Positions 1 to 64,000 of a DNA stretch of 64,000 nt are shown here, one piece after another (position 1 is the stretch's first letter; every line of letters starts with the position of its first letter). Below the pieces are notes generated by a model. The model saw only the letters and a list, made by a program, of their open reading frames with translations. It had not been told where the DNA came from and made no database searches. The position numbers and the translations under genes are program-made. The stretch is taken from the NCBI GenBank assembly GCA_017431145.1, contig JAFRLQ010000004.1:62001-126000 (forward strand), given 5' to 3'. The stretch comes from Clostridia bacterium. GTDB lineage: Bacteria; Bacillota; Clostridia; Christensenellales; Maliibacteriaceae.

Positions 1-35
1 GTGATAGGTTTCAAGGGACGCTTCTTTGCCGCCAT
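1..35 (-). CDS. N-terminus of the next division-operon gene (partial, ftsL position)
   Basis: Only the first dozen codons are in the window, reading M-A-A-K-K-R-P-L-K-P. The ATG at 33-35 is preceded by GGAGGA about 8 bases upstream, so I prefer it to the ATG at 48-50 that directly follows the rsmH stop. In Gram-positive dcw clusters the gene after rsmH is usually ftsL, a small basic-N-terminal membrane protein. The Lys/Arg-rich start fits this, but identity rests on position only. Confidence 0.5.
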   Translation of the reverse strand, partial: MAAKKRPLKPI

Positions 36-50
36 TTTCTTTTCCTCCAT

Positions 51-998
51 TTATGTCAACGGTATCAGTTTCCTGACACCACGTAGATGCGCACTGTGTG
101 CTCTCGGATTCTCTTGCAATTCTTCTTCCGTTGCACAGACAGGTTTTCTCGATATCTGTTTTGCCACCGGTTTTCTTCCGCACACGCAAACCGGTGAACC
201 TTTCGGACAGATACACGGATTCTCCAATCTGCGAAACTCTTCCTTGACCAGATGGTCCTCAAGCGAATGAAATGTGATGATTGCCAGTATTCCGCCGGGC
301 TTCAGCACCTTTACAGCACCTTCAATCCCGTTCCGTACTGCATCCAGCTCTCCATTTACTTCCATCCTGATCGCCTGAAATGTCCTTCTAGCGGGATGTG
401 CCACTCCCTGCCGTGCACCGGCAGGTACCGCAGCTTTGATGATGTCCTCAAGTTCTCTCGTCGTTTCAATCGCCTTTTTCTTTCGTTCTGATACGATGAA
501 GGAAGCGATCCTTGCAGCCCACTTTTCTTCTCCGAACTGCTGAATGATCCGCCGGAGTTCCTCTTCTGAATACTGATTCACCACATGATATGCCGAAAGA
601 TCAGCGTGCTGGTCCATCCTCATGTCAAGAGGCGCATCCGTTATATACGAGAAACCGCGTTCGGGAGCATCGATCTGGTGAGAAGAAACTCCGAGATCAA
701 AAAGAACACCGTCGATCTTTCCAATCAGATGTTCATCAATGATCTGTTCAATCTCCGCAAAATTTCCTTTGTAGAGTTGTACCCGATCTTTAAAATCCTT
801 TAATCGCTCGGCTGCTGCAGCTAATGCTTCATCGTCCCTGTCGATCCCGATCACCTGACCGTCCGGACCGGTTCTCTTCAGTATTTCAGCGCTATGACCG
901 CCGCCGCCAATTGTTCCGTCTATATAGATGCCGCCGGGTCTGACCCGCAACATATCAATCGTTTCATTCAGAAGAACGCTTTTATGCTGGAAAACCAT
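51..998 (-). CDS. rsmH: 16S rRNA (cytosine(1402)-N(4))-methyltransferase RsmH (MraW)
   Basis: This SAM-dependent enzyme N4-methylates C1402 in the decoding centre of 16S rRNA. The 315-residue product has the family's length. It shows the glycine-rich SAM motif GTIGGGGHS near residue 30, the acidic DRDDEAL stretch, DLGVSSHQID, and the C-terminal ITFHSLEDHLVKE and NPRAHSAHLR signatures. I start at ATG 998 (M-V-F-Q-H-K), which has AGAGGG 7-8 bases upstream; an in-frame GTG lies two codons earlier. It follows mraZ by 20 bases, the standard mraZ-rsmH-ftsL order, so it is very probably in the mraZ-controlled operon. Confidence 0.97.
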   Translation of the reverse strand: MVFQHKSVLLNETIDMLRVRPGGIYIDGTIGGGGHSAEILKRTGPDGQVIGIDRDDEALAAAAERLKDFKDRVQLYKGNFAEIEQIIDEHLIGKIDGVLFDLGVSSHQIDAPERGFSYITDAPLDMRMDQHADLSAYHVVNQYSEEELRRIIQQFGEEKWAARIASFIVSERKKKAIETTRELEDIIKAAVPAGARQGVAHPARRTFQAIRMEVNGELDAVRNGIEGAVKVLKPGGILAIITFHSLEDHLVKEEFRRLENPCICPKGSPVCVCGRKPVAKQISRKPVCATEEELQENPRAHSAHLRGVRKLIPLT

Positions 999-1018
999 AA
1001 TCACGCCCTCTTTTCAGA

Positions 1019-1459
1019 TTATTCAGACTTTTCAGTCTTGGTCGTTACATATTCCAGGATATCGCCGACATTGCCCTCAACTCTCGCGTTATATTCATCC
1101 CATTTTTCGGCGCTCCAAATCTCGACCCGGTTAAACGCACCGATCACGACAGCGTCTTTTTTCAATCCTGCATACTTTCTCAGCTCGACCGGGACACCGA
1201 TTCTACCCTGGCTGTCAAAATCACAAATCGTCATGTTCGCTGTAAACATTCGGATGTAATCCTGACCTTTTCTGTCTGTACGTGAAATCGCGTTGAACTG
1301 TTCTTCCAATTCTTTCATTTCCGTTCGGGGATAAACGTAAAGGCATTCTTCAATCCCGCGCATCAGCAGGAACTGATTGCCCAGTTCTTCTCTGTACCCT
1401 GCGGGAATAATGATTCTTCCCTTGGCGTCTAAAGAGTGCGTATAGGTACCAAAGAACAC
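1019..1459 (-). CDS. mraZ: Transcriptional regulator MraZ
   Basis: MraZ is a ring-forming DNA-binding protein that controls its own division and cell-wall operon. The 146-residue product has the two tandem SpoVT/AbrB-like halves, each with a DxxxR core: HSLDAKGRIIIP at about residue 8 and DFDSQGRIGVP at about residue 80. The start is GTG at 1457-1459, preceded by GGGAG. It is the first gene of a minus-strand operon with rsmH. The repeat ladder just upstream (1500-1559) looks like its own operator, so autoregulation is likely. Confidence 0.97.
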   Translation of the reverse strand: MFFGTYTHSLDAKGRIIIPAGYREELGNQFLLMRGIEECLYVYPRTEMKELEEQFNAISRTDRKGQDYIRMFTANMTICDFDSQGRIGVPVELRKYAGLKKDAVVIGAFNRVEIWSAEKWDEYNARVEGNVGDILEYVTTKTEKSE

Positions 1460-1499
1460 CTTTTAGTCTCTCCCTTCTCTTCGTATTTCACCTTACATT

Positions 1500-1559
1500 C
1501 ACCACTTTACACCACTACCCGCCACTTTTCAATACAATTCCCCACCAAATTTCACTTTT
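1500..1559 (-). promoter_or_regulatory. mraZ operator: ladder of 10-bp direct repeats
   Basis: Read on the minus strand, six contiguous decamers run into mraZ. Five of them carry GTG at the same place: AAAAGTGAAA, TTTGGTGGGG, AATTGTATTG (the odd one), AAAAGTGGCG, GGTAGTGGTG, TAAAGTGGTG. MraZ proteins are known to bind short GTG-containing direct repeats spaced one helical turn apart upstream of their own gene. Repeat unit, spacing and position all fit. A clear -10/-35 pair for mraZ could not be fixed within the ladder. Confidence 0.75.
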
Positions 1560-1744
1560 TTCAAAAATAATTGCACTGAAACCCACTGACAGGCAGATCT
1601 CAGGCAATACAGCGCAGCAACGTTTCCCGGCATTCATCTGCAGCGTTTGTCTGTTCGGTTTTCATTCCGTTTTCAGTCCGAATTGCAGCTCATTCGGAAA
1701 CGCATGTTCGCACGTCTTCAGTCCCGTTGCATTCATTCACATTG

Positions 1745-1870
1745 TTATCCACATTTTTTTCGCGTTTGCAGCGTTTTTTTCTCCAGTTATCCACTTTATC
1801 CACATAAAAAACATGTGTTTTCGAACAAAATTGTGGATAACGCCAATAACCGAACACAGGTTTATCCACT
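1745..1870. promoter_or_regulatory. Cluster of five DnaA boxes
   Basis: Three exact TTATCCACA nonamers are present: 1745-1753 (+), 1796-1804 (+) and 1832-1840 (-). Two one-mismatch copies (TTATCCACT) lie at 1787-1795 and 1862-1870. Boxes 2 and 3 abut without a gap. The stretch between boxes is T-rich. Such density is typical of an origin or of a DnaA-binding regulatory cluster. Neither dnaA nor dnaN is nearby, and the genes to the right mostly point toward this site, which argues against a conventional oriC. Together with the mraZ operator and the glycerophosphodiesterase promoter it fills the 551-base gap between genes. Confidence 0.85.
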
Positions 1871-1947
1871 TTCTCCCCCCGCTGCAGGGCAGCCCTATAT
1901 AGAATAGGTTCGGATATTCGTCGCGAATTGGCTTCATTCGCCAAAAA

Positions 1948-2000
1948 GAAAACATCCGTTCGATGTTTTCTGTTGTATAATACTTTCAATGCATACAACA
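1948..2000 (+). promoter_or_regulatory. Promoter and two inverted repeats before the glycerophosphodiesterase gene
   Basis: A perfect -10 TATAAT lies at 1976-1981. A perfect 9-bp inverted repeat, GAAAACATC (1948-1956) with GATGTTTTC (1962-1970), covers the expected -35 position. A second perfect pair, TGTTGTAT (1971-1978) with ATACAACA (1993-2000), spans the -10 and the start of the transcript and ends at the AGGAGG ribosome binding site. No good -35 hexamer is visible. The layout suggests control by a dimeric repressor or activator. Confidence 0.6.
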
Positions 2001-2010
2001 GGAGGTTGCC

Positions 2011-2772
2011 ATGAGCAGTAATACCGAAATGAAGTGGATGCTTGCACGTCCGATCGCTCACCGCGGGCTTCATAACGCTTCCAATCCTGAAAACTCCATC
2101 GGCGCATTCTACGCCGGTATGCTGAAGGGATATAATCTGGAATTGGATGTACATTTAACGCAGGACAATGAGCTTGCTGTTGTTCACGATGAGAATCTGG
2201 AAAGAATGACAGGGCAGTCCGAACAGATCACTTCCTGCGAAAGAAAGAAATGGCGCAGTTTCAGTCTTCTCGGTACGTCTGAAGGGATTCCGACACTGGA
2301 CGAAGTACTGAAACTCGTAAACGGCCGCGTCGGCCTTATCATTGAGATCAAATCAGACAAGAGCGTTCCTCTCGGAAAACTCGAAGATATCCTGATTGAA
2401 AAACTGCGTGCCTATAAAGGGGACTTTGCGATTAAAAGCTTTGATCCGCGCATCGTCAAATATATCAGGAAGCACGCTCCGGAATTCATCTGCGGACAAC
2501 TCAGCTGGAGCTATAAGGACTATGCCGGTCTTTCGAAACTGACGCGTTTTTATCTGAGTCATCTCATGATGATTCCCTTCAATCACGCTCAGTTCATCTC
2601 CTACGATATCAATACCCTTCCCTGTGCTGCCGTCACAAAATACCGCAAGCGCGGACTCCCGGTTCTGGCTTGGACAATCTCCTCACCTGAACTGGCTGAA
2701 AAAGCCCGTGCACATTGTGACAACATTATTTTTGAAAAATGGGATCCCGATACCGTAGGTTTTAAATTGTAA
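2011..2772 (+). CDS. Glycerophosphodiester phosphodiesterase family protein
   Basis: This 253-residue protein belongs to the GDPD family (TIM barrel), which hydrolyses glycerophosphodiesters to glycerol-3-phosphate and an alcohol. The family's active-site residues are visible: HRG at 17-19, the metal ligands E44 and D46 in LELD, and the second catalytic histidine H59 in VVHD. IEIKSD and the late LAWT segment also match. There is no signal peptide, so a cytoplasmic enzyme is expected. It is the only plus-strand gene in this area and ends in a shared terminator with tsaD. AGGAGG lies 5 bases before the ATG. Confidence 0.92.
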   Translation: MSSNTEMKWMLARPIAHRGLHNASNPENSIGAFYAGMLKGYNLELDVHLTQDNELAVVHDENLERMTGQSEQITSCERKKWRSFSLLGTSEGIPTLDEVLKLVNGRVGLIIEIKSDKSVPLGKLEDILIEKLRAYKGDFAIKSFDPRIVKYIRKHAPEFICGQLSWSYKDYAGLSKLTRFYLSHLMMIPFNHAQFISYDINTLPCAAVTKYRKRGLPVLAWTISSPELAEKARAHCDNIIFEKWDPDTVGFKL

Positions 2773-2794
2773 ACCAAGCTTTCGCTTTGTTAAC

Positions 2795-2834
2795 AAACAG
2801 AAAAAGCGCTGTTAAATCAGCGCTTTTTCTGTTT
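2795..2834. terminator. Bidirectional terminator between the GDPD gene and tsaD
   Basis: A perfect 17-bp stem (2795-2811 with 2818-2834) closes a 6-base TTAAAT loop. Both stem ends are A/T runs, giving a U-tract on either strand. The flanking genes converge here. Confidence 0.9.
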
Positions 2835-2882
2835 CTATCGTTTTGTTGGTTTACAATAAAACCCTGTCCTTTACTCCCCTGT

Positions 2883-3989
2883 TCACCATGAAATATCGAG
2901 AACCGCATAGGCATTCAAAGACATATCATGCAGTTTCCCGGCTCTTGCAGCATAGTATCCCGCCGCTCCGATCATTGCAGCATTATCTGTACAAAGAATT
3001 GGCGCCGGGACGCACAGGTCAAATCCTTCCGCTTTGCTCAGTTCCTGCATTCTGCCTCTCAGTGCACTGTTGGAAGCGACACCGCCGACGATGGCCAGTT
3101 TCCTGATACCTGTCTGTTCCATGGCCTTTAACGCTCTTTGAGACAGTGCTTTGATCACTGCGTGCTGAAAGCTTGCGGCGATATCTTCTCTGCTGTGTCC
3201 CCGTACCGATTCAACAAATCTGGCATTGGACTGTATCTGTGCGGTATTCTCTTTCAAACCGCTTTCGACGCTTTGGATCACAGCTGTTTTTAAGCCTGAA
3301 AAACTCATATCGAGCGGTGCATCCTTCACTTTTGCAACCGGATACCGGATCGCATTGGGATCGCCTGCCCGGGCGATTCTGTCTATCTCGGGACCGCCCG
3401 GATACGGAAGTCCCAGCACCCGTGCCACCTTATCGAATGCTTCGCCTGCTGAATCATCACGCGTTCTGCCGAGCCATCGGACAACATCATAGTCTTCAAC
3501 AATCGCTATATGAGAGTGTCCGCCTGAAATCACGAGCGCGATGAACGGCGGTTCCCAGTCTTTTCTTTGCAGATAAGACGCAGCGATATGCCCCTTGATA
3601 TGATGCACACCGACAAGCGGGATATTCCGCGATAAAGCCAGCGCCTTTCCGCAGGAAACTGCCGAGAGCAGCGGCCCGATCAGTCCCGGGCCGCAGGTCA
3701 CCGCAATAAGATCAATATCATCGAATGATACTTTTCCTTCTTCCAATGCCCTGTCCACGACATCATCCATGCTTTTCAAATGACTGCGCGCAGCAACCTC
3801 GGGAACGACTCCGCCAAATTTCCTGTGTTCCTCGATCTGGCTGTCTGCGCACATGGAAAGAATCTGCCGTCCGTTTCTTACTACTGCCGCCGCAGTATCA
3901 TCACAGGAAGACTCAAGCGCAAGCACTGTAATGTCCTTGCGCTCCATCATTTCATCTTTCCACTTTTCAATATTGCTCTGATACGGCAT
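2883..3989 (-). CDS. tsaD: tRNA threonylcarbamoyladenosine modification protein TsaD
   Basis: TsaD transfers the threonylcarbamoyl group to A37 of ANN-decoding tRNAs, working with TsaB and TsaE. The product (368 aa) has the ASKHA-fold signatures ALESSCDDT near the N-terminus, CGPGLIGPLL, and the metal-binding HHIKGH motif near residue 130, followed by a late ILCTDNAAMIG. The ATG overlaps the stop of the upstream membrane-protein gene (TAATG), suggesting translational coupling and adding about 15 residues before the conserved start. An internal Met just before ERKDITVLALESS is an alternative start. Confidence 0.96.
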   Translation of the reverse strand: MPYQSNIEKWKDEMMERKDITVLALESSCDDTAAAVVRNGRQILSMCADSQIEEHRKFGGVVPEVAARSHLKSMDDVVDRALEEGKVSFDDIDLIAVTCGPGLIGPLLSAVSCGKALALSRNIPLVGVHHIKGHIAASYLQRKDWEPPFIALVISGGHSHIAIVEDYDVVRWLGRTRDDSAGEAFDKVARVLGLPYPGGPEIDRIARAGDPNAIRYPVAKVKDAPLDMSFSGLKTAVIQSVESGLKENTAQIQSNARFVESVRGHSREDIAASFQHAVIKALSQRALKAMEQTGIRKLAIVGGVASNSALRGRMQELSKAEGFDLCVPAPILCTDNAAMIGAAGYYAARAGKLHDMSLNAYAVLDISW

Positions 3990-4717
3990 TAACTGTTCCT
4001 CTGTCTTTCACGTCTTTTCCCCAAAAGGATCATCATAACGGATACAATGATCACAGCTACAAGAAAAAGCGCGAATACAATCAGGCAATCCCTGGAAATA
4101 CCGATAAAGAATTCTTCCGGGACCAGATTGATCAGCACGTGAATACTCGGATCAAGGATCCATAGATCGTTGGTGAAAGATACCTCGTGGAATTTGATAA
4201 ACAACTCGGTGAAATGCGTCAGCAAATAATATCCGCCGGCGATCAGCAGGACAAGAGTCGCTGCCACCGTGATCAGTGATGTCCTTCCGCAACGCACCGT
4301 AAAACCAGGTCTCCTGAGGAAAAAAGCAAGTATCATGAATACCGCAAACCCCAGCAGTGTCAGATCGCGCGCGATAAAACCAAGCCTGAACATCCACTGC
4401 ACGTCTACCATGTGCTGCTTTTCAATATCGGTGAATACTTCCGCAACGCCGTCCTTCATGGCAATATCTGCTGTCATATCAAGGTTTTCCCTATCACCCT
4501 TGAGATAATCCAGCATATTGTCGGTAATGACAGCAAGTTCTTCGTCTGTCGTACCGATCGTGCCGGCGACGTCATACTTTTTATACTGTTTGGCATAATA
4601 TGCCCTGCTGAAAGCAATGATCCGCACAGACGTCAGAAGCAGAACGATCACCAGGCAAAAAATCCCGATGACATTTGCGAGAATCGAAAGACCTTTCAAA
4701 ACTTTTTGCATCTGCAA
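3989..4717 (-). CDS. DUF1461 / Lit-type integral membrane protein
   Basis: This is a 242-residue membrane protein with a signal-anchor helix at about residues 10-30, a roughly 85-residue outside loop, then three more helices near 108-130, 147-167 and 213-235. The stretch FHEVSF followed by DLWILDPS and LINLVPEEFF matches the TIGR01906/DUF1461 family. Members of that family include Lit, the lipoprotein intramolecular transacylase that converts N-terminal diacylglyceryl lipoproteins to the lyso form. Whether this copy is a true Lit is inference. It overlaps tsaD by one base and lies 8 bases after prfB. Confidence 0.75.
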   Translation of the reverse strand: MQMQKVLKGLSILANVIGIFCLVIVLLLTSVRIIAFSRAYYAKQYKKYDVAGTIGTTDEELAVITDNMLDYLKGDRENLDMTADIAMKDGVAEVFTDIEKQHMVDVQWMFRLGFIARDLTLLGFAVFMILAFFLRRPGFTVRCGRTSLITVAATLVLLIAGGYYLLTHFTELFIKFHEVSFTNDLWILDPSIHVLINLVPEEFFIGISRDCLIVFALFLVAVIIVSVMMILLGKRRERQRNS

Positions 4718-4725
4718 GCATCCCC

Positions 4726-5824
4726 TTATGACATGATCAGATAGGCGCGTACGAATTCTTCCAGGTCGCCGTTCATCACTTTATCGATGTTTCCCGTCTC
4801 CACTCCTGTCCTGTGATCCTTGACCATCTGGTAGGGATGGAATACGTATGACCGGATCTGGCTACCCCATTCGATCTTTTTCAGATCTCCCTGGATTTCA
4901 GCCAGTTTTTCCATCTGTTCACGTTCTTTTAACTCAGCCAGTTTTGATCTCAGAACCTTCATAGCTGTTTCTCTGTTCTGAATCTGGCTTCTTTCGTTCT
5001 GGCAGGAGACCACGATACCCGTGGGAATATGCGTGATCCTGATCGCAGATTCTGTCTTGTTGACATGCTGTCCGCCTGCACCGCTGGAACGGTATGTATC
5101 GACGCGAAGATCTTCCGGGCGGATTTCGATCTCCGTATCATCATCGATTTCAGGCATTACGTCAACAGATGTAAACGAAGTATGTCTTCTGCTTGCAGCA
5201 TCGAAAGGAGAAATCCTGACGAGTCTGTGCACGCCCTTTTCCGCCTTCAGATAACCGTAGACATATTCACCTTCCACCCGGAACGTAACGCTTTTGATGC
5301 CGGCTTCATCACCGTCAAGGAGATCGAGAACAGTAAGTTTCCAGTTCTTTTTCTCACAGTAATAGGTATACATCCGGTAAAGCATCTGTGCCCAGTCCTG
5401 TGCTTCCGTTCCACCTGCACCGGCATGGATCGAAACGATTGCATTATTCGCATCGTACGGGCCGGAAAGCAAAGCGTCGATGTGAAGCTCCTCCGCATCG
5501 TTTGCCAGATCGTCCGTTTCGGAAACCAGTTCCGCACCCAGCTCATCGTCTTCTTCCAGCATGAGCATTTCCATCAGATCGAACGCATCGTCACAGCGTT
5601 TTCTCAGGCTCTCATAGCGGTTTACCGTCGTTTCAAGCGTTTTGACGCGCTTATTGACTTTCTGTACCTTTCCCATGTCGGTCCAGAATGCCGGATCTTC
5701 CTGTTCCTTTCGAAGTTCACTTAACTCGGCTTTCATTTTGTCCGGGTTAAAGTGACCCACCTGCCTCTTTGATGATCTGGTCAATGTTCTGAAGTTTGGT
5801 CCTCAGTCCGTCAAAATCGATCAC
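4726..5824 (-). CDS. prfB: Peptide chain release factor 2 (programmed +1 frameshift)
   Basis: RF2 ends translation at UGA and UAA. The gene starts at GTG 5822-5824 (AAGGAAG about 8 bases upstream) and reads 25 codons ending A-G-G-S-L before an in-frame TAA at 5747-5749. The rest continues in the +1 frame from AAC (N-P-D-K-M), giving about 365 residues in total. The shift site has the expected parts: an internal Shine-Dalgarno-like AGGTGGG, a 3-base spacer, CTT, stop, then C. The SPF tripeptide in VRISPFDAA identifies RF2 rather than RF1, and GGQ is present in SGAGGQHVNK. It follows secA in the usual secA-prfB order. The stop at the shift site is TAA, not the usual TGA. Confidence 0.95.
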
Positions 5825-5900
5825 CTTATTCACTTCCTTTCATTGTTTGGAATCAATGGCCATACAGCCGGTAGCAATCAAAAAACTATTATAAACGATG

Positions 5901-8579
5901 TTACACGTTTTTACCGCAGCAGTTTTTGTATTTCTTCCCGCTGCCGCACGGGCAGGGATCGTTTCTCCCGATCTTCTTCCCGACACTGACCGGCAGCTGG
6001 TTTCTTTCCCTCTGTGGCCTCAGCGTCTGTTTTGTTTCCGGAGCACTTCTTCTTTGCGGGTTTTTCTCCACCTGAAGATTCATATACGCCGAAATCGATA
6101 CCTCTCGGATGTTATCGATCATTTCGTCGAACATATTGAAGCCTTCAAAATTATACTCCTGAATCGGGTCTGTGTTCCCGTAGGCACGAAGACCTATTCC
6201 CTGACGCAGCTGATCCATCGCATCGATGTGATCCATCCATCTGCTGTCAACCGCGCGAAGAATAATTGCTCTTTCAAGCGCTCTCGGATCAAGGCCGTAC
6301 CCCTGAAGCATTTCCTCTTTTTTCGCATATGCCTTATGAGCCTGCTCCTGCAGCTGTTTCGTCAGTTCCTTTGCCGACGTTTTCCCGATACCATCCAGTG
6401 ACTCCACTGCAAAGAACCGCTTGCAGTACTGTTCCAGCCCGTTCAAATCCCAGTCATCCTGATGCGTGGAACCGCCGGTATACACACTGACAGCATCCGC
6501 AACGAGCGAATCAAACATTGTGATCATGTTTTCACGCATGTCGCTTCCGCAAAGAACATCCCGTCTTTGACGGTAGATCACCTCGCGCTGTTTATTCATC
6601 ACATCATCATACTGCAAAACATGCTTTCTGATATTGTAATTGTTTGATTCCACCCTCTTCTGAGCCATTTCAATCTGCTTGGAAAGCATTCCATACTCAA
6701 GTCTGACATCCTCGTCCATCCCGACTCTTTCAAGAAGTCCTGTGATCCTGTCTCCACCGAACAAACGCATCAGATCATCCTCAAGCGCGATAAAAAACTG
6801 TGATGATCCCGGATCGCCCTGTCTTCCCGCACGTCCGCGAAGCTGATTATCGATACGCCTTGATTCGTGTCTCTCAGTACCGATTATGTGCAGGCCGCCG
6901 ACTTCGATCACGCGTTCATGTTCACGGTCTGTCACTTCCTTGTGTTTGGTGTACAGCTCCTGATAGACCTTTCTGGCATCCAGAATCTCCTGATCATCCG
7001 TTTCAGCATAACTGGTCGCGTTTTCAATCATTTCATCTTCATATCCCTGGCGCATCATCTCGTTCCGCGCCAGATAATCCGGATTGCCTCCCAGCAGGAT
7101 ATCCGTTCCGCGTCCGGCCATATTCGTCGCTATGGTCACTGCCCCGAACTGACCGGCCTGCGCGACGATCTGGGCTTCTCTGGCATGGTTCTTTGCATTC
7201 AGAACCTCATGCTGAACGCCTCTGCGCCCCAGCATTCTCGACAGTTTTTCGGATTTTTCGACGGAAACAGTACCGACAAGGATAGGCTGACCGGTCTTGT
7301 GCCGTTCAACGACCTCTTCGATCACAGCGTCAAACTTGCCTTTTTCTGTCTTGTACACCGCATCGTTTTCGTCCTTGCGGATCATTTCCCGGTTCGTCGG
7401 GATCTGGACGACGTCCAGAGCGTAAATACCCCTGAATTCTTCCTCTTCCGTCTTCGCTGTACCGGTCATGCCGGCAAGTTTCCGGTACATCCTGAAATAA
7501 TTCTGGAATGTGATCGTAGCCAGCGTCTTGCTTTCGCTTTTGATTTTGACGCCTTCTTTCGCCTCTATCGCCTGATGAAGTCCCTCATTGAATCTGCGTC
7601 CCATCATCAAACGGCCCGTGAATTCATCAACGATCAGAACCTCTCCGTTCTGCACGACATAGTCGCGGTCAAGCTGCATCATATAATTGGCTTTCAGCGC
7701 CTGATTGACGTGATGCGCAAGCTCCGTGTTTTCAATGTCCGTCCAGTTGTCTACGCCAAAGGCGTTTTCCGCCCGCGCCACGCCTTCTTCCGTCAGGTTA
7801 ATGGTTTTCTTTTTTTCATCGAGCGTAAAATCCTGTTCGCGCACGAGCCGTCTCGCAAAACGGTCCGCCTGCGTATACAGATCTGTAGATTCATTGCCTC
7901 TTCCGGAAATGATCAGCGGGGTTCTCGCCTCATCGATCAGGATCGAATCTACTTCATCGACGATCGCAAAGTGGAGGTCTCTCTGAACCAGATTCTCCTG
8001 GCGCACAGCCATATTGTCACGCAGATAATCAAATCCGAATTCATTGTTCGTCCCGTAGGTAATATCACGCGAATAGATATCACGCCTCTGTTCCGGTGAA
8101 AGATCATGCACAATCGCACCCACGCTCATGCCTAGAAAGCGATAAACCTTTCCCATCCATTCCGCGTCTCGTTTTGCAAGATAATCGTTTACCGTTACAA
8201 GATGTACGCCTTTTTCATCAAGTGCATTTAAAAACAGGGGCATCGTCGCGGCAAGCGTTTTGCCTTCACCCGTTCTCATTTCTGCGATCCTTCCCTGATG
8301 CAGGACGATGCCGCCCATAATCTGCACCGGATAATGACGCATATTCAGTGCGCGAACGCTTCCTTCACGGACAAGCGCAAACGCTTCCGGAAGCAACGCA
8401 TCCAGTTCCTCACCGTTTCTCCTGCGCTCGCGAAGAATCTGCGTATAAGCACGGAGCTCCTCCGCCGTCTTGTTCTGGAAAGACGGCTCCAGTTCCTCGA
8501 CGCGCGAAACAATCGAACGAAGCTTTTTCACTTCTCGCTCATTCGATGATGAAAAAATACTCTTTAAAAAACCAGCCAT
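5901..8579 (-). CDS. secA: Preprotein translocase ATPase SecA
   Basis: SecA is the ATPase motor that drives preproteins through SecYEG. The 892-residue product is full length. It has the Walker A motif MRTGEGKT near residue 100, DEVDSILIDEART (Walker B), the second nucleotide-binding fold with GRGTDILLGG and GRAGRQGDPG, and a C-terminal zinc-binding SEC-C tail DPCPCGSGKKYKNCC. It is followed 76 bases later by prfB. The upstream gap 8580-8770 holds the divergent promoters of secA and of the yerC-like gene; on the secA side I see only a -10-like TAAAAT with a poor -35. Confidence 0.98.
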   Translation of the reverse strand: MAGFLKSIFSSSNEREVKKLRSIVSRVEELEPSFQNKTAEELRAYTQILRERRRNGEELDALLPEAFALVREGSVRALNMRHYPVQIMGGIVLHQGRIAEMRTGEGKTLAATMPLFLNALDEKGVHLVTVNDYLAKRDAEWMGKVYRFLGMSVGAIVHDLSPEQRRDIYSRDITYGTNNEFGFDYLRDNMAVRQENLVQRDLHFAIVDEVDSILIDEARTPLIISGRGNESTDLYTQADRFARRLVREQDFTLDEKKKTINLTEEGVARAENAFGVDNWTDIENTELAHHVNQALKANYMMQLDRDYVVQNGEVLIVDEFTGRLMMGRRFNEGLHQAIEAKEGVKIKSESKTLATITFQNYFRMYRKLAGMTGTAKTEEEEFRGIYALDVVQIPTNREMIRKDENDAVYKTEKGKFDAVIEEVVERHKTGQPILVGTVSVEKSEKLSRMLGRRGVQHEVLNAKNHAREAQIVAQAGQFGAVTIATNMAGRGTDILLGGNPDYLARNEMMRQGYEDEMIENATSYAETDDQEILDARKVYQELYTKHKEVTDREHERVIEVGGLHIIGTERHESRRIDNQLRGRAGRQGDPGSSQFFIALEDDLMRLFGGDRITGLLERVGMDEDVRLEYGMLSKQIEMAQKRVESNNYNIRKHVLQYDDVMNKQREVIYRQRRDVLCGSDMRENMITMFDSLVADAVSVYTGGSTHQDDWDLNGLEQYCKRFFAVESLDGIGKTSAKELTKQLQEQAHKAYAKKEEMLQGYGLDPRALERAIILRAVDSRWMDHIDAMDQLRQGIGLRAYGNTDPIQEYNFEGFNMFDEMIDNIREVSISAYMNLQVEKNPQRRSAPETKQTLRPQRERNQLPVSVGKKIGRNDPCPCGSGKKYKNCCGKNV

Positions 8580-8704
8580 CCGAACAGATCGTCTCCTGTC
8601 TAAAATGTCAAAATATCGATTTCAACTTATTGATTTTATCATGAATCAGTGCTGACACGCAACTTGACGAAACATATGGAACCCTGTCCGCCGCATCGTT
8701 TCGT

Positions 8705-8733
8705 TTTACTTTCACACTTCACAGTGCTAAAAT
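8705..8733 (+). promoter_or_regulatory. Promoter of the yerC-pcrA-ligA unit
   Basis: TTTACT (8705-8710) and TAAAAT (8728-8733) are 17 bases apart, 37 bases before the ATG at 8771. The match to the consensus is moderate. Confidence 0.5.
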
Positions 8734-8770
8734 GTTTCTATCAGAAAGTAACGCTGTGGGAGGATTCTTT

Positions 8771-9075
8771 ATGTCTTACCGTTCCCGTTATGCCTCCGAT
8801 AAAACGGATGCGTTTTTTGAGGCTATTCTTGCCCTGAAAGATCTCGATGACTGCTATCGTTTCTTTGAAGATGTATGTACGGCGCCTGAACTGATCGCTA
8901 TGGCGCAGCGTTTCCAGGTAGCCAACATGCTCCTTGATGAATACACGTATCAGGACATCGCCACATATACCGGTGTATCAAGCGCAACGATCAGCCGCGT
9001 AAAGCGCGCACTGAGTTATGGTGCGGACGGATATACTACGATCATCAACCGCCTGAAAAAGGAAGACAGCGCAGA

Positions 9076-9079
<4 letters not shown>
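8771..9079 (+). CDS. YerC/YecD family TrpR-related regulator
   Basis: This small DNA-binding protein (102 aa from the preferred start) has a TrpR-like helix-turn-helix, YQDIATYTGVSSATISRVKR, near its C-terminal third. It matches the YerC/YecD family, whose targets are poorly known. The ATG at 8771 has GGGAGG 8 bases upstream; the longer frame starting at 8732 lacks a ribosome binding site. Its stop overlaps the pcrA start (ATGA), so the two are translationally coupled, as in many Gram-positive genomes. Confidence 0.88.
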
Positions 9080-13472
<4,393 letters not shown>

Positions 13473-13489
13473 TAATCCAAAACAGAAGA

Positions 13490-13549
13490 GGAATGATCCC
13501 GCCTGATTGCGCACTCCTTTCTACCGGAGGCTGCGTGCGGGATCATTCC
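13490..13549. terminator. Long-stem terminator between ligA and the SanA-like gene
   Basis: A perfect 13-bp stem (GGAATGATCCCGC, 13490-13502, with 13537-13549) encloses a 34-base loop. The loop can form a second small hairpin (CTCC with GGAG). On the plus strand CGCTCTTTTT follows. The genes converge here, so termination of ligA is likely; the branched loop is larger than usual. Confidence 0.7.
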
Positions 13550-13563
13550 CGCTCTTTTTCCTG

Positions 13564-14184
13564 TCAGATACCCTGTATGTCCGATTTTGTCAGATTGAAC
13601 ATAACAGAACCGAAATCCTTGATTCTTGCAAAAAACTCCCTGACTGTATTATACGCCGCTGAACTGTATTTCTGCAGCGCCGCATCAAGGCCGTACGCAT
13701 CGACGCCTTTTGCCTCCGCTATGAACAGCGCCCTGTAAAGATGGTATTTCTGTGTGACGATCAGAACGCGCCTGTCGCTGTAATTGCGCTGCAGATAAAG
13801 AATCGAATTGAATGTACTTGTTCCCTCGTGATCCAGTATGATCGCCTCTTCAGGAACACCCATTGAGATCGCATACTGTTTCATTACCTCCGGCTCATTA
13901 TAATCATCCGATCTGTGGTCTCCGCTCATAATGATCGTGTCTGTGAGCCCCATTTCATAAGCACGGATCGCAACATTCAGCCTGTCCCTGAGCATAATGC
14001 TCGGAACACTGTTATTGATGATCGATGCGCCGAGAACCAATACGCAGTCGAAATGTTCGCTCTGCATCTCATCAGCCTTCCGGATCCTTCCGGCAGTAGT
14101 ATGAATCACATAAAAATTGATCAAAAAACACATAACCAAAAAAACTAGAACGATCCTTCTGAAAATCTTTGCTTTCTTCCTCAT
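13564..14184 (-). CDS. SanA/YdcF-like DUF218 membrane protein
   Basis: This 206-residue protein has a basic N-terminus, one transmembrane anchor at about residues 10-28, and an outside DUF218 domain: CVLVLGASI, SIMLRDRLNVAI, IIMSGDH, EGTSTFNSI and TQKYHLYRALFI. Relatives include E. coli SanA, YdcF and ElyC, which affect envelope integrity or peptidoglycan lipid carriers; the activity is unknown. I chose the ATG at 14184, which has CAGGAGC upstream and the promoter just before it, rather than the longer frame from 14319, which would contain that promoter. Confidence 0.85.
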   Translation of the reverse strand: MRKKAKIFRRIVLVFLVMCFLINFYVIHTTAGRIRKADEMQSEHFDCVLVLGASIINNSVPSIMLRDRLNVAIRAYEMGLTDTIIMSGDHRSDDYNEPEVMKQYAISMGVPEEAIILDHEGTSTFNSILYLQRNYSDRRVLIVTQKYHLYRALFIAEAKGVDAYGLDAALQKYSSAAYNTVREFFARIKDFGSVMFNLTKSDIQGI

Positions 14185-14216
14185 CAAACGCTCCTGTAAC
14201 TGTGCTGCAGTGAGCA

Positions 14217-14222
14217 TTATAC
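14217..14222 (-). promoter_or_regulatory. Extended -10 promoter of the SanA-like gene
   Basis: On the minus strand TGGTATAAT gives an extended -10 with a perfect TATAAT, about 33 bases before the ATG. No good -35 is visible, as is common for extended -10 promoters. Confidence 0.6.
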
Positions 14223-14329
14223 CACGAACGTAAAAGAAAAGTCGGATCCACGCTTTCCCATGTAACTTTTCTTTTTCCTGCGCGGTATTCTGTGCAAAGA
14301 TCCAAAACCAGCGGATCATTCCCTCAAAA

Positions 14330-14380
14330 AAGAAGCCGGCTTTTCCATGCCGGCTTCTTGCTTTATAATCTTTGTATAAT
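14330..14380 (+). promoter_or_regulatory. Inverted repeat and -10 elements before nudC
   Basis: A perfect 11-bp stem AAGAAGCCGGC (14330-14340) with GCCGGCTTCTT (14349-14359) lies between two divergent genes, where no terminator is expected. Two TATAAT boxes follow at 14364-14369 and 14375-14380. For the second box the -35 position falls inside the right arm of the repeat, so the repeat may be an operator. The rest of the gap 14185-14401 shows nothing else. Confidence 0.55.
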
Positions 14381-14401
14381 ATGTGAAACGGGGGCCATAC
14401 A

Positions 14402-15214
14402 ATGATCCAGGATATCTACCCGCATGAACTGCACATTGGATACGAGTATCACAGGTCTGCCACGGAGACAGACTGCGCTGTACTGATACAGGACGGAAAG
14501 ATCCTTCTTGACGAAGAGAACCATGTTCCGACTTTTCTTCAGCTGGGCATCTCTCCCGAAAACGCTACGTATCTGTTCATGATGGACGAAACAGCCTACT
14601 ATCTGATTGAAAACGCCGTCGCAGACGATCACTTTCACTTTGAACAGCCAGGTACCTTCCGCACGGTTGAACCGAGGCACATGGGTTTCGCCGGGATCAC
14701 CGCCGTACAGCTCGCGAACTTCTATCACCGCAACCGTTTTTGTTCAACCTGCGGCGCTCCTCTTTCGCCGCGTGAAAGTGAACGCGTTCTTTACTGCAAG
14801 GTATGCGGACGAACGGTATACCCCCGGATCTCTCCCGCAGTGATCGTCGCGGTAACGGATGGTGACTATATTGTACTTACCCGTTATGCAGGCAGAGCAT
14901 TCAAACGCTACGCGCTTGTTGCAGGTTACTGTGAAGTCGGTGAAACGCCTGAGGATACCGTGCGCCGCGAGGTTCTTGAGGAAACAGGCCTTCACGTCAA
15001 ATCCATGCGGTATTACAAGAGCCAGCCCTGGTCGTTTTCCGAAACGCTCCTGCTCGGTTTTGTCGCTACCGCCGACCATCTGGAACAGATCAAAATGGAT
15101 GAAAACGAACTTTCCTACGCAATGTGGGTACACAGAAAAGACATCCCCGATTATATGGGTGAAGCCAGTCTGACAAGAGAAATGATCCTTGCTTTCCGTG
15201 ACGGAACGCTCTGA
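14402..15214 (+). CDS. nudC: NAD(+) diphosphatase NudC
   Basis: This Nudix hydrolase cleaves NAD(H) to NMN and AMP and can remove NAD caps from RNA. The 270-residue product has an N-terminal NADH-PPase domain, a four-Cys zinc ribbon (FCSTCGAPL, then YCKVCGRTVYP near residues 115-140), and a Nudix box starting GYCEVGE and ending REVLEETG. It also has the subfamily signature SQPWSFSETLL, against the canonical SQPWPFPxS. A GGGGG ribosome binding site lies before the ATG. It is monocistronic and ends at a hairpin. Confidence 0.94.
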   Translation: MIQDIYPHELHIGYEYHRSATETDCAVLIQDGKILLDEENHVPTFLQLGISPENATYLFMMDETAYYLIENAVADDHFHFEQPGTFRTVEPRHMGFAGITAVQLANFYHRNRFCSTCGAPLSPRESERVLYCKVCGRTVYPRISPAVIVAVTDGDYIVLTRYAGRAFKRYALVAGYCEVGETPEDTVRREVLEETGLHVKSMRYYKSQPWSFSETLLLGFVATADHLEQIKMDENELSYAMWVHRKDIPDYMGEASLTREMILAFRDGTL

Positions 15215-15229
15215 TCCGATAGCTTATTG

Positions 15230-15260
15230 AAAAAGGCGTGCATCAGATGCATGCCTTTTT
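15230..15260. terminator. Terminator between nudC and the isomerase-like gene
   Basis: The stem AAAAAGGC...GCCTTTTT has an inner TGCAT/ATGCA pairing and A/T tracts on both ends. It serves two converging genes. Confidence 0.85.
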
Positions 15261-15272
15261 GATGGATTTCAC

Positions 15273-15956
15273 TCAGTCCTGCGCAGGCGGATACTCATTG
15301 CACAACAGTCTGTACGGTTCCTCATCCTCTTCGATCGCCGGGAATCGCCCGACTTCTTCGTAAAACCTGTTATCTGTATTATCGTCATTGCACTGAGACA
15401 CTTCTCCGATCAGAACAGAACCGGTCCCGGGAACGACATGGAATTCATGGTACTGATGCGGCCAGATCGTAATGCTCTCTCCGTTTTCCAGCTTGACCAG
15501 GCTGCCTGCGGGAACACTGTAGGAACGTCCGTCAGAGTTGACCAATACATCCGAGTCTGCAAGTCCGCCGTCTCCGTCATCATTATAAACCTTTATCAGA
15601 AGCGTTCCGCCGCCTCGGTTGATGATATCCTCGGATTTGAACCAATGAAAATGCATCGGCGCCATCATATCATCACGCAGGAACAGCAGTTTTTCAGCAT
15701 AGACCTTTTTGTACTTAGGATCGTGCTGGTTTCCGTTTCTCAGTGTGATCAATCCGAACCCGATCTTATCAAAGTCACCAAGTCCGAAATCCGTTATATC
15801 CCATCCGAGCATATTGTCTCTGATCTCATCATACTCATGACCTTTGCTTTTCCACTCCTCCGGAGTCCAGTTGCAGAACGGCGGAAGGGAAAACCTGTTT
15901 TCCTTTACCAGTGCTTCCATTTCTTTGATGATCGCATTGATCTGTGAACGTTTCAT
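15273..15956 (-). CDS. D-lyxose ketol-isomerase family cupin
   Basis: This 227-residue single-domain cupin resembles the D-lyxose/D-mannose isomerase family (DUF1498), which interconverts D-lyxose and D-xylulose using Mn2+. The metal-binding pattern is visible as MHFHWFKSEDI near the middle and WPHQYHEFHVVPG later. The N-terminus MKRSQINAIIKE is typical. The start at 15956 has GGGGG about 9 bases upstream; the longer frame to 16010 has no such site. It stands alone, without sugar transport or kinase genes. A role with the sugar cluster 42 kb away cannot be judged. Confidence 0.8.
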   Translation of the reverse strand: MKRSQINAIIKEMEALVKENRFSLPPFCNWTPEEWKSKGHEYDEIRDNMLGWDITDFGLGDFDKIGFGLITLRNGNQHDPKYKKVYAEKLLFLRDDMMAPMHFHWFKSEDIINRGGGTLLIKVYNDDGDGGLADSDVLVNSDGRSYSVPAGSLVKLENGESITIWPHQYHEFHVVPGTGSVLIGEVSQCNDDNTDNRFYEEVGRFPAIEEDEEPYRLLCNEYPPAQD

Positions 15957-16027
15957 AGAATCTGACCCCCAAATCCATTCGCGCCTTTTCGGTGCTGTCT
16001 TTCTATACAATTTTCACGCAAATAAAG

Positions 16028-16057
16028 AAAAGATGCAAGAGAAACCCTGCATCTTTT
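16028..16057 (-). terminator. Terminator of the yceD-rpmF operon
   Basis: A perfect 10-bp stem (AAAAGATGCA with TGCATCTTTT) and a 10-base loop lie just after rpmF on the minus strand, followed by CTTTATTT. Confidence 0.85.
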
Positions 16058-16090
16058 GCTTTACATCATTCTCAGGTTCAGTCAGGATAC

Positions 16091-16282
16091 TTATTCAGCG
16101 TCCTCAGCTACCTGCATGACCTGTTTGCCATCGTAGTAACCACAATGCTTGCAGACTCTGTGAGCAAGTTTGGCCTGGTGGCACTGCGGGCATTCCACGA
16201 TACCCGGCAAAGACAGTTTGAAACTACCTGCTCTGCGGTTGCGACCACGTCTACGAGATACCTTTTTCTTCGGAACAGCCAT
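16091..16282 (-). CDS. rpmF: 50S ribosomal protein L32
   Basis: This 63-residue protein has the conserved basic start [18 protein letters not shown] and a zinc-binding pair CPQC and CKHCGYY. It is the zinc-containing form of L32. The ATG overlaps the yceD stop by one base, the conserved yceD-rpmF pairing of Bacteria. Confidence 0.98.
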
Positions 16283-16791
16283 TATTCATCCTCCTTCACC
16301 CGATCCATCAGTCCGGCTAAAACACCGAAAGGACCACTAATTTCAATGTTGCAATTGCAATTGGCATGATTGCGGTTGATCCCACAGACCGGACACAATC
16401 CCCTGCATGTTTCCATGCACAAATTGACCGCTGGCAGTTGCAACACGATACAATCCTGCACCATTTTCTCCAGATCGATCCGCTCGGACTGAAACGGATA
16501 ATCATCTGAATCTTCCTCCGGCTGACCATCTGTGAAAAGCTCAGAGAAATCAAACCGGTATTCGCGTTCAAACGGTTCCGCGCAGCGGTCACACACCTGT
16601 GACAGCAGCACAACGATGCTTCCATTCAGAAGGATCTTACCGTCCGCACCCATCGCGATTCCCTCCACGGCAGTTTCCCCTATCGTATGGATATCTCCCA
16701 TCTCATAAGGGATCGTGCCAAGTGAAAGGTTCTCTTCGAAAGGATACTGAACACCTTCATTTCGCTTCGCCAAACTGACATCAATACTCAT
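16282..16791 (-). CDS. YceD/DUF177 family protein
   Basis: This 169-residue protein belongs to the YceD (DUF177) family, encoded with rpmF across Bacteria and linked to 23S rRNA or large-subunit metabolism; the biochemical role is not settled. It has the typical [12 protein letters not shown] segment at about residue 68 and the late [14 protein letters not shown] cysteine cluster, which may bind metal. It is the first gene of the operon and has a perfect consensus promoter (16819-16847). Confidence 0.92.
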
Positions 16792-16818
16792 GTCTCACCT
16801 CGAAGGTCAACGCGTTAT

Positions 16819-16847
16819 ATTATATCGGAATAATGCCTTGGTGTCAA
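16819..16847 (-). promoter_or_regulatory. Perfect consensus promoter of yceD-rpmF
   Basis: On the minus strand TTGACA (16842-16847), a 17-base spacer and TATAAT (16819-16824) all match the housekeeping sigma consensus exactly. The start of transcription would be about 20 bases before the ATG. The -35 lies 11 bases past the ackA stop. Confidence 0.92.
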
Positions 16848-16857
16848 TGTTTTTTTC

Positions 16858-18057
16858 TTATTTACCGAAGGCAAGCTCCATTGTGTCACGCGCGATCATC
16901 AGTTCCTCGTTTGTAGGAACGACCCAGACCTGAACTTTGGCTCCATCCGGGCTGATGCACTGCTCTTTGCCGCGAATGTCATTCTTGACGGGATCGACTT
17001 CGATTCCCATGAATCCGAGGCCTTCCGTGCACTCTACACGCGCCGCCTTGTCGTTCTCACCGATTCCGCCGGTAAACAGAACGACATCGACACCGCCCAT
17101 TACGCCTGCATATGCCGCAATGTATTTCTTCACTCTGTGAGAGAAGATCTCACGCGCCCATTTGGCGCGCTGGTTGCCTTCCGATACTGCTTTTTCGATA
17201 TCACGCATATCACTGCTTACGCCGGAAACACCGAGAAGACCGGATTTCTTGTTCAGGATCGTGAGCATTTCATCGATATCGCATTTCTCTTCATGCATCA
17301 TCATCTGGATCACAGCCGGATCCATATCTCCACTTCTTGTTCCCATAAGAAGGCCCTCAAGAGGCGTCAGACCCATTGACGTATCCACGACTTTGCCGCC
17401 GTCGACCGCAGCGATGGAAGAACCGTTTCCGAGATGGCACGTTACGATCTTCAGCTCGGAAGGATCTTTTCCGAGGATCTCGGCCATGCGCAGGCTGACG
17501 AAACGATGACTCGTTCCATGGAATCCATACCGGCGCAGTTTCAGCTTCTCATAGTATTTGTAGTCGATTCCGTACAGGTATGCCTTGGGCGGCATCGTCT
17601 GATGGAACCCGGTATCGAATACTGCGACCATCGGCACATTGGGCAGCACCTTCATGCACGCCTCGATACCCATCAGGTTCGCAGGATTGTGCAGGGGTCC
17701 GAGCGGGAAGCACTCTTTGATTACGGCAATGACATCATCATTCACGACAGCAGGATCAGAATACTTTTCACCGCCGTGCAGGACACGATGTCCGACCGCA
17801 CCGATCTCATCCATGGAAGAGATCACGCCATGATTGGGATCGACAAGTGCATCCAGAACCAGTTCGATTGCTTCCGTATGTGTCGGCATAGGTTTCTGAA
17901 CGACCACTTTTTCACCGCCCGTAGGCTGATGTGTCAGAGTCGAACCTTCAATGCCGATTCTTTCGGCAAGCCCTTTTGCCAGAACGGACTCATTGTCCAT
18001 ATCAAACAGCTGATACTTCAGCGAGGAACTTCCTGCATTGATAACAAGTACTTTCAT
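16858..18057 (-). CDS. ackA: Acetate kinase
   Basis: This enzyme interconverts acetyl phosphate + ADP and acetate + ATP, the ATP-yielding last step of acetate fermentation. The product is 399 residues, as usual. Motifs include NAGSSSLKYQLFD at the N-terminus, GHRVLHGGEKYSDP, GFHGTSHRFVS, VTCHLGNGSS, TPLEGLLMGTRSGD and the late LFTGGIGEN. It follows pta by 18 bases in one operon. No terminator is seen before the yceD promoter, so some read-through is possible. Confidence 0.98.
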   Translation of the reverse strand: MKVLVINAGSSSLKYQLFDMDNESVLAKGLAERIGIEGSTLTHQPTGGEKVVVQKPMPTHTEAIELVLDALVDPNHGVISSMDEIGAVGHRVLHGGEKYSDPAVVNDDVIAVIKECFPLGPLHNPANLMGIEACMKVLPNVPMVAVFDTGFHQTMPPKAYLYGIDYKYYEKLKLRRYGFHGTSHRFVSLRMAEILGKDPSELKIVTCHLGNGSSIAAVDGGKVVDTSMGLTPLEGLLMGTRSGDMDPAVIQMMMHEEKCDIDEMLTILNKKSGLLGVSGVSSDMRDIEKAVSEGNQRAKWAREIFSHRVKKYIAAYAGVMGGVDVVLFTGGIGENDKAARVECTEGLGFMGIEVDPVKNDIRGKEQCISPDGAKVQVWVVPTNEELMIARDTMELAFGK

Positions 18058-18075
18058 ATCTGTCTCCTGTTCTCT

Positions 18076-19065
18076 TTACTTCTGCGCCTGCACAGCGGTG
18101 ATAGCTGCGACGGACACGACATCTTCGACGCTGCAGCCGCGCGACAGATCGTTCACGGGTTTCTTCAGTCCCTGAAGGATCGGGCCGTACGCATCCGCGC
18201 CGCCAAGCCGCTGAACCAGTTTGTAACCGATGTTGCCGGCTTCAAGGTTCGGGAATACCAGAACATTCGCATGTCCGGCCACAGGGCTGCCGGGGCTCTT
18301 CAGCTGGCCGACAGTCTCAACAAGTGCTGCGTCAGCCTGAAGCTCTCCGTCAACATTCAGGTCAGGAGCAAGTTCCTTCACACGCTCTGCTGCGATACGC
18401 ACTTTGTCGACATTCTCATGCTTTGCACTGCCCTTCGTAGAGAACGAAAGCATTGCGACACGAGGCTCGATTCCGGCAAGCACTTTCGCGGATTCAGCAG
18501 AACTGATCGCGATCGCGGCAAGTTGTTCGGAATCAGGTGCAATGTTGACTGCGCAGTCTGCAAAGATCAGAAGCCCGTCCTCGCCGTACTGCGGTGTTTT
18601 GGTCTCCATGATAAAGCAACTGGAAACAGAAGAGATTCCGGGGGCAGTCTTGATGATCTGCAGCGCCGGTCTCAGCGTGTCGGCAGTTGAGCAGATCGCG
18701 CCTGCGACCATGCCGTCCGCATCGCCCATATGGACCATCATTGTGCCGTAATACATCGTATTGAGCAGCGTCTGCTGCGCCGCTTCCGGTGTAACACCTT
18801 TCTTTTTGCGAAGCTCATAGAAAACTTCGGCATACTCAGCAGTCTTGTCACTGGTCGCGGGGTCAATAAATGTCACACCCTCCAGTTTGCACTCAGGTGC
18901 GAGCGCACGTATACTTTCTTCAACACCAAGGATCACACAGTCCGCGATGCCCTGCTGCTGGATAATATCGACGCCGCGAACGATGCGGGGTTCGATTCCC
19001 TCGGGGAAAACGATGCGTGTCTTCTGCGTCTTGGCCTGCTCTTTAATGCGATCGATTAATGCCAT
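18076..19065 (-). CDS. pta: Phosphate acetyltransferase
   Basis: Pta converts acetyl-CoA and phosphate to acetyl phosphate. The 329-residue product is the short form, only the catalytic PTA_PTB domain. It shows [11 protein letters not shown] near the N-terminus, [30 protein letters not shown] and [21 protein letters not shown]. The ATG at 19065 has AAGGAG 10 bases upstream; a GTG two codons earlier is too close to that site. It forms an operon with ackA and is divergent from tmcAL. Confidence 0.97.
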
Positions 19066-19114
19066 ATTCACAATGCTCCTTTCGAGATATCTCTTTTCAG
19101 ATCAATTCCATTTC

Positions 19115-19122
19115 ATTATAAT
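19115..19122. promoter_or_regulatory. Palindromic -10 shared by pta-ackA and tmcAL
   Basis: ATTATAAT reads the same on both strands and contains a perfect TATAAT in each direction. It sits between the divergent pta (ATG 19065) and tmcAL (ATG 19160) genes at plausible promoter distance for both. The -35 regions are weak on either side. Confidence 0.6.
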
Positions 19123-19159
19123 AAAACAAGTCTCATTTTAAAAGGGAAAAAACCGATTT

Positions 19160-20317
19160 ATGAATGCTGTCGGGATTATTTGCGAATACAATCCTCTCCA
19201 CGACGGACACCGTTTTCATATCAGTGAAGCAAGGAAACGTTCAGGTTGCGACACTGTGATTTGTGTGATGTCCGGCGCTTTTGTACAGCGCGGTTCACCC
19301 GCAGTTCAAAGTCCTTGTGTACGGGCTGAATGGGCTCTTAAAGCAGGCGCTGACTGCGTCCTCCTTCTTCCGACTGTCTACAGTCTTGCGCCTGCTGACA
19401 TCTTCGCTTCCGCAGGCATTCGGCTTCTTGATGCTGCCGGGATCGTCAGCGCATTTTCCTACGGGATCAGTGTTCCCGATCACGCGCTGCATGAAAAGAT
19501 CGCTTCTGTCCTTCTTTCCGAGCCGGACTCCTTCTCGGAAGAACTGAAGACCAGTCTGAAAAACGGTGCGGGATATCCCGCTGCCGTCAGTCATGCGCTT
19601 TCCGGTCAGCTCGGAATGACCGATGAACTCACCGCCGTCATGCAGTCCGCAAATGATATGCTGGCAGTTCGCTATCTTATGCAGAACAGCTGTCTTGCGC
19701 ATCCGATGCTGCCCCTTCCGGTCAGCCGTCTTTACGGTATCAGTGCGTCATCCATACGTGAAGCCCTCGCTTCCGGTCTTCCCGTTTCCTCCCTCCCGCT
19801 TCCTTCTTATGTGCAGAACTCGCTCGGCGGGACAAAACCTTTTGATTATGGCGCGATGCTGGCCGGTCAGATGCGCAAAGCTGACGAAGCTCTTCTTGCC
19901 TCCCTGCCGGATACTTTCCCAGGGCTGATCAGCCAAATTATGAAGCATTCCGCAACGGAGAACTCCGCGGAATCGATCATCGCAAAATCATGCGGAAAAA
20001 ATGTCACACGCGCTCGCGTGCGCCGGATCCTCTGGTATGCATTCTTCGGCATCACGGCATCCTTTCAGCAGCAGGCAAAAGAAGCACTGCCCTATCTTCG
20101 CGTCCTTGGTGTGCGGGAAGACAGAAAAGATATTCTGTCTGCACTGCAGAAGCATGCATCCATACCGGTATGTGTCTCCGCTTCGGATCTTCCCGGTGAT
20201 CCGTTTGCGCAAAAGTGCGCTGCCCTCGATGCCCTTGCGTTTGATATTCAGGCGCTCTCACTTCAGCCCGGGTCTTCCGGAAGCTGGTTCCGTTCACCGC
20301 TCGTTACAGTGACCTGA
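19160..20317 (+). CDS. tmcAL: tRNA(Met) cytidine acetate ligase TmcAL
   Basis: TmcAL (YlbM, DUF795) activates acetate with ATP and places it on N4 of the wobble cytidine of elongator tRNA-Met. The 385-residue product has the nucleotidyltransferase start VGIICEYNPLHDGHRFH with its HxGH motif, SGAFVQRGSP, LPTVYSLAPADIFASAG, and the later ISASSIREAL. AAGGGA lies 12 bases before the ATG. It is divergent from pta-ackA, the genes that make its substrate acetate. Confidence 0.95.
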   Translation: MNAVGIICEYNPLHDGHRFHISEARKRSGCDTVICVMSGAFVQRGSPAVQSPCVRAEWALKAGADCVLLLPTVYSLAPADIFASAGIRLLDAAGIVSAFSYGISVPDHALHEKIASVLLSEPDSFSEELKTSLKNGAGYPAAVSHALSGQLGMTDELTAVMQSANDMLAVRYLMQNSCLAHPMLPLPVSRLYGISASSIREALASGLPVSSLPLPSYVQNSLGGTKPFDYGAMLAGQMRKADEALLASLPDTFPGLISQIMKHSATENSAESIIAKSCGKNVTRARVRRILWYAFFGITASFQQQAKEALPYLRVLGVREDRKDILSALQKHASIPVCVSASDLPGDPFAQKCAALDALAFDIQALSLQPGSSGSWFRSPLVTVT

Positions 20318-20323
20318 TTTGTC

Positions 20324-20347
20324 CTTTACGTGATTCAATGATAAAAT
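20324..20347 (+). promoter_or_regulatory. Promoter placing the transcript start on the GTG start codon
   Basis: TTGTCC and TAAAAT (20342-20347) are separated by 17 bases. The expected transcription start is about 20354, the first base of the next gene's GTG. Confidence 0.55.
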
Positions 20348-20353
20348 CGGACT

Positions 20354-21283
20354 GTGAAACATTCAAAACACAATAAAAAGAACACGGAAAAACCGCGTTT
20401 CAGAATAAAACGGAAATGGATCATTGCTGCCGAAAGCATCGTCATGCTTGTACTCGGCATCACAATGATCAGGTTTCGTGCGCCGCAAACCGTTACGAAC
20501 CATCTAACAGCGACTTCATTTGAATACAATGACAGCGAGGAGCTGACGACGCTTTCAGATGATGCGTCCGCATGGTCTTTTCTTCCCGTTCCCCACAGTG
20601 TTTCCGATGTTGATGCCGGTTACACTGTGTCGCCAGCGCATGTTTGGATCTACACAAAACGGATCTGCAACGTTTATCTTGCTCCCTATCAGACAAGCAT
20701 GGTTATCAGCACTTATCCGCTCTATACTTCGTTCTATGCTGTCGGCAAGACATCTACCGGCTTCTGGGTCATCGATCTTGACGGTGTGCAGCGTTATGTC
20801 CTTGAAGATGACGTGACGCGCAACAGAGAAGAGATCGAAGAGATGAAAACAGCTGAAGCTGAAAGGTTAGAAGCACGTGAAGAAGCATTCGCCGCAATCG
20901 AACAGCGAAAAGAGGAAGAGCGTGCCGCTTACTGGAGATCACTTGCAGAACAGACCCGCAATCCGAACTGGAGCGGTCCTGTCCTGAGCAAAAGCCGCGG
21001 TTCCATAACCGGTCCGACCGGAAGAGAGACTTACTACAATCTGAACATGGATGTCATCGTACGGATCATGCGCCGTATGGGCTTTTCAGAAGAAGAGTAT
21101 CCGTACTGGGTACGGAATGACGGATGCAAAATGCTTGGTCCGTATATCATGTGCGCCGCGAATTTCAACATGTTCCCCCGCGGAACGACAGTGGAATGCA
21201 GCCTTGGGACCTGTCTGGTCTGTGACACGGGCGGATTTGCCGCCGACAACCCGACGCAGTTGGACATTGCCGTCGTCTGGTAA
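20354..21283 (+). CDS. Unknown membrane-anchored protein with SH3-like and 3D-like domains
   Basis: This 309-residue protein has a highly basic N-terminus, one transmembrane segment at about residues 24-42, and an outside region. A stretch at about 90-160 (VYLAPYQTSMVIST, FWVIDLDGVQRYV) resembles an SH3-type domain. A charged Glu/Arg-rich coiled coil follows at about 160-205. The C-terminus (residues 255-309: GPYIMCAANFNMFPRGTTV and LVCDTGGFA) looks like a 3D double-psi barrel, a fold found in cell-wall hydrolases. The domain calls are by eye. The start is GTG 20354 with no ribosome binding site, and the promoter suggests a leaderless message. A wall-related role is inference. Confidence 0.6.
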   Translation: MKHSKHNKKNTEKPRFRIKRKWIIAAESIVMLVLGITMIRFRAPQTVTNHLTATSFEYNDSEELTTLSDDASAWSFLPVPHSVSDVDAGYTVSPAHVWIYTKRICNVYLAPYQTSMVISTYPLYTSFYAVGKTSTGFWVIDLDGVQRYVLEDDVTRNREEIEEMKTAEAERLEAREEAFAAIEQRKEEERAAYWRSLAEQTRNPNWSGPVLSKSRGSITGPTGRETYYNLNMDVIVRIMRRMGFSEEEYPYWVRNDGCKMLGPYIMCAANFNMFPRGTTVECSLGTCLVCDTGGFAADNPTQLDIAVVW

Positions 21284-21298
21284 CACTGGAATAATATA

Positions 21299-21354
21299 AA
21301 CCCCGTTGGAATCAGAATGAGTATCTTCATAGTGATCCCAGCGGGGTTCTTTTT
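21299..21354. terminator. Terminator between the 3D-domain gene and the mgtC pair
   Basis: The stem AACCCCGTTGG (21299-21309) pairs with CCAGCGGGGTT (21338-21348), with one G-T pair and a 28-base loop. It is followed by TTCTTTTT on the plus strand. The genes converge. Confidence 0.75.
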
Positions 21355-21369
21355 CATGCATCACCGTTC

Positions 21370-22050
21370 TCAGAGTTCCTCAACAGACGTCACACCGCCC
21401 ATTGTCTCGATTATCTTGATCAGATAATCGCTCTTCGTCGCACCACGAAGCGATATTACCGCCGTGTATTTCCCGTCGTCCGGGCTGGTCGACTGGATGC
21501 GCAGATTTGTGATCGACATCCTGTTATCCTTGCACATGCGGAGAATATCGTCCAGATCATCCTTGTTTTTATATCCAAGTTCCAGTGCATATTCCAGATT
21601 TCTGCGGATATTCCCGTGCAGCAATCCGAACACTGTTTCTGTAAGCAGGATCAGGACAGCGCCGATGATCCCGCCTTCGAAGTATCCGCTTCCGATCGTA
21701 ATGCCTACGATACCGGTAACCCAGAGACCTGCCGCAGTCGTCAGTCCTTTGATCGTGCGTTTTTTTGTGATGATGATCGTTCCTGCACCGATAAAGCCAA
21801 GTCCCGTAATGACCTGTGCGCTGATTCTCGTGATGTCAGCCGGCATTTTCATGACAAGATAAACATACTGACCGACTATCGCTGCCAGCGCGGAACCAAA
21901 GCAGACCAGAATATGCGTCCTGATACCGGCCGGTCGGTTCTTTGCCGAACGTTCCATCCCGATCAATGCACCGCATGTGGTCGCAATCAGAACACGTAGA
22001 AGCACGCTGAGAACCGTCATATTTCGTAATGGATTCAAAAAAGCAAACAT
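21370..22050 (-). CDS. MgtC/SapB family membrane protein (copy 1)
   Basis: This 226-residue protein has five predicted helices in the N-terminal 140 residues with the family signature: RVLIATTCGALIGMER, RPAGIRTHILVCFGSA, and ITGLGFIGAGTII. A soluble ACT-like domain follows at the C-terminus. MgtC proteins support growth or survival at low Mg2+, and in pathogens inhibit the F-type ATPase; the function of this member is unknown. The ATG at 22050 has AAGGAGG 8 bases upstream; the longer frame to 22095 would overlap the next gene. It is 11 bases downstream of a paralogue. Confidence 0.88.
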   Translation of the reverse strand: MFAFLNPLRNMTVLSVLLRVLIATTCGALIGMERSAKNRPAGIRTHILVCFGSALAAIVGQYVYLVMKMPADITRISAQVITGLGFIGAGTIIITKKRTIKGLTTAAGLWVTGIVGITIGSGYFEGGIIGAVLILLTETVFGLLHGNIRRNLEYALELGYKNKDDLDDILRMCKDNRMSITNLRIQSTSPDDGKYTAVISLRGATKSDYLIKIIETMGGVTSVEEL

Positions 22051-22061
22051 ATCGGTCCTCC

Positions 22062-22784
22062 TTATGAGATCAGTTCCTGAACGGAATACACACACGGAAG
22101 TTCCGCGATCGTTGAAAGCATTCCGGAATGCGAGCGGTTCGTTTTGCTCATCTGCAGGATGAAAATCGCAGACGGCTTTTTCTTTCCGGAAGGCACGCTC
22201 CGCTCCACATCGATCTCATAGACTTTCGCCTCTCTCTGTTCGATCGCCTGTGTGATGGTCTTGATGTCCTCCACGCTGTGGAACTCGACGTTCAGCGTGA
22301 TATTGCGCAGCCGTCGCTTGTAGTTTTCTTCCATTGAGGAAAAGACATTCATCACAAGAACGACGATCACCGTTGCCAGTATCGCTACCTCAATAAAACC
22401 GGTGCCCGCGGCAAGTCCGATCACTACTGCCACGAACAGTCCCGTTGCCGTGGTAAGTCCGTTGACCTGCTGGTGAAGTCCCTTGATGATGATCCCGGCG
22501 CCGAGAAATCCGATACCCGTGATCGTCTGCGCACCGATCCTGAGCGCGTCAAACTTCTGTCCCACTTCGTTCACAATCTCTTTCCATGGTCCCTGAAGCA
22601 TCTCAAACTGATAGACCGTCAGCAGAACGGACAGCGCACCGCCGACGCAAACAAGAATGTATGTCCTTGGACCCGCCGGACGTTCTTTCTTTGCTCTGCC
22701 GTATCCGATTGCACCGCCGCAGGCCACCGCAACGGCAAGCCGCAGCAGTATGGAAACAAAGTTGAATTCTCTCAAATATGCCAT
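22062..22784 (-). CDS. MgtC/SapB family membrane protein (copy 2)
   Basis: This 240-residue paralogue of the gene just downstream has the same layout: RLAVAVACGGAIGYGR, RPAGPRTYILVCVGGA, ITGIGFLGAGIII, five helices and a C-terminal soluble domain. AAGGAAGGGG precedes the ATG at 22784. The two copies form a two-gene operon, which suggests either a hetero-oligomer or specialised copies. Confidence 0.88.
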   Translation of the reverse strand: MAYLREFNFVSILLRLAVAVACGGAIGYGRAKKERPAGPRTYILVCVGGALSVLLTVYQFEMLQGPWKEIVNEVGQKFDALRIGAQTITGIGFLGAGIIIKGLHQQVNGLTTATGLFVAVVIGLAAGTGFIEVAILATVIVVLVMNVFSSMEENYKRRLRNITLNVEFHSVEDIKTITQAIEQREAKVYEIDVERSVPSGKKKPSAIFILQMSKTNRSHSGMLSTIAELPCVYSVQELIS

Positions 22785-22823
22785 TGTTTCCCCTTCCTTA
22801 GACTTTACTTAAGGTAAAAAAAT

Positions 22824-22850
22824 ACCCTTCATCCTGAATGGCTGAAGGGT
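22824..22850 (-). terminator. Terminator after yajC
   Basis: An 8-bp stem ACCCTTCA/TGAAGGGT is followed on the minus strand by ATTTTTTT. It ends the yajC transcript and separates it from the mgtC pair. Confidence 0.88.
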
Positions 22851-22861
22851 TGATGAACGGT

Positions 22862-23185
22862 TTACTTTTTATCCGGCGTTTCTTCGCTGGAGACCTCTCC
22901 ACCGACGACGCCCTTGATCGCCCAGCGTGCGATCAGAAGCTGTGTGCGCTCTGCACCGACTTCGATCGTCACAACATCATCGCGCAGCTCCGCGATACGT
23001 CCGTAGATACCGCCGATCGTTGTGATCTTGTCACCCTTTTTCAGGCTGTCGAGCATGTTCTTGACTTCCTTGTCCCTCTTGCGCTGAGGACGGATGATCA
23101 GGAAATAAAATATTGCAAAAAGCAATACAAGCGGAACGACCGTTCCAAGGATCTGCGTTAACTGACCCGCACCTTCTAAATTCAT
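22862..23185 (-). CDS. yajC: Preprotein translocase subunit YajC
   Basis: This 107-residue protein has a single helix at about residues 14-30, followed by the hallmark FLIIRPQRKRDKEVKNM and LKKGDKITTIGGIYGRI. YajC associates with SecDF-YidC. The C-terminus is charged. It has its own promoter and follows tgt, the usual tgt-yajC order; secDF is not in the window. Confidence 0.95.
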   Translation of the reverse strand: MNLEGAGQLTQILGTVVPLVLLFAIFYFLIIRPQRKRDKEVKNMLDSLKKGDKITTIGGIYGRIAELRDDVVTIEVGAERTQLLIARWAIKGVVGGEVSSEETPDKK

Positions 23186-23225
23186 AACATGAACTCCCTT
23201 CGATTCGATTCAATTCATATTTGAC

Positions 23226-23254
23226 ATTATAAACAAAACGCTCTGTTCGTGCAA
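23226..23254 (-). promoter_or_regulatory. Promoter of yajC
   Basis: TATAAT (23226-23231) lies 17 bases after TTGCAC (23249-23254), upstream of a GAAGGGAG ribosome binding site. It allows yajC expression independent of the tgt operon. Confidence 0.65.
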
Positions 23255-23291
23255 CCTTTTCCGCCGTGTGAAGTATGCTGAACCGAACAGA

Positions 23292-25436
<2,145 letters not shown>

Positions 25437-25440
<4 letters not shown>

Positions 25441-26513
25441 TCATTTCCTCCGTCCAGATCATCGAAAAGGGTTCTCTGTTCCTGTATGGTTTGTTTCTGC
25501 ATCTCTTCAGGCGGAGTGAGCCCAAGGTGTTCCCATGCCATAGGCGTCGGGATCCTGCCCTTTGGCGTTCTCGCGATCAGTGCCTGCTGAAGCAGATAAG
25601 GTTCATACATGTCTTCAATCGTCCCTGCATCTTCCCCGGTGATTGCAGCGAGCGTATCAAGTCCGACCGGTCTTCCGTTGAACTTGAAAATCATCGTCTC
25701 AAGGATCTTTCTGTCCGTCTGATCCAGTCCGAGGGCGTCGATCTGTAGAAGATTCGTCGCCTCGATCGTGATCTGTCTCGTGATCACGCCGCTGCCGCGC
25801 ACATCCGCGTAGTCTCTCACCCGTCGAAGCAGACGGTTCGCGACTCTCGGGGTGCCTCTGGATCTTTTCGCCAGCTCTTCGGCTCCGCCCAGTTCGATGC
25901 GGACTCCAAGAATTCCCGCCGAACGCGTAATGATCTTGCTCAGATCAGCCACATCGTACAGTTCCAGCCGAGACACGATACCGAACCGGTCGCGCAGCGG
26001 TGCCGTGAGCATGCCTGCCCGCGTCGTCGCACCGACGAGCGTGAACTTCGGCAGATCAAGCCTGATCGACCGCGCTCCGGGGCCCTGGCCGAGCATAACA
26101 TCCAGCGCAAAATCCTCCATCGCGGGATAAAGCACTTCCTCGACACTGTGATTGAGTCTGTGGATCTCATCGATAAACAGGATATCCCCGTCATTGAGGT
26201 TCGTGACCAGACCAGCAAGATCCCGCGGCTTTTCGATCGCAGGGCCGGAAGTCGTCCGGATACTTGTCCCCATCTCGTTCGCGATGATATTCGCCATTGT
26301 CGTTTTTCCAAGTCCGGGAGGCCCGTAAAGCAGAACATGGTCCAGTACAGCGCCGCGCTGTTTCGCCGCGCTGATAAAGATCGAGAGCTGCGTCTTGACC
26401 CTCTGCTGACCGATGTATTCATCCATCTGGCGCGGTCTGAGGCTGCCCTCTGCAATATCCTCCGGATTCGGCATCCCGCTTACAATACGTTCTTCTTCGT
26501 TCATTTCTGTCAC
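25437..26513 (-). CDS. ruvB: Holliday junction branch-migration ATPase RuvB
   Basis: This AAA+ motor drives RuvA-bound Holliday junctions. The 358-residue product shows [12 protein letters not shown], Walker [10 protein letters not shown], Walker [10 protein letters not shown], sensor 1 [10 protein letters not shown] with the arginine finger in APLRDRFG, and the C-terminal winged helix [18 protein letters not shown]. It lies 3 bases after ruvA and overlaps queA. Confidence 0.98.
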
Positions 26514-26516
26514 CTG

Positions 26517-27116
26517 TTACTGATCAAGCTGCCTCAGTGCACGCAGGATCAGATCTTCCGTCTTCAGCCCCGGTTCCTGCACCTTGCTGATCGCCGTCAG
26601 CGCCTCCGCTCCGGTATAGCCGAGAGAGATCAGCGCCTGTACTGCGTCAGCCTGTGCCGCATCTGCCGGTGCGCCGGCTGTAACAGCCGCCTGCTGTGCC
26701 GACTCTATGAATGTATCCAGCTGACCCCGCATCTCCAGAATGATCCTCTCCGCAGTCTTTTTCCCGACTCCGGGTGCGCGCGTGATGCTTTTTGCATCAT
26801 TTGTCGCGACAGCCCCAAAGAACTCCTGGATCGTCAGCGTGGAAAGGATCGCCATAGCCGCCTTCGGCCCCACGCCGCTGATCGCGATCAACTTCAGGAA
26901 AAGGGCCTTCTGCTCCTGAGACTCAAAGCCGAACAGCAGGACTGCATCCTCCCGTACGTGCAGATATGTATACAGGCGGACGCTGGTTCCGGTAGGTCCC
27001 GCGGACACCGCAAGTGAAGAAGGCACCGACAGTTCGAAACCGATCCCGGCTTCCGTCATCACCACCAGTGATTCTGTCGTCCTGTCGACTATTTTTCCCT
27101 GTATCATCGAAATCAT
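26517..27116 (-). CDS. ruvA: Holliday junction recognition protein RuvA
   Basis: RuvA binds four-way junctions and recruits RuvB. The 199-residue product has the OB domain (MIQGKIVDRTTESLVVM), two helix-hairpin-helix elements (LIAISGVGPKAAMAILS and RAPGVGKKTAERIILE), and domain III (ALISLGYTGAEALTAI), which contacts RuvB. AGGAAC is 9 bases before the ATG at 27116; a second Met three codons later is also possible. Confidence 0.97.
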   Translation of the reverse strand: MISMIQGKIVDRTTESLVVMTEAGIGFELSVPSSLAVSAGPTGTSVRLYTYLHVREDAVLLFGFESQEQKALFLKLIAISGVGPKAAMAILSTLTIQEFFGAVATNDAKSITRAPGVGKKTAERIILEMRGQLDTFIESAQQAAVTAGAPADAAQADAVQALISLGYTGAEALTAISKVQEPGLKTEDLILRALRQLDQ

Positions 27117-27129
27117 CGCTGCACCGTTC

Positions 27130-27624
27130 CTATCTGATCTTAAATGCCCGTTCCATATTTCCCGAGTTCACATAACACAGCGCGACCGCAAGTGCGTCCG
27201 CCGCGTCATCCGGTCTCGGCGTTTCCTTCAGGTTCAGCAGCGACCGGACCATCAGCTGCACCTGATGCTTTTCCGCTCTTCCGTATCCCACGACAGACTG
27301 TTTGACCTGCAGCGGCGTATACTCATATAAAGCATCTGTCCGCATGGCAAGCGCGGTAAGGATCGTTCCTCTCGCATGCGCGACCGCGATTCCGGTCGTG
27401 ATATTCGTGTTGAAGAACAGTTCTTCCAGCGCCACAACATCAGGCTGGAAACGGTCGTAAAGCGCACCTGTCGATTCATAGATCATCTTCAGCCGCTGCG
27501 GCATCGCGATCTTGGGCGGTGTGGAGATCACACCGTAATCGATCACTTTCTGCTGGATGCCCTTCGCTTCGATCACACCGTATCCGATCGTGGCAAGTCC
27601 GGGATCGATCCCCAGAATGATCAT
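27130..27624 (-). CDS. ruvC: Holliday junction endonuclease RuvC
   Basis: RuvC cleaves Holliday junctions. The 164-residue product has the acidic catalytic set: D in ILGIDPGLATIGYG at residue 6, the Glu in VALEELFF, and the two Asp in RPDDAADALAVALC. It is the first of ruvCAB; its ATG overlaps the stop of the upstream membrane-protein gene by 4 bases. Confidence 0.97.
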   Translation of the reverse strand: MIILGIDPGLATIGYGVIEAKGIQQKVIDYGVISTPPKIAMPQRLKMIYESTGALYDRFQPDVVALEELFFNTNITTGIAVAHARGTILTALAMRTDALYEYTPLQVKQSVVGYGRAEKHQVQLMVRSLLNLKETPRPDDAADALAVALCYVNSGNMERAFKIR

Positions 27625-28397
27625 TCTTCAGACTCCTTTTCTTCCGTCTCTGCTGCCTTCTGCTCTTCAGCGTCTTCCCGTGCGATACGCTCGTTCTTCG
27701 CCTTTTTCGGCTTCTTCTCCGGCTCCGGCCATGCCGCATTCGGATCGATGGACAAAACCGTCTGCTCTTCCGTATCGTTGCGTCTGAACGGGATCAGGCT
27801 GTTCTTTCTGGTCTGTTTCGTATACTCTCTTTTCTGTGCCGCAGTCATTCCCTTCGTCGGATCGTCGTTGTCCGGGATCGGAGAAAGGCCCTCTTCTTTG
27901 ACTTTCTTGTCCACCGCGCCGACTTTGCGGAATGCCCGGAACCCGATAAACAGAAGGATCGCAGCATAAAGATCGAACATCAGCGTAAGTCCGTGATCAT
28001 AAAGCATGATCGGATTCGCAGCCGTCTGTGCCATCTGCTCCACCAATGAACCCGGCGCAAAGAACCTTGTAAAATCAAGCAGATAGACGACCAGACCGAC
28101 TGCATAGCATACATAGTTCTTTTTCTCTCTTGCGAAATAACCGATCAGAGCGACTGCTCCGGCGATCACGACGGAAATCACGATCCCCGCCCATATCGGC
28201 AAATGGATATCCGCTACATGATCCACGAACCAGTACTGTGTCGTCTTGAGACCGCACGGAACGAAAACTCTGAAATTGATGTAGGTCAGCACAATATTCA
28301 GAACAGTCGCAATTGCGCAGATATACAGCATCAGGCCGCCCATGCGGATCTTTGCCATATGTCCATACCGTTCTCTTCTCAATTCCTTTGATTCCAT
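27621..28397 (-). CDS. Unknown four-helix membrane protein with charged tail
   Basis: This 258-residue protein has four predicted helices at about residues 20-42, 69-89, 98-115 and 130-152. A long charged cytoplasmic tail is rich in Lys and Glu and ends EEKESEE. I recognise no family. It lies between proA and ruvC, 10 bases after the former and overlapping the latter, so it is expressed with DNA-repair genes, but nothing ties its function to them. Confidence 0.7.
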   Translation of the reverse strand: MESKELRRERYGHMAKIRMGGLMLYICAIATVLNIVLTYINFRVFVPCGLKTTQYWFVDHVADIHLPIWAGIVISVVIAGAVALIGYFAREKKNYVCYAVGLVVYLLDFTRFFAPGSLVEQMAQTAANPIMLYDHGLTLMFDLYAAILLFIGFRAFRKVGAVDKKVKEEGLSPIPDNDDPTKGMTAAQKREYTKQTRKNSLIPFRRNDTEEQTVLSIDPNAAWPEPEKKPKKAKNERIAREDAEEQKAAETEEKESEE

Positions 28398-28407
28398 GAT
28401 TCCTCCT

Positions 28408-29649
28408 TCAGCGCACCTGGCCGCTGCCGATCACAATGTACTTGTATGATGTCAATTCGCGCAGTCCCATCGGTCCTCTCGCGTGAAGTTTCTGTGTGCT
28501 GATCCCGATCTCCGCACCGAGACCGTATTCAAACCCGTCGGTAAACCGTGTGGACGCATTCACATATACAGCTGCGGCATCCACCATTTTCACAAACGCG
28601 TCCGCGTGAGAGAGCTCCTGTGTGACGATGCACTCGCTGTGACCTGTGCCGTATTCTCTGATGTGAGAGACTGCGTCCTCAAGAGAATCCACGATGCGCA
28701 CGGACAGGATCAGTCTGCCGTATTCCGTCGCCCAATCCGTTTCATCCGCAGGCAGCATATCGGGTACGATCTGTCTGGTCCTTTCACACCCGCGCAGCTC
28801 GACTCCGTTTTCCCGCAGCGCAGCAGCACATCCGGGAAGGAACCGTTCCGCGATATCCCTGTGGACAAGAAGCGTTTCCGCAGCATTGCAGACGGAAGGT
28901 CTTGAGCATTTTGCATTGACGATGATACGGCATGCCATTTCCGTATCCGCTCTGTCATCAACATAAACATGACAGACGCCCGCGCCTGTCTGAATGACCG
29001 GTACGGTAGCCTCCCGCACGACCGCCTGGATCAGTTCCTTTCCTCCGCGCGGGATCAGAACATCGACATCCCCCACGCTGTGCATCAGTTCAGTCGCGCT
29101 CTGTCTGGACACATCGTCCACAAAGCCGATCGCGTCAGCAGGGATCCCGCACTGTACAGCGGCGCTGCGCATGATATCCGCGATCACGCGGTTGGAATCG
29201 ATCGCGTCGGAGCCGCCTCGCAGAATCACGGCGTTTGCTGATTTCACGCACAGTGAAATGGAATCAGCCGTCACGTTCGGCCGCGCCTCATAGATGATCG
29301 CGATACACCCCAGCGGAACGCGCTGTTTCCCGATCAGAAGTCCGTTCGGAAGTGTTCTGACGTCCTCCATTTCCGCAATCGGGTCGGGCAGTGCGGCAAG
29401 GTCGCGGACGCCGCGGGCCATCTGGCTTATCCGCTGCTGCGTCAGCTCGAGCCTGTCAAGAAACTGGCTGTTTTTCTCTCTCTCTCGTGCGCGGTCCATA
29501 TCCGCGCGGTTTGCCGCAAGGATCTCATCCATATGCTTTTCGAGCGCATCCGCCATCTCAAAAAGAGCCTTGTTTCGAACAGGCTCTTTGATGGTCATCA
29601 TCTCATAGGATGCATGCTTCGCTCGGCTTGTGATCGTCTTCGTAGACAA
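28408..29649 (-). CDS. proA: Glutamate-5-semialdehyde dehydrogenase
   Basis: ProA reduces gamma-glutamyl phosphate to glutamate-5-semialdehyde in proline synthesis. The product is about 413 residues. Motifs are RVPLGCIAIIYEARPNVT, ILRGGSDA, VIQTGAGVCHVYVD and the catalytic Cys in RPSVCNAAETLL. I favour the TTG at 29647-29649, with CAGGAG 9 bases upstream just past the yebC stop. It places the start where family members begin, before SRAKHAS. The ATG at 29685 would overlap yebC. The partner proB is not adjacent. Confidence 0.93.
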   Translation of the reverse strand: MSTKTITSRAKHASYEMMTIKEPVRNKALFEMADALEKHMDEILAANRADMDRAREREKNSQFLDRLELTQQRISQMARGVRDLAALPDPIAEMEDVRTLPNGLLIGKQRVPLGCIAIIYEARPNVTADSISLCVKSANAVILRGGSDAIDSNRVIADIMRSAAVQCGIPADAIGFVDDVSRQSATELMHSVGDVDVLIPRGGKELIQAVVREATVPVIQTGAGVCHVYVDDRADTEMACRIIVNAKCSRPSVCNAAETLLVHRDIAERFLPGCAAALRENGVELRGCERTRQIVPDMLPADETDWATEYGRLILSVRIVDSLEDAVSHIREYGTGHSECIVTQELSHADAFVKMVDAAAVYVNASTRFTDGFEYGLGAEIGISTQKLHARGPMGLRELTSYKYIVIGSGQVR

Positions 29650-29671
29650 TTTCGCTTGCTCCTGTATTCTG

Positions 29672-30406
29672 TTATTCTTCGTCATCCGGAAGTTCTGCGT
29701 TGTGGTAGATGTTCTGCACATCGTCGCTTTCTTCCAGCATGTCAATCAGTTTTTCGATTTTCGCTCTCGCGTCCTCATCAACGCTGACCGTGTTCTGCGG
29801 GATCATTTCGATTTCCGCTGATACGAATTCAAGCCCGGCATCTTCAAGGCCCGTGCGGACAGCGTGGAAATCTGCGGGATCACAGGTGATCTCAAACGCA
29901 TCATCCGTCTCATTGACGTCCTCTGCGCCGACTTCCAGCGCAGTCATCATCACTTCATCGGGATCCTTGCCTTCGGAATCGATGATAAATACGCCTTTTT
30001 TGTCAAACATCCAGTTCACGCAGCCGGTCGCGCCGAGAGAACCTCCGCATTTATCAAAGCAATGCCGCACTTCGCTTGCGGTACGGTTTCTGTTGTCCGT
30101 AAGCGCCTCTACGATAACGGCGACACCCGCTACACCGTAGCCCTCATATGTGATCTCGTCATACTGTACGTTCGCGTCCTCACCAGCCGCGCGCTTGATG
30201 CTTCTGCTGATCGTATCGTTTGGCATGTTCGCGGCTTTCGCCTTTGCGATCACATCGCCGAGTCTCGGGTTGGAAACAGGGTCAGGCCCTCCGGCTTTTA
30301 CAGCAACTGCAATCTCACGGCCGATTTTTGTAAAGACACGTCCGCGCTGTGCGTCCGTTTTTTCCTTCTTACGCTTGATATTGTTCCATTTGCTATGTCC
30401 TGACAT
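29672..30406 (-). CDS. YebC/PmpR family protein
   Basis: This 244-residue protein begins MSGHSKWNNIKRKKEKTDAQ, the invariant YebC start, and has LGDVIAKAKAANMPNDTI and YEGYGVAGVAVIVEALTDN. Family members are known as transcription regulators and, more recently, as ribosome-associated factors that help translate difficult proline stretches. It is the first gene of the proA-ruvCAB-queA-tgt unit and has its own promoter. Confidence 0.96.
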   Translation of the reverse strand: MSGHSKWNNIKRKKEKTDAQRGRVFTKIGREIAVAVKAGGPDPVSNPRLGDVIAKAKAANMPNDTISRSIKRAAGEDANVQYDEITYEGYGVAGVAVIVEALTDNRNRTASEVRHCFDKCGGSLGATGCVNWMFDKKGVFIIDSEGKDPDEVMMTALEVGAEDVNETDDAFEITCDPADFHAVRTGLEDAGLEFVSAEIEMIPQNTVSVDEDARAKIEKLIDMLEESDDVQNIYHNAELPDDEE

Positions 30407-30450
30407 AAAACTCCTGATCCTTTCTGTTTAGGTGTGCTTTGCACCCGATT

Positions 30451-30479
30451 ATTGTAACATGATTTGTATGCCAATGCAA
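30451..30479 (-). promoter_or_regulatory. Promoter of yebC
   Basis: TACAAT (30451-30456) lies 17 bases after TTGCAT (30474-30479) on the minus strand. Confidence 0.6.
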
Positions 30480-30483
30480 AAGA

Positions 30484-30503
30484 ATGCCCGTATATATGGG
30501 CAT
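30484..30503 (-). terminator. Second hairpin after divIVA
   Basis: A 6-bp ATGCCC/GGGCAT stem with an 8-base loop is followed on the minus strand by TCTTTTG. It may back up the divIVA terminator just upstream. It borders the yebC -35. Confidence 0.5.
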
Positions 30504-30524
30504 CCCCGTTTACCTTATCCGCAA

Positions 30525-30556
30525 AAAACATCCCGCCTCATGAAGCGGGATGTTTT
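30525..30556 (-). terminator. Terminator after divIVA
   Basis: A perfect 12-bp stem AAAACATCCCGC with GCGGGATGTTTT and an 8-base loop is followed by a T-run on the minus strand. It ends the long unit that starts with the methyltransferase gene at 39314. Confidence 0.9.
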
Positions 30557-30563
30557 ACATCTT

Positions 30564-31175
30564 TTACCAGTTCTCTTTTCCGCTCTGATACGGCAGATCC
30601 GCATACAGGTCATCTGATGATGACCGGCTTTTCTCCCGTCTCGCGGCAGTTTCTTCCGTCTGAAGCGCCGGGTCGTTCTCAAGCAGCTCCAGCTGATCTA
30701 CCAGCATCGTGCGGATCCTGTCCGCATACTGCTTCACAAGGGCTTTTGCCTCATCCGCCTGTTTCCGCGACCGCTCGGCTTCATCCTGGGCTTCAAGAAG
30801 GACCTGCTCAGCTTTCCTTCTGTTTGCAATCAGCTGCTGTTCAGAATCACGCAACGCAACAGATACCTCTTTGTCAGCCTGAAGCTGCGCCCGTCTGGTG
30901 ATCAGATCCGCCTCATGATAAGCGTTGGAAAGCACCTTGTCCGCAGTCCTCTGTGCGGAAGACAAAGAAGATTTCATCGTATCTTCCATATTCTGATACA
31001 TCGCGACCTGTTCCTGAAGTTCTTCGAGCTCCTGTTTCGACTGTTTCAGTTCTTCCGACATTTTCCGGAATTCCTGAACCAGTTCCTCCAGAAACTCATC
31101 CACCTCGACGGAATCGTATCCGCGGAAAGCATTTGAAAACTCTTTATTGATGATTACCGATGGATCAAAAGCCAT
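30564..31175 (-). CDS. divIVA: DivIVA family cell-division protein
   Basis: This 203-residue coiled-coil protein marks poles and division sites by sensing membrane curvature. The N-terminal lipid-binding domain carries INKEFSNAFRGYDSVEVDEFL, close to the classical F-x-x-x-x-x-GY-x-x-x-V-D-x-F pattern. Coiled coil runs from about residue 30 to 165, and the tail is charged. It is the last gene of the yggS-sepF-yggT-divIVA run, matching the Gram-positive ylm cluster order. Confidence 0.95.
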   Translation of the reverse strand: MAFDPSVIINKEFSNAFRGYDSVEVDEFLEELVQEFRKMSEELKQSKQELEELQEQVAMYQNMEDTMKSSLSSAQRTADKVLSNAYHEADLITRRAQLQADKEVSVALRDSEQQLIANRRKAEQVLLEAQDEAERSRKQADEAKALVKQYADRIRTMLVDQLELLENDPALQTEETAARREKSRSSSDDLYADLPYQSGKENW

Positions 31176-31206
31176 ATCTTAACTCCTTCTCACCTGAACG
31201 TTTCTG

Positions 31207-31494
31207 CTACAGCACAGTCGAAATCGCTGAGACCAGCATCGAAAGCAGAAACAAAGCAAGCAAAGCGAACGTCGGAGAAAAATCAACAGGAGAATTGCCT
31301 TTGCTGATTTTATTCATAAGAGAACGGAACGGACTCACGATCGGTGTTGCGATCTTGCTTGTATACTCTTTTAACCTGCCGTTCGGAGAAATCCACGACA
31401 ATAAAACATCCGCAAAAACGATCCAGCTCAGGACTTCCAAAAAGATTGCGATTCCGCGCAGGACCAAACGGATGACTGAACTCATCTCAGCCAT
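31207..31494 (-). CDS. YggT family membrane protein (YlmG)
   Basis: This 95-residue protein has two hydrophobic helices (about 10-30 and 72-93) around the conserved DVLLSWISPNGRL and the PIVSPFRSLM segment. YggT proteins are encoded beside sepF and yggS and are thought to act in division or membrane organisation. It starts 6 bases after the sepF stop. A Met three codons in is an alternative start. Confidence 0.93.
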   Translation of the reverse strand: MAEMSSVIRLVLRGIAIFLEVLSWIVFADVLLSWISPNGRLKEYTSKIATPIVSPFRSLMNKISKGNSPVDFSPTFALLALFLLSMLVSAISTVL

Positions 31495-31500
31495 GGCAGA

Positions 31501-32133
31501 TTATTCAGCGTAAAAATCGTCTGCCTGTTCGCCATACATCTCGTTCGAGATATTGCCGGAAACATCCACGTTATACGGTGCAAGGACGAAGATGCTGCTT
31601 GCAACTTTGAACACTGTACCGTTCAGCGCATAGCTTGCTCCGCTGAGGAAATCCAATGAACGCTGTGCCTCGTCAACATCGAGCGCATCCAGATTGACGA
31701 TGACCGGTCTCTGGGATTTCACGTTGTCAATGATCTTCTGCGTCTCTTCAAAGGACGCGGGACGATAGACCAGTACGGACATCGCAGGACTGATGGGTGT
31801 TCTGACCTGTGCAGGTGTAGGTTTTCTTTCGGGTTGCATATCTATCACATTCCCTTTCTGCGCACGATTTCCGCGCTTATTTGCTCTAAAAGGACGTCTC
31901 TGTTCAACTTCCGGTTCTTCTTCCGGCTCATCAATAATGATCGGCTCCTCATCTGCGGGAGCGGCCTGAACAGGCGTCGTATATCTCGGTGCTTGTTCCT
32001 CGGCTACAGGTTCGGAGAAATCGTCCGGGACATAATCGTCATCAATCGTGGGATCATACGGCTCTTCGTCGACATTTTCGACCATGATGCCCATCGTCTC
32101 CAGGAACCTTGAAAAGAACCCGTTCTTTTTCAT
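31501..32133 (-). CDS. sepF: Cell division protein SepF
   Basis: SepF bundles FtsZ filaments and ties them to the membrane. The 210-residue product starts with a short amphipathic membrane-targeting helix (FFSRFLETMGIM). A roughly 90-residue acidic and proline-rich linker with poor conservation follows. The SepF domain carries PVIVNLDALDVDEAQRSLDF and SGASYALNGTVFKV. The ATG at 32133 has AAAGGAG upstream; the earlier Met at 32163 does not. It lies in the yggS-sepF-yggT cluster. Confidence 0.95.
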   Translation of the reverse strand: MKKNGFFSRFLETMGIMVENVDEEPYDPTIDDDYVPDDFSEPVAEEQAPRYTTPVQAAPADEEPIIIDEPEEEPEVEQRRPFRANKRGNRAQKGNVIDMQPERKPTPAQVRTPISPAMSVLVYRPASFEETQKIIDNVKSQRPVIVNLDALDVDEAQRSLDFLSGASYALNGTVFKVASSIFVLAPYNVDVSGNISNEMYGEQADDFYAE

Positions 32134-32166
32134 TCTTGATCTGCTCCTTTCATCTCTATGCAAATC

Positions 32167-32853
32167 TTATTTTCTTGCGCCGAAGATCGTCGTTCCGATC
32201 CTCACGAATGTTGCGCCTTCCTCGACAGCGATCTGATAATCCCCGCTCATTCCCATGGACAGATGCGGCATATGCAGACCTTCTTTCTGAAAAGCATCCC
32301 GCATATCTCTCATTGTCCTGAAAACGCCTCTCGTTTTCTCCTCATCATATCCAAGCGGAGCCACGCACATCAGGCCGCAGACATTCAGATTCGGGTATTC
32401 CAGCAACTGGTAAACGAACTCGTGCAACTGTTCCGGAAGAACGCCTCCGCGCTCCCCGCTGTGGTCAAAGCCCACTTCCACAAGCACATTTACCGTTCTT
32501 CCCGCCTTCTGTGCTCTTGCCGAGATCTCCTCGGCCAAAGACAAACGATCCAGCGAATGGATGTAAGAAACATCAGATACAATGTATTTTACCTTATTCC
32601 GCTGTAATTGTCCAATAAAATGAAGGTTTATTTCCCTTTGTATTTTATCGCGCTTGTCGCGGTATTCCTGAACACGGTTCTCTCCGATATCACAGACTCC
32701 CGCATCAACAGCGATCATCGCTGTTTCTGCCGATACTGTTTTTGTCACAGCAATCAGCGTTACTTCTTTCGGATCACGTCCGGCTTTTCTGCATGCTTTC
32801 GCGATATTTTCCCGGACCTTTTCAATGTTTTGAACGATTTCTTCCTGTCTCAT
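32167..32853 (-). CDS. PLP homeostasis protein (YggS/YlmE family)
   Basis: This 228-residue PLP-binding protein of alanine-racemase fold shows LIAVTKTVSAE with the PLP lysine, GENRVQEYRDK, HFIGQLQRNKV, SMGMSGDYQIA and VRIGTTIFGAR. Members keep free pyridoxal phosphate levels in balance and have no known enzyme activity. The ATG at 32853 follows GAGAGG. It is the upstream neighbour of sepF. Confidence 0.96.
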   Translation of the reverse strand: MRQEEIVQNIEKVRENIAKACRKAGRDPKEVTLIAVTKTVSAETAMIAVDAGVCDIGENRVQEYRDKRDKIQREINLHFIGQLQRNKVKYIVSDVSYIHSLDRLSLAEEISARAQKAGRTVNVLVEVGFDHSGERGGVLPEQLHEFVYQLLEYPNLNVCGLMCVAPLGYDEEKTRGVFRTMRDMRDAFQKEGLHMPHLSMGMSGDYQIAVEEGATFVRIGTTIFGARK

Positions 32854-32868
32854 GGTTTCCTCTCGCAA

Positions 32869-34053
32869 TCAGTTTTTGATGATATCTCCCTCTCTAATTC
32901 TGTCGGATCCGATCAGGACACGGCTCCCTTGCCTGTAATACACATCGACAGGCACAAACGTCCTGCTCCCGTCGTCTCCCCTTACCCAGACCCCAGTCAG
33001 TCCGTCTTTTTCCCTCAGCGCACGTTCAGGAACATACATTCCTGAATGCTCTGCGCGCAGGGTGACTCTTACACTGCGAAGATTGATCACGTCTATGGGA
33101 TCCCCGTCGATCTTCAGCAGAAGGACCCCGCTTTGCGCGAACGTTTCGTACTGAACGACCTTCGCCTGATATGTTTTTCCGGGCAGCTCATCGATCGTCA
33201 GAACAAAGCAACCGTCCTGCGGGATCTGGACCTGTTCCTGCAAGGGAACCGCACAGTACCATGCCTCGCTCCCGATGCACCTGAAGATCATATTGTACTG
33301 TGTCGTCTTAGTCACTTTTTCCGCTTCCGCGGCATTCAGCGTCTGCTGGATCATATCCGCGTTCAAATTCCGGACCGCACCGGCGTTCAGTTCCGTTTCG
33401 CATCCGTCGATATTGAAGCTGATCCTGCCGTCCGAAGGAGCATACGCTTCGGTAACGAGCGACACGATCCTCCCGCGCAGTGTCTCGCTTTCTTCAAGCA
33501 ATTCCGACAAACGGTCATCTGAAGCATAATTCTGTTTGAGGTATTCTTCTCTGCGTGTCATGTAGGTCTCAAGATCGGACTGCCACTGCACCAGATCAAC
33601 CGCGTTTTTTCCTCTTATCGCACGAACTGCACCAAGTGTACTCTGCACGATCTCCTCGTCCATTTCTTCCAGTTCGGCGTCATGATACTGATCTGTCAAA
33701 CGTTCCCGCTGGTATCGCAGGATCTCATCCTGTATCTTCTGAAGGTCCTTGACCAGATCCCCGCTGTACTGTGTCTGAATGACACGTGCCACAGTCTCGC
33801 CCTCGCTCACATACGTGCCTTCCTTCACGAGCCATGTCACTTCTCCGTGCTGTTCTGTCGCGATGACTTTTTCATCTCTCAGCAGGACCGCATCCGCCCG
33901 AATCTCCTGTATGCAGATATCACGCACCACCTGTGTATATCTGTTCCCTGCAAGCAAAAAGGCCAGCGCAGCAGCCAGTGCGAGGATAACTCCAAGCACT
34001 ACAAAGAATCTCGGTTTAAACGTGAGTGTTCTTTTTTGTGTCCGCCGATTCAC
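32869..34053 (-). CDS. HlyD-like membrane-anchored protein
   Basis: This 394-residue protein has a basic N-terminus, one transmembrane helix at about residues 17-35, and a biotinyl-lipoyl-like segment (LLRDEKVIATEQHGEVTWL, VKEGTYVSEGETVARV). A coiled-coil region follows at about 100-200, then beta-barrel segments ending VRGDDGSRTFVPVDV. The layout resembles HlyD/RND adaptor proteins, but no transporter gene is adjacent. It sits upstream of yggS, as in many Clostridia-type clusters, suggesting a division or envelope link that is not proven. Confidence 0.75.
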   Translation of the reverse strand: MNRRTQKRTLTFKPRFFVVLGVILALAAALAFLLAGNRYTQVVRDICIQEIRADAVLLRDEKVIATEQHGEVTWLVKEGTYVSEGETVARVIQTQYSGDLVKDLQKIQDEILRYQRERLTDQYHDAELEEMDEEIVQSTLGAVRAIRGKNAVDLVQWQSDLETYMTRREEYLKQNYASDDRLSELLEESETLRGRIVSLVTEAYAPSDGRISFNIDGCETELNAGAVRNLNADMIQQTLNAAEAEKVTKTTQYNMIFRCIGSEAWYCAVPLQEQVQIPQDGCFVLTIDELPGKTYQAKVVQYETFAQSGVLLLKIDGDPIDVINLRSVRVTLRAEHSGMYVPERALREKDGLTGVWVRGDDGSRTFVPVDVYYRQGSRVLIGSDRIREGDIIKN

Positions 34054-34082
34054 TTTATCCGGTCTTTTTCCTTTCCTGTTTC

Positions 34083-35222
34083 TTATCTTCTGCCCCGTGC
34101 TGGATCATACAGATAAAAATAGCACTTCAGTTTTCCGTTGTACAGTTTCCGGTTCAGATCGGGTTTCCCGCCGTAAAACCGCGGGAACTGGTCCAGTCCC
34201 GACAACACACCGACGCGCCATTCGGGCATTTTCGTGCGCAGCACGTTTCCTGCTTCCTTTGAAAGCTGCTCCGCCTGTTTCCTGTCCAGCAGCCGTTCAC
34301 CGTACGGAGGATTACACAGCACCAGCCCCCTGTCGGATCGTTTCGGAAGATCACGCAGATCGCGCACCTCAAAACGTATCGCACGTGACGCACCCGCCAT
34401 CTGCGCATGGCGTTTCGCAACACTGATCGCTTTGGGATCGATATCGCTCCCGCAGATCTCGGCATCGCTTTCCGTTCTCAGTTCTTTTGCCTCTTCCCTC
34501 AGCGCTTTCCATTCACCGGGCGCATAGATCGTCCACGCTTCACTGACAAAATCCCTGAAAAGTCCCGGCGCGATTCGATTCGCCTGCATATACGCCTCAA
34601 GGCAGATCGTCCCTGTCCCGCACATCGGATCAAGAAAAGGTTCCTTTCCTCTGTATCTGGCAATGTGCACCATCGATGCCGCAAGTGTTTCCCGCAGCGG
34701 CGCCTCTCCGGAAATCGGCCTGTATCCTCTTTTATGCAGCCCGCGTCCGCTTGCATCGACCGCCACGGTTACAACGTCCTCCATGATCGAAATCTCGGCC
34801 GGAAATTTCATTCCCGTTTCATCGAACCAGCTTGTGCCGTAGTGGTCTTTCATTTCGCTTACAGCCGCTTTTTTCCCGACAGACTGTATGTCTCTGAGAG
34901 AATACAGTTTTGATTTGTGAGACTTTACTCTGGCGATCGGAAACGCGCCGTCCTTGGGAACATATTCGTGCCACGGGATCGCACGTACTCCCTGAAACAG
35001 TTCCTCAAAGTTCTGTGCCCGGAACGTGCTCAGCACAAGGAATACTCTGTCCGCGCACCTGAGCCACAGATTGGCTCTTGCGCCTGCTGCGGCATCCCCT
35101 GAAAAGAATACGCGTCCGTTTTCACATGTCACGTCGTCCATGTGCAGGTCTCTCAGTTCTCTTGCCACGATCCCTTCCAGGCCGAACGCGGCCGTCGCCA
35201 TCCACCGAAACTGCTCACTCAT
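34083..35222 (-). CDS. THUMP-domain class I SAM RNA methyltransferase (RlmL/YpsC type)
   Basis: This 379-residue protein has an N-terminal ferredoxin-like plus THUMP domain (to about residue 160) and a C-terminal Rossmann methyltransferase with DPMCGTGTICLEA and the catalytic NPPYGERLLD. Such proteins N2-methylate guanines of 23S rRNA (E. coli RlmL at G2445). The exact target here is inferred. Its start overlaps the HD gene by 8 bases. Confidence 0.9.
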   Translation of the reverse strand: MSEQFRWMATAAFGLEGIVARELRDLHMDDVTCENGRVFFSGDAAAGARANLWLRCADRVFLVLSTFRAQNFEELFQGVRAIPWHEYVPKDGAFPIARVKSHKSKLYSLRDIQSVGKKAAVSEMKDHYGTSWFDETGMKFPAEISIMEDVVTVAVDASGRGLHKRGYRPISGEAPLRETLAASMVHIARYRGKEPFLDPMCGTGTICLEAYMQANRIAPGLFRDFVSEAWTIYAPGEWKALREEAKELRTESDAEICGSDIDPKAISVAKRHAQMAGASRAIRFEVRDLRDLPKRSDRGLVLCNPPYGERLLDRKQAEQLSKEAGNVLRTKMPEWRVGVLSGLDQFPRFYGGKPDLNRKLYNGKLKCYFYLYDPARGRR

Positions 35223-35919
35223 TTCCCGGCTCTCCTGTCTCCGTTCTTTCCGGCAGCGGGATCTGATTGATCGGCATCCCGTTGATCATCAGCGAGAATC
35301 TGCATCCCAGATATGCTGCTGCGTGCTCACACATATTCATCCTGGACAGATAGATCTTCAGAAACTCCAGGATCGAGGATGTATTGTCCATCGTGACTTC
35401 GAAAAGAATCAGGCGCTCCTGCGCATCGACACGCAGTCTGCTCTTCTGTATCGCGTAATTTACACGGTCGTGGATGTCGCTGGGATCGTATTTCCCGCGT
35501 CTGACCCGTGATCTGTGCGCGTCGGATTTGTCCGCCAAGATGAGCGCAGCGGAAAGTTCGCTCACGACCGTGCCGTTCTGCTCCTCATGGTTTCCGATCG
35601 CGGAACAGATCCTGCACACCTCTTCATAATCCATTTTCCGTGCCGTAAGGAGAAAATAGACCATCTGAGCGCCGGTTACGCCGTGGTTGTCCCTGTTGAT
35701 CGCATTGCCAATATCATGGATCCAGCCCGCAATCGCGCCGAGTTCTACCGTACGTTCGTCGTAACCGAGCGCTGACAGGATGTCCTGCGTTGTTTTGCAG
35801 ACATATCCCGTATGTCTCGGTCCGTGATCCGTATACCCCATTTCCTTCAGTACATTGTTCGCCGCATTGATCAGCTGAGTAATTTCAAGGTCATTCCTAA
35901 TATCCGACAACGTCAGCAT
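35215..35919 (-). CDS. HD-domain phosphohydrolase
   Basis: This 234-residue protein has the HD metal-binding set: H in DHGPRHTGYV at about residue 34, HD in GWIHDIGNAI, H in GNHEEQNG and D in LADKSDA. HD proteins hydrolyse phosphate esters, often of nucleotides. This subtype, with a roughly 60-residue C-terminal extension, is uncharacterised as far as I recognise. It overlaps the following methyltransferase gene. Confidence 0.85.
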   Translation of the reverse strand: MLTLSDIRNDLEITQLINAANNVLKEMGYTDHGPRHTGYVCKTTQDILSALGYDERTVELGAIAGWIHDIGNAINRDNHGVTGAQMVYFLLTARKMDYEEVCRICSAIGNHEEQNGTVVSELSAALILADKSDAHRSRVRRGKYDPSDIHDRVNYAIQKSRLRVDAQERLILFEVTMDNTSSILEFLKIYLSRMNMCEHAAAYLGCRFSLMINGMPINQIPLPERTETGEPGNE

Positions 35920-35934
35920 ATTTTCATCTCCTTT

Positions 35935-37629
35935 TCAATCCACCGGTCTTGCCAGCACCCTTACGAGCCGCGCAAGCGCCTGATTAAAGCTTTTCGTATC
36001 CGTACCGTATCTTGTGATGCAAAGATGCTTGTCCGAATCCGTCCCTGAATGCGTGCAGTAATAGTATTCCAGCGCCGCCGCAAACGCCTCGGGAGAATGG
36101 ATCGGATACCATCTGTGCAGTCTTTTGCTGAATTCGCGAAGCATTCCGAGCGCTTCCTTTCTGCTCTGCGCAGACAGCACGCCTTCCGTTCCCTCAAAAA
36201 AGAGAGACCGTACGGCGATAAGATCCCGCTCGCGCTGAGAGTCTGCAGGCCGCGAACCTCTCAGCATGATCGAATTCACCGCATCCTCATGATCGATGAA
36301 GCACGCGGTATCACCGCGTCTCATCTGAATAACCGCGCAGAGCCACCTGATCTGATCTACCGTGGAGGTGTCACGCATCAGCATGCCGTGCAGAAGATCC
36401 AGCGTCTCTTCGCTTCGGTCCACCGCGATCACAGGAAGCACTTCCTCCATCATGATCCCACGGCTGATCATCTCGCAAAGCAAGGCAAGCACAGCAGGAT
36501 CGTTTGCGGCTCTTGCCGTTTCCGCTTTTTCCCCGGGAACCGGAGCATACCGTCTGAAGAGTTTCCGCAGCGGCTCCTTTTCTATCACATGACGGTACGG
36601 TATCTTTTCAACTGCGTTGTCTTCCTGTTTCTGTCTGCGGATACAGACTCTTCTGTAATAATCCGCGGCTGCGTCCGCGTCGTCTATCCTGCACATCTGT
36701 GTCCAAATCTTCTGTGCGTCCGCGATCTGTCCGAGCATAAAACGCGACGCAGCCTCCAGATGCATTCCCTCTTCCTCATAGCGGCAAAGCGCCCGGTAAC
36801 GTCTGACATACTCCAGCGCCAGAGAATACTCCCCGCACCGGTACAGTGCCCGCGCGACTTCCAGCAGATCGTCCGCCGCCTCCATGTCCCGGTCGAAAGA
36901 AAGCGCGGTCAGTCTCTTAATATACTCTTCAAAGCGTGCTGTGTCTCCGTCCGAATATGCGTAAAAAACCAGATTGCACAGTGCATAAACGTCCTTCGGA
37001 TACCGTTCGAGGACCCATGCGCTGGCGGAAACAGCTTCTTTTTTACTGCCCGTCCGCCAGAGCAGGCGGGAATAATAATTCCGCGTGTCCATAAACAGCG
37101 GTTCGATCATGTCCACATAGCGAAGCACGGCTGCCGCTTCCTCAAGGCGCTCCGCTTCCAGCAGTCTTGCACCTCTTCTCGCCGTCTGCTGGAGAAGCCA
37201 CATCGTGCGGTCCTCCTCGTCGCCCTCATAATACTCACGCAGAGGTTCCAGCAGATCCTCCGCGTCCTCCTGCACCGCGGGATCCGGTTCCATCGCAAGG
37301 CACATGCGCAGGCAGTCTCTGGCAGAGCCCAGCATCTGCATGTCCGCATAGTTGCATCCCATCATATACCAGTATTCCGCTTCATCCTGCGTCCTCTGCG
37401 CCGTGAGTGCGGAAAGGATGTCGTTGGATCTGCGGTACCGTTCCATCATCCGGTATATCTGCGCAAGAAGAAACCTGCTTTCACGGTCGGAATAGTCCGT
37501 TCTGACCGCTTTTACGGCACAAGAAGCCGCCTGCTCCAGTTTCTCCTGGTCAGCATATCTCTGTGCCTGCTTTTTGAGCAGCGCGTGATCCTTGCGCATC
37601 GGCAGGATCTTTTCGTTTCCGCTCTGCAT
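35935..37629 (-). CDS. Large TPR-repeat protein of unknown function
   Basis: This 564-residue soluble protein has helical repeats of TPR type from about residue 15 to 300 (for example AEYWYMMGCNYADMQMLGSARDCLRM, shown only in part by YWYMMGCNYADMQ, and ALEYVRRYRALCRY). A less repetitive C-terminal half has no signature I recognise. Unusually many Arg, Glu and Met residues are present. The ATG at 37629 has AAGGGAG upstream. It lies between hslO and the HD gene, possibly a scaffold; there is no direct evidence of function. Confidence 0.75.
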   Translation of the reverse strand: MQSGNEKILPMRKDHALLKKQAQRYADQEKLEQAASCAVKAVRTDYSDRESRFLLAQIYRMMERYRRSNDILSALTAQRTQDEAEYWYMMGCNYADMQMLGSARDCLRMCLAMEPDPAVQEDAEDLLEPLREYYEGDEEDRTMWLLQQTARRGARLLEAERLEEAAAVLRYVDMIEPLFMDTRNYYSRLLWRTGSKKEAVSASAWVLERYPKDVYALCNLVFYAYSDGDTARFEEYIKRLTALSFDRDMEAADDLLEVARALYRCGEYSLALEYVRRYRALCRYEEEGMHLEAASRFMLGQIADAQKIWTQMCRIDDADAAADYYRRVCIRRQKQEDNAVEKIPYRHVIEKEPLRKLFRRYAPVPGEKAETARAANDPAVLALLCEMISRGIMMEEVLPVIAVDRSEETLDLLHGMLMRDTSTVDQIRWLCAVIQMRRGDTACFIDHEDAVNSIMLRGSRPADSQRERDLIAVRSLFFEGTEGVLSAQSRKEALGMLREFSKRLHRWYPIHSPEAFAAALEYYYCTHSGTDSDKHLCITRYGTDTKSFNQALARLVRVLARPVD

Positions 37630-37658
37630 CGTTTCTCCCTTCTTTGCGCCGGCTGACG

Positions 37659-38561
37659 TCACCCGCGCATCGTTTCCAAAAGATTATCCAGCTGCTCTCC
37701 GGAATAATGGTAGGTCGTATTGCAGAAATTGCACCACAGATCCGCGCCGTTGTCCTCGTCGCGCATCTTCTTGAGCTCCTCGTATCCCATGGCGATCAGC
37801 GCTCTGTCGATCCTTTCTCTGGAGCAGTCGCACCGGAAGCGCGGTGTATCCCTCTGCAGGATCTTGAAGTCTTCATCAAACAGCGTCTGCATGATCCCGT
37901 CCAGCGTATCGTATTCCATCATCATCGTGCTGATGCTGGAAAGCTTCTCTCCGACCTGCTCCAGCCGTGTGATCGTCTCGTCGCTGCAGCCCGGAAGCAG
38001 CTGGATCAGGATCCCGCCCGCACCGTCGACATGAAGATCCGGATGGACATGAACACCGAGCGCGACCAGCGACGGCGTCTGTTCGGATACCGTGTAATAG
38101 AACGCGAAATCCTCCGCGATCTCTCCCGTCTGAAGCGCGCTGCGTCCGACATACGGCTCCTTCAGTCCGAGATCCTTGATCACGGTCAGCGTCCCGCTGT
38201 TCCCGACTGCCCAGCCGACATCCAGTTTTCCCTTTTCATTCAGCGGCAGATCCAGGTTCGGGTCCTCCACATATCCTTTCACATCCACCGGCGCCATGCC
38301 GCAGCAGACGACCTTTCCGATCAGGCCGTTCCCGTTCAGCGTGACCGTCAGCCTGTCATCCTCGTTTTTGAATGAGGAAAAGGCCATGATCGCCGTCATC
38401 GTCAGCGTCCGGCCAAGAACCGCCGCGGCAAGCGGGGACGCATGGTGCGTCTGTCTCGCCTTATCACACAGCTGCGTCGTTCTGGCGAGGTATACCGCCG
38501 CTTCCGATGAAAAGACGGTAGCGCGCAGGATCTCATCCGGCGCGATTGTTTTTTCTTCCAT
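37659..38561 (-). CDS. hslO: Redox-regulated chaperone Hsp33
   Basis: Hsp33 is an ATP-independent holdase activated by oxidation and unfolding. The 300-residue product has the N-terminal domain with LGRTLTMTAIMAFSSFK and GNGLIGKVV, GWAVGNSGTLTVIKDLGL, and the C-terminal zinc redox switch with four Cys: CDC near residue 237 and CNFC near 270. CGGAGG precedes the ATG. Confidence 0.97.
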   Translation of the reverse strand: MEEKTIAPDEILRATVFSSEAAVYLARTTQLCDKARQTHHASPLAAAVLGRTLTMTAIMAFSSFKNEDDRLTVTLNGNGLIGKVVCCGMAPVDVKGYVEDPNLDLPLNEKGKLDVGWAVGNSGTLTVIKDLGLKEPYVGRSALQTGEIAEDFAFYYTVSEQTPSLVALGVHVHPDLHVDGAGGILIQLLPGCSDETITRLEQVGEKLSSISTMMMEYDTLDGIMQTLFDEDFKILQRDTPRFRCDCSRERIDRALIAMGYEELKKMRDEDNGADLWCNFCNTTYHYSGEQLDNLLETMRG

Positions 38562-38564
38562 AGT

Positions 38565-39314
38565 TTATCTCCTCCGCTCTTTTTTCACCGCCGCGAACTG
38601 GATCCTGTCATCCGTCTGCTCCGGCGCTCTTTCTGTCTGAAACCCGTAAACGCAAACATCCGTGAATCCGGCGTCTTCAAGCATCCCGTGCAGTTTGTTC
38701 TCATCGTGTGCCCGCTGTGTATGCGTCTCATCCATCCTCACGTACAGGCCGTCATCGCGTTCCGTAAAAAAAGTCAGATCCATTTTCAGCAGGTCGCCTT
38801 CCATCCGGTTGTTCCAGATATAGGCGATCTGGCCCCGGTCCTCCGCGTAGAACTGTCCGTCCATCCCGCGCAGTTTTGACGCGGAACTGATATCGAACAG
38901 AAGGACTCCGCCGTCCTTCAGCGCATTGTACGCACCTTCGAAAAACGCGCGGACAGCGCTTTCATCCGTCAGATAGTTCACGCCGTCACAGGCACAGCTG
39001 ACCGCGTCGACCGGTCCGGGCATCTCGATCCGCGTCAGATCCTGCCGTATAAGCATGCATCTTTTTCCCGAACCGCGCAGTCTTTCCCGCGCGATCCGCA
39101 GCATTTCCTCGGATCTGTCACTGCCTGTCACATCAAAGCCGGCACGCAGCAGACGGTATGTCATTTCGCCGGTACCGCAGGCGGCGTCCAGGATCCGTCC
39201 GCCGTTCACGCCCCGTTCATGCAGAAGCGAAACGAGATAGCCGCACCATCGTTCTCTGTCGACATCATCCATCAGCTGGTCATATATTTCCGCAAGCGCC
39301 TGATAACTCGTCAT
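38565..39314 (-). CDS. Class I SAM-dependent methyltransferase
   Basis: This 249-residue protein has motif I RILDAACGTGEMTYRLL at about residue 38, VTGSDRSEEML, DAVSCACDGVNYL and GGVLLFDISS. It resembles small-molecule or unassigned methyltransferases of the DUF/Methyltransf_25 type. The substrate is unknown. It begins the long unit running down to divIVA; GGAGAG precedes the ATG, and hslO starts 3 bases after its stop. Confidence 0.85.
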   Translation of the reverse strand: MTSYQALAEIYDQLMDDVDRERWCGYLVSLLHERGVNGGRILDAACGTGEMTYRLLRAGFDVTGSDRSEEMLRIARERLRGSGKRCMLIRQDLTRIEMPGPVDAVSCACDGVNYLTDESAVRAFFEGAYNALKDGGVLLFDISSASKLRGMDGQFYAEDRGQIAYIWNNRMEGDLLKMDLTFFTERDDGLYVRMDETHTQRAHDENKLHGMLEDAGFTDVCVYGFQTERAPEQTDDRIQFAAVKKERRR

Positions 39315-39398
39315 ATTCTCTCTCCATTCGGTCCTTCAGGTCATAATCATGATACTTCATCCCCCCTGTTTTTTCAACGAAGCAGGCATTCTCACTCA

Positions 39399-39427
39399 TT
39401 GACACGGATGAGTATTCTTGCTATCAT
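39399..39427 (+). promoter_or_regulatory. Promoter of asd
   Basis: TTGACA (39399-39404), a 17-base spacer and TATCAT (39422-39427) give a strong promoter 40 bases before the asd start. Confidence 0.85.
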
Positions 39428-39466
39428 TCTATTTGTTTTTGAATAATTATTAAGGGGGAACCATCT

Positions 39467-40471
39467 ATGTCAGTCAACATTGCAGTCGTCGGCGCCACCG
39501 GTATGGTTGGACGCAAAATGTTGAAAGTGCTTGAGGAGCGTCAGCTTCCCGTCGATCAGTATTATTTGTTTGCGTCCGCGCGTTCCGCGGGAAAAACCAT
39601 GACCTTCATGGGACGCGAATACACGGTGGAAGAACTCACTCCTACCTGCATGGATGGAAAAAAGATCGATTACGCCGTATTTTCCGCAGGCGCCGGCACC
39701 AGCCGCACCTACGCCCCGATCTTCGCTTCAAAAGGCATCATCGTGGTCGACAACTCCAGCTGCTGGAGAATGGATCCCGAGATCCCGCTGGTCGTGCCCG
39801 AGGTCAATCCCGAAGCGCTTGAAGGCCAGACGAGAAACATCATCGCAAACCCGAACTGCTCCACGATCCAGGCAGTCGTTGCGCTGAAGCCGCTTCACGA
39901 CGCATACGGGATCAAGAGGATCGTCTATTCCACATATCAGGCCGTTTCCGGCGCTGGTATGGGCGGATACAACGATCTGAAAAACGGAATGAACGGCGAA
40001 CCGCCGAAGAAATTCAACAAACCGATCTTCGGAAACTGCCTGCCTCAGATCGATGTATTCGAAGAGGACGGTTATACGAAGGAAGAAATGAAGATGATCA
40101 ACGAGACGCGCAAGATCCTCGGCGAGCCGGATATGCGCATCACCGCCACGACCGTCCGCGTTCCTGTCTTCCATTCCCACAGCGAGTCCATCAACGTGGA
40201 ATTTGAAAAAGAATTCGATCTTGACGAACTGCGCGAAGTGCTCCGCAAGGCACCCGGCGTCATCGTCCAGGATGATTTCAAGAACGAGGAATACCCCATG
40301 GCGATCCTCGCGGAAGACACGGATCCCGTGTATGTCGGACGTATCCGCAGAGACAATTCCGTCGAAAGCGGCGTCAATCTGTGGGTCGTCGCAGACAACA
40401 TCCGCAAAGGCGCGGCTACGAACACCATCCAGATCGTCGAAGAACTGATGCGTCAGAAGCACCAGCTGTAA
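39467..40471 (+). CDS. asd: Aspartate-semialdehyde dehydrogenase
   Basis: Asd reduces aspartyl phosphate to aspartate semialdehyde, the branch point to lysine, diaminopimelate, threonine and methionine. The 334-residue product has VVGATGMVGRKMLKVL at the N-terminus, the catalytic Cys in NPNCSTIQAV near residue 130, STYQAVSGAG, and the substrate-binding TTVRVPVFHSHSES. AAGGGGG precedes the ATG. It is a single gene with its own promoter and terminator. Confidence 0.97.
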   Translation: MSVNIAVVGATGMVGRKMLKVLEERQLPVDQYYLFASARSAGKTMTFMGREYTVEELTPTCMDGKKIDYAVFSAGAGTSRTYAPIFASKGIIVVDNSSCWRMDPEIPLVVPEVNPEALEGQTRNIIANPNCSTIQAVVALKPLHDAYGIKRIVYSTYQAVSGAGMGGYNDLKNGMNGEPPKKFNKPIFGNCLPQIDVFEEDGYTKEEMKMINETRKILGEPDMRITATTVRVPVFHSHSESINVEFEKEFDLDELREVLRKAPGVIVQDDFKNEEYPMAILAEDTDPVYVGRIRRDNSVESGVNLWVVADNIRKGAATNTIQIVEELMRQKHQL

Positions 40472-40485
40472 TCCTTTCAACATGC

Positions 40486-40520
40486 AGCGGCCCCGGTTTT
40501 GAACCGGAGCCGCTTTTTTT
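40486..40520. terminator. Terminator between asd and the HAD gene
   Basis: AGCGGC pairs with GCCGCT around an inner CCGGTT/AACCGG stem, followed by a run of T on the plus strand. The flanking genes converge. Confidence 0.88.
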
Positions 40521-40525
40521 CGCTT

Positions 40526-41254
40526 CTATATTCCCAACATTTCCGCAAGCTCATCCCAGTGACTGATCTCGATATGCGGAACATCCGGTTTCCTGCTGTG
40601 TTCCTCCGGCTTGTAAAAACACGGGATCGGACAGTTGTACCATACAGGCCGCATGCCTGCCGCTGACGCCCCGCCTATATCCGCGTATGTATTGTCACCG
40701 CAGAAAAGGATATCCTCCGCGGGCAGTCCCGCCTTGCGCCGTGCGATCTCAAAAAGGACCGGCGACGGCTTCCGGAAGCCGTACGTGCTGGACGCGACGA
40801 CAAGCTCCCATTCATCGAACCCTGTCGCCTTCTTTATCCTGTGCCGGAGCGCATATTCGCTGAAGGCAAGATTGCTGACAAGACCCACGCGGATCCCAGC
40901 CGCGGTCACTCTGTCAAGGAACCGCCGGATGCCCGGCATCGCCTCCATCGGGCAGGACGCGTCCCATACGACGCACTGGCATTCATCCTCCGGGATATCG
41001 AATTCCAGCCCGAGAAGGTCGTACACCGCCCGGTCATACGCGCAGGCCGGCATTTCGTAGTCCAGGCTGACCACATCCCTGACGACCGGCCGCTGGAGTC
41101 TGCGGTACGTCTCGGTGATCTTCGCAGCGTCCGCGCGCAGCGGATTCTTCACCGCGTGCGCAAGCAGCGCGTCAAATCCTTTTTCCGCATCATAGCTTTT
41201 TTCCCAGACCAGAGTGTGACCGTAATCAAACAGGATCATTCCGGGTCTTTTCAT
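40526..41254 (-). CDS. HAD superfamily hydrolase
   Basis: This 242-residue protein has a Rossmann HAD core and a helical cap. Motif I is ILFDYGHTL with nucleophile D10; motif II is VGLVSNLA; the motif III lysine is in GFRKPSP; motif IV is FCGDNTYADIGG. The usual second acidic residue of motif I (D+2) is Gly12, so the acid/base differs from standard phosphatases. The substrate is unknown. GGGGG is 9 bases before the ATG. Confidence 0.88.
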   Translation of the reverse strand: MKRPGMILFDYGHTLVWEKSYDAEKGFDALLAHAVKNPLRADAAKITETYRRLQRPVVRDVVSLDYEMPACAYDRAVYDLLGLEFDIPEDECQCVVWDASCPMEAMPGIRRFLDRVTAAGIRVGLVSNLAFSEYALRHRIKKATGFDEWELVVASSTYGFRKPSPVLFEIARRKAGLPAEDILFCGDNTYADIGGASAAGMRPVWYNCPIPCFYKPEEHSRKPDVPHIEISHWDELAEMLGI

Positions 41255-41286
41255 ATCGTTTTCCCCCGTTTCAGCAGAAAGAAAAA

Positions 41287-41310
41287 GAGATACCGATTGC
41301 TCGATATCTC
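41287..41310 (-). terminator. Terminator after rpmA
   Basis: The stem GAGATA-T-CGA with a GCAA loop (one wobble pair) is followed on the minus strand by TTTTTC. It ends the rplU-prp-rpmA operon. Confidence 0.85.
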
Positions 41311-41325
41311 ATGTGTCAACTCTCG

Positions 41326-41619
41326 TTACGCGGTGACGGTCTCGTCCACCGGATAAACACTAACCTGTTTCTTGTCGCGACCTTTGCGCTCAAAACGGAC
41401 AACGCCGTCCACCAGTGCGAAGAGCGTATCATCTTTACCGATGCCTACGTTCGTGCCGGGATGGATCTTTGTCCCTCTCTGACGTACGAGAATGTTGCCT
41501 GCAAGCACTTCCTGACCGTCTGCACGTTTCACACCGAGGCGTTTGGACTCGCTGTCACGGCCGTTACGGGTGGAACCCATTCCCTTTTTATGCGCGAAAA
41601 ACTGAAGATTGAGTTTCAT
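41326..41619 (-). CDS. rpmA: 50S ribosomal protein L27 (with cleaved N-terminal extension)
   Basis: The 97-residue product begins [16 protein letters not shown]. The first nine residues, ending FFA, are the Gram-positive extension that the protease Prp removes to expose the mature His-Lys-Lys start. [12 protein letters not shown] and [13 protein letters not shown] confirm L27. The ATG at 41619 has TGGAGG 9 bases upstream. It is in the conserved rplU-prp-rpmA order. Confidence 0.98.
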
Positions 41620-41623
41620 CTCT

Positions 41624-41947
41624 TTATACCTCCATCTCATGCATTTCTACATACTTTTCGTGATCCTCCGCGATCCCCTTCAGCGTTCGATACGCTGTCT
41701 GGATCAGCAGCTGTTCCATCGGATCACTGTCTGCAATGACTCTCACGGAACTTTCTTTTTCATCGATCTGAGCATTACTGTCATGCCCGATCAGTGAAAG
41801 GCCCTGGAGCAGATTCTCCATCGTGACGGATACCGCCGCACATATGAGATCCTTCTCATTCCCGCGCAGCCTGCGCGTCTGTGCGTGTCCGGATACGTGG
41901 ATCAGTCTGACTTCCCCGCCCTGTCTGTGTACCAGGATCCTTACCAT
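41624..41947 (-). CDS. prp: Ribosomal-processing cysteine protease Prp
   Basis: Prp (YsxB, DUF464) cleaves the N-terminal extension of L27, an essential step of 50S assembly in Firmicutes. The 107-residue product shows the catalytic pair H21 in VSGHA and C36 in DLICAAVS. The ATG at 41947 lies 6 bases after the rplU stop without a clear ribosome binding site, so coupling to rplU is likely; a TTG at 41953 is also possible. Confidence 0.95.
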
Positions 41948-41953
41948 ACGCAA

Positions 41954-42262
41954 TTACGCATTGATGGATACGATCTCAAGCTTTGTATAAGGCTGACGAT
42001 GGCCCTGCGTCTTGCGGTAGGTCTTCTTGGACTTATACTTGAAGATCACGATCTTCTCGCCCTTGACATCACCAAGAACCTTGGCTTTGACGCTTGCTCC
42101 GTCAACGATGGGTGTGCCGATGCGGGAATTCTCGCCATCGGAGATCATCAGTACGTCAAAATCCACTTCCGCGTCTTTTTCAAGACCGAGCTTTTCGACA
42201 TAAATGACGTCGCCCTCTTTCACAGAGTACTGCTTTCCACCGGTTTTGATCACAGCATTCAT
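41954..42262 (-). CDS. rplU: 50S ribosomal protein L21
   Basis: The 102-residue product has the L21 signatures [18 protein letters not shown] at the start and [20 protein letters not shown] near the end. The ATG at 42262 follows GAGGAGG. It heads the rplU-prp-rpmA operon, with a promoter that overlaps the end of rng. Confidence 0.98.
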
Positions 42263-42340
42263 GTTATTTACCTCCTCTTCCCAGTCTCGCCATAGCAAGG
42301 CAGCAAAATTGCATTTCAAAAAAGCCTTCTTTGAGCGGCT
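42263..42340 (-). promoter_or_regulatory. Candidate L21 leader
   Basis: The transcript starting near 42341 would carry about 78 untranslated bases. It can form an outer AAGGC/GCCTT stem around an inner GCAA/TTGC hairpin, before the GAGGAGG site. A structured L21 leader controlling rplU is known in Firmicutes; I infer equivalence from position and folding potential only. Confidence 0.4.
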
Positions 42341-42348
42341 CGACGAAT

Positions 42349-42378
42349 ATTATAACAAAAACGAAGCCGTCATGTCAA
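42349..42378 (-). promoter_or_regulatory. Promoter of rplU-prp-rpmA
   Basis: On the minus strand a perfect TTGACA (42373-42378) and a perfect TATAAT (42349-42354) are 18 bases apart. The -35 lies inside the last codons of rng. Confidence 0.9.
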
Positions 42379-43872
42379 CACCGAAAGATTCTTTACATTC
42401 AAATCTGTCTCCGGTCCGACCGGTGAGACCTGAACCGTTGCCTGATGCAGGCACCCCAGCGCCTGCACATAGACCTTGCGTCCCTCGGGAATGCGGAATA
42501 CCGGCTTTTCGCTGTGTTTTTCGACCAGCGTCTGCGCCACGTTGGTGTGCAGTCTGACCAGCACGTCCGCGTCCGTATGCTGCATCAGATTCTCGACCTC
42601 CACGACCGCCTGCGACATCACCGCGATCTCGCTCTTGATCACGCCTGCTCCGTGGCAGTAAGGGCACGTCCGTTCCTGAATGCTCGCGGCGTTGTGCCTC
42701 GCTTTCTTGCGCGTGATTTCAAGCAGCCCGAGCGAAGTGAACTCTCCGATGAACGTCCTCGTTCTGTCTTCCTTGAGTTTCTCGGCGAGTATGTCGCGGA
42801 TCTCCTGCCGCTGCTCGTCCGATCTCATATCGATGAAATCCACGATCACGATCCCGCCGATATCTCTCAGGCGCAGCTGCCGCGCGATCTCTAAAGCAGC
42901 TTCCCTGTTGACCAGCATGATGGTATCTTCATGGCACCGCTTGCCGACATATTTCCCGCTGTTCACATCGATCACCGTCAGCGCTTCCGTGGGGTCGATC
43001 ACAAGATAGGCGCCGTTATTCAGCCACACTTTTCTGTTCAGCAGTTTGGACGCGCGTTCATCGACACTGAACGCGCAGAACAGATCCCGTTCCTTGTCCC
43101 ACAGCCGGACCTTGTTCTCCATCTGCGGAATCCATACCCGCACCGTTTCCATCAGCTGTTCGTAGCTTTCTTTGTCATCGATGATCAGTTCGTCGTAGGT
43201 ATCGTCGAATCTGTCGCGCACCGCGCAGTTGATCAGATCGCTGTCATCCAGAAGCAGTGCCGGCGCAGACGTCATCGCGCTTCTCTGTTTGATCAGCTGC
43301 CAGCGTTTGTACAGGAAATCCACTTCCTTTTTCAGCGTCTCCGCGGAGCATCCGCACGCCGCTGTCCTCATGATCACACCGACTCCTTTGGGACAGATCG
43401 ACTGCGCCATATCACGCAGGCGCACCCTCTCCTCCTCATCCGTGATCTTTCTGGAGACGCCGATATCCTCGGATGTCGTCAGAAGGACCAGACGTTTCCC
43501 AGGTATCGTGATGTTCTGGCTGAGGCGGACTCCCTTTTCACCGCCTGAGACCTTGATCACCTGAAACAGCGCTTCATCTCCGACTTTGAGCGGCGGTTCC
43601 GGAACGCTCGGCTTCGTGCTGACATCTTGAAACCGGAAATCCGCCTCGCACCCTTTCACATCACAGAAATGAAGGAACGCGCTGCGCTTGAGGCCGACAT
43701 TGACGAACGCCGCCTCCATGCCCGTAAGGACGGTCTCCACTCTGCCTTTATAGATGCTTCCCATCGTCTGGCTGAAGTCTTCCGATGAAAACGATATCTC
43801 GACCGGATCCCCATCCTGAAGGATCGCCATTTTGACCATATGCGGTCTGATTCTAAGGAGCAACTGTTTCAC
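42370..43872 (-). CDS. rng: Ribonuclease E/G family protein
   Basis: This endoribonuclease cuts single-stranded, 5'-monophosphate RNA in mRNA decay and rRNA maturation. The 500-residue product is RNase G-sized. It has the S1 domain (IYKGRVETVLTGMEAAFVNVG), the catalytic acidic pair region ALTVIDVNSGKYVG and VIVDFIDMR, and the zinc-link CPYCHGAGVI. It lacks the long RNase E tail. It overlaps the upstream TIGR03936 gene by 4 bases; the trio of the two radical-SAM genes and rng is conserved in Clostridia-type genomes. Confidence 0.93.
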   Translation of the reverse strand: MKQLLLRIRPHMVKMAILQDGDPVEISFSSEDFSQTMGSIYKGRVETVLTGMEAAFVNVGLKRSAFLHFCDVKGCEADFRFQDVSTKPSVPEPPLKVGDEALFQVIKVSGGEKGVRLSQNITIPGKRLVLLTTSEDIGVSRKITDEEERVRLRDMAQSICPKGVGVIMRTAACGCSAETLKKEVDFLYKRWQLIKQRSAMTSAPALLLDDSDLINCAVRDRFDDTYDELIIDDKESYEQLMETVRVWIPQMENKVRLWDKERDLFCAFSVDERASKLLNRKVWLNNGAYLVIDPTEALTVIDVNSGKYVGKRCHEDTIMLVNREAALEIARQLRLRDIGGIVIVDFIDMRSDEQRQEIRDILAEKLKEDRTRTFIGEFTSLGLLEITRKKARHNAASIQERTCPYCHGAGVIKSEIAVMSQAVVEVENLMQHTDADVLVRLHTNVAQTLVEKHSEKPVFRIPEGRKVYVQALGCLHQATVQVSPVGPETDLNVKNLSVLT

Positions 43873-44552
43873 TTGTTTTCACCATCCAAATCAAATAGAT
43901 CTCTCAACTCTTCCGTGTTTCCGCCCCACAGCGCACGCTGCAGGCAATAGAACACAGGCGCTATCCCCGCAAAGGAACAGAACGCCTCCGCAAGAAGCAC
44001 GGGATTCAGGTTTTCGGAGCTTCCGGCCTTTACCCGAACCGCGATCTCGCTTTCACTCTCCGGACGTGATGCCAGGATCATCGGCTTGATGTCCACCTTA
44101 CGCATTCCCTTCTTGGAATGCTTGTCGATCACGATCTCATCCTGCTGCATGAACCGTTCCCAAAGCGGACCGAGGTCCTCAGCGTTCGGAAAATCCAGCA
44201 CCGCTTCACATACTGCCACCCGCGACATCAGTGTAGGATAACCGTCTTCCACAAGACGCGTCCGCACGATCGCGAACCCGTCCGGAAGCGACCTGCGCAG
44301 CGCCGCCGTCATTGTTTCCAGGTCTGCCCCGTCTTCGACGCGCACGTCCATATATTCCGCGTGGCTCGACATTCCGACCGGAGATGCCATGGCAAATGCA
44401 AGCAGCGGGTGCGGATTGAATCCCTGAGAATAACGCATGGGGATCTGTGCCCTCCGCATCGCGCGCTGCATTGAGCGCATGAGATCAAGATGCGAGATAT
44501 ATGCGGCTGTCCCGGTTTTTCTGAACTGAACCAGCAGTCTCATACGCACCAC
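43869..44552 (-). CDS. TIGR03936 family radical-SAM-associated protein (DUF2344)
   Basis: This 227-residue protein matches the DUF2344 partner of the radical-SAM protein encoded just upstream: RFRKTGTAAYISHLDLMR-type start (here VQFRKTGTAAYISHLDL), RRAQIPMRYSQGFNPHP and MSSHAEYMDV. Its function is unknown. The domain is often fused to the radical-SAM protein in other genomes, so the two probably act together. It overlaps both neighbours. Confidence 0.9.
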   Translation of the reverse strand: MVRMRLLVQFRKTGTAAYISHLDLMRSMQRAMRRAQIPMRYSQGFNPHPLLAFAMASPVGMSSHAEYMDVRVEDGADLETMTAALRRSLPDGFAIVRTRLVEDGYPTLMSRVAVCEAVLDFPNAEDLGPLWERFMQQDEIVIDKHSKKGMRKVDIKPMILASRPESESEIAVRVKAGSSENLNPVLLAEAFCSFAGIAPVFYCLQRALWGGNTEELRDLFDLDGENK

Positions 44553-46360
44553 CCCGCATTGAAACAGTCAGCGCCGCATCCGTTGCATCCCTGCCGGCAG
44601 TCGCGCGTTGTCTTCTCCACCTGCGCTTTTTCCCATTCACGGAGCAGATATTGCTTTGTCACGCCGCAGTCGATATGGTCCCAGGGCAGCGCATCATCCA
44701 CAGACCTCGCCCTGTTCGCCACATCTTCGACGCGGATGCCGCAGTCGGCAAAAGCCTGCATCCATGTATCGTAACGGAAGAACTCGTCCCATCCGTCAAA
44801 CCTGCATCCCCGAAGATAAGCCTCCTCCAGTACATCTGCCATCTCGTCCCCGCCTGTCGCGAAACAGGCTTCAAGCTGAGACGTGCGGGCATCGTGCCAG
44901 GAATAGGACATATATCTTCTGTATAGCGCTTTTTTCAGGAAATCCTGTTTCTCAAGAATCAGTTCCTGCGGATCCTGCGCACACCACTGGAAAGGTGTGT
45001 CACACTTGGGAACAAACGTGGAGGTGCTGACCGTGATCTGAAGTCCCGGTGCGCGCCTGCTCTTGTCTATGGAATAATAAACATCTCCGACACGTTTCAC
45101 CAGATCCGCAAGTTCCTGAAGATCTTCAAACGTTTCCGTCGGCAGACCGATCATAAAATACAGTTTCATCCGGCTGTATCCGTTTTCAAACGCGATTCTT
45201 GCGCAGCGGAGCAGATCCTCCTCCGTCACGTTTTTATTGATCACGTCGCGAAGCCGCTGAGATCCGGCTTCCGGAGCAAACGTCAGTCCCGTCTTCCTCA
45301 CGCCTGTTCTCTGCTTCGCAAGATCCTCCGCAAAGGAATCGATCCTGAGTGACGGCAGCGAGATTGCGATGTGTTTCTCATCAAGTTCCGCGTGAAGCAG
45401 TTCTTCCAGCTCTGCAAGTCTGGAATAATCCCCCGTGGAAAGGCTCGTCAGCGATACCTCTTCATATCCCGTAGCAGACAGCTGTCCGTCCGTCAGCGCA
45501 CAGACACGGGAAACGGTCTTCTCACGAAGAGGGCGGTAGATCATACCTGCCTGGCAGAACCTGCATCCGCGGGTGCATCCGCGGAACACTTCCATCATAA
45601 CACGGTCATGTACGATACCGAGGAACGGCACGATCGGCTTGGTGGGATAGACCGATGTATCCAAATCTTCCACGATCCTCTTTCTGATCGTGGCAGGAAC
45701 GCCGCTGCCATCCTTGGGGTGCACTCTTCCGTCCTCGCCCGTTTCATAGAATCTCGGAACGTAGATACCGGAGAGATGCGCCGCATGTTTCAGAAACGCA
45801 TTCTTCGAAAGGCCTTTGTATTTTCTGTAAAGATCGATCAGTTCCAGATTGACGGTCTCGCCTTCCCCAATGATGAACAGATCGACGAACGGTGCAATGG
45901 GCTGAGGGTTATAAACGCAGGGCCCCCCCGCCACGATCACAGGACCGGTTTCGCCCCTGTCACTGCTGCGCAGTTTCAGACCGGCAAGGTCCATCATGTT
46001 GAGCATGTTGGTATAACTCATCTCATACGAAAGGGAAAAGCCGATCATATCAAACGCATCCAGTGCCGTATGCGTCTCGAGCGAGTACAGTTTCACTTCC
46101 CGGTCGCGAAGTTGTTTTTCCATATCCGGCCACGGTGCGTATACACGCTCGCAGTACACATCCTCCGGACGGTTCATCGCTTCATACAGAATCTTGCTGC
46201 CCAGATGTGACATTCCGACCTCATAGACATCGGGAAAAGCCAACGCAAAGCGGACCTGCATCCTTGCAGGATCCTTTTTGATCATATTGACTTCTCCTCC
46301 CGTATACCTGGCAGGTTTTTCGACTCTGCTCAGGATCTCCCTGAGGACTGCTTCATTCAT
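44540..46360 (-). CDS. TIGR03960 family B12-binding-type radical SAM protein
   Basis: This 606-residue protein has an N-terminal B12-binding-like domain (PDVYEVGMSHLGSKIL, PVIVAGGPCVYNPQP) and a radical-SAM core with the 4Fe-4S motif CTRGCRFCQAG near residue 265. SLRIDSFAEDL and a Cys-rich C-terminal end (CRQGCNGCGADC) that may bind a second cluster are also present. The reaction is unknown. Partnership with the DUF2344 protein and rng hints at an RNA-related modification, which is inference. Confidence 0.9.
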   Translation of the reverse strand: MNEAVLREILSRVEKPARYTGGEVNMIKKDPARMQVRFALAFPDVYEVGMSHLGSKILYEAMNRPEDVYCERVYAPWPDMEKQLRDREVKLYSLETHTALDAFDMIGFSLSYEMSYTNMLNMMDLAGLKLRSSDRGETGPVIVAGGPCVYNPQPIAPFVDLFIIGEGETVNLELIDLYRKYKGLSKNAFLKHAAHLSGIYVPRFYETGEDGRVHPKDGSGVPATIRKRIVEDLDTSVYPTKPIVPFLGIVHDRVMMEVFRGCTRGCRFCQAGMIYRPLREKTVSRVCALTDGQLSATGYEEVSLTSLSTGDYSRLAELEELLHAELDEKHIAISLPSLRIDSFAEDLAKQRTGVRKTGLTFAPEAGSQRLRDVINKNVTEEDLLRCARIAFENGYSRMKLYFMIGLPTETFEDLQELADLVKRVGDVYYSIDKSRRAPGLQITVSTSTFVPKCDTPFQWCAQDPQELILEKQDFLKKALYRRYMSYSWHDARTSQLEACFATGGDEMADVLEEAYLRGCRFDGWDEFFRYDTWMQAFADCGIRVEDVANRARSVDDALPWDHIDCGVTKQYLLREWEKAQVEKTTRDCRQGCNGCGADCFNAGWCV

Positions 46361-46421
46361 CGGAACGCGTTCCTTTCAGACGCCTTACGGCATGCTTGGA
46401 ATATGACATAGTCTAAATTTC

Positions 46422-46427
46422 ATTATA
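46422..46427 (-). promoter_or_regulatory. -10 of the radical-SAM/rng operon
   Basis: A perfect TATAAT lies on the minus strand about 60 bases before the ATG at 46360, with only a poor -35 (TTATAA-like). Confidence 0.5.
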
Positions 46428-46490
46428 ACACATTTGCTTCTTGTTTATAACTTCTAACTTCAGACATTCTGTTTCAAAATACGCTCTGAA

Positions 46491-46518
46491 AAAACTGAGC
46501 GGAGCCTTTCCGCTCCGC
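46491..46518 (-). terminator. Terminator after ktrA
   Basis: The stem GCGGAGC/GCTCCGC is followed on the minus strand by AGTTTTTT. It ends the maf-mre-mrdA-rodA-ktrBA unit. Confidence 0.88.
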
Positions 46519-46524
46519 CCCGTT

Positions 46525-47169
46525 TTATCTGAACCTTGAGATCTCCTTTTTCTCGCAGATCACCAGAAGTACCGTTTCCGGCGTCATGACCATTTCAGGA
46601 TCGACCAGATGATCAAAATCCTCTCCCTTTGCGACTGCCGCGATATTCAGGTGATAGGTATTGCGCAGATCGAGCTGCCGCACTGTTTTTCCGATCCACT
46701 CCTTTTTCGGAGTCATTTTGATCATGCACGTCTTGTCCGAAATGGAATAATAATCCATGAAGCCTGTTCCGATCAGAGAATGCGCCGTTCTTCTTCCCGT
46801 TTCCTTCTCCGGGAAGATCACACGGTCGCAGCCGACTCTGAGCAGTATGTCCCCCATACGCTCCGAACCGACTTTCGCGATCACCCTTTTGACGCCGGCT
46901 TCCTTCGCCAGGATCGTGCACAGGATGCTCGACGCGATATCCTGCCCCATTCCGATCAGCACCACATCGGCACTTTCCAGTCCGATCTGTTTGATCTCAC
47001 GTTCATCGGACAGATCCGCCACGATCGCATATGTTGCCGATGACGAGCATTCGCTGATGATCTCCTCGTCCTTATCGACGATCATAACGTCCTTTCCTGC
47101 TTCAAACAGCGCTTTCGCGACCGTTCTGCCGAACCTGCCGAGTCCCAATACCGCATATGAATGATCCAT
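46525..47169 (-). CDS. ktrA: Potassium uptake regulatory protein KtrA
   Basis: This 214-residue cytoplasmic RCK protein gates the KtrB channel. The Rossmann domain starts YAVLGLGRFGRTVA (residues 5-18) with the NAD/ATP-binding acidic VDKDEE. An RCK_C domain follows at about 135-214 (WIGKTVRQLDLRNTYHLNIAAV), a region that binds c-di-AMP in related proteins. It lies 14 bases after ktrB. Confidence 0.93.
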   Translation of the reverse strand: MDHSYAVLGLGRFGRTVAKALFEAGKDVMIVDKDEEIISECSSSATYAIVADLSDEREIKQIGLESADVVLIGMGQDIASSILCTILAKEAGVKRVIAKVGSERMGDILLRVGCDRVIFPEKETGRRTAHSLIGTGFMDYYSISDKTCMIKMTPKKEWIGKTVRQLDLRNTYHLNIAAVAKGEDFDHLVDPEMVMTPETVLLVICEKKEISRFR

Positions 47170-47183
47170 GCTATACCTCCCTG

Positions 47184-48548
47184 TCAGCCAAGCGTGAAGT
47201 TCCCTTCCGCATAGCGGATATTACGTTCATTTTTTCCGGTGCTGAAGAACAGCGCCATGGAAATCGGTCCGATCCTGCCCAGATACATGCAGATCACGAT
47301 GATCAGTCTCCCCCACAGATTCAGTGACGCCGTCAGATGCCGGGAAAGGCCCACCGTACAGATCGCGCTCACAGTTTCATAAAGGCCGTCGATCAGCGGC
47401 ACCCTGCAGCTGATCAGAAGCGCGATTGTCATGACGAGGACCAGAAGGATGCTCACCGTCACGATAGCGTTTGCTTTCCGGATCGTTTTTTCCGCCACTC
47501 CGCGCCTGAAGATCGTCGTCTGATCCTTCCCGCGTACAAATGAAACCGCATTGAACAGCACGATCGCGATCACAACTGTCTTCAGACCGCCTGCCGTACC
47601 GACGGGCGATCCTCCGATCAGCATGAATACACATCCGAGAAGGGATGTTTCCGTCCGCATCATTTCCTGCGGGATGGTGGCAAAGCCCGCGGTGCGGAAT
47701 GTCACAGACTGAAAGACGCTGTTCAGGATCTTCGTCCCGAACCTCATGGATCCGATCGTCTGCGCGTTGGTCCATTCCATCGCCAGTACAGCCGCCGCTC
47801 CGCTCAGGATCAGAAACAGCGTGAAGGAAAGGACCAGTTTCGTATGGACGCTCATATGGGACAGAATCCATCTGATCCCGTACTGTTTCCTCTTTGCCCT
47901 TTTCATCACACGGATGATATCGAACCACACAAGAAATCCCAAACCGCCCAACACGATCAGGAACATGGTCACGATCAGAACGAGCGGATCTTTCTGAAAG
48001 GAGATCAGAGAGTCCGGCCCGAGGATATCGATCCCGGCGTTGCAGAATGCCGATACAGACGTAAAGACAGCGTACCAGATCCCTTTTGCACCGTACCGCG
48101 GAAGAAAGGACGGCAGATATGCCAGTGCACCCACTCCTTCTACAATAAATGTTCCCGCAAGGACCTTTTTCAAAAACACGAACAGACCGCTCAGAGAATC
48201 CAGATTGAAGGCGTCATAGATCAGCATCTGGTTGCGCAGGGACAGACGCTTCTGCACAAACACGATCAGCGCGCCGACGGATGTCACGATCCCGAGTCCG
48301 CCGAGCTGGATCAGCAGCAGAATGATGATCTTTCCAAACAGCGTCCAGTGTGCGTATGTGTCCACAACGACGAGCCCCGTGACGCACACGGACGTCGTCG
48401 CGGTAAAAAGCGCCGTCATGAGCCCCGTATGCTCTCCCTTCACCGTCGCAGGCGGAAGAAGCAACAAAAGCGTTCCGATCAGGATCGTGATCAGAAAGCT
48501 TGCCGGTATGATCTGTGCGGATGTCAGTCGAATCCTACGTTTCGTCAT
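47184..48548 (-). CDS. ktrB: Potassium/sodium uptake channel KtrB (TrkH family)
   Basis: This 454-residue membrane protein has four M1-P-M2 repeats. Filter-like loops are visible as TATTSVCVTGLVVVD, SVSAFCNAGIDI, SVTFRTAGFATI and SAICTVGLSRHL. MLIGGSPVGTAGGLKT is characteristic. It imports K+ with Na+, gated by KtrA. It begins 20 bases after the rodA stop, with no promoter between them. Confidence 0.94.
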   Translation of the reverse strand: MTKRRIRLTSAQIIPASFLITILIGTLLLLLPPATVKGEHTGLMTALFTATTSVCVTGLVVVDTYAHWTLFGKIIILLLIQLGGLGIVTSVGALIVFVQKRLSLRNQMLIYDAFNLDSLSGLFVFLKKVLAGTFIVEGVGALAYLPSFLPRYGAKGIWYAVFTSVSAFCNAGIDILGPDSLISFQKDPLVLIVTMFLIVLGGLGFLVWFDIIRVMKRAKRKQYGIRWILSHMSVHTKLVLSFTLFLILSGAAAVLAMEWTNAQTIGSMRFGTKILNSVFQSVTFRTAGFATIPQEMMRTETSLLGCVFMLIGGSPVGTAGGLKTVVIAIVLFNAVSFVRGKDQTTIFRRGVAEKTIRKANAIVTVSILLVLVMTIALLISCRVPLIDGLYETVSAICTVGLSRHLTASLNLWGRLIIVICMYLGRIGPISMALFFSTGKNERNIRYAEGNFTLG

Positions 48549-48568
48549 GCGTGTATTCCTGTCTGTCT

Positions 48569-49771
48569 TCAGAATCGGATGATTCCCTTATTATCATAAC
48601 GCACACGGTTGCGTCTGCAATACGCATTTTGTGCCAACCCTACCGCGATCATATTTGTCCACATATTCGAACCGCCGTAACTCATGAACGGAAGCGGAAT
48701 ACCGGTGATCGGCATCAGCCCGATCGTCATTCCGATGTTTTCAAAGATGTGGAAGAAAAACATCGACACCACGCCGGTGATCAGAAGTTTTCCGAAGCGG
48801 TCCGGCGTTCTGTACGCCATATACAGGAGCCTGAGCAGCAGGAGCAGATAAAGAACCAGAATAATCACCGCGCCGATAAAACCAAAAGCCTCAGCAGCTG
48901 TTGAGAAAATGAAGTCCGTATGCTGGTCAGGCACATAATCCAGTTGACTGACTGTTCCCTCCGCCAACAATCCGCGTCCCGACAATCCGCCCGATCCGAT
49001 CGCCATCTGCGAGTTCCGCAGCTGATACGTCGCGTTTGCCGCATCAGTGCCGGTTCCAAAAAAGCCCTCCAGCCTCGCACGCTGCGTGTCGTTCAGTATG
49101 TATTTGACAGCCAGAGGCAGCGCCAGCGCAGCGGCTGCGATCCCTGTCAGCATGATCTTCCAGTTGACCCCCGCTATAAAGAGCATTCCGACGAGGATCG
49201 CTACATATACGAGCGCAGTTCCCAGGTCAGGCTGAAGAAGAATCAACGCAAACGGAATCAAAAAAATCAGCATCGGACGAACCAACTGCCTGAACTGCGT
49301 GATCCTGCCGTTCGTATCGCTCATCGACCACGCGAGACAGATAATCAGTGCGAGCTTGCAGAATTCAGACGGCTGCAGGCCGCGCCGTCCGATCGTGAAC
49401 CAGGAAACAGCTCCGCGCGTAGATTCCCCGATGATCCACAGAACAGCCAGAACAAGTACGTTCAACGCAAAAATCAGAAGATAGATCCTTCCGTAAAACT
49501 CATAATCCACAAGAAACGTGGCAAGCAGCAGCAGTACACCGCCGGTCAGAAACCAGATCACCTGAAGTCTTACATATCTGGATGCCCAGATGAGCGCGAT
49601 TTTCTGCCGAAGCGTCGCATCCTTAGGAGCCGCTGCAGCGGTGCAGTTTGCAAGACTCAAAATGGAAAAAGCAAAAATCGCCAGAAGAACAGCCAGCAGG
49701 AAATAGTCCTGCGAGCGGATCTCCCGCTTCAGGTCCCGTCTGTATGCAGTTCTCGGGGTATAGACGCGCAT
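48569..49771 (-). CDS. rodA: Rod-shape peptidoglycan polymerase RodA
   Basis: This SEDS-family glycosyltransferase polymerises lipid II with PBP2 during elongation. The 400-residue product has about ten helices. It shows SWFTIGRRGLQPSEFCKLALII, the catalytic-loop Asp region LLQPDLGTALV, DYVPDQHTDFIFS, and the end GLMPITGIPLPFMSYGGS (quoted in part as PITGIPLPFMSYGGS). It follows mrdA by 9 bases. Confidence 0.95.
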   Translation of the reverse strand: MRVYTPRTAYRRDLKREIRSQDYFLLAVLLAIFAFSILSLANCTAAAAPKDATLRQKIALIWASRYVRLQVIWFLTGGVLLLLATFLVDYEFYGRIYLLIFALNVLVLAVLWIIGESTRGAVSWFTIGRRGLQPSEFCKLALIICLAWSMSDTNGRITQFRQLVRPMLIFLIPFALILLQPDLGTALVYVAILVGMLFIAGVNWKIMLTGIAAAALALPLAVKYILNDTQRARLEGFFGTGTDAANATYQLRNSQMAIGSGGLSGRGLLAEGTVSQLDYVPDQHTDFIFSTAAEAFGFIGAVIILVLYLLLLLRLLYMAYRTPDRFGKLLITGVVSMFFFHIFENIGMTIGLMPITGIPLPFMSYGGSNMWTNMIAVGLAQNAYCRRNRVRYDNKGIIRF

Positions 49772-49780
49772 GCTTTTTCC

Positions 49781-52225
49781 TTAATTATAGTAATAGTTGT
49801 CCAGATAGTATTCCACGATCTCTTTGGCAGGTTCAATGCAGTACGCTGAACTGTATCCGTTCGGGATATAGATCACAACAGCGATCTGAGGATCGTCACA
49901 CGGCGCATAGCACATGAACCAGGAGTTGTTTTCAATATCGATATCTGAAACCTCAGCCGTTCCTGTCTTTCCCGCAATCTGATCACGGTATTTGAACCCG
50001 TAGAATCTGCCGGCTGAAGATCCGTTCAGAACAGCCTGGTGCATTCCGTTCATCACGAGTTCGGTGATCTCAGGCGTCACGCCGGTCTGTGCAACAACGA
50101 CAGGTTCCTTATCCAGCACGATCTTGCCGTCCTTGTCGACCACCTTGTCAACAACATGCGCCTCATAAACATATCCGCCGTTGACGATCGCTGAGATATA
50201 TCTTGCGACCGCAATCGGCGTCAGCAGTGTAAATGACTGACCGATCCCCGTATACATCTGGTCCACCATAGAAAAGTTGATTTCATGCAGGATCTGATAG
50301 ATACCCGCATCCATCGCCTGTCCAAGAACGATCGCCTCCGGGATACCGACCTCATCCACCAGAAGCCTGTATATCCTCTCACGCGTATGCTCTTTATCTG
50401 TTGCATAGGACTGGAATATCTTTTCAATCGCGGGATTCAGCACTTCGTCCGGGTATTCAAGAGAATAAAAATCCATGATGTCACGGATGTAGTCCCTGAT
50501 CTGCGCCGCGGTCAGGATCGCCATGGCAGACGACTGTTCCTGCATGCTGTATTCCGGATCATAAAAGACCTGCGGCGATGCGACCTGACTCTTCGCCTCA
50601 CCCGGAACCTCGATTCCTGTCCTGCTCGTCAGTCCGAGCGTGGATGCCCACTGGACCAAGCGGTCATTCCCAAGTCTGTAGGATGTTTCGTAAAAGAAAA
50701 CGTTGCATGAGTTCTGGATCGCCTGCACGACATTCTGCGAGCCGTGTCCGGAACGGTTCCAGCAGTGGATCGCCTGATTGTCCGGGATCCCGTGCTGCGT
50801 ATACGTGCCTGTATCTACGATGATCGTCGACTTGTCGATCGCGCCTTCCATCAGCGCCGCTGTTGCTGTAACCGGTTTGAAGATAGAACCGGGAGTCGCT
50901 CGTGAAGAGATTGACCGGGAGAACAAAGGATTTGCAGGATCATTAATCAGCTTGTCATAGTCCTCCTGTGAAATCCCGCCGACAAACAAATTCAGATCAT
51001 AGGAAGGAACATCCACGCATGCGAGGATATTCCCGGTGTGAACATCCATGATCACTGCCGCACCGCTTTGCGCATAATTGATCGGTCTTCCGCCACGCTC
51101 CGCAATGAGCTTGTCATATTCCGCCTGTCTGGACTGAACGCGGGCGTGCTCCATACTGCTGATATCGTCGATCGCCCGCGCGACAGCGTCATATGCCATA
51201 TTCTGCAGACGCATATCCAGCGTCAGGATCACGTCGTTTCCGTCGGTCTGCGGTTCAAAATCCAGTTCCCTGATCACCTTGGAACGGTTGTCCACTTCCA
51301 CGGTCCGCACTCCGCGTCGCTCGGCACTGCTGCCGGTGAGATATGCCTCCATGGATCTTTCTATACCGCTCACGCCGATCGTATCATTGCGGTCGTATCC
51401 CAGATTTAGGTACTGTTCAACATTCTCCTCGCTGATCCTGCCGACATATCCGATAATATGTGCAGCCATATCGTGCTGCGGATAGACACGGGTCGCCGTC
51501 TGCAGGACAGAGATTCCGTCAAGCTGTGCGCTTTCCAGTTTCAGCTGGGCAACAACGCTCCTGGGCACATCACTTGCGATGGTCCTGGGAATATATGCAC
51601 TGTAGCTGTTCAGCTGCATCTCCTGCCAGATCGACAGAAGCTGGATCATGCGTTCCTCATCCGTCTCTTCCGGGATTCCGTAACGGGTCAGAAGCGTTTG
51701 AATGATCTCGCCCGGCTCCTGATAGGCAGACCGGTCAAGGCTCATATTTTTAAACCAGTTTTCAGTTCTGGCTTCCGCGGCGTCCTCATCCAGAACGCCT
51801 TCCCATGCAAAACGGTAACCACCGTTCTCCCCCTTCACGATACTGAAGTTGTTCAGAACGGTTCCTCCGCCTTCCTCCACCAGATCGATCACACGGTTGA
51901 GTACTTTCGTATATGCCGCATTTCCTTCCCTCGTACGGTGATCCGGATCCCAGGAAAACTGAATATCGAAACTCTCATTGTTTGCTGCAAGCAAAAGGCC
52001 TGTACTGTCATAGATGCTTCCCCGCACGCCTTCGATCTGGATCGTCTGCGTCTTCGTCCGTTCAGCGTCGGATGCGTACTCTCCTCCCTTCAGCATCTGG
52101 ATCGAATACAGACGGATCGCAAGAAGAGAAAACGCGGCCACGATAATAAGCGAAATCACAAGGATACGGAACGAAGCCGTGTAAGGCCTGCGGTCCTCCG
52201 CCGCAAACCGATTCTGTTTCCGCAT
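49781..52225 (-). CDS. mrdA: Penicillin-binding protein 2 (elongation transpeptidase)
   Basis: This class B PBP crosslinks peptidoglycan during side-wall growth. The 814-residue product has an N-terminal membrane anchor at about residues 17-38, a dimerisation domain with a large insertion, and the transpeptidase domain with active serine S447 in PGSIFK (SxxK), NSCNVFF (SxN) and GKTGTAEV (KTG). It is longer than E. coli PBP2 (633), mainly from extra segments before and after the serine. It lies in mreBCD-mrdA-rodA. Confidence 0.95.
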   Translation of the reverse strand: MRKQNRFAAEDRRPYTASFRILVISLIIVAAFSLLAIRLYSIQMLKGGEYASDAERTKTQTIQIEGVRGSIYDSTGLLLAANNESFDIQFSWDPDHRTREGNAAYTKVLNRVIDLVEEGGGTVLNNFSIVKGENGGYRFAWEGVLDEDAAEARTENWFKNMSLDRSAYQEPGEIIQTLLTRYGIPEETDEERMIQLLSIWQEMQLNSYSAYIPRTIASDVPRSVVAQLKLESAQLDGISVLQTATRVYPQHDMAAHIIGYVGRISEENVEQYLNLGYDRNDTIGVSGIERSMEAYLTGSSAERRGVRTVEVDNRSKVIRELDFEPQTDGNDVILTLDMRLQNMAYDAVARAIDDISSMEHARVQSRQAEYDKLIAERGGRPINYAQSGAAVIMDVHTGNILACVDVPSYDLNLFVGGISQEDYDKLINDPANPLFSRSISSRATPGSIFKPVTATAALMEGAIDKSTIIVDTGTYTQHGIPDNQAIHCWNRSGHGSQNVVQAIQNSCNVFFYETSYRLGNDRLVQWASTLGLTSRTGIEVPGEAKSQVASPQVFYDPEYSMQEQSSAMAILTAAQIRDYIRDIMDFYSLEYPDEVLNPAIEKIFQSYATDKEHTRERIYRLLVDEVGIPEAIVLGQAMDAGIYQILHEINFSMVDQMYTGIGQSFTLLTPIAVARYISAIVNGGYVYEAHVVDKVVDKDGKIVLDKEPVVVAQTGVTPEITELVMNGMHQAVLNGSSAGRFYGFKYRDQIAGKTGTAEVSDIDIENNSWFMCYAPCDDPQIAVVIYIPNGYSSAYCIEPAKEIVEYYLDNYYYN

Positions 52226-52242
52226 CCATCTCGCCTCCTTTA

Positions 52243-52764
52243 TCAGTGCAGAATCTGCAGTTCATCCTCCGGAGTCTGCAGTCTTTCCGCTCCGTCTATC
52301 TTTGAAATCACCAGTGTAAGCAGTGCCGTCAGAAGCGCTGTCAGCACTGCCGCAGGCAGATACTGCCGTACAAATCCCGCGTAAAAATCGATACTGTATT
52401 CATGAATGAACGCCAAAAGCAGCGCACCGGTCCACCGCAGCGCAACGCAAAAAAAGGAAAACAGGACTGTATGCACGATCACCGATCCCTCCCTGCGTAC
52501 CACAAGCTGCATCAGGAGCGTGCTCATGAGATAAATCAGAAGATGAAAGCCGTAAGCCGGTCCCACCTGAAGATCCGTGAGAAATCCCATCACCGCGGCA
52601 AAACACAGGCTCCACCATCCCGCGAAAGGAGTTAATGCGCAAAGAAATGCCAGGCATCCGTCCGGACACATTCCAAACACTCCTCCGATCTTGTTCCAGA
52701 ACGGCTGAAATGCAATGATGATCAGTGCGATCAACACATAGAACACGGTTTTTTTCCAGTTCAC
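52243..52764 (-). CDS. mreD: Rod-shape protein MreD
   Basis: This 173-residue membrane protein has five to six helices with little sequence conservation. GFLTDLQVGPAYGFHLLIYL and the position between mreC and mrdA identify it. MreD is part of the Rod complex. Its start overlaps the mreC stop by 4 bases. Confidence 0.9.
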   Translation of the reverse strand: MNWKKTVFYVLIALIIIAFQPFWNKIGGVFGMCPDGCLAFLCALTPFAGWWSLCFAAVMGFLTDLQVGPAYGFHLLIYLMSTLLMQLVVRREGSVIVHTVLFSFFCVALRWTGALLLAFIHEYSIDFYAGFVRQYLPAAVLTALLTALLTLVISKIDGAERLQTPEDELQILH

Positions 52765-53660
52765 TGCTGCACCGCCTCTCCCAGCGGCACCTGCTGCTGC
52801 ATCTGCGTCACGATCAGCACCTCTTCGATATGAACGAAATCCGTAGCGGGTTCAAGAGAGATCGTCTTATATGTTCCGTTTCCGCGCTCGACGCCCGAAA
52901 CTTCCCCGATCAGGATTCCCTTCGGGTAAATACCGCCCATCCCGCTTGTAAAGATCCTGTCTCCCGGCGCCACTGTTGCATTCTCGGGAAGATAGTCCAG
53001 GATCAGCAGTTTTTCCGGATCGCTCTGAGCAAGATTCCCAGCGACAATCCCGGGATCTCTCGTTGACTCCACGAACGCAGGTACATTGCTGTCATTTGAA
53101 ATAACACAAGTCACTCTACACCATGTGCTTCCGACTTCCGTCACACGCCCGACCAGTCCGTCGGCACTGATCACAGCCATGTCCACCTGGATTCCGTCAC
53201 TGCTTCCCCGGTCCAGCACGAGAACACCGGTGAAAGCATTCTGTTCACGGTTGATGACGCGGGCAAAAACCGTATCAAGATCCTCTGCTTCTTCTTTTGC
53301 ATCCAGAAGATCCAGCAGTCTGCTGTTTTCCTGGCGCAACTGTTCGTCGGCGTCTACCTTCGAGCGAAGCGACACGACTTCCTGCCGCAGGCCAAGATAC
53401 TCTTCCACGGTCTTTTCATTCCAGTATGGTCCGCGAAGCAGCGATATCACCCCGCCTTCAAGGCGGGAAAAACCGGTCTGGAACCAGGTCACCGCACTTC
53501 CAAGTGCGCGTTCGACAGGAGACGCGCTGTCATGTCGCAGGCGCCACAGAAAACCATATCCGACAAGGCATACAAAAAGAAGCACGAGTACAAAACCCAC
53601 GATCAGGACCGGGCTTCTGCTGCCCCGGTGCTTCCTCCGTTTCCTGATATCCATACTCAT
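52761..53660 (-). CDS. mreC: Rod-shape protein MreC
   Basis: The 299-residue product has a basic N-terminus, one helix at about residues 18-38, and a coiled coil (LRQEVVSLRSKVDADEQL region) near 85-120. A beta-rich extracellular domain follows with GLVGRVTEVGSTWCRV, a typical MreC stretch. It links MreB and MreD to PBP2 outside the membrane. Confidence 0.95.
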   Translation of the reverse strand: MSMDIRKRRKHRGSRSPVLIVGFVLVLLFVCLVGYGFLWRLRHDSASPVERALGSAVTWFQTGFSRLEGGVISLLRGPYWNEKTVEEYLGLRQEVVSLRSKVDADEQLRQENSRLLDLLDAKEEAEDLDTVFARVINREQNAFTGVLVLDRGSSDGIQVDMAVISADGLVGRVTEVGSTWCRVTCVISNDSNVPAFVESTRDPGIVAGNLAQSDPEKLLILDYLPENATVAPGDRIFTSGMGGIYPKGILIGEVSGVERGNGTYKTISLEPATDFVHIEEVLIVTQMQQQVPLGEAVQQ

Positions 53661-53678
53661 GCTCCTTTACAAACGGTT

Positions 53679-54716
53679 CTATCTTTTTGCAGCATCTATC
53701 AGCCGCATCGTTCTGGGATCATCCACGATCTTTCCTGCGCCGAGCACGACCGCGTCAAGAGGATCCTTGCAAACATGTGCGGGAATCCCCGTCTCACTGT
53801 GGATCAGCGCATCAAGGCCAAGCAGCTGTGCACCGCCGCCCGTCAGTGTGATCCCGCGCACCATGATGTCCGAGGAAAGCTCCGGCGGCGCATCTTCAAG
53901 CGTCTGTTTGATCGCGTCGATTATACCCCGCACAGGCTCTCTGAGCGCGCGGTAGATATCCTCAGAAGAGATCTCGAGCGTGGTGGGAAGATGCTTTTCC
54001 ACATCGATCCCGCGAATGGTCGCTCTGGACTCGTTCTGCATGGGATAGACAGATCCAAGTCCGATTTTCAGTTCCTCGGCCGTGTATTCGCCGATCGAAA
54101 CATTATAGGTTTTGCGGATATAGGACATGATCGCCTGATCCAGACGGTTTCCGCCGAGTCTGATCGACTGTGATGCCACGATCCCGCCCAGGGAGATGAT
54201 CGCTACTTCCGTCGTCCCTCCCCCAATATCCACGATCATGACTCCTGTCGGTTCGTCGACCGGCATGTCCGCGCCGATTGCAGCAGCAAGGGGCTCCTCC
54301 ACGATCAGTGCGTCAAAAGCGCCTGCCTGAAGGATGGCCTCCTCGACCGCACGGCGTTCCACCTGCGTGACTCCGCACGGGACACAGATCACAACATTCG
54401 GTTTGACACGGAACATAGATCTGGGTCCGATCGCCTTGCGTACGAAGTATTTCAGCATGACCTCGGTGACTTCCACATCTGCGATCACACCGTCATGCAG
54501 CGGACGTACGGCACGGATGTTCCCGGGTGTTCTTCCGATCATCCTTTTTGCTTCCTCGCCGACCGCAACGATCTCACGCTCTCCTTTTATGTTCTGTACG
54601 GCGACAACGCACGGCTCACGCACGACGATCCCCTGGTCCTGCATATAGACCAGAACGTTCGCCGTTCCCAGATCGATGGCCATTCCGCCGCGTGCAATCA
54701 GACTCTTTCGAAACAT
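53679..54716 (-). CDS. mreB: Rod-shape actin homologue MreB
   Basis: This 345-residue cytoskeletal ATPase has AIDLGTANVLVYMQDQG at the N-terminus, the VIADVEVTEVML segment, VCVPCGVTQVERRAV, IVDIGGGTTEVAIISLGG and TLTGGGAQLLGLD. It guides the Rod complex around the cell. The ATG directly follows the maf stop, with no gap. Confidence 0.97.
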   Translation of the reverse strand: MFRKSLIARGGMAIDLGTANVLVYMQDQGIVVREPCVVAVQNIKGEREIVAVGEEAKRMIGRTPGNIRAVRPLHDGVIADVEVTEVMLKYFVRKAIGPRSMFRVKPNVVICVPCGVTQVERRAVEEAILQAGAFDALIVEEPLAAAIGADMPVDEPTGVMIVDIGGGTTEVAIISLGGIVASQSIRLGGNRLDQAIMSYIRKTYNVSIGEYTAEELKIGLGSVYPMQNESRATIRGIDVEKHLPTTLEISSEDIYRALREPVRGIIDAIKQTLEDAPPELSSDIMVRGITLTGGGAQLLGLDALIHSETGIPAHVCKDPLDAVVLGAGKIVDDPRTMRLIDAAKR

Positions 54717-55301
54717 TTAGACTCCCTCACTTTTCCAGCCAAGAACGGTCAGCGCTTTTTCCACATCCCTGCCCGGAAGTCCGATGATATTTTCAAGATC
54801 CCCGCTGTAGGAAAGGATCTTTTCCTTTGCATATCCCTGTATCGCATAGCTCCCTGCCTTATCCATCGGTTCCCCTGTCGAAATATACCAGTCGATCCAT
54901 GCATCATCCAGCGTACCGAACGTCACGGTGCTTCTCTTCGCGAACTGGACCGTCCTTTTCCCAGTGACATCCCACAGACAGACGCCTGTGATCACCTCAT
55001 GGCTCCTTCCCGAAAGCATATGAAGCATCTTGCGCGCTTCTTCCCCGTTTTCCGGCTTTCCGAGCAGCTGCTTCTCAAGACATACCACTGTATCCGCACC
55101 GATCACGATCCCATCAGTGTGCATGCCGGCAACGTATGATGCTTTGGCAGTCGCAAGAGAAGTCACATACCAGGCTGTGCCTTTGTCCGACTCTGCTTTC
55201 TCTTCCAGGGGACAGACCTCCTGCAGAAATGTACGGATCCCGTGTCTTCTGAGGATCTCGACCCTTCTCGGGGAACGGGATGCCAGGATCAGTGTTTTCA
55301 C
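54717..55301 (-). CDS. maf: Maf-type nucleoside triphosphate pyrophosphatase
   Basis: Maf hydrolyses non-canonical or m5-pyrimidine nucleotides such as dTTP and UTP, and affects septum formation when overexpressed. The 194-residue product has LASRSPRRVEILRRHG at the start, the catalytic IGADTVV, and AGSYAIQGYA. The start is GTG at 55301. It is the first gene of the mre operon, as in B. subtilis. Confidence 0.95.
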   Translation of the reverse strand: MKTLILASRSPRRVEILRRHGIRTFLQEVCPLEEKAESDKGTAWYVTSLATAKASYVAGMHTDGIVIGADTVVCLEKQLLGKPENGEEARKMLHMLSGRSHEVITGVCLWDVTGKRTVQFAKRSTVTFGTLDDAWIDWYISTGEPMDKAGSYAIQGYAKEKILSYSGDLENIIGLPGRDVEKALTVLGWKSEGV

Positions 55302-55334
55302 GTTCCGTACGCTCCTTCCATTCGATACTTGTTC

Positions 55335-55340
55335 ATTATA
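55335..55340 (-). promoter_or_regulatory. Extended -10 promoter of the maf-mre-ktr operon
   Basis: On the minus strand TGGTATAAT is a perfect extended -10, 34 bases before the maf GTG. No strong -35 is seen. Confidence 0.65.
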
Positions 55341-55390
55341 CCACAGTGCACAAAGAACATGCCATTTTTCATCCTTCTGCGTGCAATCAA

Positions 55391-55414
55391 AAAGGAGAGC
55401 GGAAGCTCTCCTTT
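55391..55414 (-). terminator. Terminator after the two-TM protein gene
   Basis: A perfect 10-bp stem AAAGGAGAGC/GCTCTCCTTT with a 4-base loop is followed by TTGATTG on the minus strand. It separates the LRR unit from the mre operon. Confidence 0.85.
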
Positions 55415-55422
55415 CAAATCTT

Positions 55423-55914
55423 TCAGAACAGAACAGTACCTACAGGATCCTCTCCTGGCGCACAGCACGCTGCAATTCTGATGTGCTCTCCTCTCGGGAT
55501 CCTGTCAAAGACCTCCTCGCTTACATGCACAGTCCCTGTAACAGCGTCTTTCTGTTCCAGTTCAACTGTAAACCTGTTTTTTTCACGGTACCGCGACCGG
55601 CATATACCCTCCGCGATCAGCCAGCGCCGCTGTCTGGTCTGTTTCCGCGCAGTTCGCACAGACTGGATCGTCAGCGCGATGACGACAGCAGCAATCAGCG
55701 CATAGCAGATCGTAATAAACAGATTTCTGCCGGCCGAGACTTCCACTCCGCTCAGCCTGATCCTTAATGTATGCACTGTCAGTCCGATGAACATGATCAG
55801 TGCAGCGAGGAACAGATAGACCGCAGGGGACCGTTTCCCGCTGCGCATCTGTTTTTCCGCTTTCTTCTGCTCCTGCGGTGTAGCCGCTCTCCACAGATCG
55901 ATCGAATGTTCCAT
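55423..55914 (-). CDS. Unknown two-helix membrane protein
   Basis: This 163-residue protein has a charged N-terminus, two helices at about residues 31-50 and 66-86, a basic linker (RTARKQTRQRRW) and a C-terminal small soluble domain of about 65 residues with beta-strand character (RFTVELEQKDAVTGTV). I recognise no family. It starts 6 bases after the LRR lipoprotein gene and shares its terminator, so it is co-transcribed with it. Confidence 0.7.
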   Translation of the reverse strand: MEHSIDLWRAATPQEQKKAEKQMRSGKRSPAVYLFLAALIMFIGLTVHTLRIRLSGVEVSAGRNLFITICYALIAAVVIALTIQSVRTARKQTRQRRWLIAEGICRSRYREKNRFTVELEQKDAVTGTVHVSEEVFDRIPRGEHIRIAACCAPGEDPVGTVLF

Positions 55915-55920
55915 TTGCTT

Positions 55921-57675
55921 TCACCCTTCCATCCGGAAAAGAGTCTCATTCCACTCATGATCCTCACGCATGGTCTGCGCATCGGCAAGAAGGTAATCTC
56001 TGTAGATCAACGATCCCTGGTCCGGATCATCCCATGTCGGATCGACATAAACGACATCTCCGCCTGCTCTGCAGACGACCCAGGCGTGTTCAACACCGGC
56101 CGCTTTTCCGTTCACGATATACGCCTCGATCCCCATGTCCCTGAGAATCATCACGAGGCTTTCTGCATATCCAACACACACGCTTCTTCCCCGCAGAAGC
56201 GCTGCATAGGCAGACTGCACCTCAAACCCGAGATCTCCGCTCTCCACCGCGTCATAGTCATATTTTGTCAGAAGAACGATCCGGTCATGTGCCAGCTGCA
56301 CCCGCTGCTTCTCATCCTGCGTCTCTGCCATGATCTCCTGTGCCAAGCCGCTTGCAGTTTTGCACGCGTCCGCCGCAAGCTGCGGCTCGATATCGATCTT
56401 TGTCCAGTCACGGTTCAATTCAAGAAGCGGTCCGTAATCCAGCACCGGATTGCTCAGGAGGCTGATCTCATTCAAATTGGAAAGCCCGATGATCGGCGCG
56501 ATGTCAAATACATTGTTCATCGTCAGCTGAAGACGTTCAAGTTTTCCCATCCCGGACAGCGCGGTGATATCTGAAATATTGTTGTTTGCAAGATAAAGAT
56601 CCGTCATCTCCGTCAATCCGCTCAGTGCGTCGACCGAACGTATCTGATTGGATGTCAACCCCAGTACTTTCAGCTGCATCAGACCGGTCAGAGGTTCCAG
56701 ATCACTGATCGAATTGTCGTTTAGCCAGAGGACCTGAAGCTGCGGCATGTCACGGAGAAATCCGATATCGCTGATACCGCATTCCATGGCCGACAGGTTT
56801 GTCAGTTTTGTAGCAAGTGTGATCTGCGACGGATCACTCAGGGGATTCCCGTTCACGGAAAGAGCGAACAGTTCATTCAGTTCTCCCACGCAGGAAATAT
56901 CCGTAAGGCAGTTCCCGTTCAGAGAAAGCGCCTGAAGCTGTGTAAGACTTCCGATACCGCTCAGCGCCGGCAGCGCATTGTCGTCCAGATTCAGAAGCAG
57001 CAGCTGAGGCACGCTGCTCACCCATCCTGTTTCAGTGATTCCGCAGTTTTTCAGCGTCAGCTCCTTCAGCCGGAACAGTTTCCCAAGTTCCTCGGGATGA
57101 CTCACGGTCTCCCCTTCGATCTTCAGCGAGCGGATGCCGCGGATATCCGCGCAGGACAGGACACCGTCGCTCCTGCCGCATGCAGCACGTACGTTCGCAT
57201 TGATAACAGGATCCGTAAAGGATACGGGGATCATGCTCCAATAATGCTTGTCCACATCGATATCCGTCTCGGGAATGTTTTCCTGCAAATGCTCCAGTAT
57301 CTCTATCTGATCCTCCGCATACCGGAACTCATCACCCACGATCAGCGTCTGCAGTCTCGCGCAGGACAGAAGCGGGGTTACGTCGCTGACGATCGCTCCA
57401 GACAGATCCACACTCTGGAGATTCGGCAGCCCGCTCAGATCCGTCAAGTCCACCGTATCCTGCGATTCGACCACCAGCGCTGTGATGCCACCAATCTCAT
57501 CAAAGAAGACCGCGCCTTCCGGTTTTTTTCCGAGCGCAGCAGCTGCTGCATGGTGCACAGCCTCATCACGCCACTGCACACGCACATGATCCGTGCCTCG
57601 CGCACACGCGGAAAAAACAGTCAGGATCATGACTGCAACCAGCATCCAAATGATTCTTATCCGGGATCGACGCAA
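55921..57675 (-). CDS. Lipoprotein with leucine-rich repeats and transglutaminase-like domain
   Basis: This 584-residue secreted protein has a signal sequence ending LTVFSAC, with the likely lipidated Cys24. About 20-22-residue leucine-rich repeats of internalin type run from roughly residue 75 to 425 (for example LFALSVNGNPLSDPSQI and QVLWLNDNSISDLEPL). A C-terminal transglutaminase-like domain has a full papain-type triad: C500 in GRSVCVGYAE, H530 in EHAWVVC and D545 in YVDPTWDDP. Such domains act as proteases or crosslinkers; the substrate is unknown. The start is TTG with AAAGGAG 8 bases upstream; a TAAAAT -10 lies near 57714. Confidence 0.85.
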   Translation of the reverse strand: MRRSRIRIIWMLVAVMILTVFSACARGTDHVRVQWRDEAVHHAAAAALGKKPEGAVFFDEIGGITALVVESQDTVDLTDLSGLPNLQSVDLSGAIVSDVTPLLSCARLQTLIVGDEFRYAEDQIEILEHLQENIPETDIDVDKHYWSMIPVSFTDPVINANVRAACGRSDGVLSCADIRGIRSLKIEGETVSHPEELGKLFRLKELTLKNCGITETGWVSSVPQLLLLNLDDNALPALSGIGSLTQLQALSLNGNCLTDISCVGELNELFALSVNGNPLSDPSQITLATKLTNLSAMECGISDIGFLRDMPQLQVLWLNDNSISDLEPLTGLMQLKVLGLTSNQIRSVDALSGLTEMTDLYLANNNISDITALSGMGKLERLQLTMNNVFDIAPIIGLSNLNEISLLSNPVLDYGPLLELNRDWTKIDIEPQLAADACKTASGLAQEIMAETQDEKQRVQLAHDRIVLLTKYDYDAVESGDLGFEVQSAYAALLRGRSVCVGYAESLVMILRDMGIEAYIVNGKAAGVEHAWVVCRAGGDVVYVDPTWDDPDQGSLIYRDYLLADAQTMREDHEWNETLFRMEG

Positions 57676-57747
57676 ACTATGCTCTCCTTTTTTTTCAGTG
57701 AGATGTCCCTATTTTATCATGTTTCGAACCATTCGGAAACAAAAGGA

Positions 57748-57778
57748 AAGCGGCAGCATTCCTGGATGCCACCGCCTT
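57748..57778 (-). terminator. Terminator after the split transketolase genes
   Basis: An imperfect stem (AAGGCGG...CCGCTTT with inner GCAT/ATGC pairing) lies on the minus strand, followed by CCTTTTG. It separates the sugar operon from the LRR gene. Confidence 0.6.
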
Positions 57779-57794
57779 CTTAGGGTATGTGATG

Positions 57795-58739
57795 TTATTT
57801 CTTTGCAATCGTTGCTTTTGCTGCAGCGATAATGTCCGCAGCAGTCATATGATACTTCTCTTTCAGTCCGGGAACGAATCCGACTTCGCCGAAATGATCC
57901 TGCACACCGATCGGGGTGACGGGAACACGGCAGTCGCCTTCATTCATCGCTTCCAGAACCGCAGAATAGAATCCGCCGACGACGTTGCTGTTCTCGCAGG
58001 TCACCACTGCGCCGGTCTTCTTCGCAGATGCGATCAGCGCATCCTTATCCAGAGGTTTGATGGTATGGACTTCGATCAGGTCGACATCGATTCCCTCTTT
58101 CGCCAGTTCTTCCGCCGCGATCTTCGCGTCCTGAACAGAAATGCTGTTTGCAAAGATGGAAATGTCTTTTCCGTCTCTCATCTTGAATGCCTTGAACAGA
58201 TCGATCTCATCTGTATCCTTGAAGATCGGATCTACATGAATCTTGCGCTGCATTCTGGTATAGACTGTGCCCTTGTACTCGATGATCTGAGGCATCAGTT
58301 TTGCCATCATGGTGTTGTCAACGGGTTCCGTCATGACGACATTGGGGATGCTGCGGATCACGCCGATATCCTCCATGCTCATGTGGGTACCGCCGTTCGT
58401 TTCCGCCGTGATTCCGGGATCGGATCCAAACAGTTTCACGTTCTGCTGCGCATAGAGGCAGGAGATCGTGATCTGATCGCATGCACGGCGCGCCATGAAG
58501 GGCGTGAATGTGCTTGCAACGGGGATGAAGCCGTATGCGGACAGGCCGCCGGCTACGGATACCATCGCCTGCTCTGCGATACCACAGTCAAAGAAGCGAT
58601 CGGGATATTTTGCACGAACTCTCAGCGTCCTGTGTGCACTGCCGAGGTCAGCTTCCAATACGACGATCCTGTCGTCTTTTTCCATCATGTCAAGCAGAAT
58701 GGTGGCGAAAGTATCGTTCATGTTCAAATTTTCGTACAT
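57795..58739 (-). CDS. Transketolase, C-terminal subunit
   Basis: This is the second half of a split transketolase: 314 residues covering the pyrimidine-binding domain (VLEADLGSAH with the catalytic Glu region, RFFDCGIAEQAMVSVAGGLS) and the C-terminal domain. It must pair with the product of the gene 14 bases upstream to bind thiamine diphosphate. It transfers two-carbon ketol units between sugar phosphates. Context, a sugar importer and a sulfoquinovosidase-like gene, suggests a catabolic rather than a housekeeping role. Confidence 0.93.
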   Translation of the reverse strand: MYENLNMNDTFATILLDMMEKDDRIVVLEADLGSAHRTLRVRAKYPDRFFDCGIAEQAMVSVAGGLSAYGFIPVASTFTPFMARRACDQITISCLYAQQNVKLFGSDPGITAETNGGTHMSMEDIGVIRSIPNVVMTEPVDNTMMAKLMPQIIEYKGTVYTRMQRKIHVDPIFKDTDEIDLFKAFKMRDGKDISIFANSISVQDAKIAAEELAKEGIDVDLIEVHTIKPLDKDALIASAKKTGAVVTCENSNVVGGFYSAVLEAMNEGDCRVPVTPIGVQDHFGEVGFVPGLKEKYHMTAADIIAAAKATIAKK

Positions 58740-58753
58740 GGATGCTTTCCTCC

Positions 58754-59590
58754 TTATCCCATAATTTCTTTCTTCGCGATCTCAAACTCTTCCTGAGTGA
58801 TCGCAAAGTGATGGCATGCTGCACCCTTCGCCTCAGCAAAGGAAACGCCTTTGCCCTTGATCGTGTTCAGGATGATCATGCTGGGTCTGCCGTTTTCCGC
58901 GCCATCTTTCTTCGCCTGGGCAACGGCTGCCTCGATCGCGTCCGTGTCATGGCCGTCGACGTCGTAAACGTTCCAGTTGAATGCTTTCCATTTCTCGCCC
59001 AGAGGCGCAAGTCCGCTGACTTCCTCAACGGTTCCGTCGATCTGGAGCTTGTTATAGTCTGTCATGCAGATCAGATTGCTCAGGCCTTTTGCCGCCGCAA
59101 TATGCGCAGCCTCCCAGACCTCGCCCTCCTGGGACTCTCCGTCACCGACGAGGCAGTAGATCGTCGCGCCGTCTTTCTTCAGTTTGGAGCCGTACGCCAG
59201 TCCGACCGCGCATGCGATGCCCTGTCCGAGAGAACCAGCCGTCATATCGATACCGGGCGTATGGTTCATGTCCGTATGGCTTGGCAGATTGGTGTTCAAT
59301 CTGTTCAGCGTAGTGATCCATTCCATGGGATAGTAGCCCTGATCCGCCAGAATAGCGTACATCGTGGGGCCTGCATGTCCCTTGGAGATGACCAGACGGT
59401 CACGTCCCTCTTTGTGCGGATCTTTCGGATCCAGTCCCTGCATCAGCTTGTACCGCAGCACTGTCAGCGCTTCAACGCAGGACAGGCAGCCGCCGATGTG
59501 TCCGGAACCGATGGATGCGATCCCTTCCATGATCAGGCAGCGGATGGTCTTGCATTTTTCAATGAAAAATGCCTTGTCCATGTTGCTCAT
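58754..59590 (-). CDS. Transketolase, N-terminal subunit
   Basis: The 278-residue product covers the pyrophosphate-binding half of transketolase: GSGHIGGCLSCVEAL, SKGHAGPTMYAIL, MTAGSLGQGIACAVGLA, and the ThDP/Mg motif VGDGESQEGEVWEA followed by NLICMTDYNKLQIDG. The start ATG 59590 has AAGGAGG 10 bases upstream; the longer frame to 59626 lacks a site. It is upstream of, and co-transcribed with, the C-terminal subunit gene. A hairpin at 59667-59695 separates it from the permease gene. Confidence 0.93.
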   Translation of the reverse strand: MSNMDKAFFIEKCKTIRCLIMEGIASIGSGHIGGCLSCVEALTVLRYKLMQGLDPKDPHKEGRDRLVISKGHAGPTMYAILADQGYYPMEWITTLNRLNTNLPSHTDMNHTPGIDMTAGSLGQGIACAVGLAYGSKLKKDGATIYCLVGDGESQEGEVWEAAHIAAAKGLSNLICMTDYNKLQIDGTVEEVSGLAPLGEKWKAFNWNVYDVDGHDTDAIEAAVAQAKKDGAENGRPSMIILNTIKGKGVSFAEAKGAACHHFAITQEEFEIAKKEIMG

Positions 59591-59666
59591 GCGAATCATT
59601 CCTCCTTGTTTATGATTTTTGTTCAATATCTTCAGGCACCCGTATAAAGCGCCTTTAGTTCATAAT

Positions 59667-59695
59667 AAGGTCCCGCATATCGAATGCGGGACCTT
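59667..59695. terminator. Perfect hairpin between the permease and transketolase genes
   Basis: A perfect 12-bp stem AAGGTCCCGCAT/ATGCGGGACCTT has a 5-base loop. On the minus strand it is followed by ATTATGAAC, not a proper U-run. It may be a partial terminator or an mRNA-stabilising element that lowers expression of the transketolase genes relative to the transporter, or the reverse. Confidence 0.6.
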
Positions 59696-59744
59696 GCGAA
59701 AGCAATCGGATGACAGGATCCCATATGCTTCTGTCTAAAGTTGA

Positions 59745-60734
59745 TTATGCAGCTTTCTTCTTTTTGCCGATCTTCAGTTTGCCCTTCACGGAGTCAAACA
59801 GAACAGCGCCGAGGATCAGCAAGCCTTTGATGATCATCTGCCAGTAAGCGTTGATGGCCAGATGGTTCATGCCGTTGTACATAACACCGATGATGAATGC
59901 ACCAAGGAATGTTCCGAAAACAGTACCATAACCGCCGCCGAATGCCGTTCCGCCGATAACCGCGGATGCGATCGCGTCAGTACCGTATTCAAGGCCGATC
60001 GTGGGCTGGCCGGAATACATACGGGATGCAATGATGACGCCGGAAAGTCCTGCAAGCAGACCGCAGATCGTATAGGCAGCGGTAACAGTCTTGGTATAGG
60101 AAATACCGGAGTGTTTCGCCGCTTCCATGTTGCCTCCGACAGCATACATGTGACGTCCGAGTTTTGTGCGTCCCAGAATCAGTGCCACGATAACCAGGCA
60201 GACGACCAGTACATAGAAAGGTTTCGGAATATGCAGGAAGTCGCCGTTGCCCAGACCGTTGAAGGTCTTGTCTATCGATTGTATTGGGTAACCGTTTGTA
60301 AATATATACGCAAACCCTCGAATAGTCTGCTGCATTGCCAGCGTGATGATGAAGGGCGGCAGCATGGTCTTGGAACGGACAAAACCGTTGATGAAGCCGA
60401 ACACGCCGCCTGCCAGCGTAGCCAGAATAATGGACAGCCAGACATTCACACCCCACAGGGAGTTCAGCACGACGACCAAGCAGCCTGATACAGCGCAGGT
60501 GGAACCGATCGAAAGATCGATACATCCGACGATCAGAACGCAGGTGATACCCGCTGCCAGAAGTCCGTTCACGCAGATCTGGCGGAACACCGTCATCAGG
60601 TTCTTATATTTCAGGAACGTGCTGGTGAAAATACCCAAAACCAGAAACATCAGGGCAATAGCGATGAACTGTGCAAAATACTTTCTGAAGAATCCGACGA
60701 CCGGATTCACTTTCTTAACTTGTTTGTTCTCCAT
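59745..60734 (-). CDS. Sugar ABC transporter permease (RbsC/XylH/MglC type)
   Basis: This 329-residue membrane protein has about nine to ten helices. It shows the CUT2-family stretches CVLIVGCIDLSIGSTCAV, LAGGVFGFINGF, LPPFIITLAMQQTIRGFAYI and the cytoplasmic RTKLGRHMYAVGGNMEAAKHSGI (quoted in part as GRHMYAVGGNMEAAKHSGI). CUT2 systems import ribose, galactose, xylose, autoinducer-2 and related sugars. Its ATG overlaps the stop of the ATPase gene. It should work as a dimer with that ATPase. No substrate-binding protein gene is in the window. Confidence 0.93.
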   Translation of the reverse strand: MENKQVKKVNPVVGFFRKYFAQFIAIALMFLVLGIFTSTFLKYKNLMTVFRQICVNGLLAAGITCVLIVGCIDLSIGSTCAVSGCLVVVLNSLWGVNVWLSIILATLAGGVFGFINGFVRSKTMLPPFIITLAMQQTIRGFAYIFTNGYPIQSIDKTFNGLGNGDFLHIPKPFYVLVVCLVIVALILGRTKLGRHMYAVGGNMEAAKHSGISYTKTVTAAYTICGLLAGLSGVIIASRMYSGQPTIGLEYGTDAIASAVIGGTAFGGGYGTVFGTFLGAFIIGVMYNGMNHLAINAYWQMIIKGLLILGAVLFDSVKGKLKIGKKKKAA

Positions 60735-62242
60735 TATTGTACTCCTCCTCCAGTAGTCGTTGCGAAACGCATAATCTTCTGCTGTGTGAATTCTTCTGTC
60801 GCGCCGTCAAGGATCGCTGAAATCTCGCCTTCATGCATAACGACGACACGGCTGGACATGTTGATGATCTCCGGAAGGTCCGAAGAAACGAAGATGATGG
60901 AAACACCTTCTTTTGCGAGCTGACGCATCAGCTGATAGATCTCATGCTTTGCACCGACGTCGATACCGCGTGTAGGCTCATCCATGATCAGGATGCGCGG
61001 CTCAGCGGCAAGCCACTTGGAAATAACGACTTTCTGCTGGTTTCCGCCGGAAAGATCTCCGCAGATCTGCTGAGGTCCGGTCGTCTTGATGGAGAGTTTC
61101 TGCCAGTATTCGTCGATGATGGCATTCTCTTTCTTCTTGTCGACACGGATGCCCTTGATGAATTTCTTCAGAACCGTGATCGTCAGGTTTGTTCCGACGG
61201 AATGTCCCAGAACAAGTCCGCATCCGCGGCGGTCTTCCGGAACCATTCCGATGCCTGCGTCGATCGCCTGCTGCGGATTCTTGAAATGGACTTTCTTGCC
61301 GAACAGCGTGATCTCGCCGGAATCGATCTTGTCAAGCGCGAAAATGGCGCGCATCAGTTCTGTACGTCCCGCACCGACCAGGCCGGAGAATCCGAGGATC
61401 TCGCCTTTGCGAAGCTGGAAGGAGCAGTCTTTCAGTTTTTCGTTGCTTACATGCTGCACGTCGAGCACGACCTCGCCGCCCTCGGCGCGTTCGCCTGCAT
61501 AGACCTCACCGATGGAACGTCCGACCATCATCTCAATGATGTCGTCTTCCGTCAGGCCGGCAACATCGCAGGTCGCAACATACCCGCCGTCACGAAGGAC
61601 CGTGATCCTGTCGCCGATTTCAAAGGTTTCGTTCATTCTGTGGGAAATGTAGATGATTCCTACATCCTTCGCTTTCAGGTCATTGACGATCACAAACAGC
61701 TCTTTGATCTCCTTTTCAGTCAGAGAAGAGGTCGGCTCGTCCATAATCACGACTTTCGCATTTCTGGAAACAGCACCGGCGATCTCAACCATCTGCTGCT
61801 CCGCAATGCTCAGGTCACGCACCTGAGAGCGGGCGTTCAGCGCCATGCCCATGTCGTCCAGGATCTTCTGCGCATTTTTGTTCATCGTCTTGAAGTCGAC
61901 CAGGCCAAATTTGTTCGTCGGTTCCTCACCGCGGAAGATGTTTTCCGCGACTGTCATGTTGGCGCACATTGACAATTCCTGATGGATCATGGCGACCCCG
62001 AGTGCTTTTGCCTCAACAGGTGATTTGATATTGACCTTCTCACCATCGAGGTAGATCTCGCCCTCATCTGCTTCATAAAGACCGTCAAGGATCTTCATCA
62101 GTGTAGACTTTCCAGCACCGTTCTCACCCATCAGAACATGAACCTCGCCCTTGCGGACTTCAAAAGTTACATGGTCAAGAGCGTGAACGCCACCGAACCG
62201 CTTGTCAATGTTTGCCATTCTCAATACGGTTTCATTTGACAT
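60734..62242 (-). CDS. Sugar ABC transporter ATP-binding protein (RbsA/MglA type)
   Basis: This 502-residue protein has two fused nucleotide-binding domains. The first has Walker A GENGAGKST near residue 40, signature LSIAEQQMVEIA and Walker B VVIMDEPTSSLTEKE. The second has the degenerate GLVGAGRTELMRAIF, the signature LSGGNQQKVVI and LIMDEPTRGIDVGAK. This is the CUT2-family layout. The ATG at 62242 has GGGGG 9 bases upstream; the longer frame to 62311 has none. It is the first gene of the sugar operon. Confidence 0.93.
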   Translation of the reverse strand: MSNETVLRMANIDKRFGGVHALDHVTFEVRKGEVHVLMGENGAGKSTLMKILDGLYEADEGEIYLDGEKVNIKSPVEAKALGVAMIHQELSMCANMTVAENIFRGEEPTNKFGLVDFKTMNKNAQKILDDMGMALNARSQVRDLSIAEQQMVEIAGAVSRNAKVVIMDEPTSSLTEKEIKELFVIVNDLKAKDVGIIYISHRMNETFEIGDRITVLRDGGYVATCDVAGLTEDDIIEMMVGRSIGEVYAGERAEGGEVVLDVQHVSNEKLKDCSFQLRKGEILGFSGLVGAGRTELMRAIFALDKIDSGEITLFGKKVHFKNPQQAIDAGIGMVPEDRRGCGLVLGHSVGTNLTITVLKKFIKGIRVDKKKENAIIDEYWQKLSIKTTGPQQICGDLSGGNQQKVVISKWLAAEPRILIMDEPTRGIDVGAKHEIYQLMRQLAKEGVSIIFVSSDLPEIINMSSRVVVMHEGEISAILDGATEEFTQQKIMRFATTTGGGVQ

Positions 62243-62342
62243 CACTTTACCCCCATTTAAGAATAAATGCTCGCCATTACAGACGGGAACCCAGAGATCA
62301 TAATGAATCATTCCTCTTTTCCCGTCGTTCTGGCTGCTATCC

Positions 62343-62364
62343 TAAGCTTATCGCAATAAGCTTA
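62343..62364. promoter_or_regulatory. Operator-like double palindrome in the sugar-operon leader
   Basis: TAAGCTTAT (62343-62351) and ATAAGCTTA (62356-62364) form a perfect 9-bp inverted repeat with a CGCA centre. Each arm also contains the palindrome TAAGCTTA. It lies about 60-80 bases downstream of the transcription start of the transporter operon and upstream of the glycosidase gene. It fits a LacI- or GntR-type dimer site. Confidence 0.6.
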
Positions 62365-62384
62365 CAGCCGGTCACTATATGTTG

Positions 62385-62398
62385 TGATGCGGTTTTCA
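62385..62398 (-). promoter_or_regulatory. cre-like site (catabolite control), weak
   Basis: On the minus strand TGAAAACCGCATCA matches 12 of 14 positions of the CcpA consensus TGWAANCGNTNWCA, but one mismatch is in the central CG. It lies just downstream of the predicted transcript start, where cre sites repress. Confidence 0.3.
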
Positions 62399-62430
62399 TG
62401 CTGCACCGACATCACGTTGCTAATATAAAT

Positions 62431-62459
62431 ATTTTATCTGTACCATCTGTATGTGTCAA
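62431..62459 (-). promoter_or_regulatory. Promoter of the transporter-transketolase operon
   Basis: A perfect TTGACA (62454-62459) and TAAAAT (62431-62436) are 17 bases apart on the minus strand. The transcript would have a roughly 180-base leader. The 355-base gap between the two divergent genes holds this promoter, the palindromes and the glycosidase promoter. Confidence 0.85.
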
Positions 62460-62559
62460 CAATTTTCAGGACATTCTTTCCCGCATCTCCCGGTCGTGTT
62501 TTCCTTCCGGAAACAACCTCACTCCGTTTTTTCCCGTTTCAAGTACCGCGTGAATCCTG

Positions 62560-62565
62560 TATAAT
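62560..62565 (+). promoter_or_regulatory. -10 of the GH31 glycosidase gene
   Basis: A perfect TATAAT lies 32 bases before the ATG; the -35 (TTTCAA, 17 bases upstream) is weak, as expected for a regulated promoter. Confidence 0.6.
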
Positions 62566-62597
62566 AGTTCTTAATTAGAAACGTGAAAGGAGATCCT

Positions 62598-64000
62598 ATG
62601 GATTTTTTTCTTCCTGACGGCTCACCTGCCTTTTCCCATACTGCTGACAGACCTTTTGCAACGCTCTGCCGCATCGAAAAAACGTATGTTGCCGACCGCG
62701 GCACAGCGAAAGTCACCCAGAACGAGGTCCTGCGTCTCCCTTTGACAGACGTTGCGCAGGACGGGGACACGACCGTTTTCTCCAGCGGCGAACATGCACT
62801 GTCGATGACGGCCAAGCCTCTCGGAAAAGGGATGCTGTACTCCTTTTCCGGTGAGCCCGGTTTTGCCTACTCTTTCCGCCTGGATGCGTTTCCCGACGAA
62901 GCGGTTTTCGGTGGCGGTGAACAGTACCGAAAAGTCAACCTCCGCGGTGAACGCGTTTCAAACTTTGTTTCCGAACACATCAAAGCATCGACGATCATCG
63001 AAAAAACGCTGCTTGTCGGACCGCTTTACCGTGAGAAGGATCACAGTCAGATCGGAAGCTATTCCCCTATTCCCGCATTTGTCACCAGCCGGCACAGAAT
63101 GATCTTTTTCCAGACGGACAGCGACGGATACTCCGATTTCGGAGATGAATCCTATGTATTTCAGTTCGACCGCTGTCCCGCCTCTCTGTTCCTGGCCAGC
63201 GGATCTTCCTATGAGGAATTGGTCCGGCAGCATCTCCTGTTTTATCCAAACCGCCAGCATCTTCCCGACTGGTGCCTGAACGGGATGATCCTCGGTATTC
63301 AGGGGGGCACGGATACCATCCTCGCAAAAGCGCATGCCATGCAGAAGGCAGGCGTTGAAGTGTGCGGCATCTGGGCACAGGACTGGTCGGGCAGCATCCG
63401 CACGATCATGGGCAAACAGGTCTGGTGGAACTGGGAAGCCGATCCGGCGCTGTATCACAATATCGATACGATGATCCGCGAACTCGGCGGAATGGGTATC
63501 CGTTTTCTCGCATATATCAATCCGTATCTTGTAAAGGATTCCAAACTCTATAATCACTGTCGTGAGCTCGGATACCTGATCACAAAAAAAGACGGTTCTG
63601 TTTACCATATCCGTTCCACGACGTTTGACGCGGGCATGCTTGATCTGACCAATCCGGAAGCTGTCCGTTTTATCAAAGATGTCCTGATCCGGAAAAACAT
63701 GATCAATATCGGGATTTCGGGATGGATGGCGGATTTCGGAGAGTATCTGCCAGTCGACTGTGTCCTTTATGACGGAGATCCTGCTCTTCTGCACAATCAA
63801 TGGCCTGTCCTCTGGGCAAAGGTCAACCGCGAAGCGATCGAGGAAAGCGGACGGGATGACCTGCTGTTCTTCACCCGTGCCGGATATGCAGGGATCCAGA
63901 ATTATGCGCCGATCATGTGGAACGGCGATCAGCATACGGATCTCACAAAGGATTACGGAATGCCAACCGTCATGCCGGCATCTTTTTCTCTCGGTTTTTC
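62598..64000 (+). CDS. GH31 glycosidase, sulfoquinovosidase (YihQ)-like, 3'-truncated by the window
   Basis: The frame stays open for 467 codons to the window end. It follows E. coli YihQ closely as I recall that sequence: FGGGEQYRKVNLRGE, WAQDWSG (residues 259-265), FLAYINPYL, LDLTNPEAVRFIKDV, GWMADFGEYLP with nucleophile D379, and MWNGDQ with acid/base D444. YihQ enzymes release sulfoquinovose from sulfoquinovosyl glycerides. The position equivalent to the sulfonate-binding Arg301 of YihQ is Gln274 (GKQVWWNW), while the nearby Trp is kept. So it is either a variant sulfoquinovosidase or has another acidic-sugar substrate. There is no signal peptide. AAAGGAG precedes the ATG. Confidence 0.85.
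   Translation, partial: MDFFLPDGSPAFSHTADRPFATLCRIEKTYVADRGTAKVTQNEVLRLPLTDVAQDGDTTVFSSGEHALSMTAKPLGKGMLYSFSGEPGFAYSFRLDAFPDEAVFGGGEQYRKVNLRGERVSNFVSEHIKASTIIEKTLLVGPLYREKDHSQIGSYSPIPAFVTSRHRMIFFQTDSDGYSDFGDESYVFQFDRCPASLFLASGSSYEELVRQHLLFYPNRQHLPDWCLNGMILGIQGGTDTILAKAHAMQKAGVEVCGIWAQDWSGSIRTIMGKQVWWNWEADPALYHNIDTMIRELGGMGIRFLAYINPYLVKDSKLYNHCRELGYLITKKDGSVYHIRSTTFDAGMLDLTNPEAVRFIKDVLIRKNMINIGISGWMADFGEYLPVDCVLYDGDPALLHNQWPVLWAKVNREAIEESGRDDLLFFTRAGYAGIQNYAPIMWNGDQHTDLTKDYGMPTVMPASFSLGF

Follow-up and report, generated by a model that had tools for sequence, protein, structure and literature searches.

The names gcp and tsaD denote the same gene, and the cluster of DnaA boxes associated with it in Bacillus subtilis is said to be one of six clusters that have been deleted from that genome. 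In vitro, the fourth-listed DnaA-binding region of B. subtilis lies downstream of gcp and ydiF, carries 10 sites and is bound with a Kd of 0.15 uM (PMC4447404). At 55 nM, 16-fold more DNA of the gcp region is obtained with ATP-DnaA than with ADP-DnaA (PMC4447404). Within the literature that could be searched, this is the sole paper found that joins DnaA, gcp and ydiF. Removing six clusters outside oriC leads to earlier initiation in B. subtilis (PMC13220808; PMC5295017), but according to a review (PMC5295017) none of the individual clusters has been found to play a significant part in initiation, a point that counts against reading such a cluster as a sink. The gcp cluster has so far been known from B. 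subtilis alone, and it belongs there to a set of clusters in which individual roles are difficult to discern.

Here, we analysed a window of 64,000 nucleotides from a Clostridia bacterium (positions 62001-126000 in a contig of 144 kb), in which five DnaA boxes adjoin a division operon. Our analysis indicates, with a probability of roughly two in three, that these boxes form a non-origin, tsaD (gcp)-linked cluster that titrates DnaA and holds back initiation, and that a rearrangement brought it beside mraZ.

Results

Five DnaA boxes in the window

The preliminary description of this window reported five DnaA boxes in 126 bases, and we recover the same number, as three exact TTATCCACA and two TTATCCACT sites, two of which abut. 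From left to right, an exact box (1745..1753, plus strand) is spaced 42 bp from the next same-strand box, TTATCCACT (1787..1795, plus strand), which abuts an exact box (1796..1804, plus strand) to form a pair that also occurs in the tsaD cluster of a complete same-family genome (G002). An exact box in inverted orientation (1832..1840, minus strand) lies 36 bp from this pair, with 27 bases between, and the outermost box, TTATCCACT on the GDPD/tsaD side, occupies 1862..1870 (plus strand). Read along tsaD, the conserved core module at 1787..1840 is TTATCCACA-N27-TGTGGATAA-AGTGGATAA.

The whole window holds 18 box matches at one mismatch or fewer, compared with a mean of 10.2 and a largest value of 17 in 100 shuffles, and its only three exact boxes all fall within the 1745-1870 cluster. 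At the scale of the 2.38 Mb assembly, 5 of the 20 TTATCCACW sites lie inside the 126 bp of the cluster. Six simulated genomes of 2.38 Mb and the same dinucleotide make-up carried 17-35 such sites each, and never two within 126 bp. On the basis of the shuffles and simulated genomes, we reject a chance origin of the cluster. No Rfam match was obtained anywhere in the window at gathering scores, which was our search for an RNA element.

The flanking genes are those previously named, with MraZ (PF02381) and RsmH (PF01795) on the left and a glycerophosphodiesterase (GDPD, PF03009) on the right. mraZ, the first gene of the division operon, occupies 1019..1459 on the minus strand, and the GDPD-family gene (2011..2772, plus strand) stands between the cluster and tsaD (2883..3989, minus strand; PF00814). 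The cluster sits about 1 kb from tsaD, which is farther than usual and counts against a tsaD-linked reading. The description of most genes to the right as lying on the minus strand holds for tsaD, lit, prfB and secA and agrees with the sign of the GC skew, but a plus-strand block at about 8.7-13.5 kb departs from it. An inverted repeat, AAAAGAAAACATC / GATGTTTTCTGTT (1944-1974), is found immediately upstream of a TATAAT that precedes the GDPD gene and is a possible operator.

On the mraZ side, about 285 bp separate the start of the gene from the nearest box, whereas a promoter-like site and GTGG repeats spaced at about 10 bp (1480..1550, minus strand) lie within 100 bp of that start. MraZ binds its own promoter, and the GTGG repeats, which are common to G002, the same-genus genome G001 and a further relative (G003), probably serve MraZ autoregulation.

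Position relative to the origin

The preliminary description had left room for an unusually placed origin and had named GC skew and the location of dnaA as checks. Every 4 kb step along the 144 kb contig shows a negative GC skew, and there is no minimum, turn or sign change at the cluster. The reported absence of dnaA and dnaN beside the site is correct, as both are on another contig (C30), away from the cluster and in the usual arrangement rsmG-parA-parB-dnaA-dnaN-recF-gyrB-gyrA (names from reading translations). Boxes lie upstream of dnaA on C30 (3633, 3675 and 3684), and the gap between dnaA and dnaN contains further near-boxes and a run, TAGTAAAAGTAGTAG, beside an AT-rich stretch, which we take to fit the DnaA-trio motif of B. 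subtilis. No such run adjoins the boxes of the window, where the sole run of three, AAAAAGAAA at 1943, is 70 bp off. Among complete relatives, for some of which genome lengths are rounded, tsaD lies at 18-72% (27 genomes) and mraZ at 45-84% (13 genomes) of the distance from dnaA to the opposite pole.

The cluster in relatives of the order

In the same-family genome G002, the module TTATCCACA-N26-TGTGGATAA-AGTGGATAA follows secA-prfB-lit-tsaD. Compared with positions 1840-1787 of the window, its letters, order and orientation are identical, and the spacing is 35 as against 36 in the window. Boxes also lie between tsaD and a cwlD-type amidase gene in four genomes representing three further families of the order (G036, G025, G050 and G027; the amidase of G036 is Amidase_3, PF01520), and three of these four show the 42 bp same-strand spacing of the boxes at 1745 and 1787 in the window. 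The exact letters, orientation and spacing are kept while the surrounding sequence changes.

The same-genus genome G001 has the order tsaD-GDPD-cwlD without boxes, including none between GDPD and cwlD, and there too a GDPD gene separates tsaD from cwlD. At the orthologous position, the cluster is present in the same-family genome and absent from the same-genus one, and the far neighbour differs from that in the window. The order spans 33 families in the sample of relatives. Of 89 genomes of the order, only 6 keep the cluster. This counts against a tsaD-linked reading, and it indicates that loss of the cluster has been common in the order.

Box clusters were also seen at other genes. They lie directly 3' of a response-regulator gene, which by reading presumably resembles spo0A, in G003 (L071:7267-7296) and G033 (L078:4523-4606), and a matching box pair is found in G055 (C1:2601587-2601616). 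G003, G033 and G055 have no cluster at tsaD, and the response-regulator boxes are possibly another gene-linked cluster in the order. DnaA boxes also occur between jag and mnmE (trmE), both in the window's own assembly (L081:2441-2494 on C49 and L080:13932-13985 on C48) and in G001 (L073:5282-5374).

Breadth across the Bacillota

We scored a tsaD-linked cluster as at least two DnaA boxes, one of them exact, within 150 bp and no more than 1.5 kb downstream of tsaD, a definition that includes the cluster of the window. In a phylum sample whose genomes were drawn regardless of boxes, yet are not phylogenetically independent, 62 of 109 genomes, representing 41 of 69 families, carry such a cluster downstream of tsaD; the control regions, in or before tsaD, gave 0 of 109. 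The first exact box is within 300 bp of the tsaD stop in 57 of the 62 cluster-bearing genomes. Across the 109 loci, 166 exact boxes fall in 159 kb downstream of tsaD, compared with 11 in 275 kb of gene body and upstream sequence.

The arrangement of the boxes recurs as well. Along tsaD, 147 exact boxes read TGTGGATAA and 13 are opposite. The abutting, 9 bp same-strand spacing is the commonest (34 cases; random mean 5.7, maximum 16), and an inverted box 35-36 bp before another was counted 8 times (random mean 0.7, maximum 4) and recurs in other families. In the window, four of the five boxes have the prevailing orientation and both recurrent spacings are present.

A separate set of named Clostridia and Negativicutes, chosen by TsaD similarity only, contains 20 exact boxes in the 111 kb that follow tsaD and 4 in the 610 kb making up the rest of the loci. 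Its cluster-bearing genomes include Thermovorax subterraneus, Alkaliphilus peptidifermentans and Sporomusa malonica. The literature that could be searched yielded no earlier report of such broad conservation of the cluster beyond B. subtilis.

mraZ and the history of the locus

The preliminary description favoured, besides titration, a DnaA control of mraZ-rsmH-ftsL that would link replication to division. A search of 60 relatives recovered MraZ in 54, and in the 29 relatives of the order that were read, including G001 and G002, no exact TTATCCACA lies near mraZ. Upstream of mraZ in the phylum sample, not one exact box occurs in 42 kb, and none of 29 genomes has a cluster there. A cluster linked to mraZ is rejected on account of its absence upstream of this gene in the 58 genomes read, and the far-side gene in both the same-genus and same-family genomes is a cwlD-type amidase gene, not mraZ; the proposed link is not supported by these comparisons.

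A close cwlD is missing from the assembly of the window's genome (best match E 7e-9), and mraZ stands in its place. In the simplest account, the association of the cluster with tsaD would be ancient, and the division operon with mraZ would have joined it in this lineage through a rearrangement that put these genes where relatives have the cwlD-type gene. On this account, the closeness of the cluster to division genes would be incidental.

The mraZ junction is seen in a draft assembly with strain variants. Both of its sides are most similar to one relative, G001, so that distant genomes are unlikely to have been merged into a chimera here. Contigs C48 and C49 of the same assembly (L080 and L081) carry two slightly different versions of rnpA-yidC-jag, indicating mixed strains in the source genome. 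Around base 64000 of contig C54, G+C is about 0.41-0.49 to the left of the cluster and mostly 0.49-0.55 to the right, a shift that falls near the inferred rearrangement point.

Discussion

Of the functions considered for this site, DnaA titration, already raised in the preliminary description, is the best supported, as the position, orientation and spacing of the boxes match those of tsaD-linked clusters across the phylum and the B. subtilis counterpart has high affinity (PMC4447404). From these features we infer that DnaA binds the cluster and that the cluster functions as a sink. DnaA, probably mainly ATP-DnaA, would bind cooperatively to the abutting and inverted boxes and to the boxes that flank them, and the cluster would hold it away from oriC and reduce the amount of free DnaA. 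Passage of the fork would double the cluster and enlarge the sink, such that initiation may be restrained or timed.

Since the boxes separate the divergently transcribed mraZ and GDPD genes, control of either gene is possible in this species, with DnaA acting as a transcription factor that couples replication status to division, and B. subtilis DnaA has been found in vivo at the ftsL promoter region (review PMC8203912). However, nothing conserved points to such control. Exact upstream boxes are lacking in the 29 order and 29 phylum genomes, the promoter-like site and GTGG repeats are much closer to mraZ than the nearest box, and G002 has the same module after tsaD, far from mraZ. In B. subtilis, two ftsL-operon proteins are unchanged in level upon initiation arrest (PMC11019786), and the transcription activity of DnaA has no major effect on division timing according to the review (PMC8203912). 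We consider this explanation unlikely. An unusually placed chromosomal origin might be suggested by five intergenic DnaA boxes, two of them abutting, but the contig-wide negative skew, the boxes on both sides of dnaA and the trio-like run on C30, the lack of a trio run adjoining the cluster, and the distance of tsaD and mraZ from dnaA in complete relatives contradict an oriC at the cluster; the site is almost certainly not an origin.

Rather than a passive sink, the boxes could be an active site that alters the nucleotide state of DnaA, either datA-like, through ATP hydrolysis, or DARS-like, through ADP release. Abutting boxes and an inverted box at a distance of 35-36 bp are found repeatedly in unrelated families, and this geometry exceeds the order needed by simple titration, which leaves room for an active nucleotide-state structure. 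No cluster of the phylum is known to us to have such an activity, which counts against this explanation. The preference of the B. subtilis gcp region for ATP-DnaA would fit it (16-fold at 55 nM; PMC4447404), but B. subtilis is without datA, DARS, Hda and IHF (PMC13220808), and we regard an active site as rather improbable. That the boxes are a functionless relic, arisen by chance or kept by shared descent, would agree with the loss of the cluster from most genomes of the order. It is very improbable given that two boxes within 126 bp never arose in simulation and that the letters, orientation and spacing have been kept unlike their surroundings.

A DnaA-box cluster at tsaD (gcp) was already known from B. 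subtilis; within the searchable literature, the breadth of its conservation appears to be new. The presence of such a cluster after tsaD in 41 of the 69 sampled families, its recurrent spacing and its absence from the rest of the tsaD surroundings make it a candidate general regulator of DnaA in the Bacillota. Tentatively, the tsaD-linked cluster may be an ancestral locus for the control of DnaA throughout the Bacillota, in which abutting boxes and an inverted box at 35-36 bp fix the nucleoprotein geometry. It would then be a functional counterpart of datA and DARS, under selection strong enough for it to persist through the exchange of its neighbours. The sampled genomes and their box layouts provide material for testing DnaA regulation in the phylum. 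For the window, we propose that the supposed link between replication and division be replaced by a replication-control site that happens to adjoin division genes.

The cluster of the window resembles several known systems in part. The bipartite oriC of Bacillota shares with it several TTATCCACA boxes, including an abutting pair, whereas the cluster lacks trios, a skew turn, dnaA and dnaN. The ftsL promoter region of B. subtilis is similar in having DnaA sites close to where the mraZ-rsmH-ftsL operon begins (PMC8203912), but the cluster would have come with the tsaD side and has no counterpart upstream of mraZ in the order and phylum samples. The datA, DARS1 and DARS2 sites of Escherichia coli, which act on DnaA availability, are likewise non-coding DnaA-box clusters outside oriC, unlike this one in their phylum, neighbours and layout. 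The gcp/ydiF region of B. subtilis differs from the cluster in that the latter has five boxes, an intervening GDPD gene and mraZ as its far neighbour. Both are dense, non-coding arrays of DnaA boxes that lie downstream of tsaD and off the origin.
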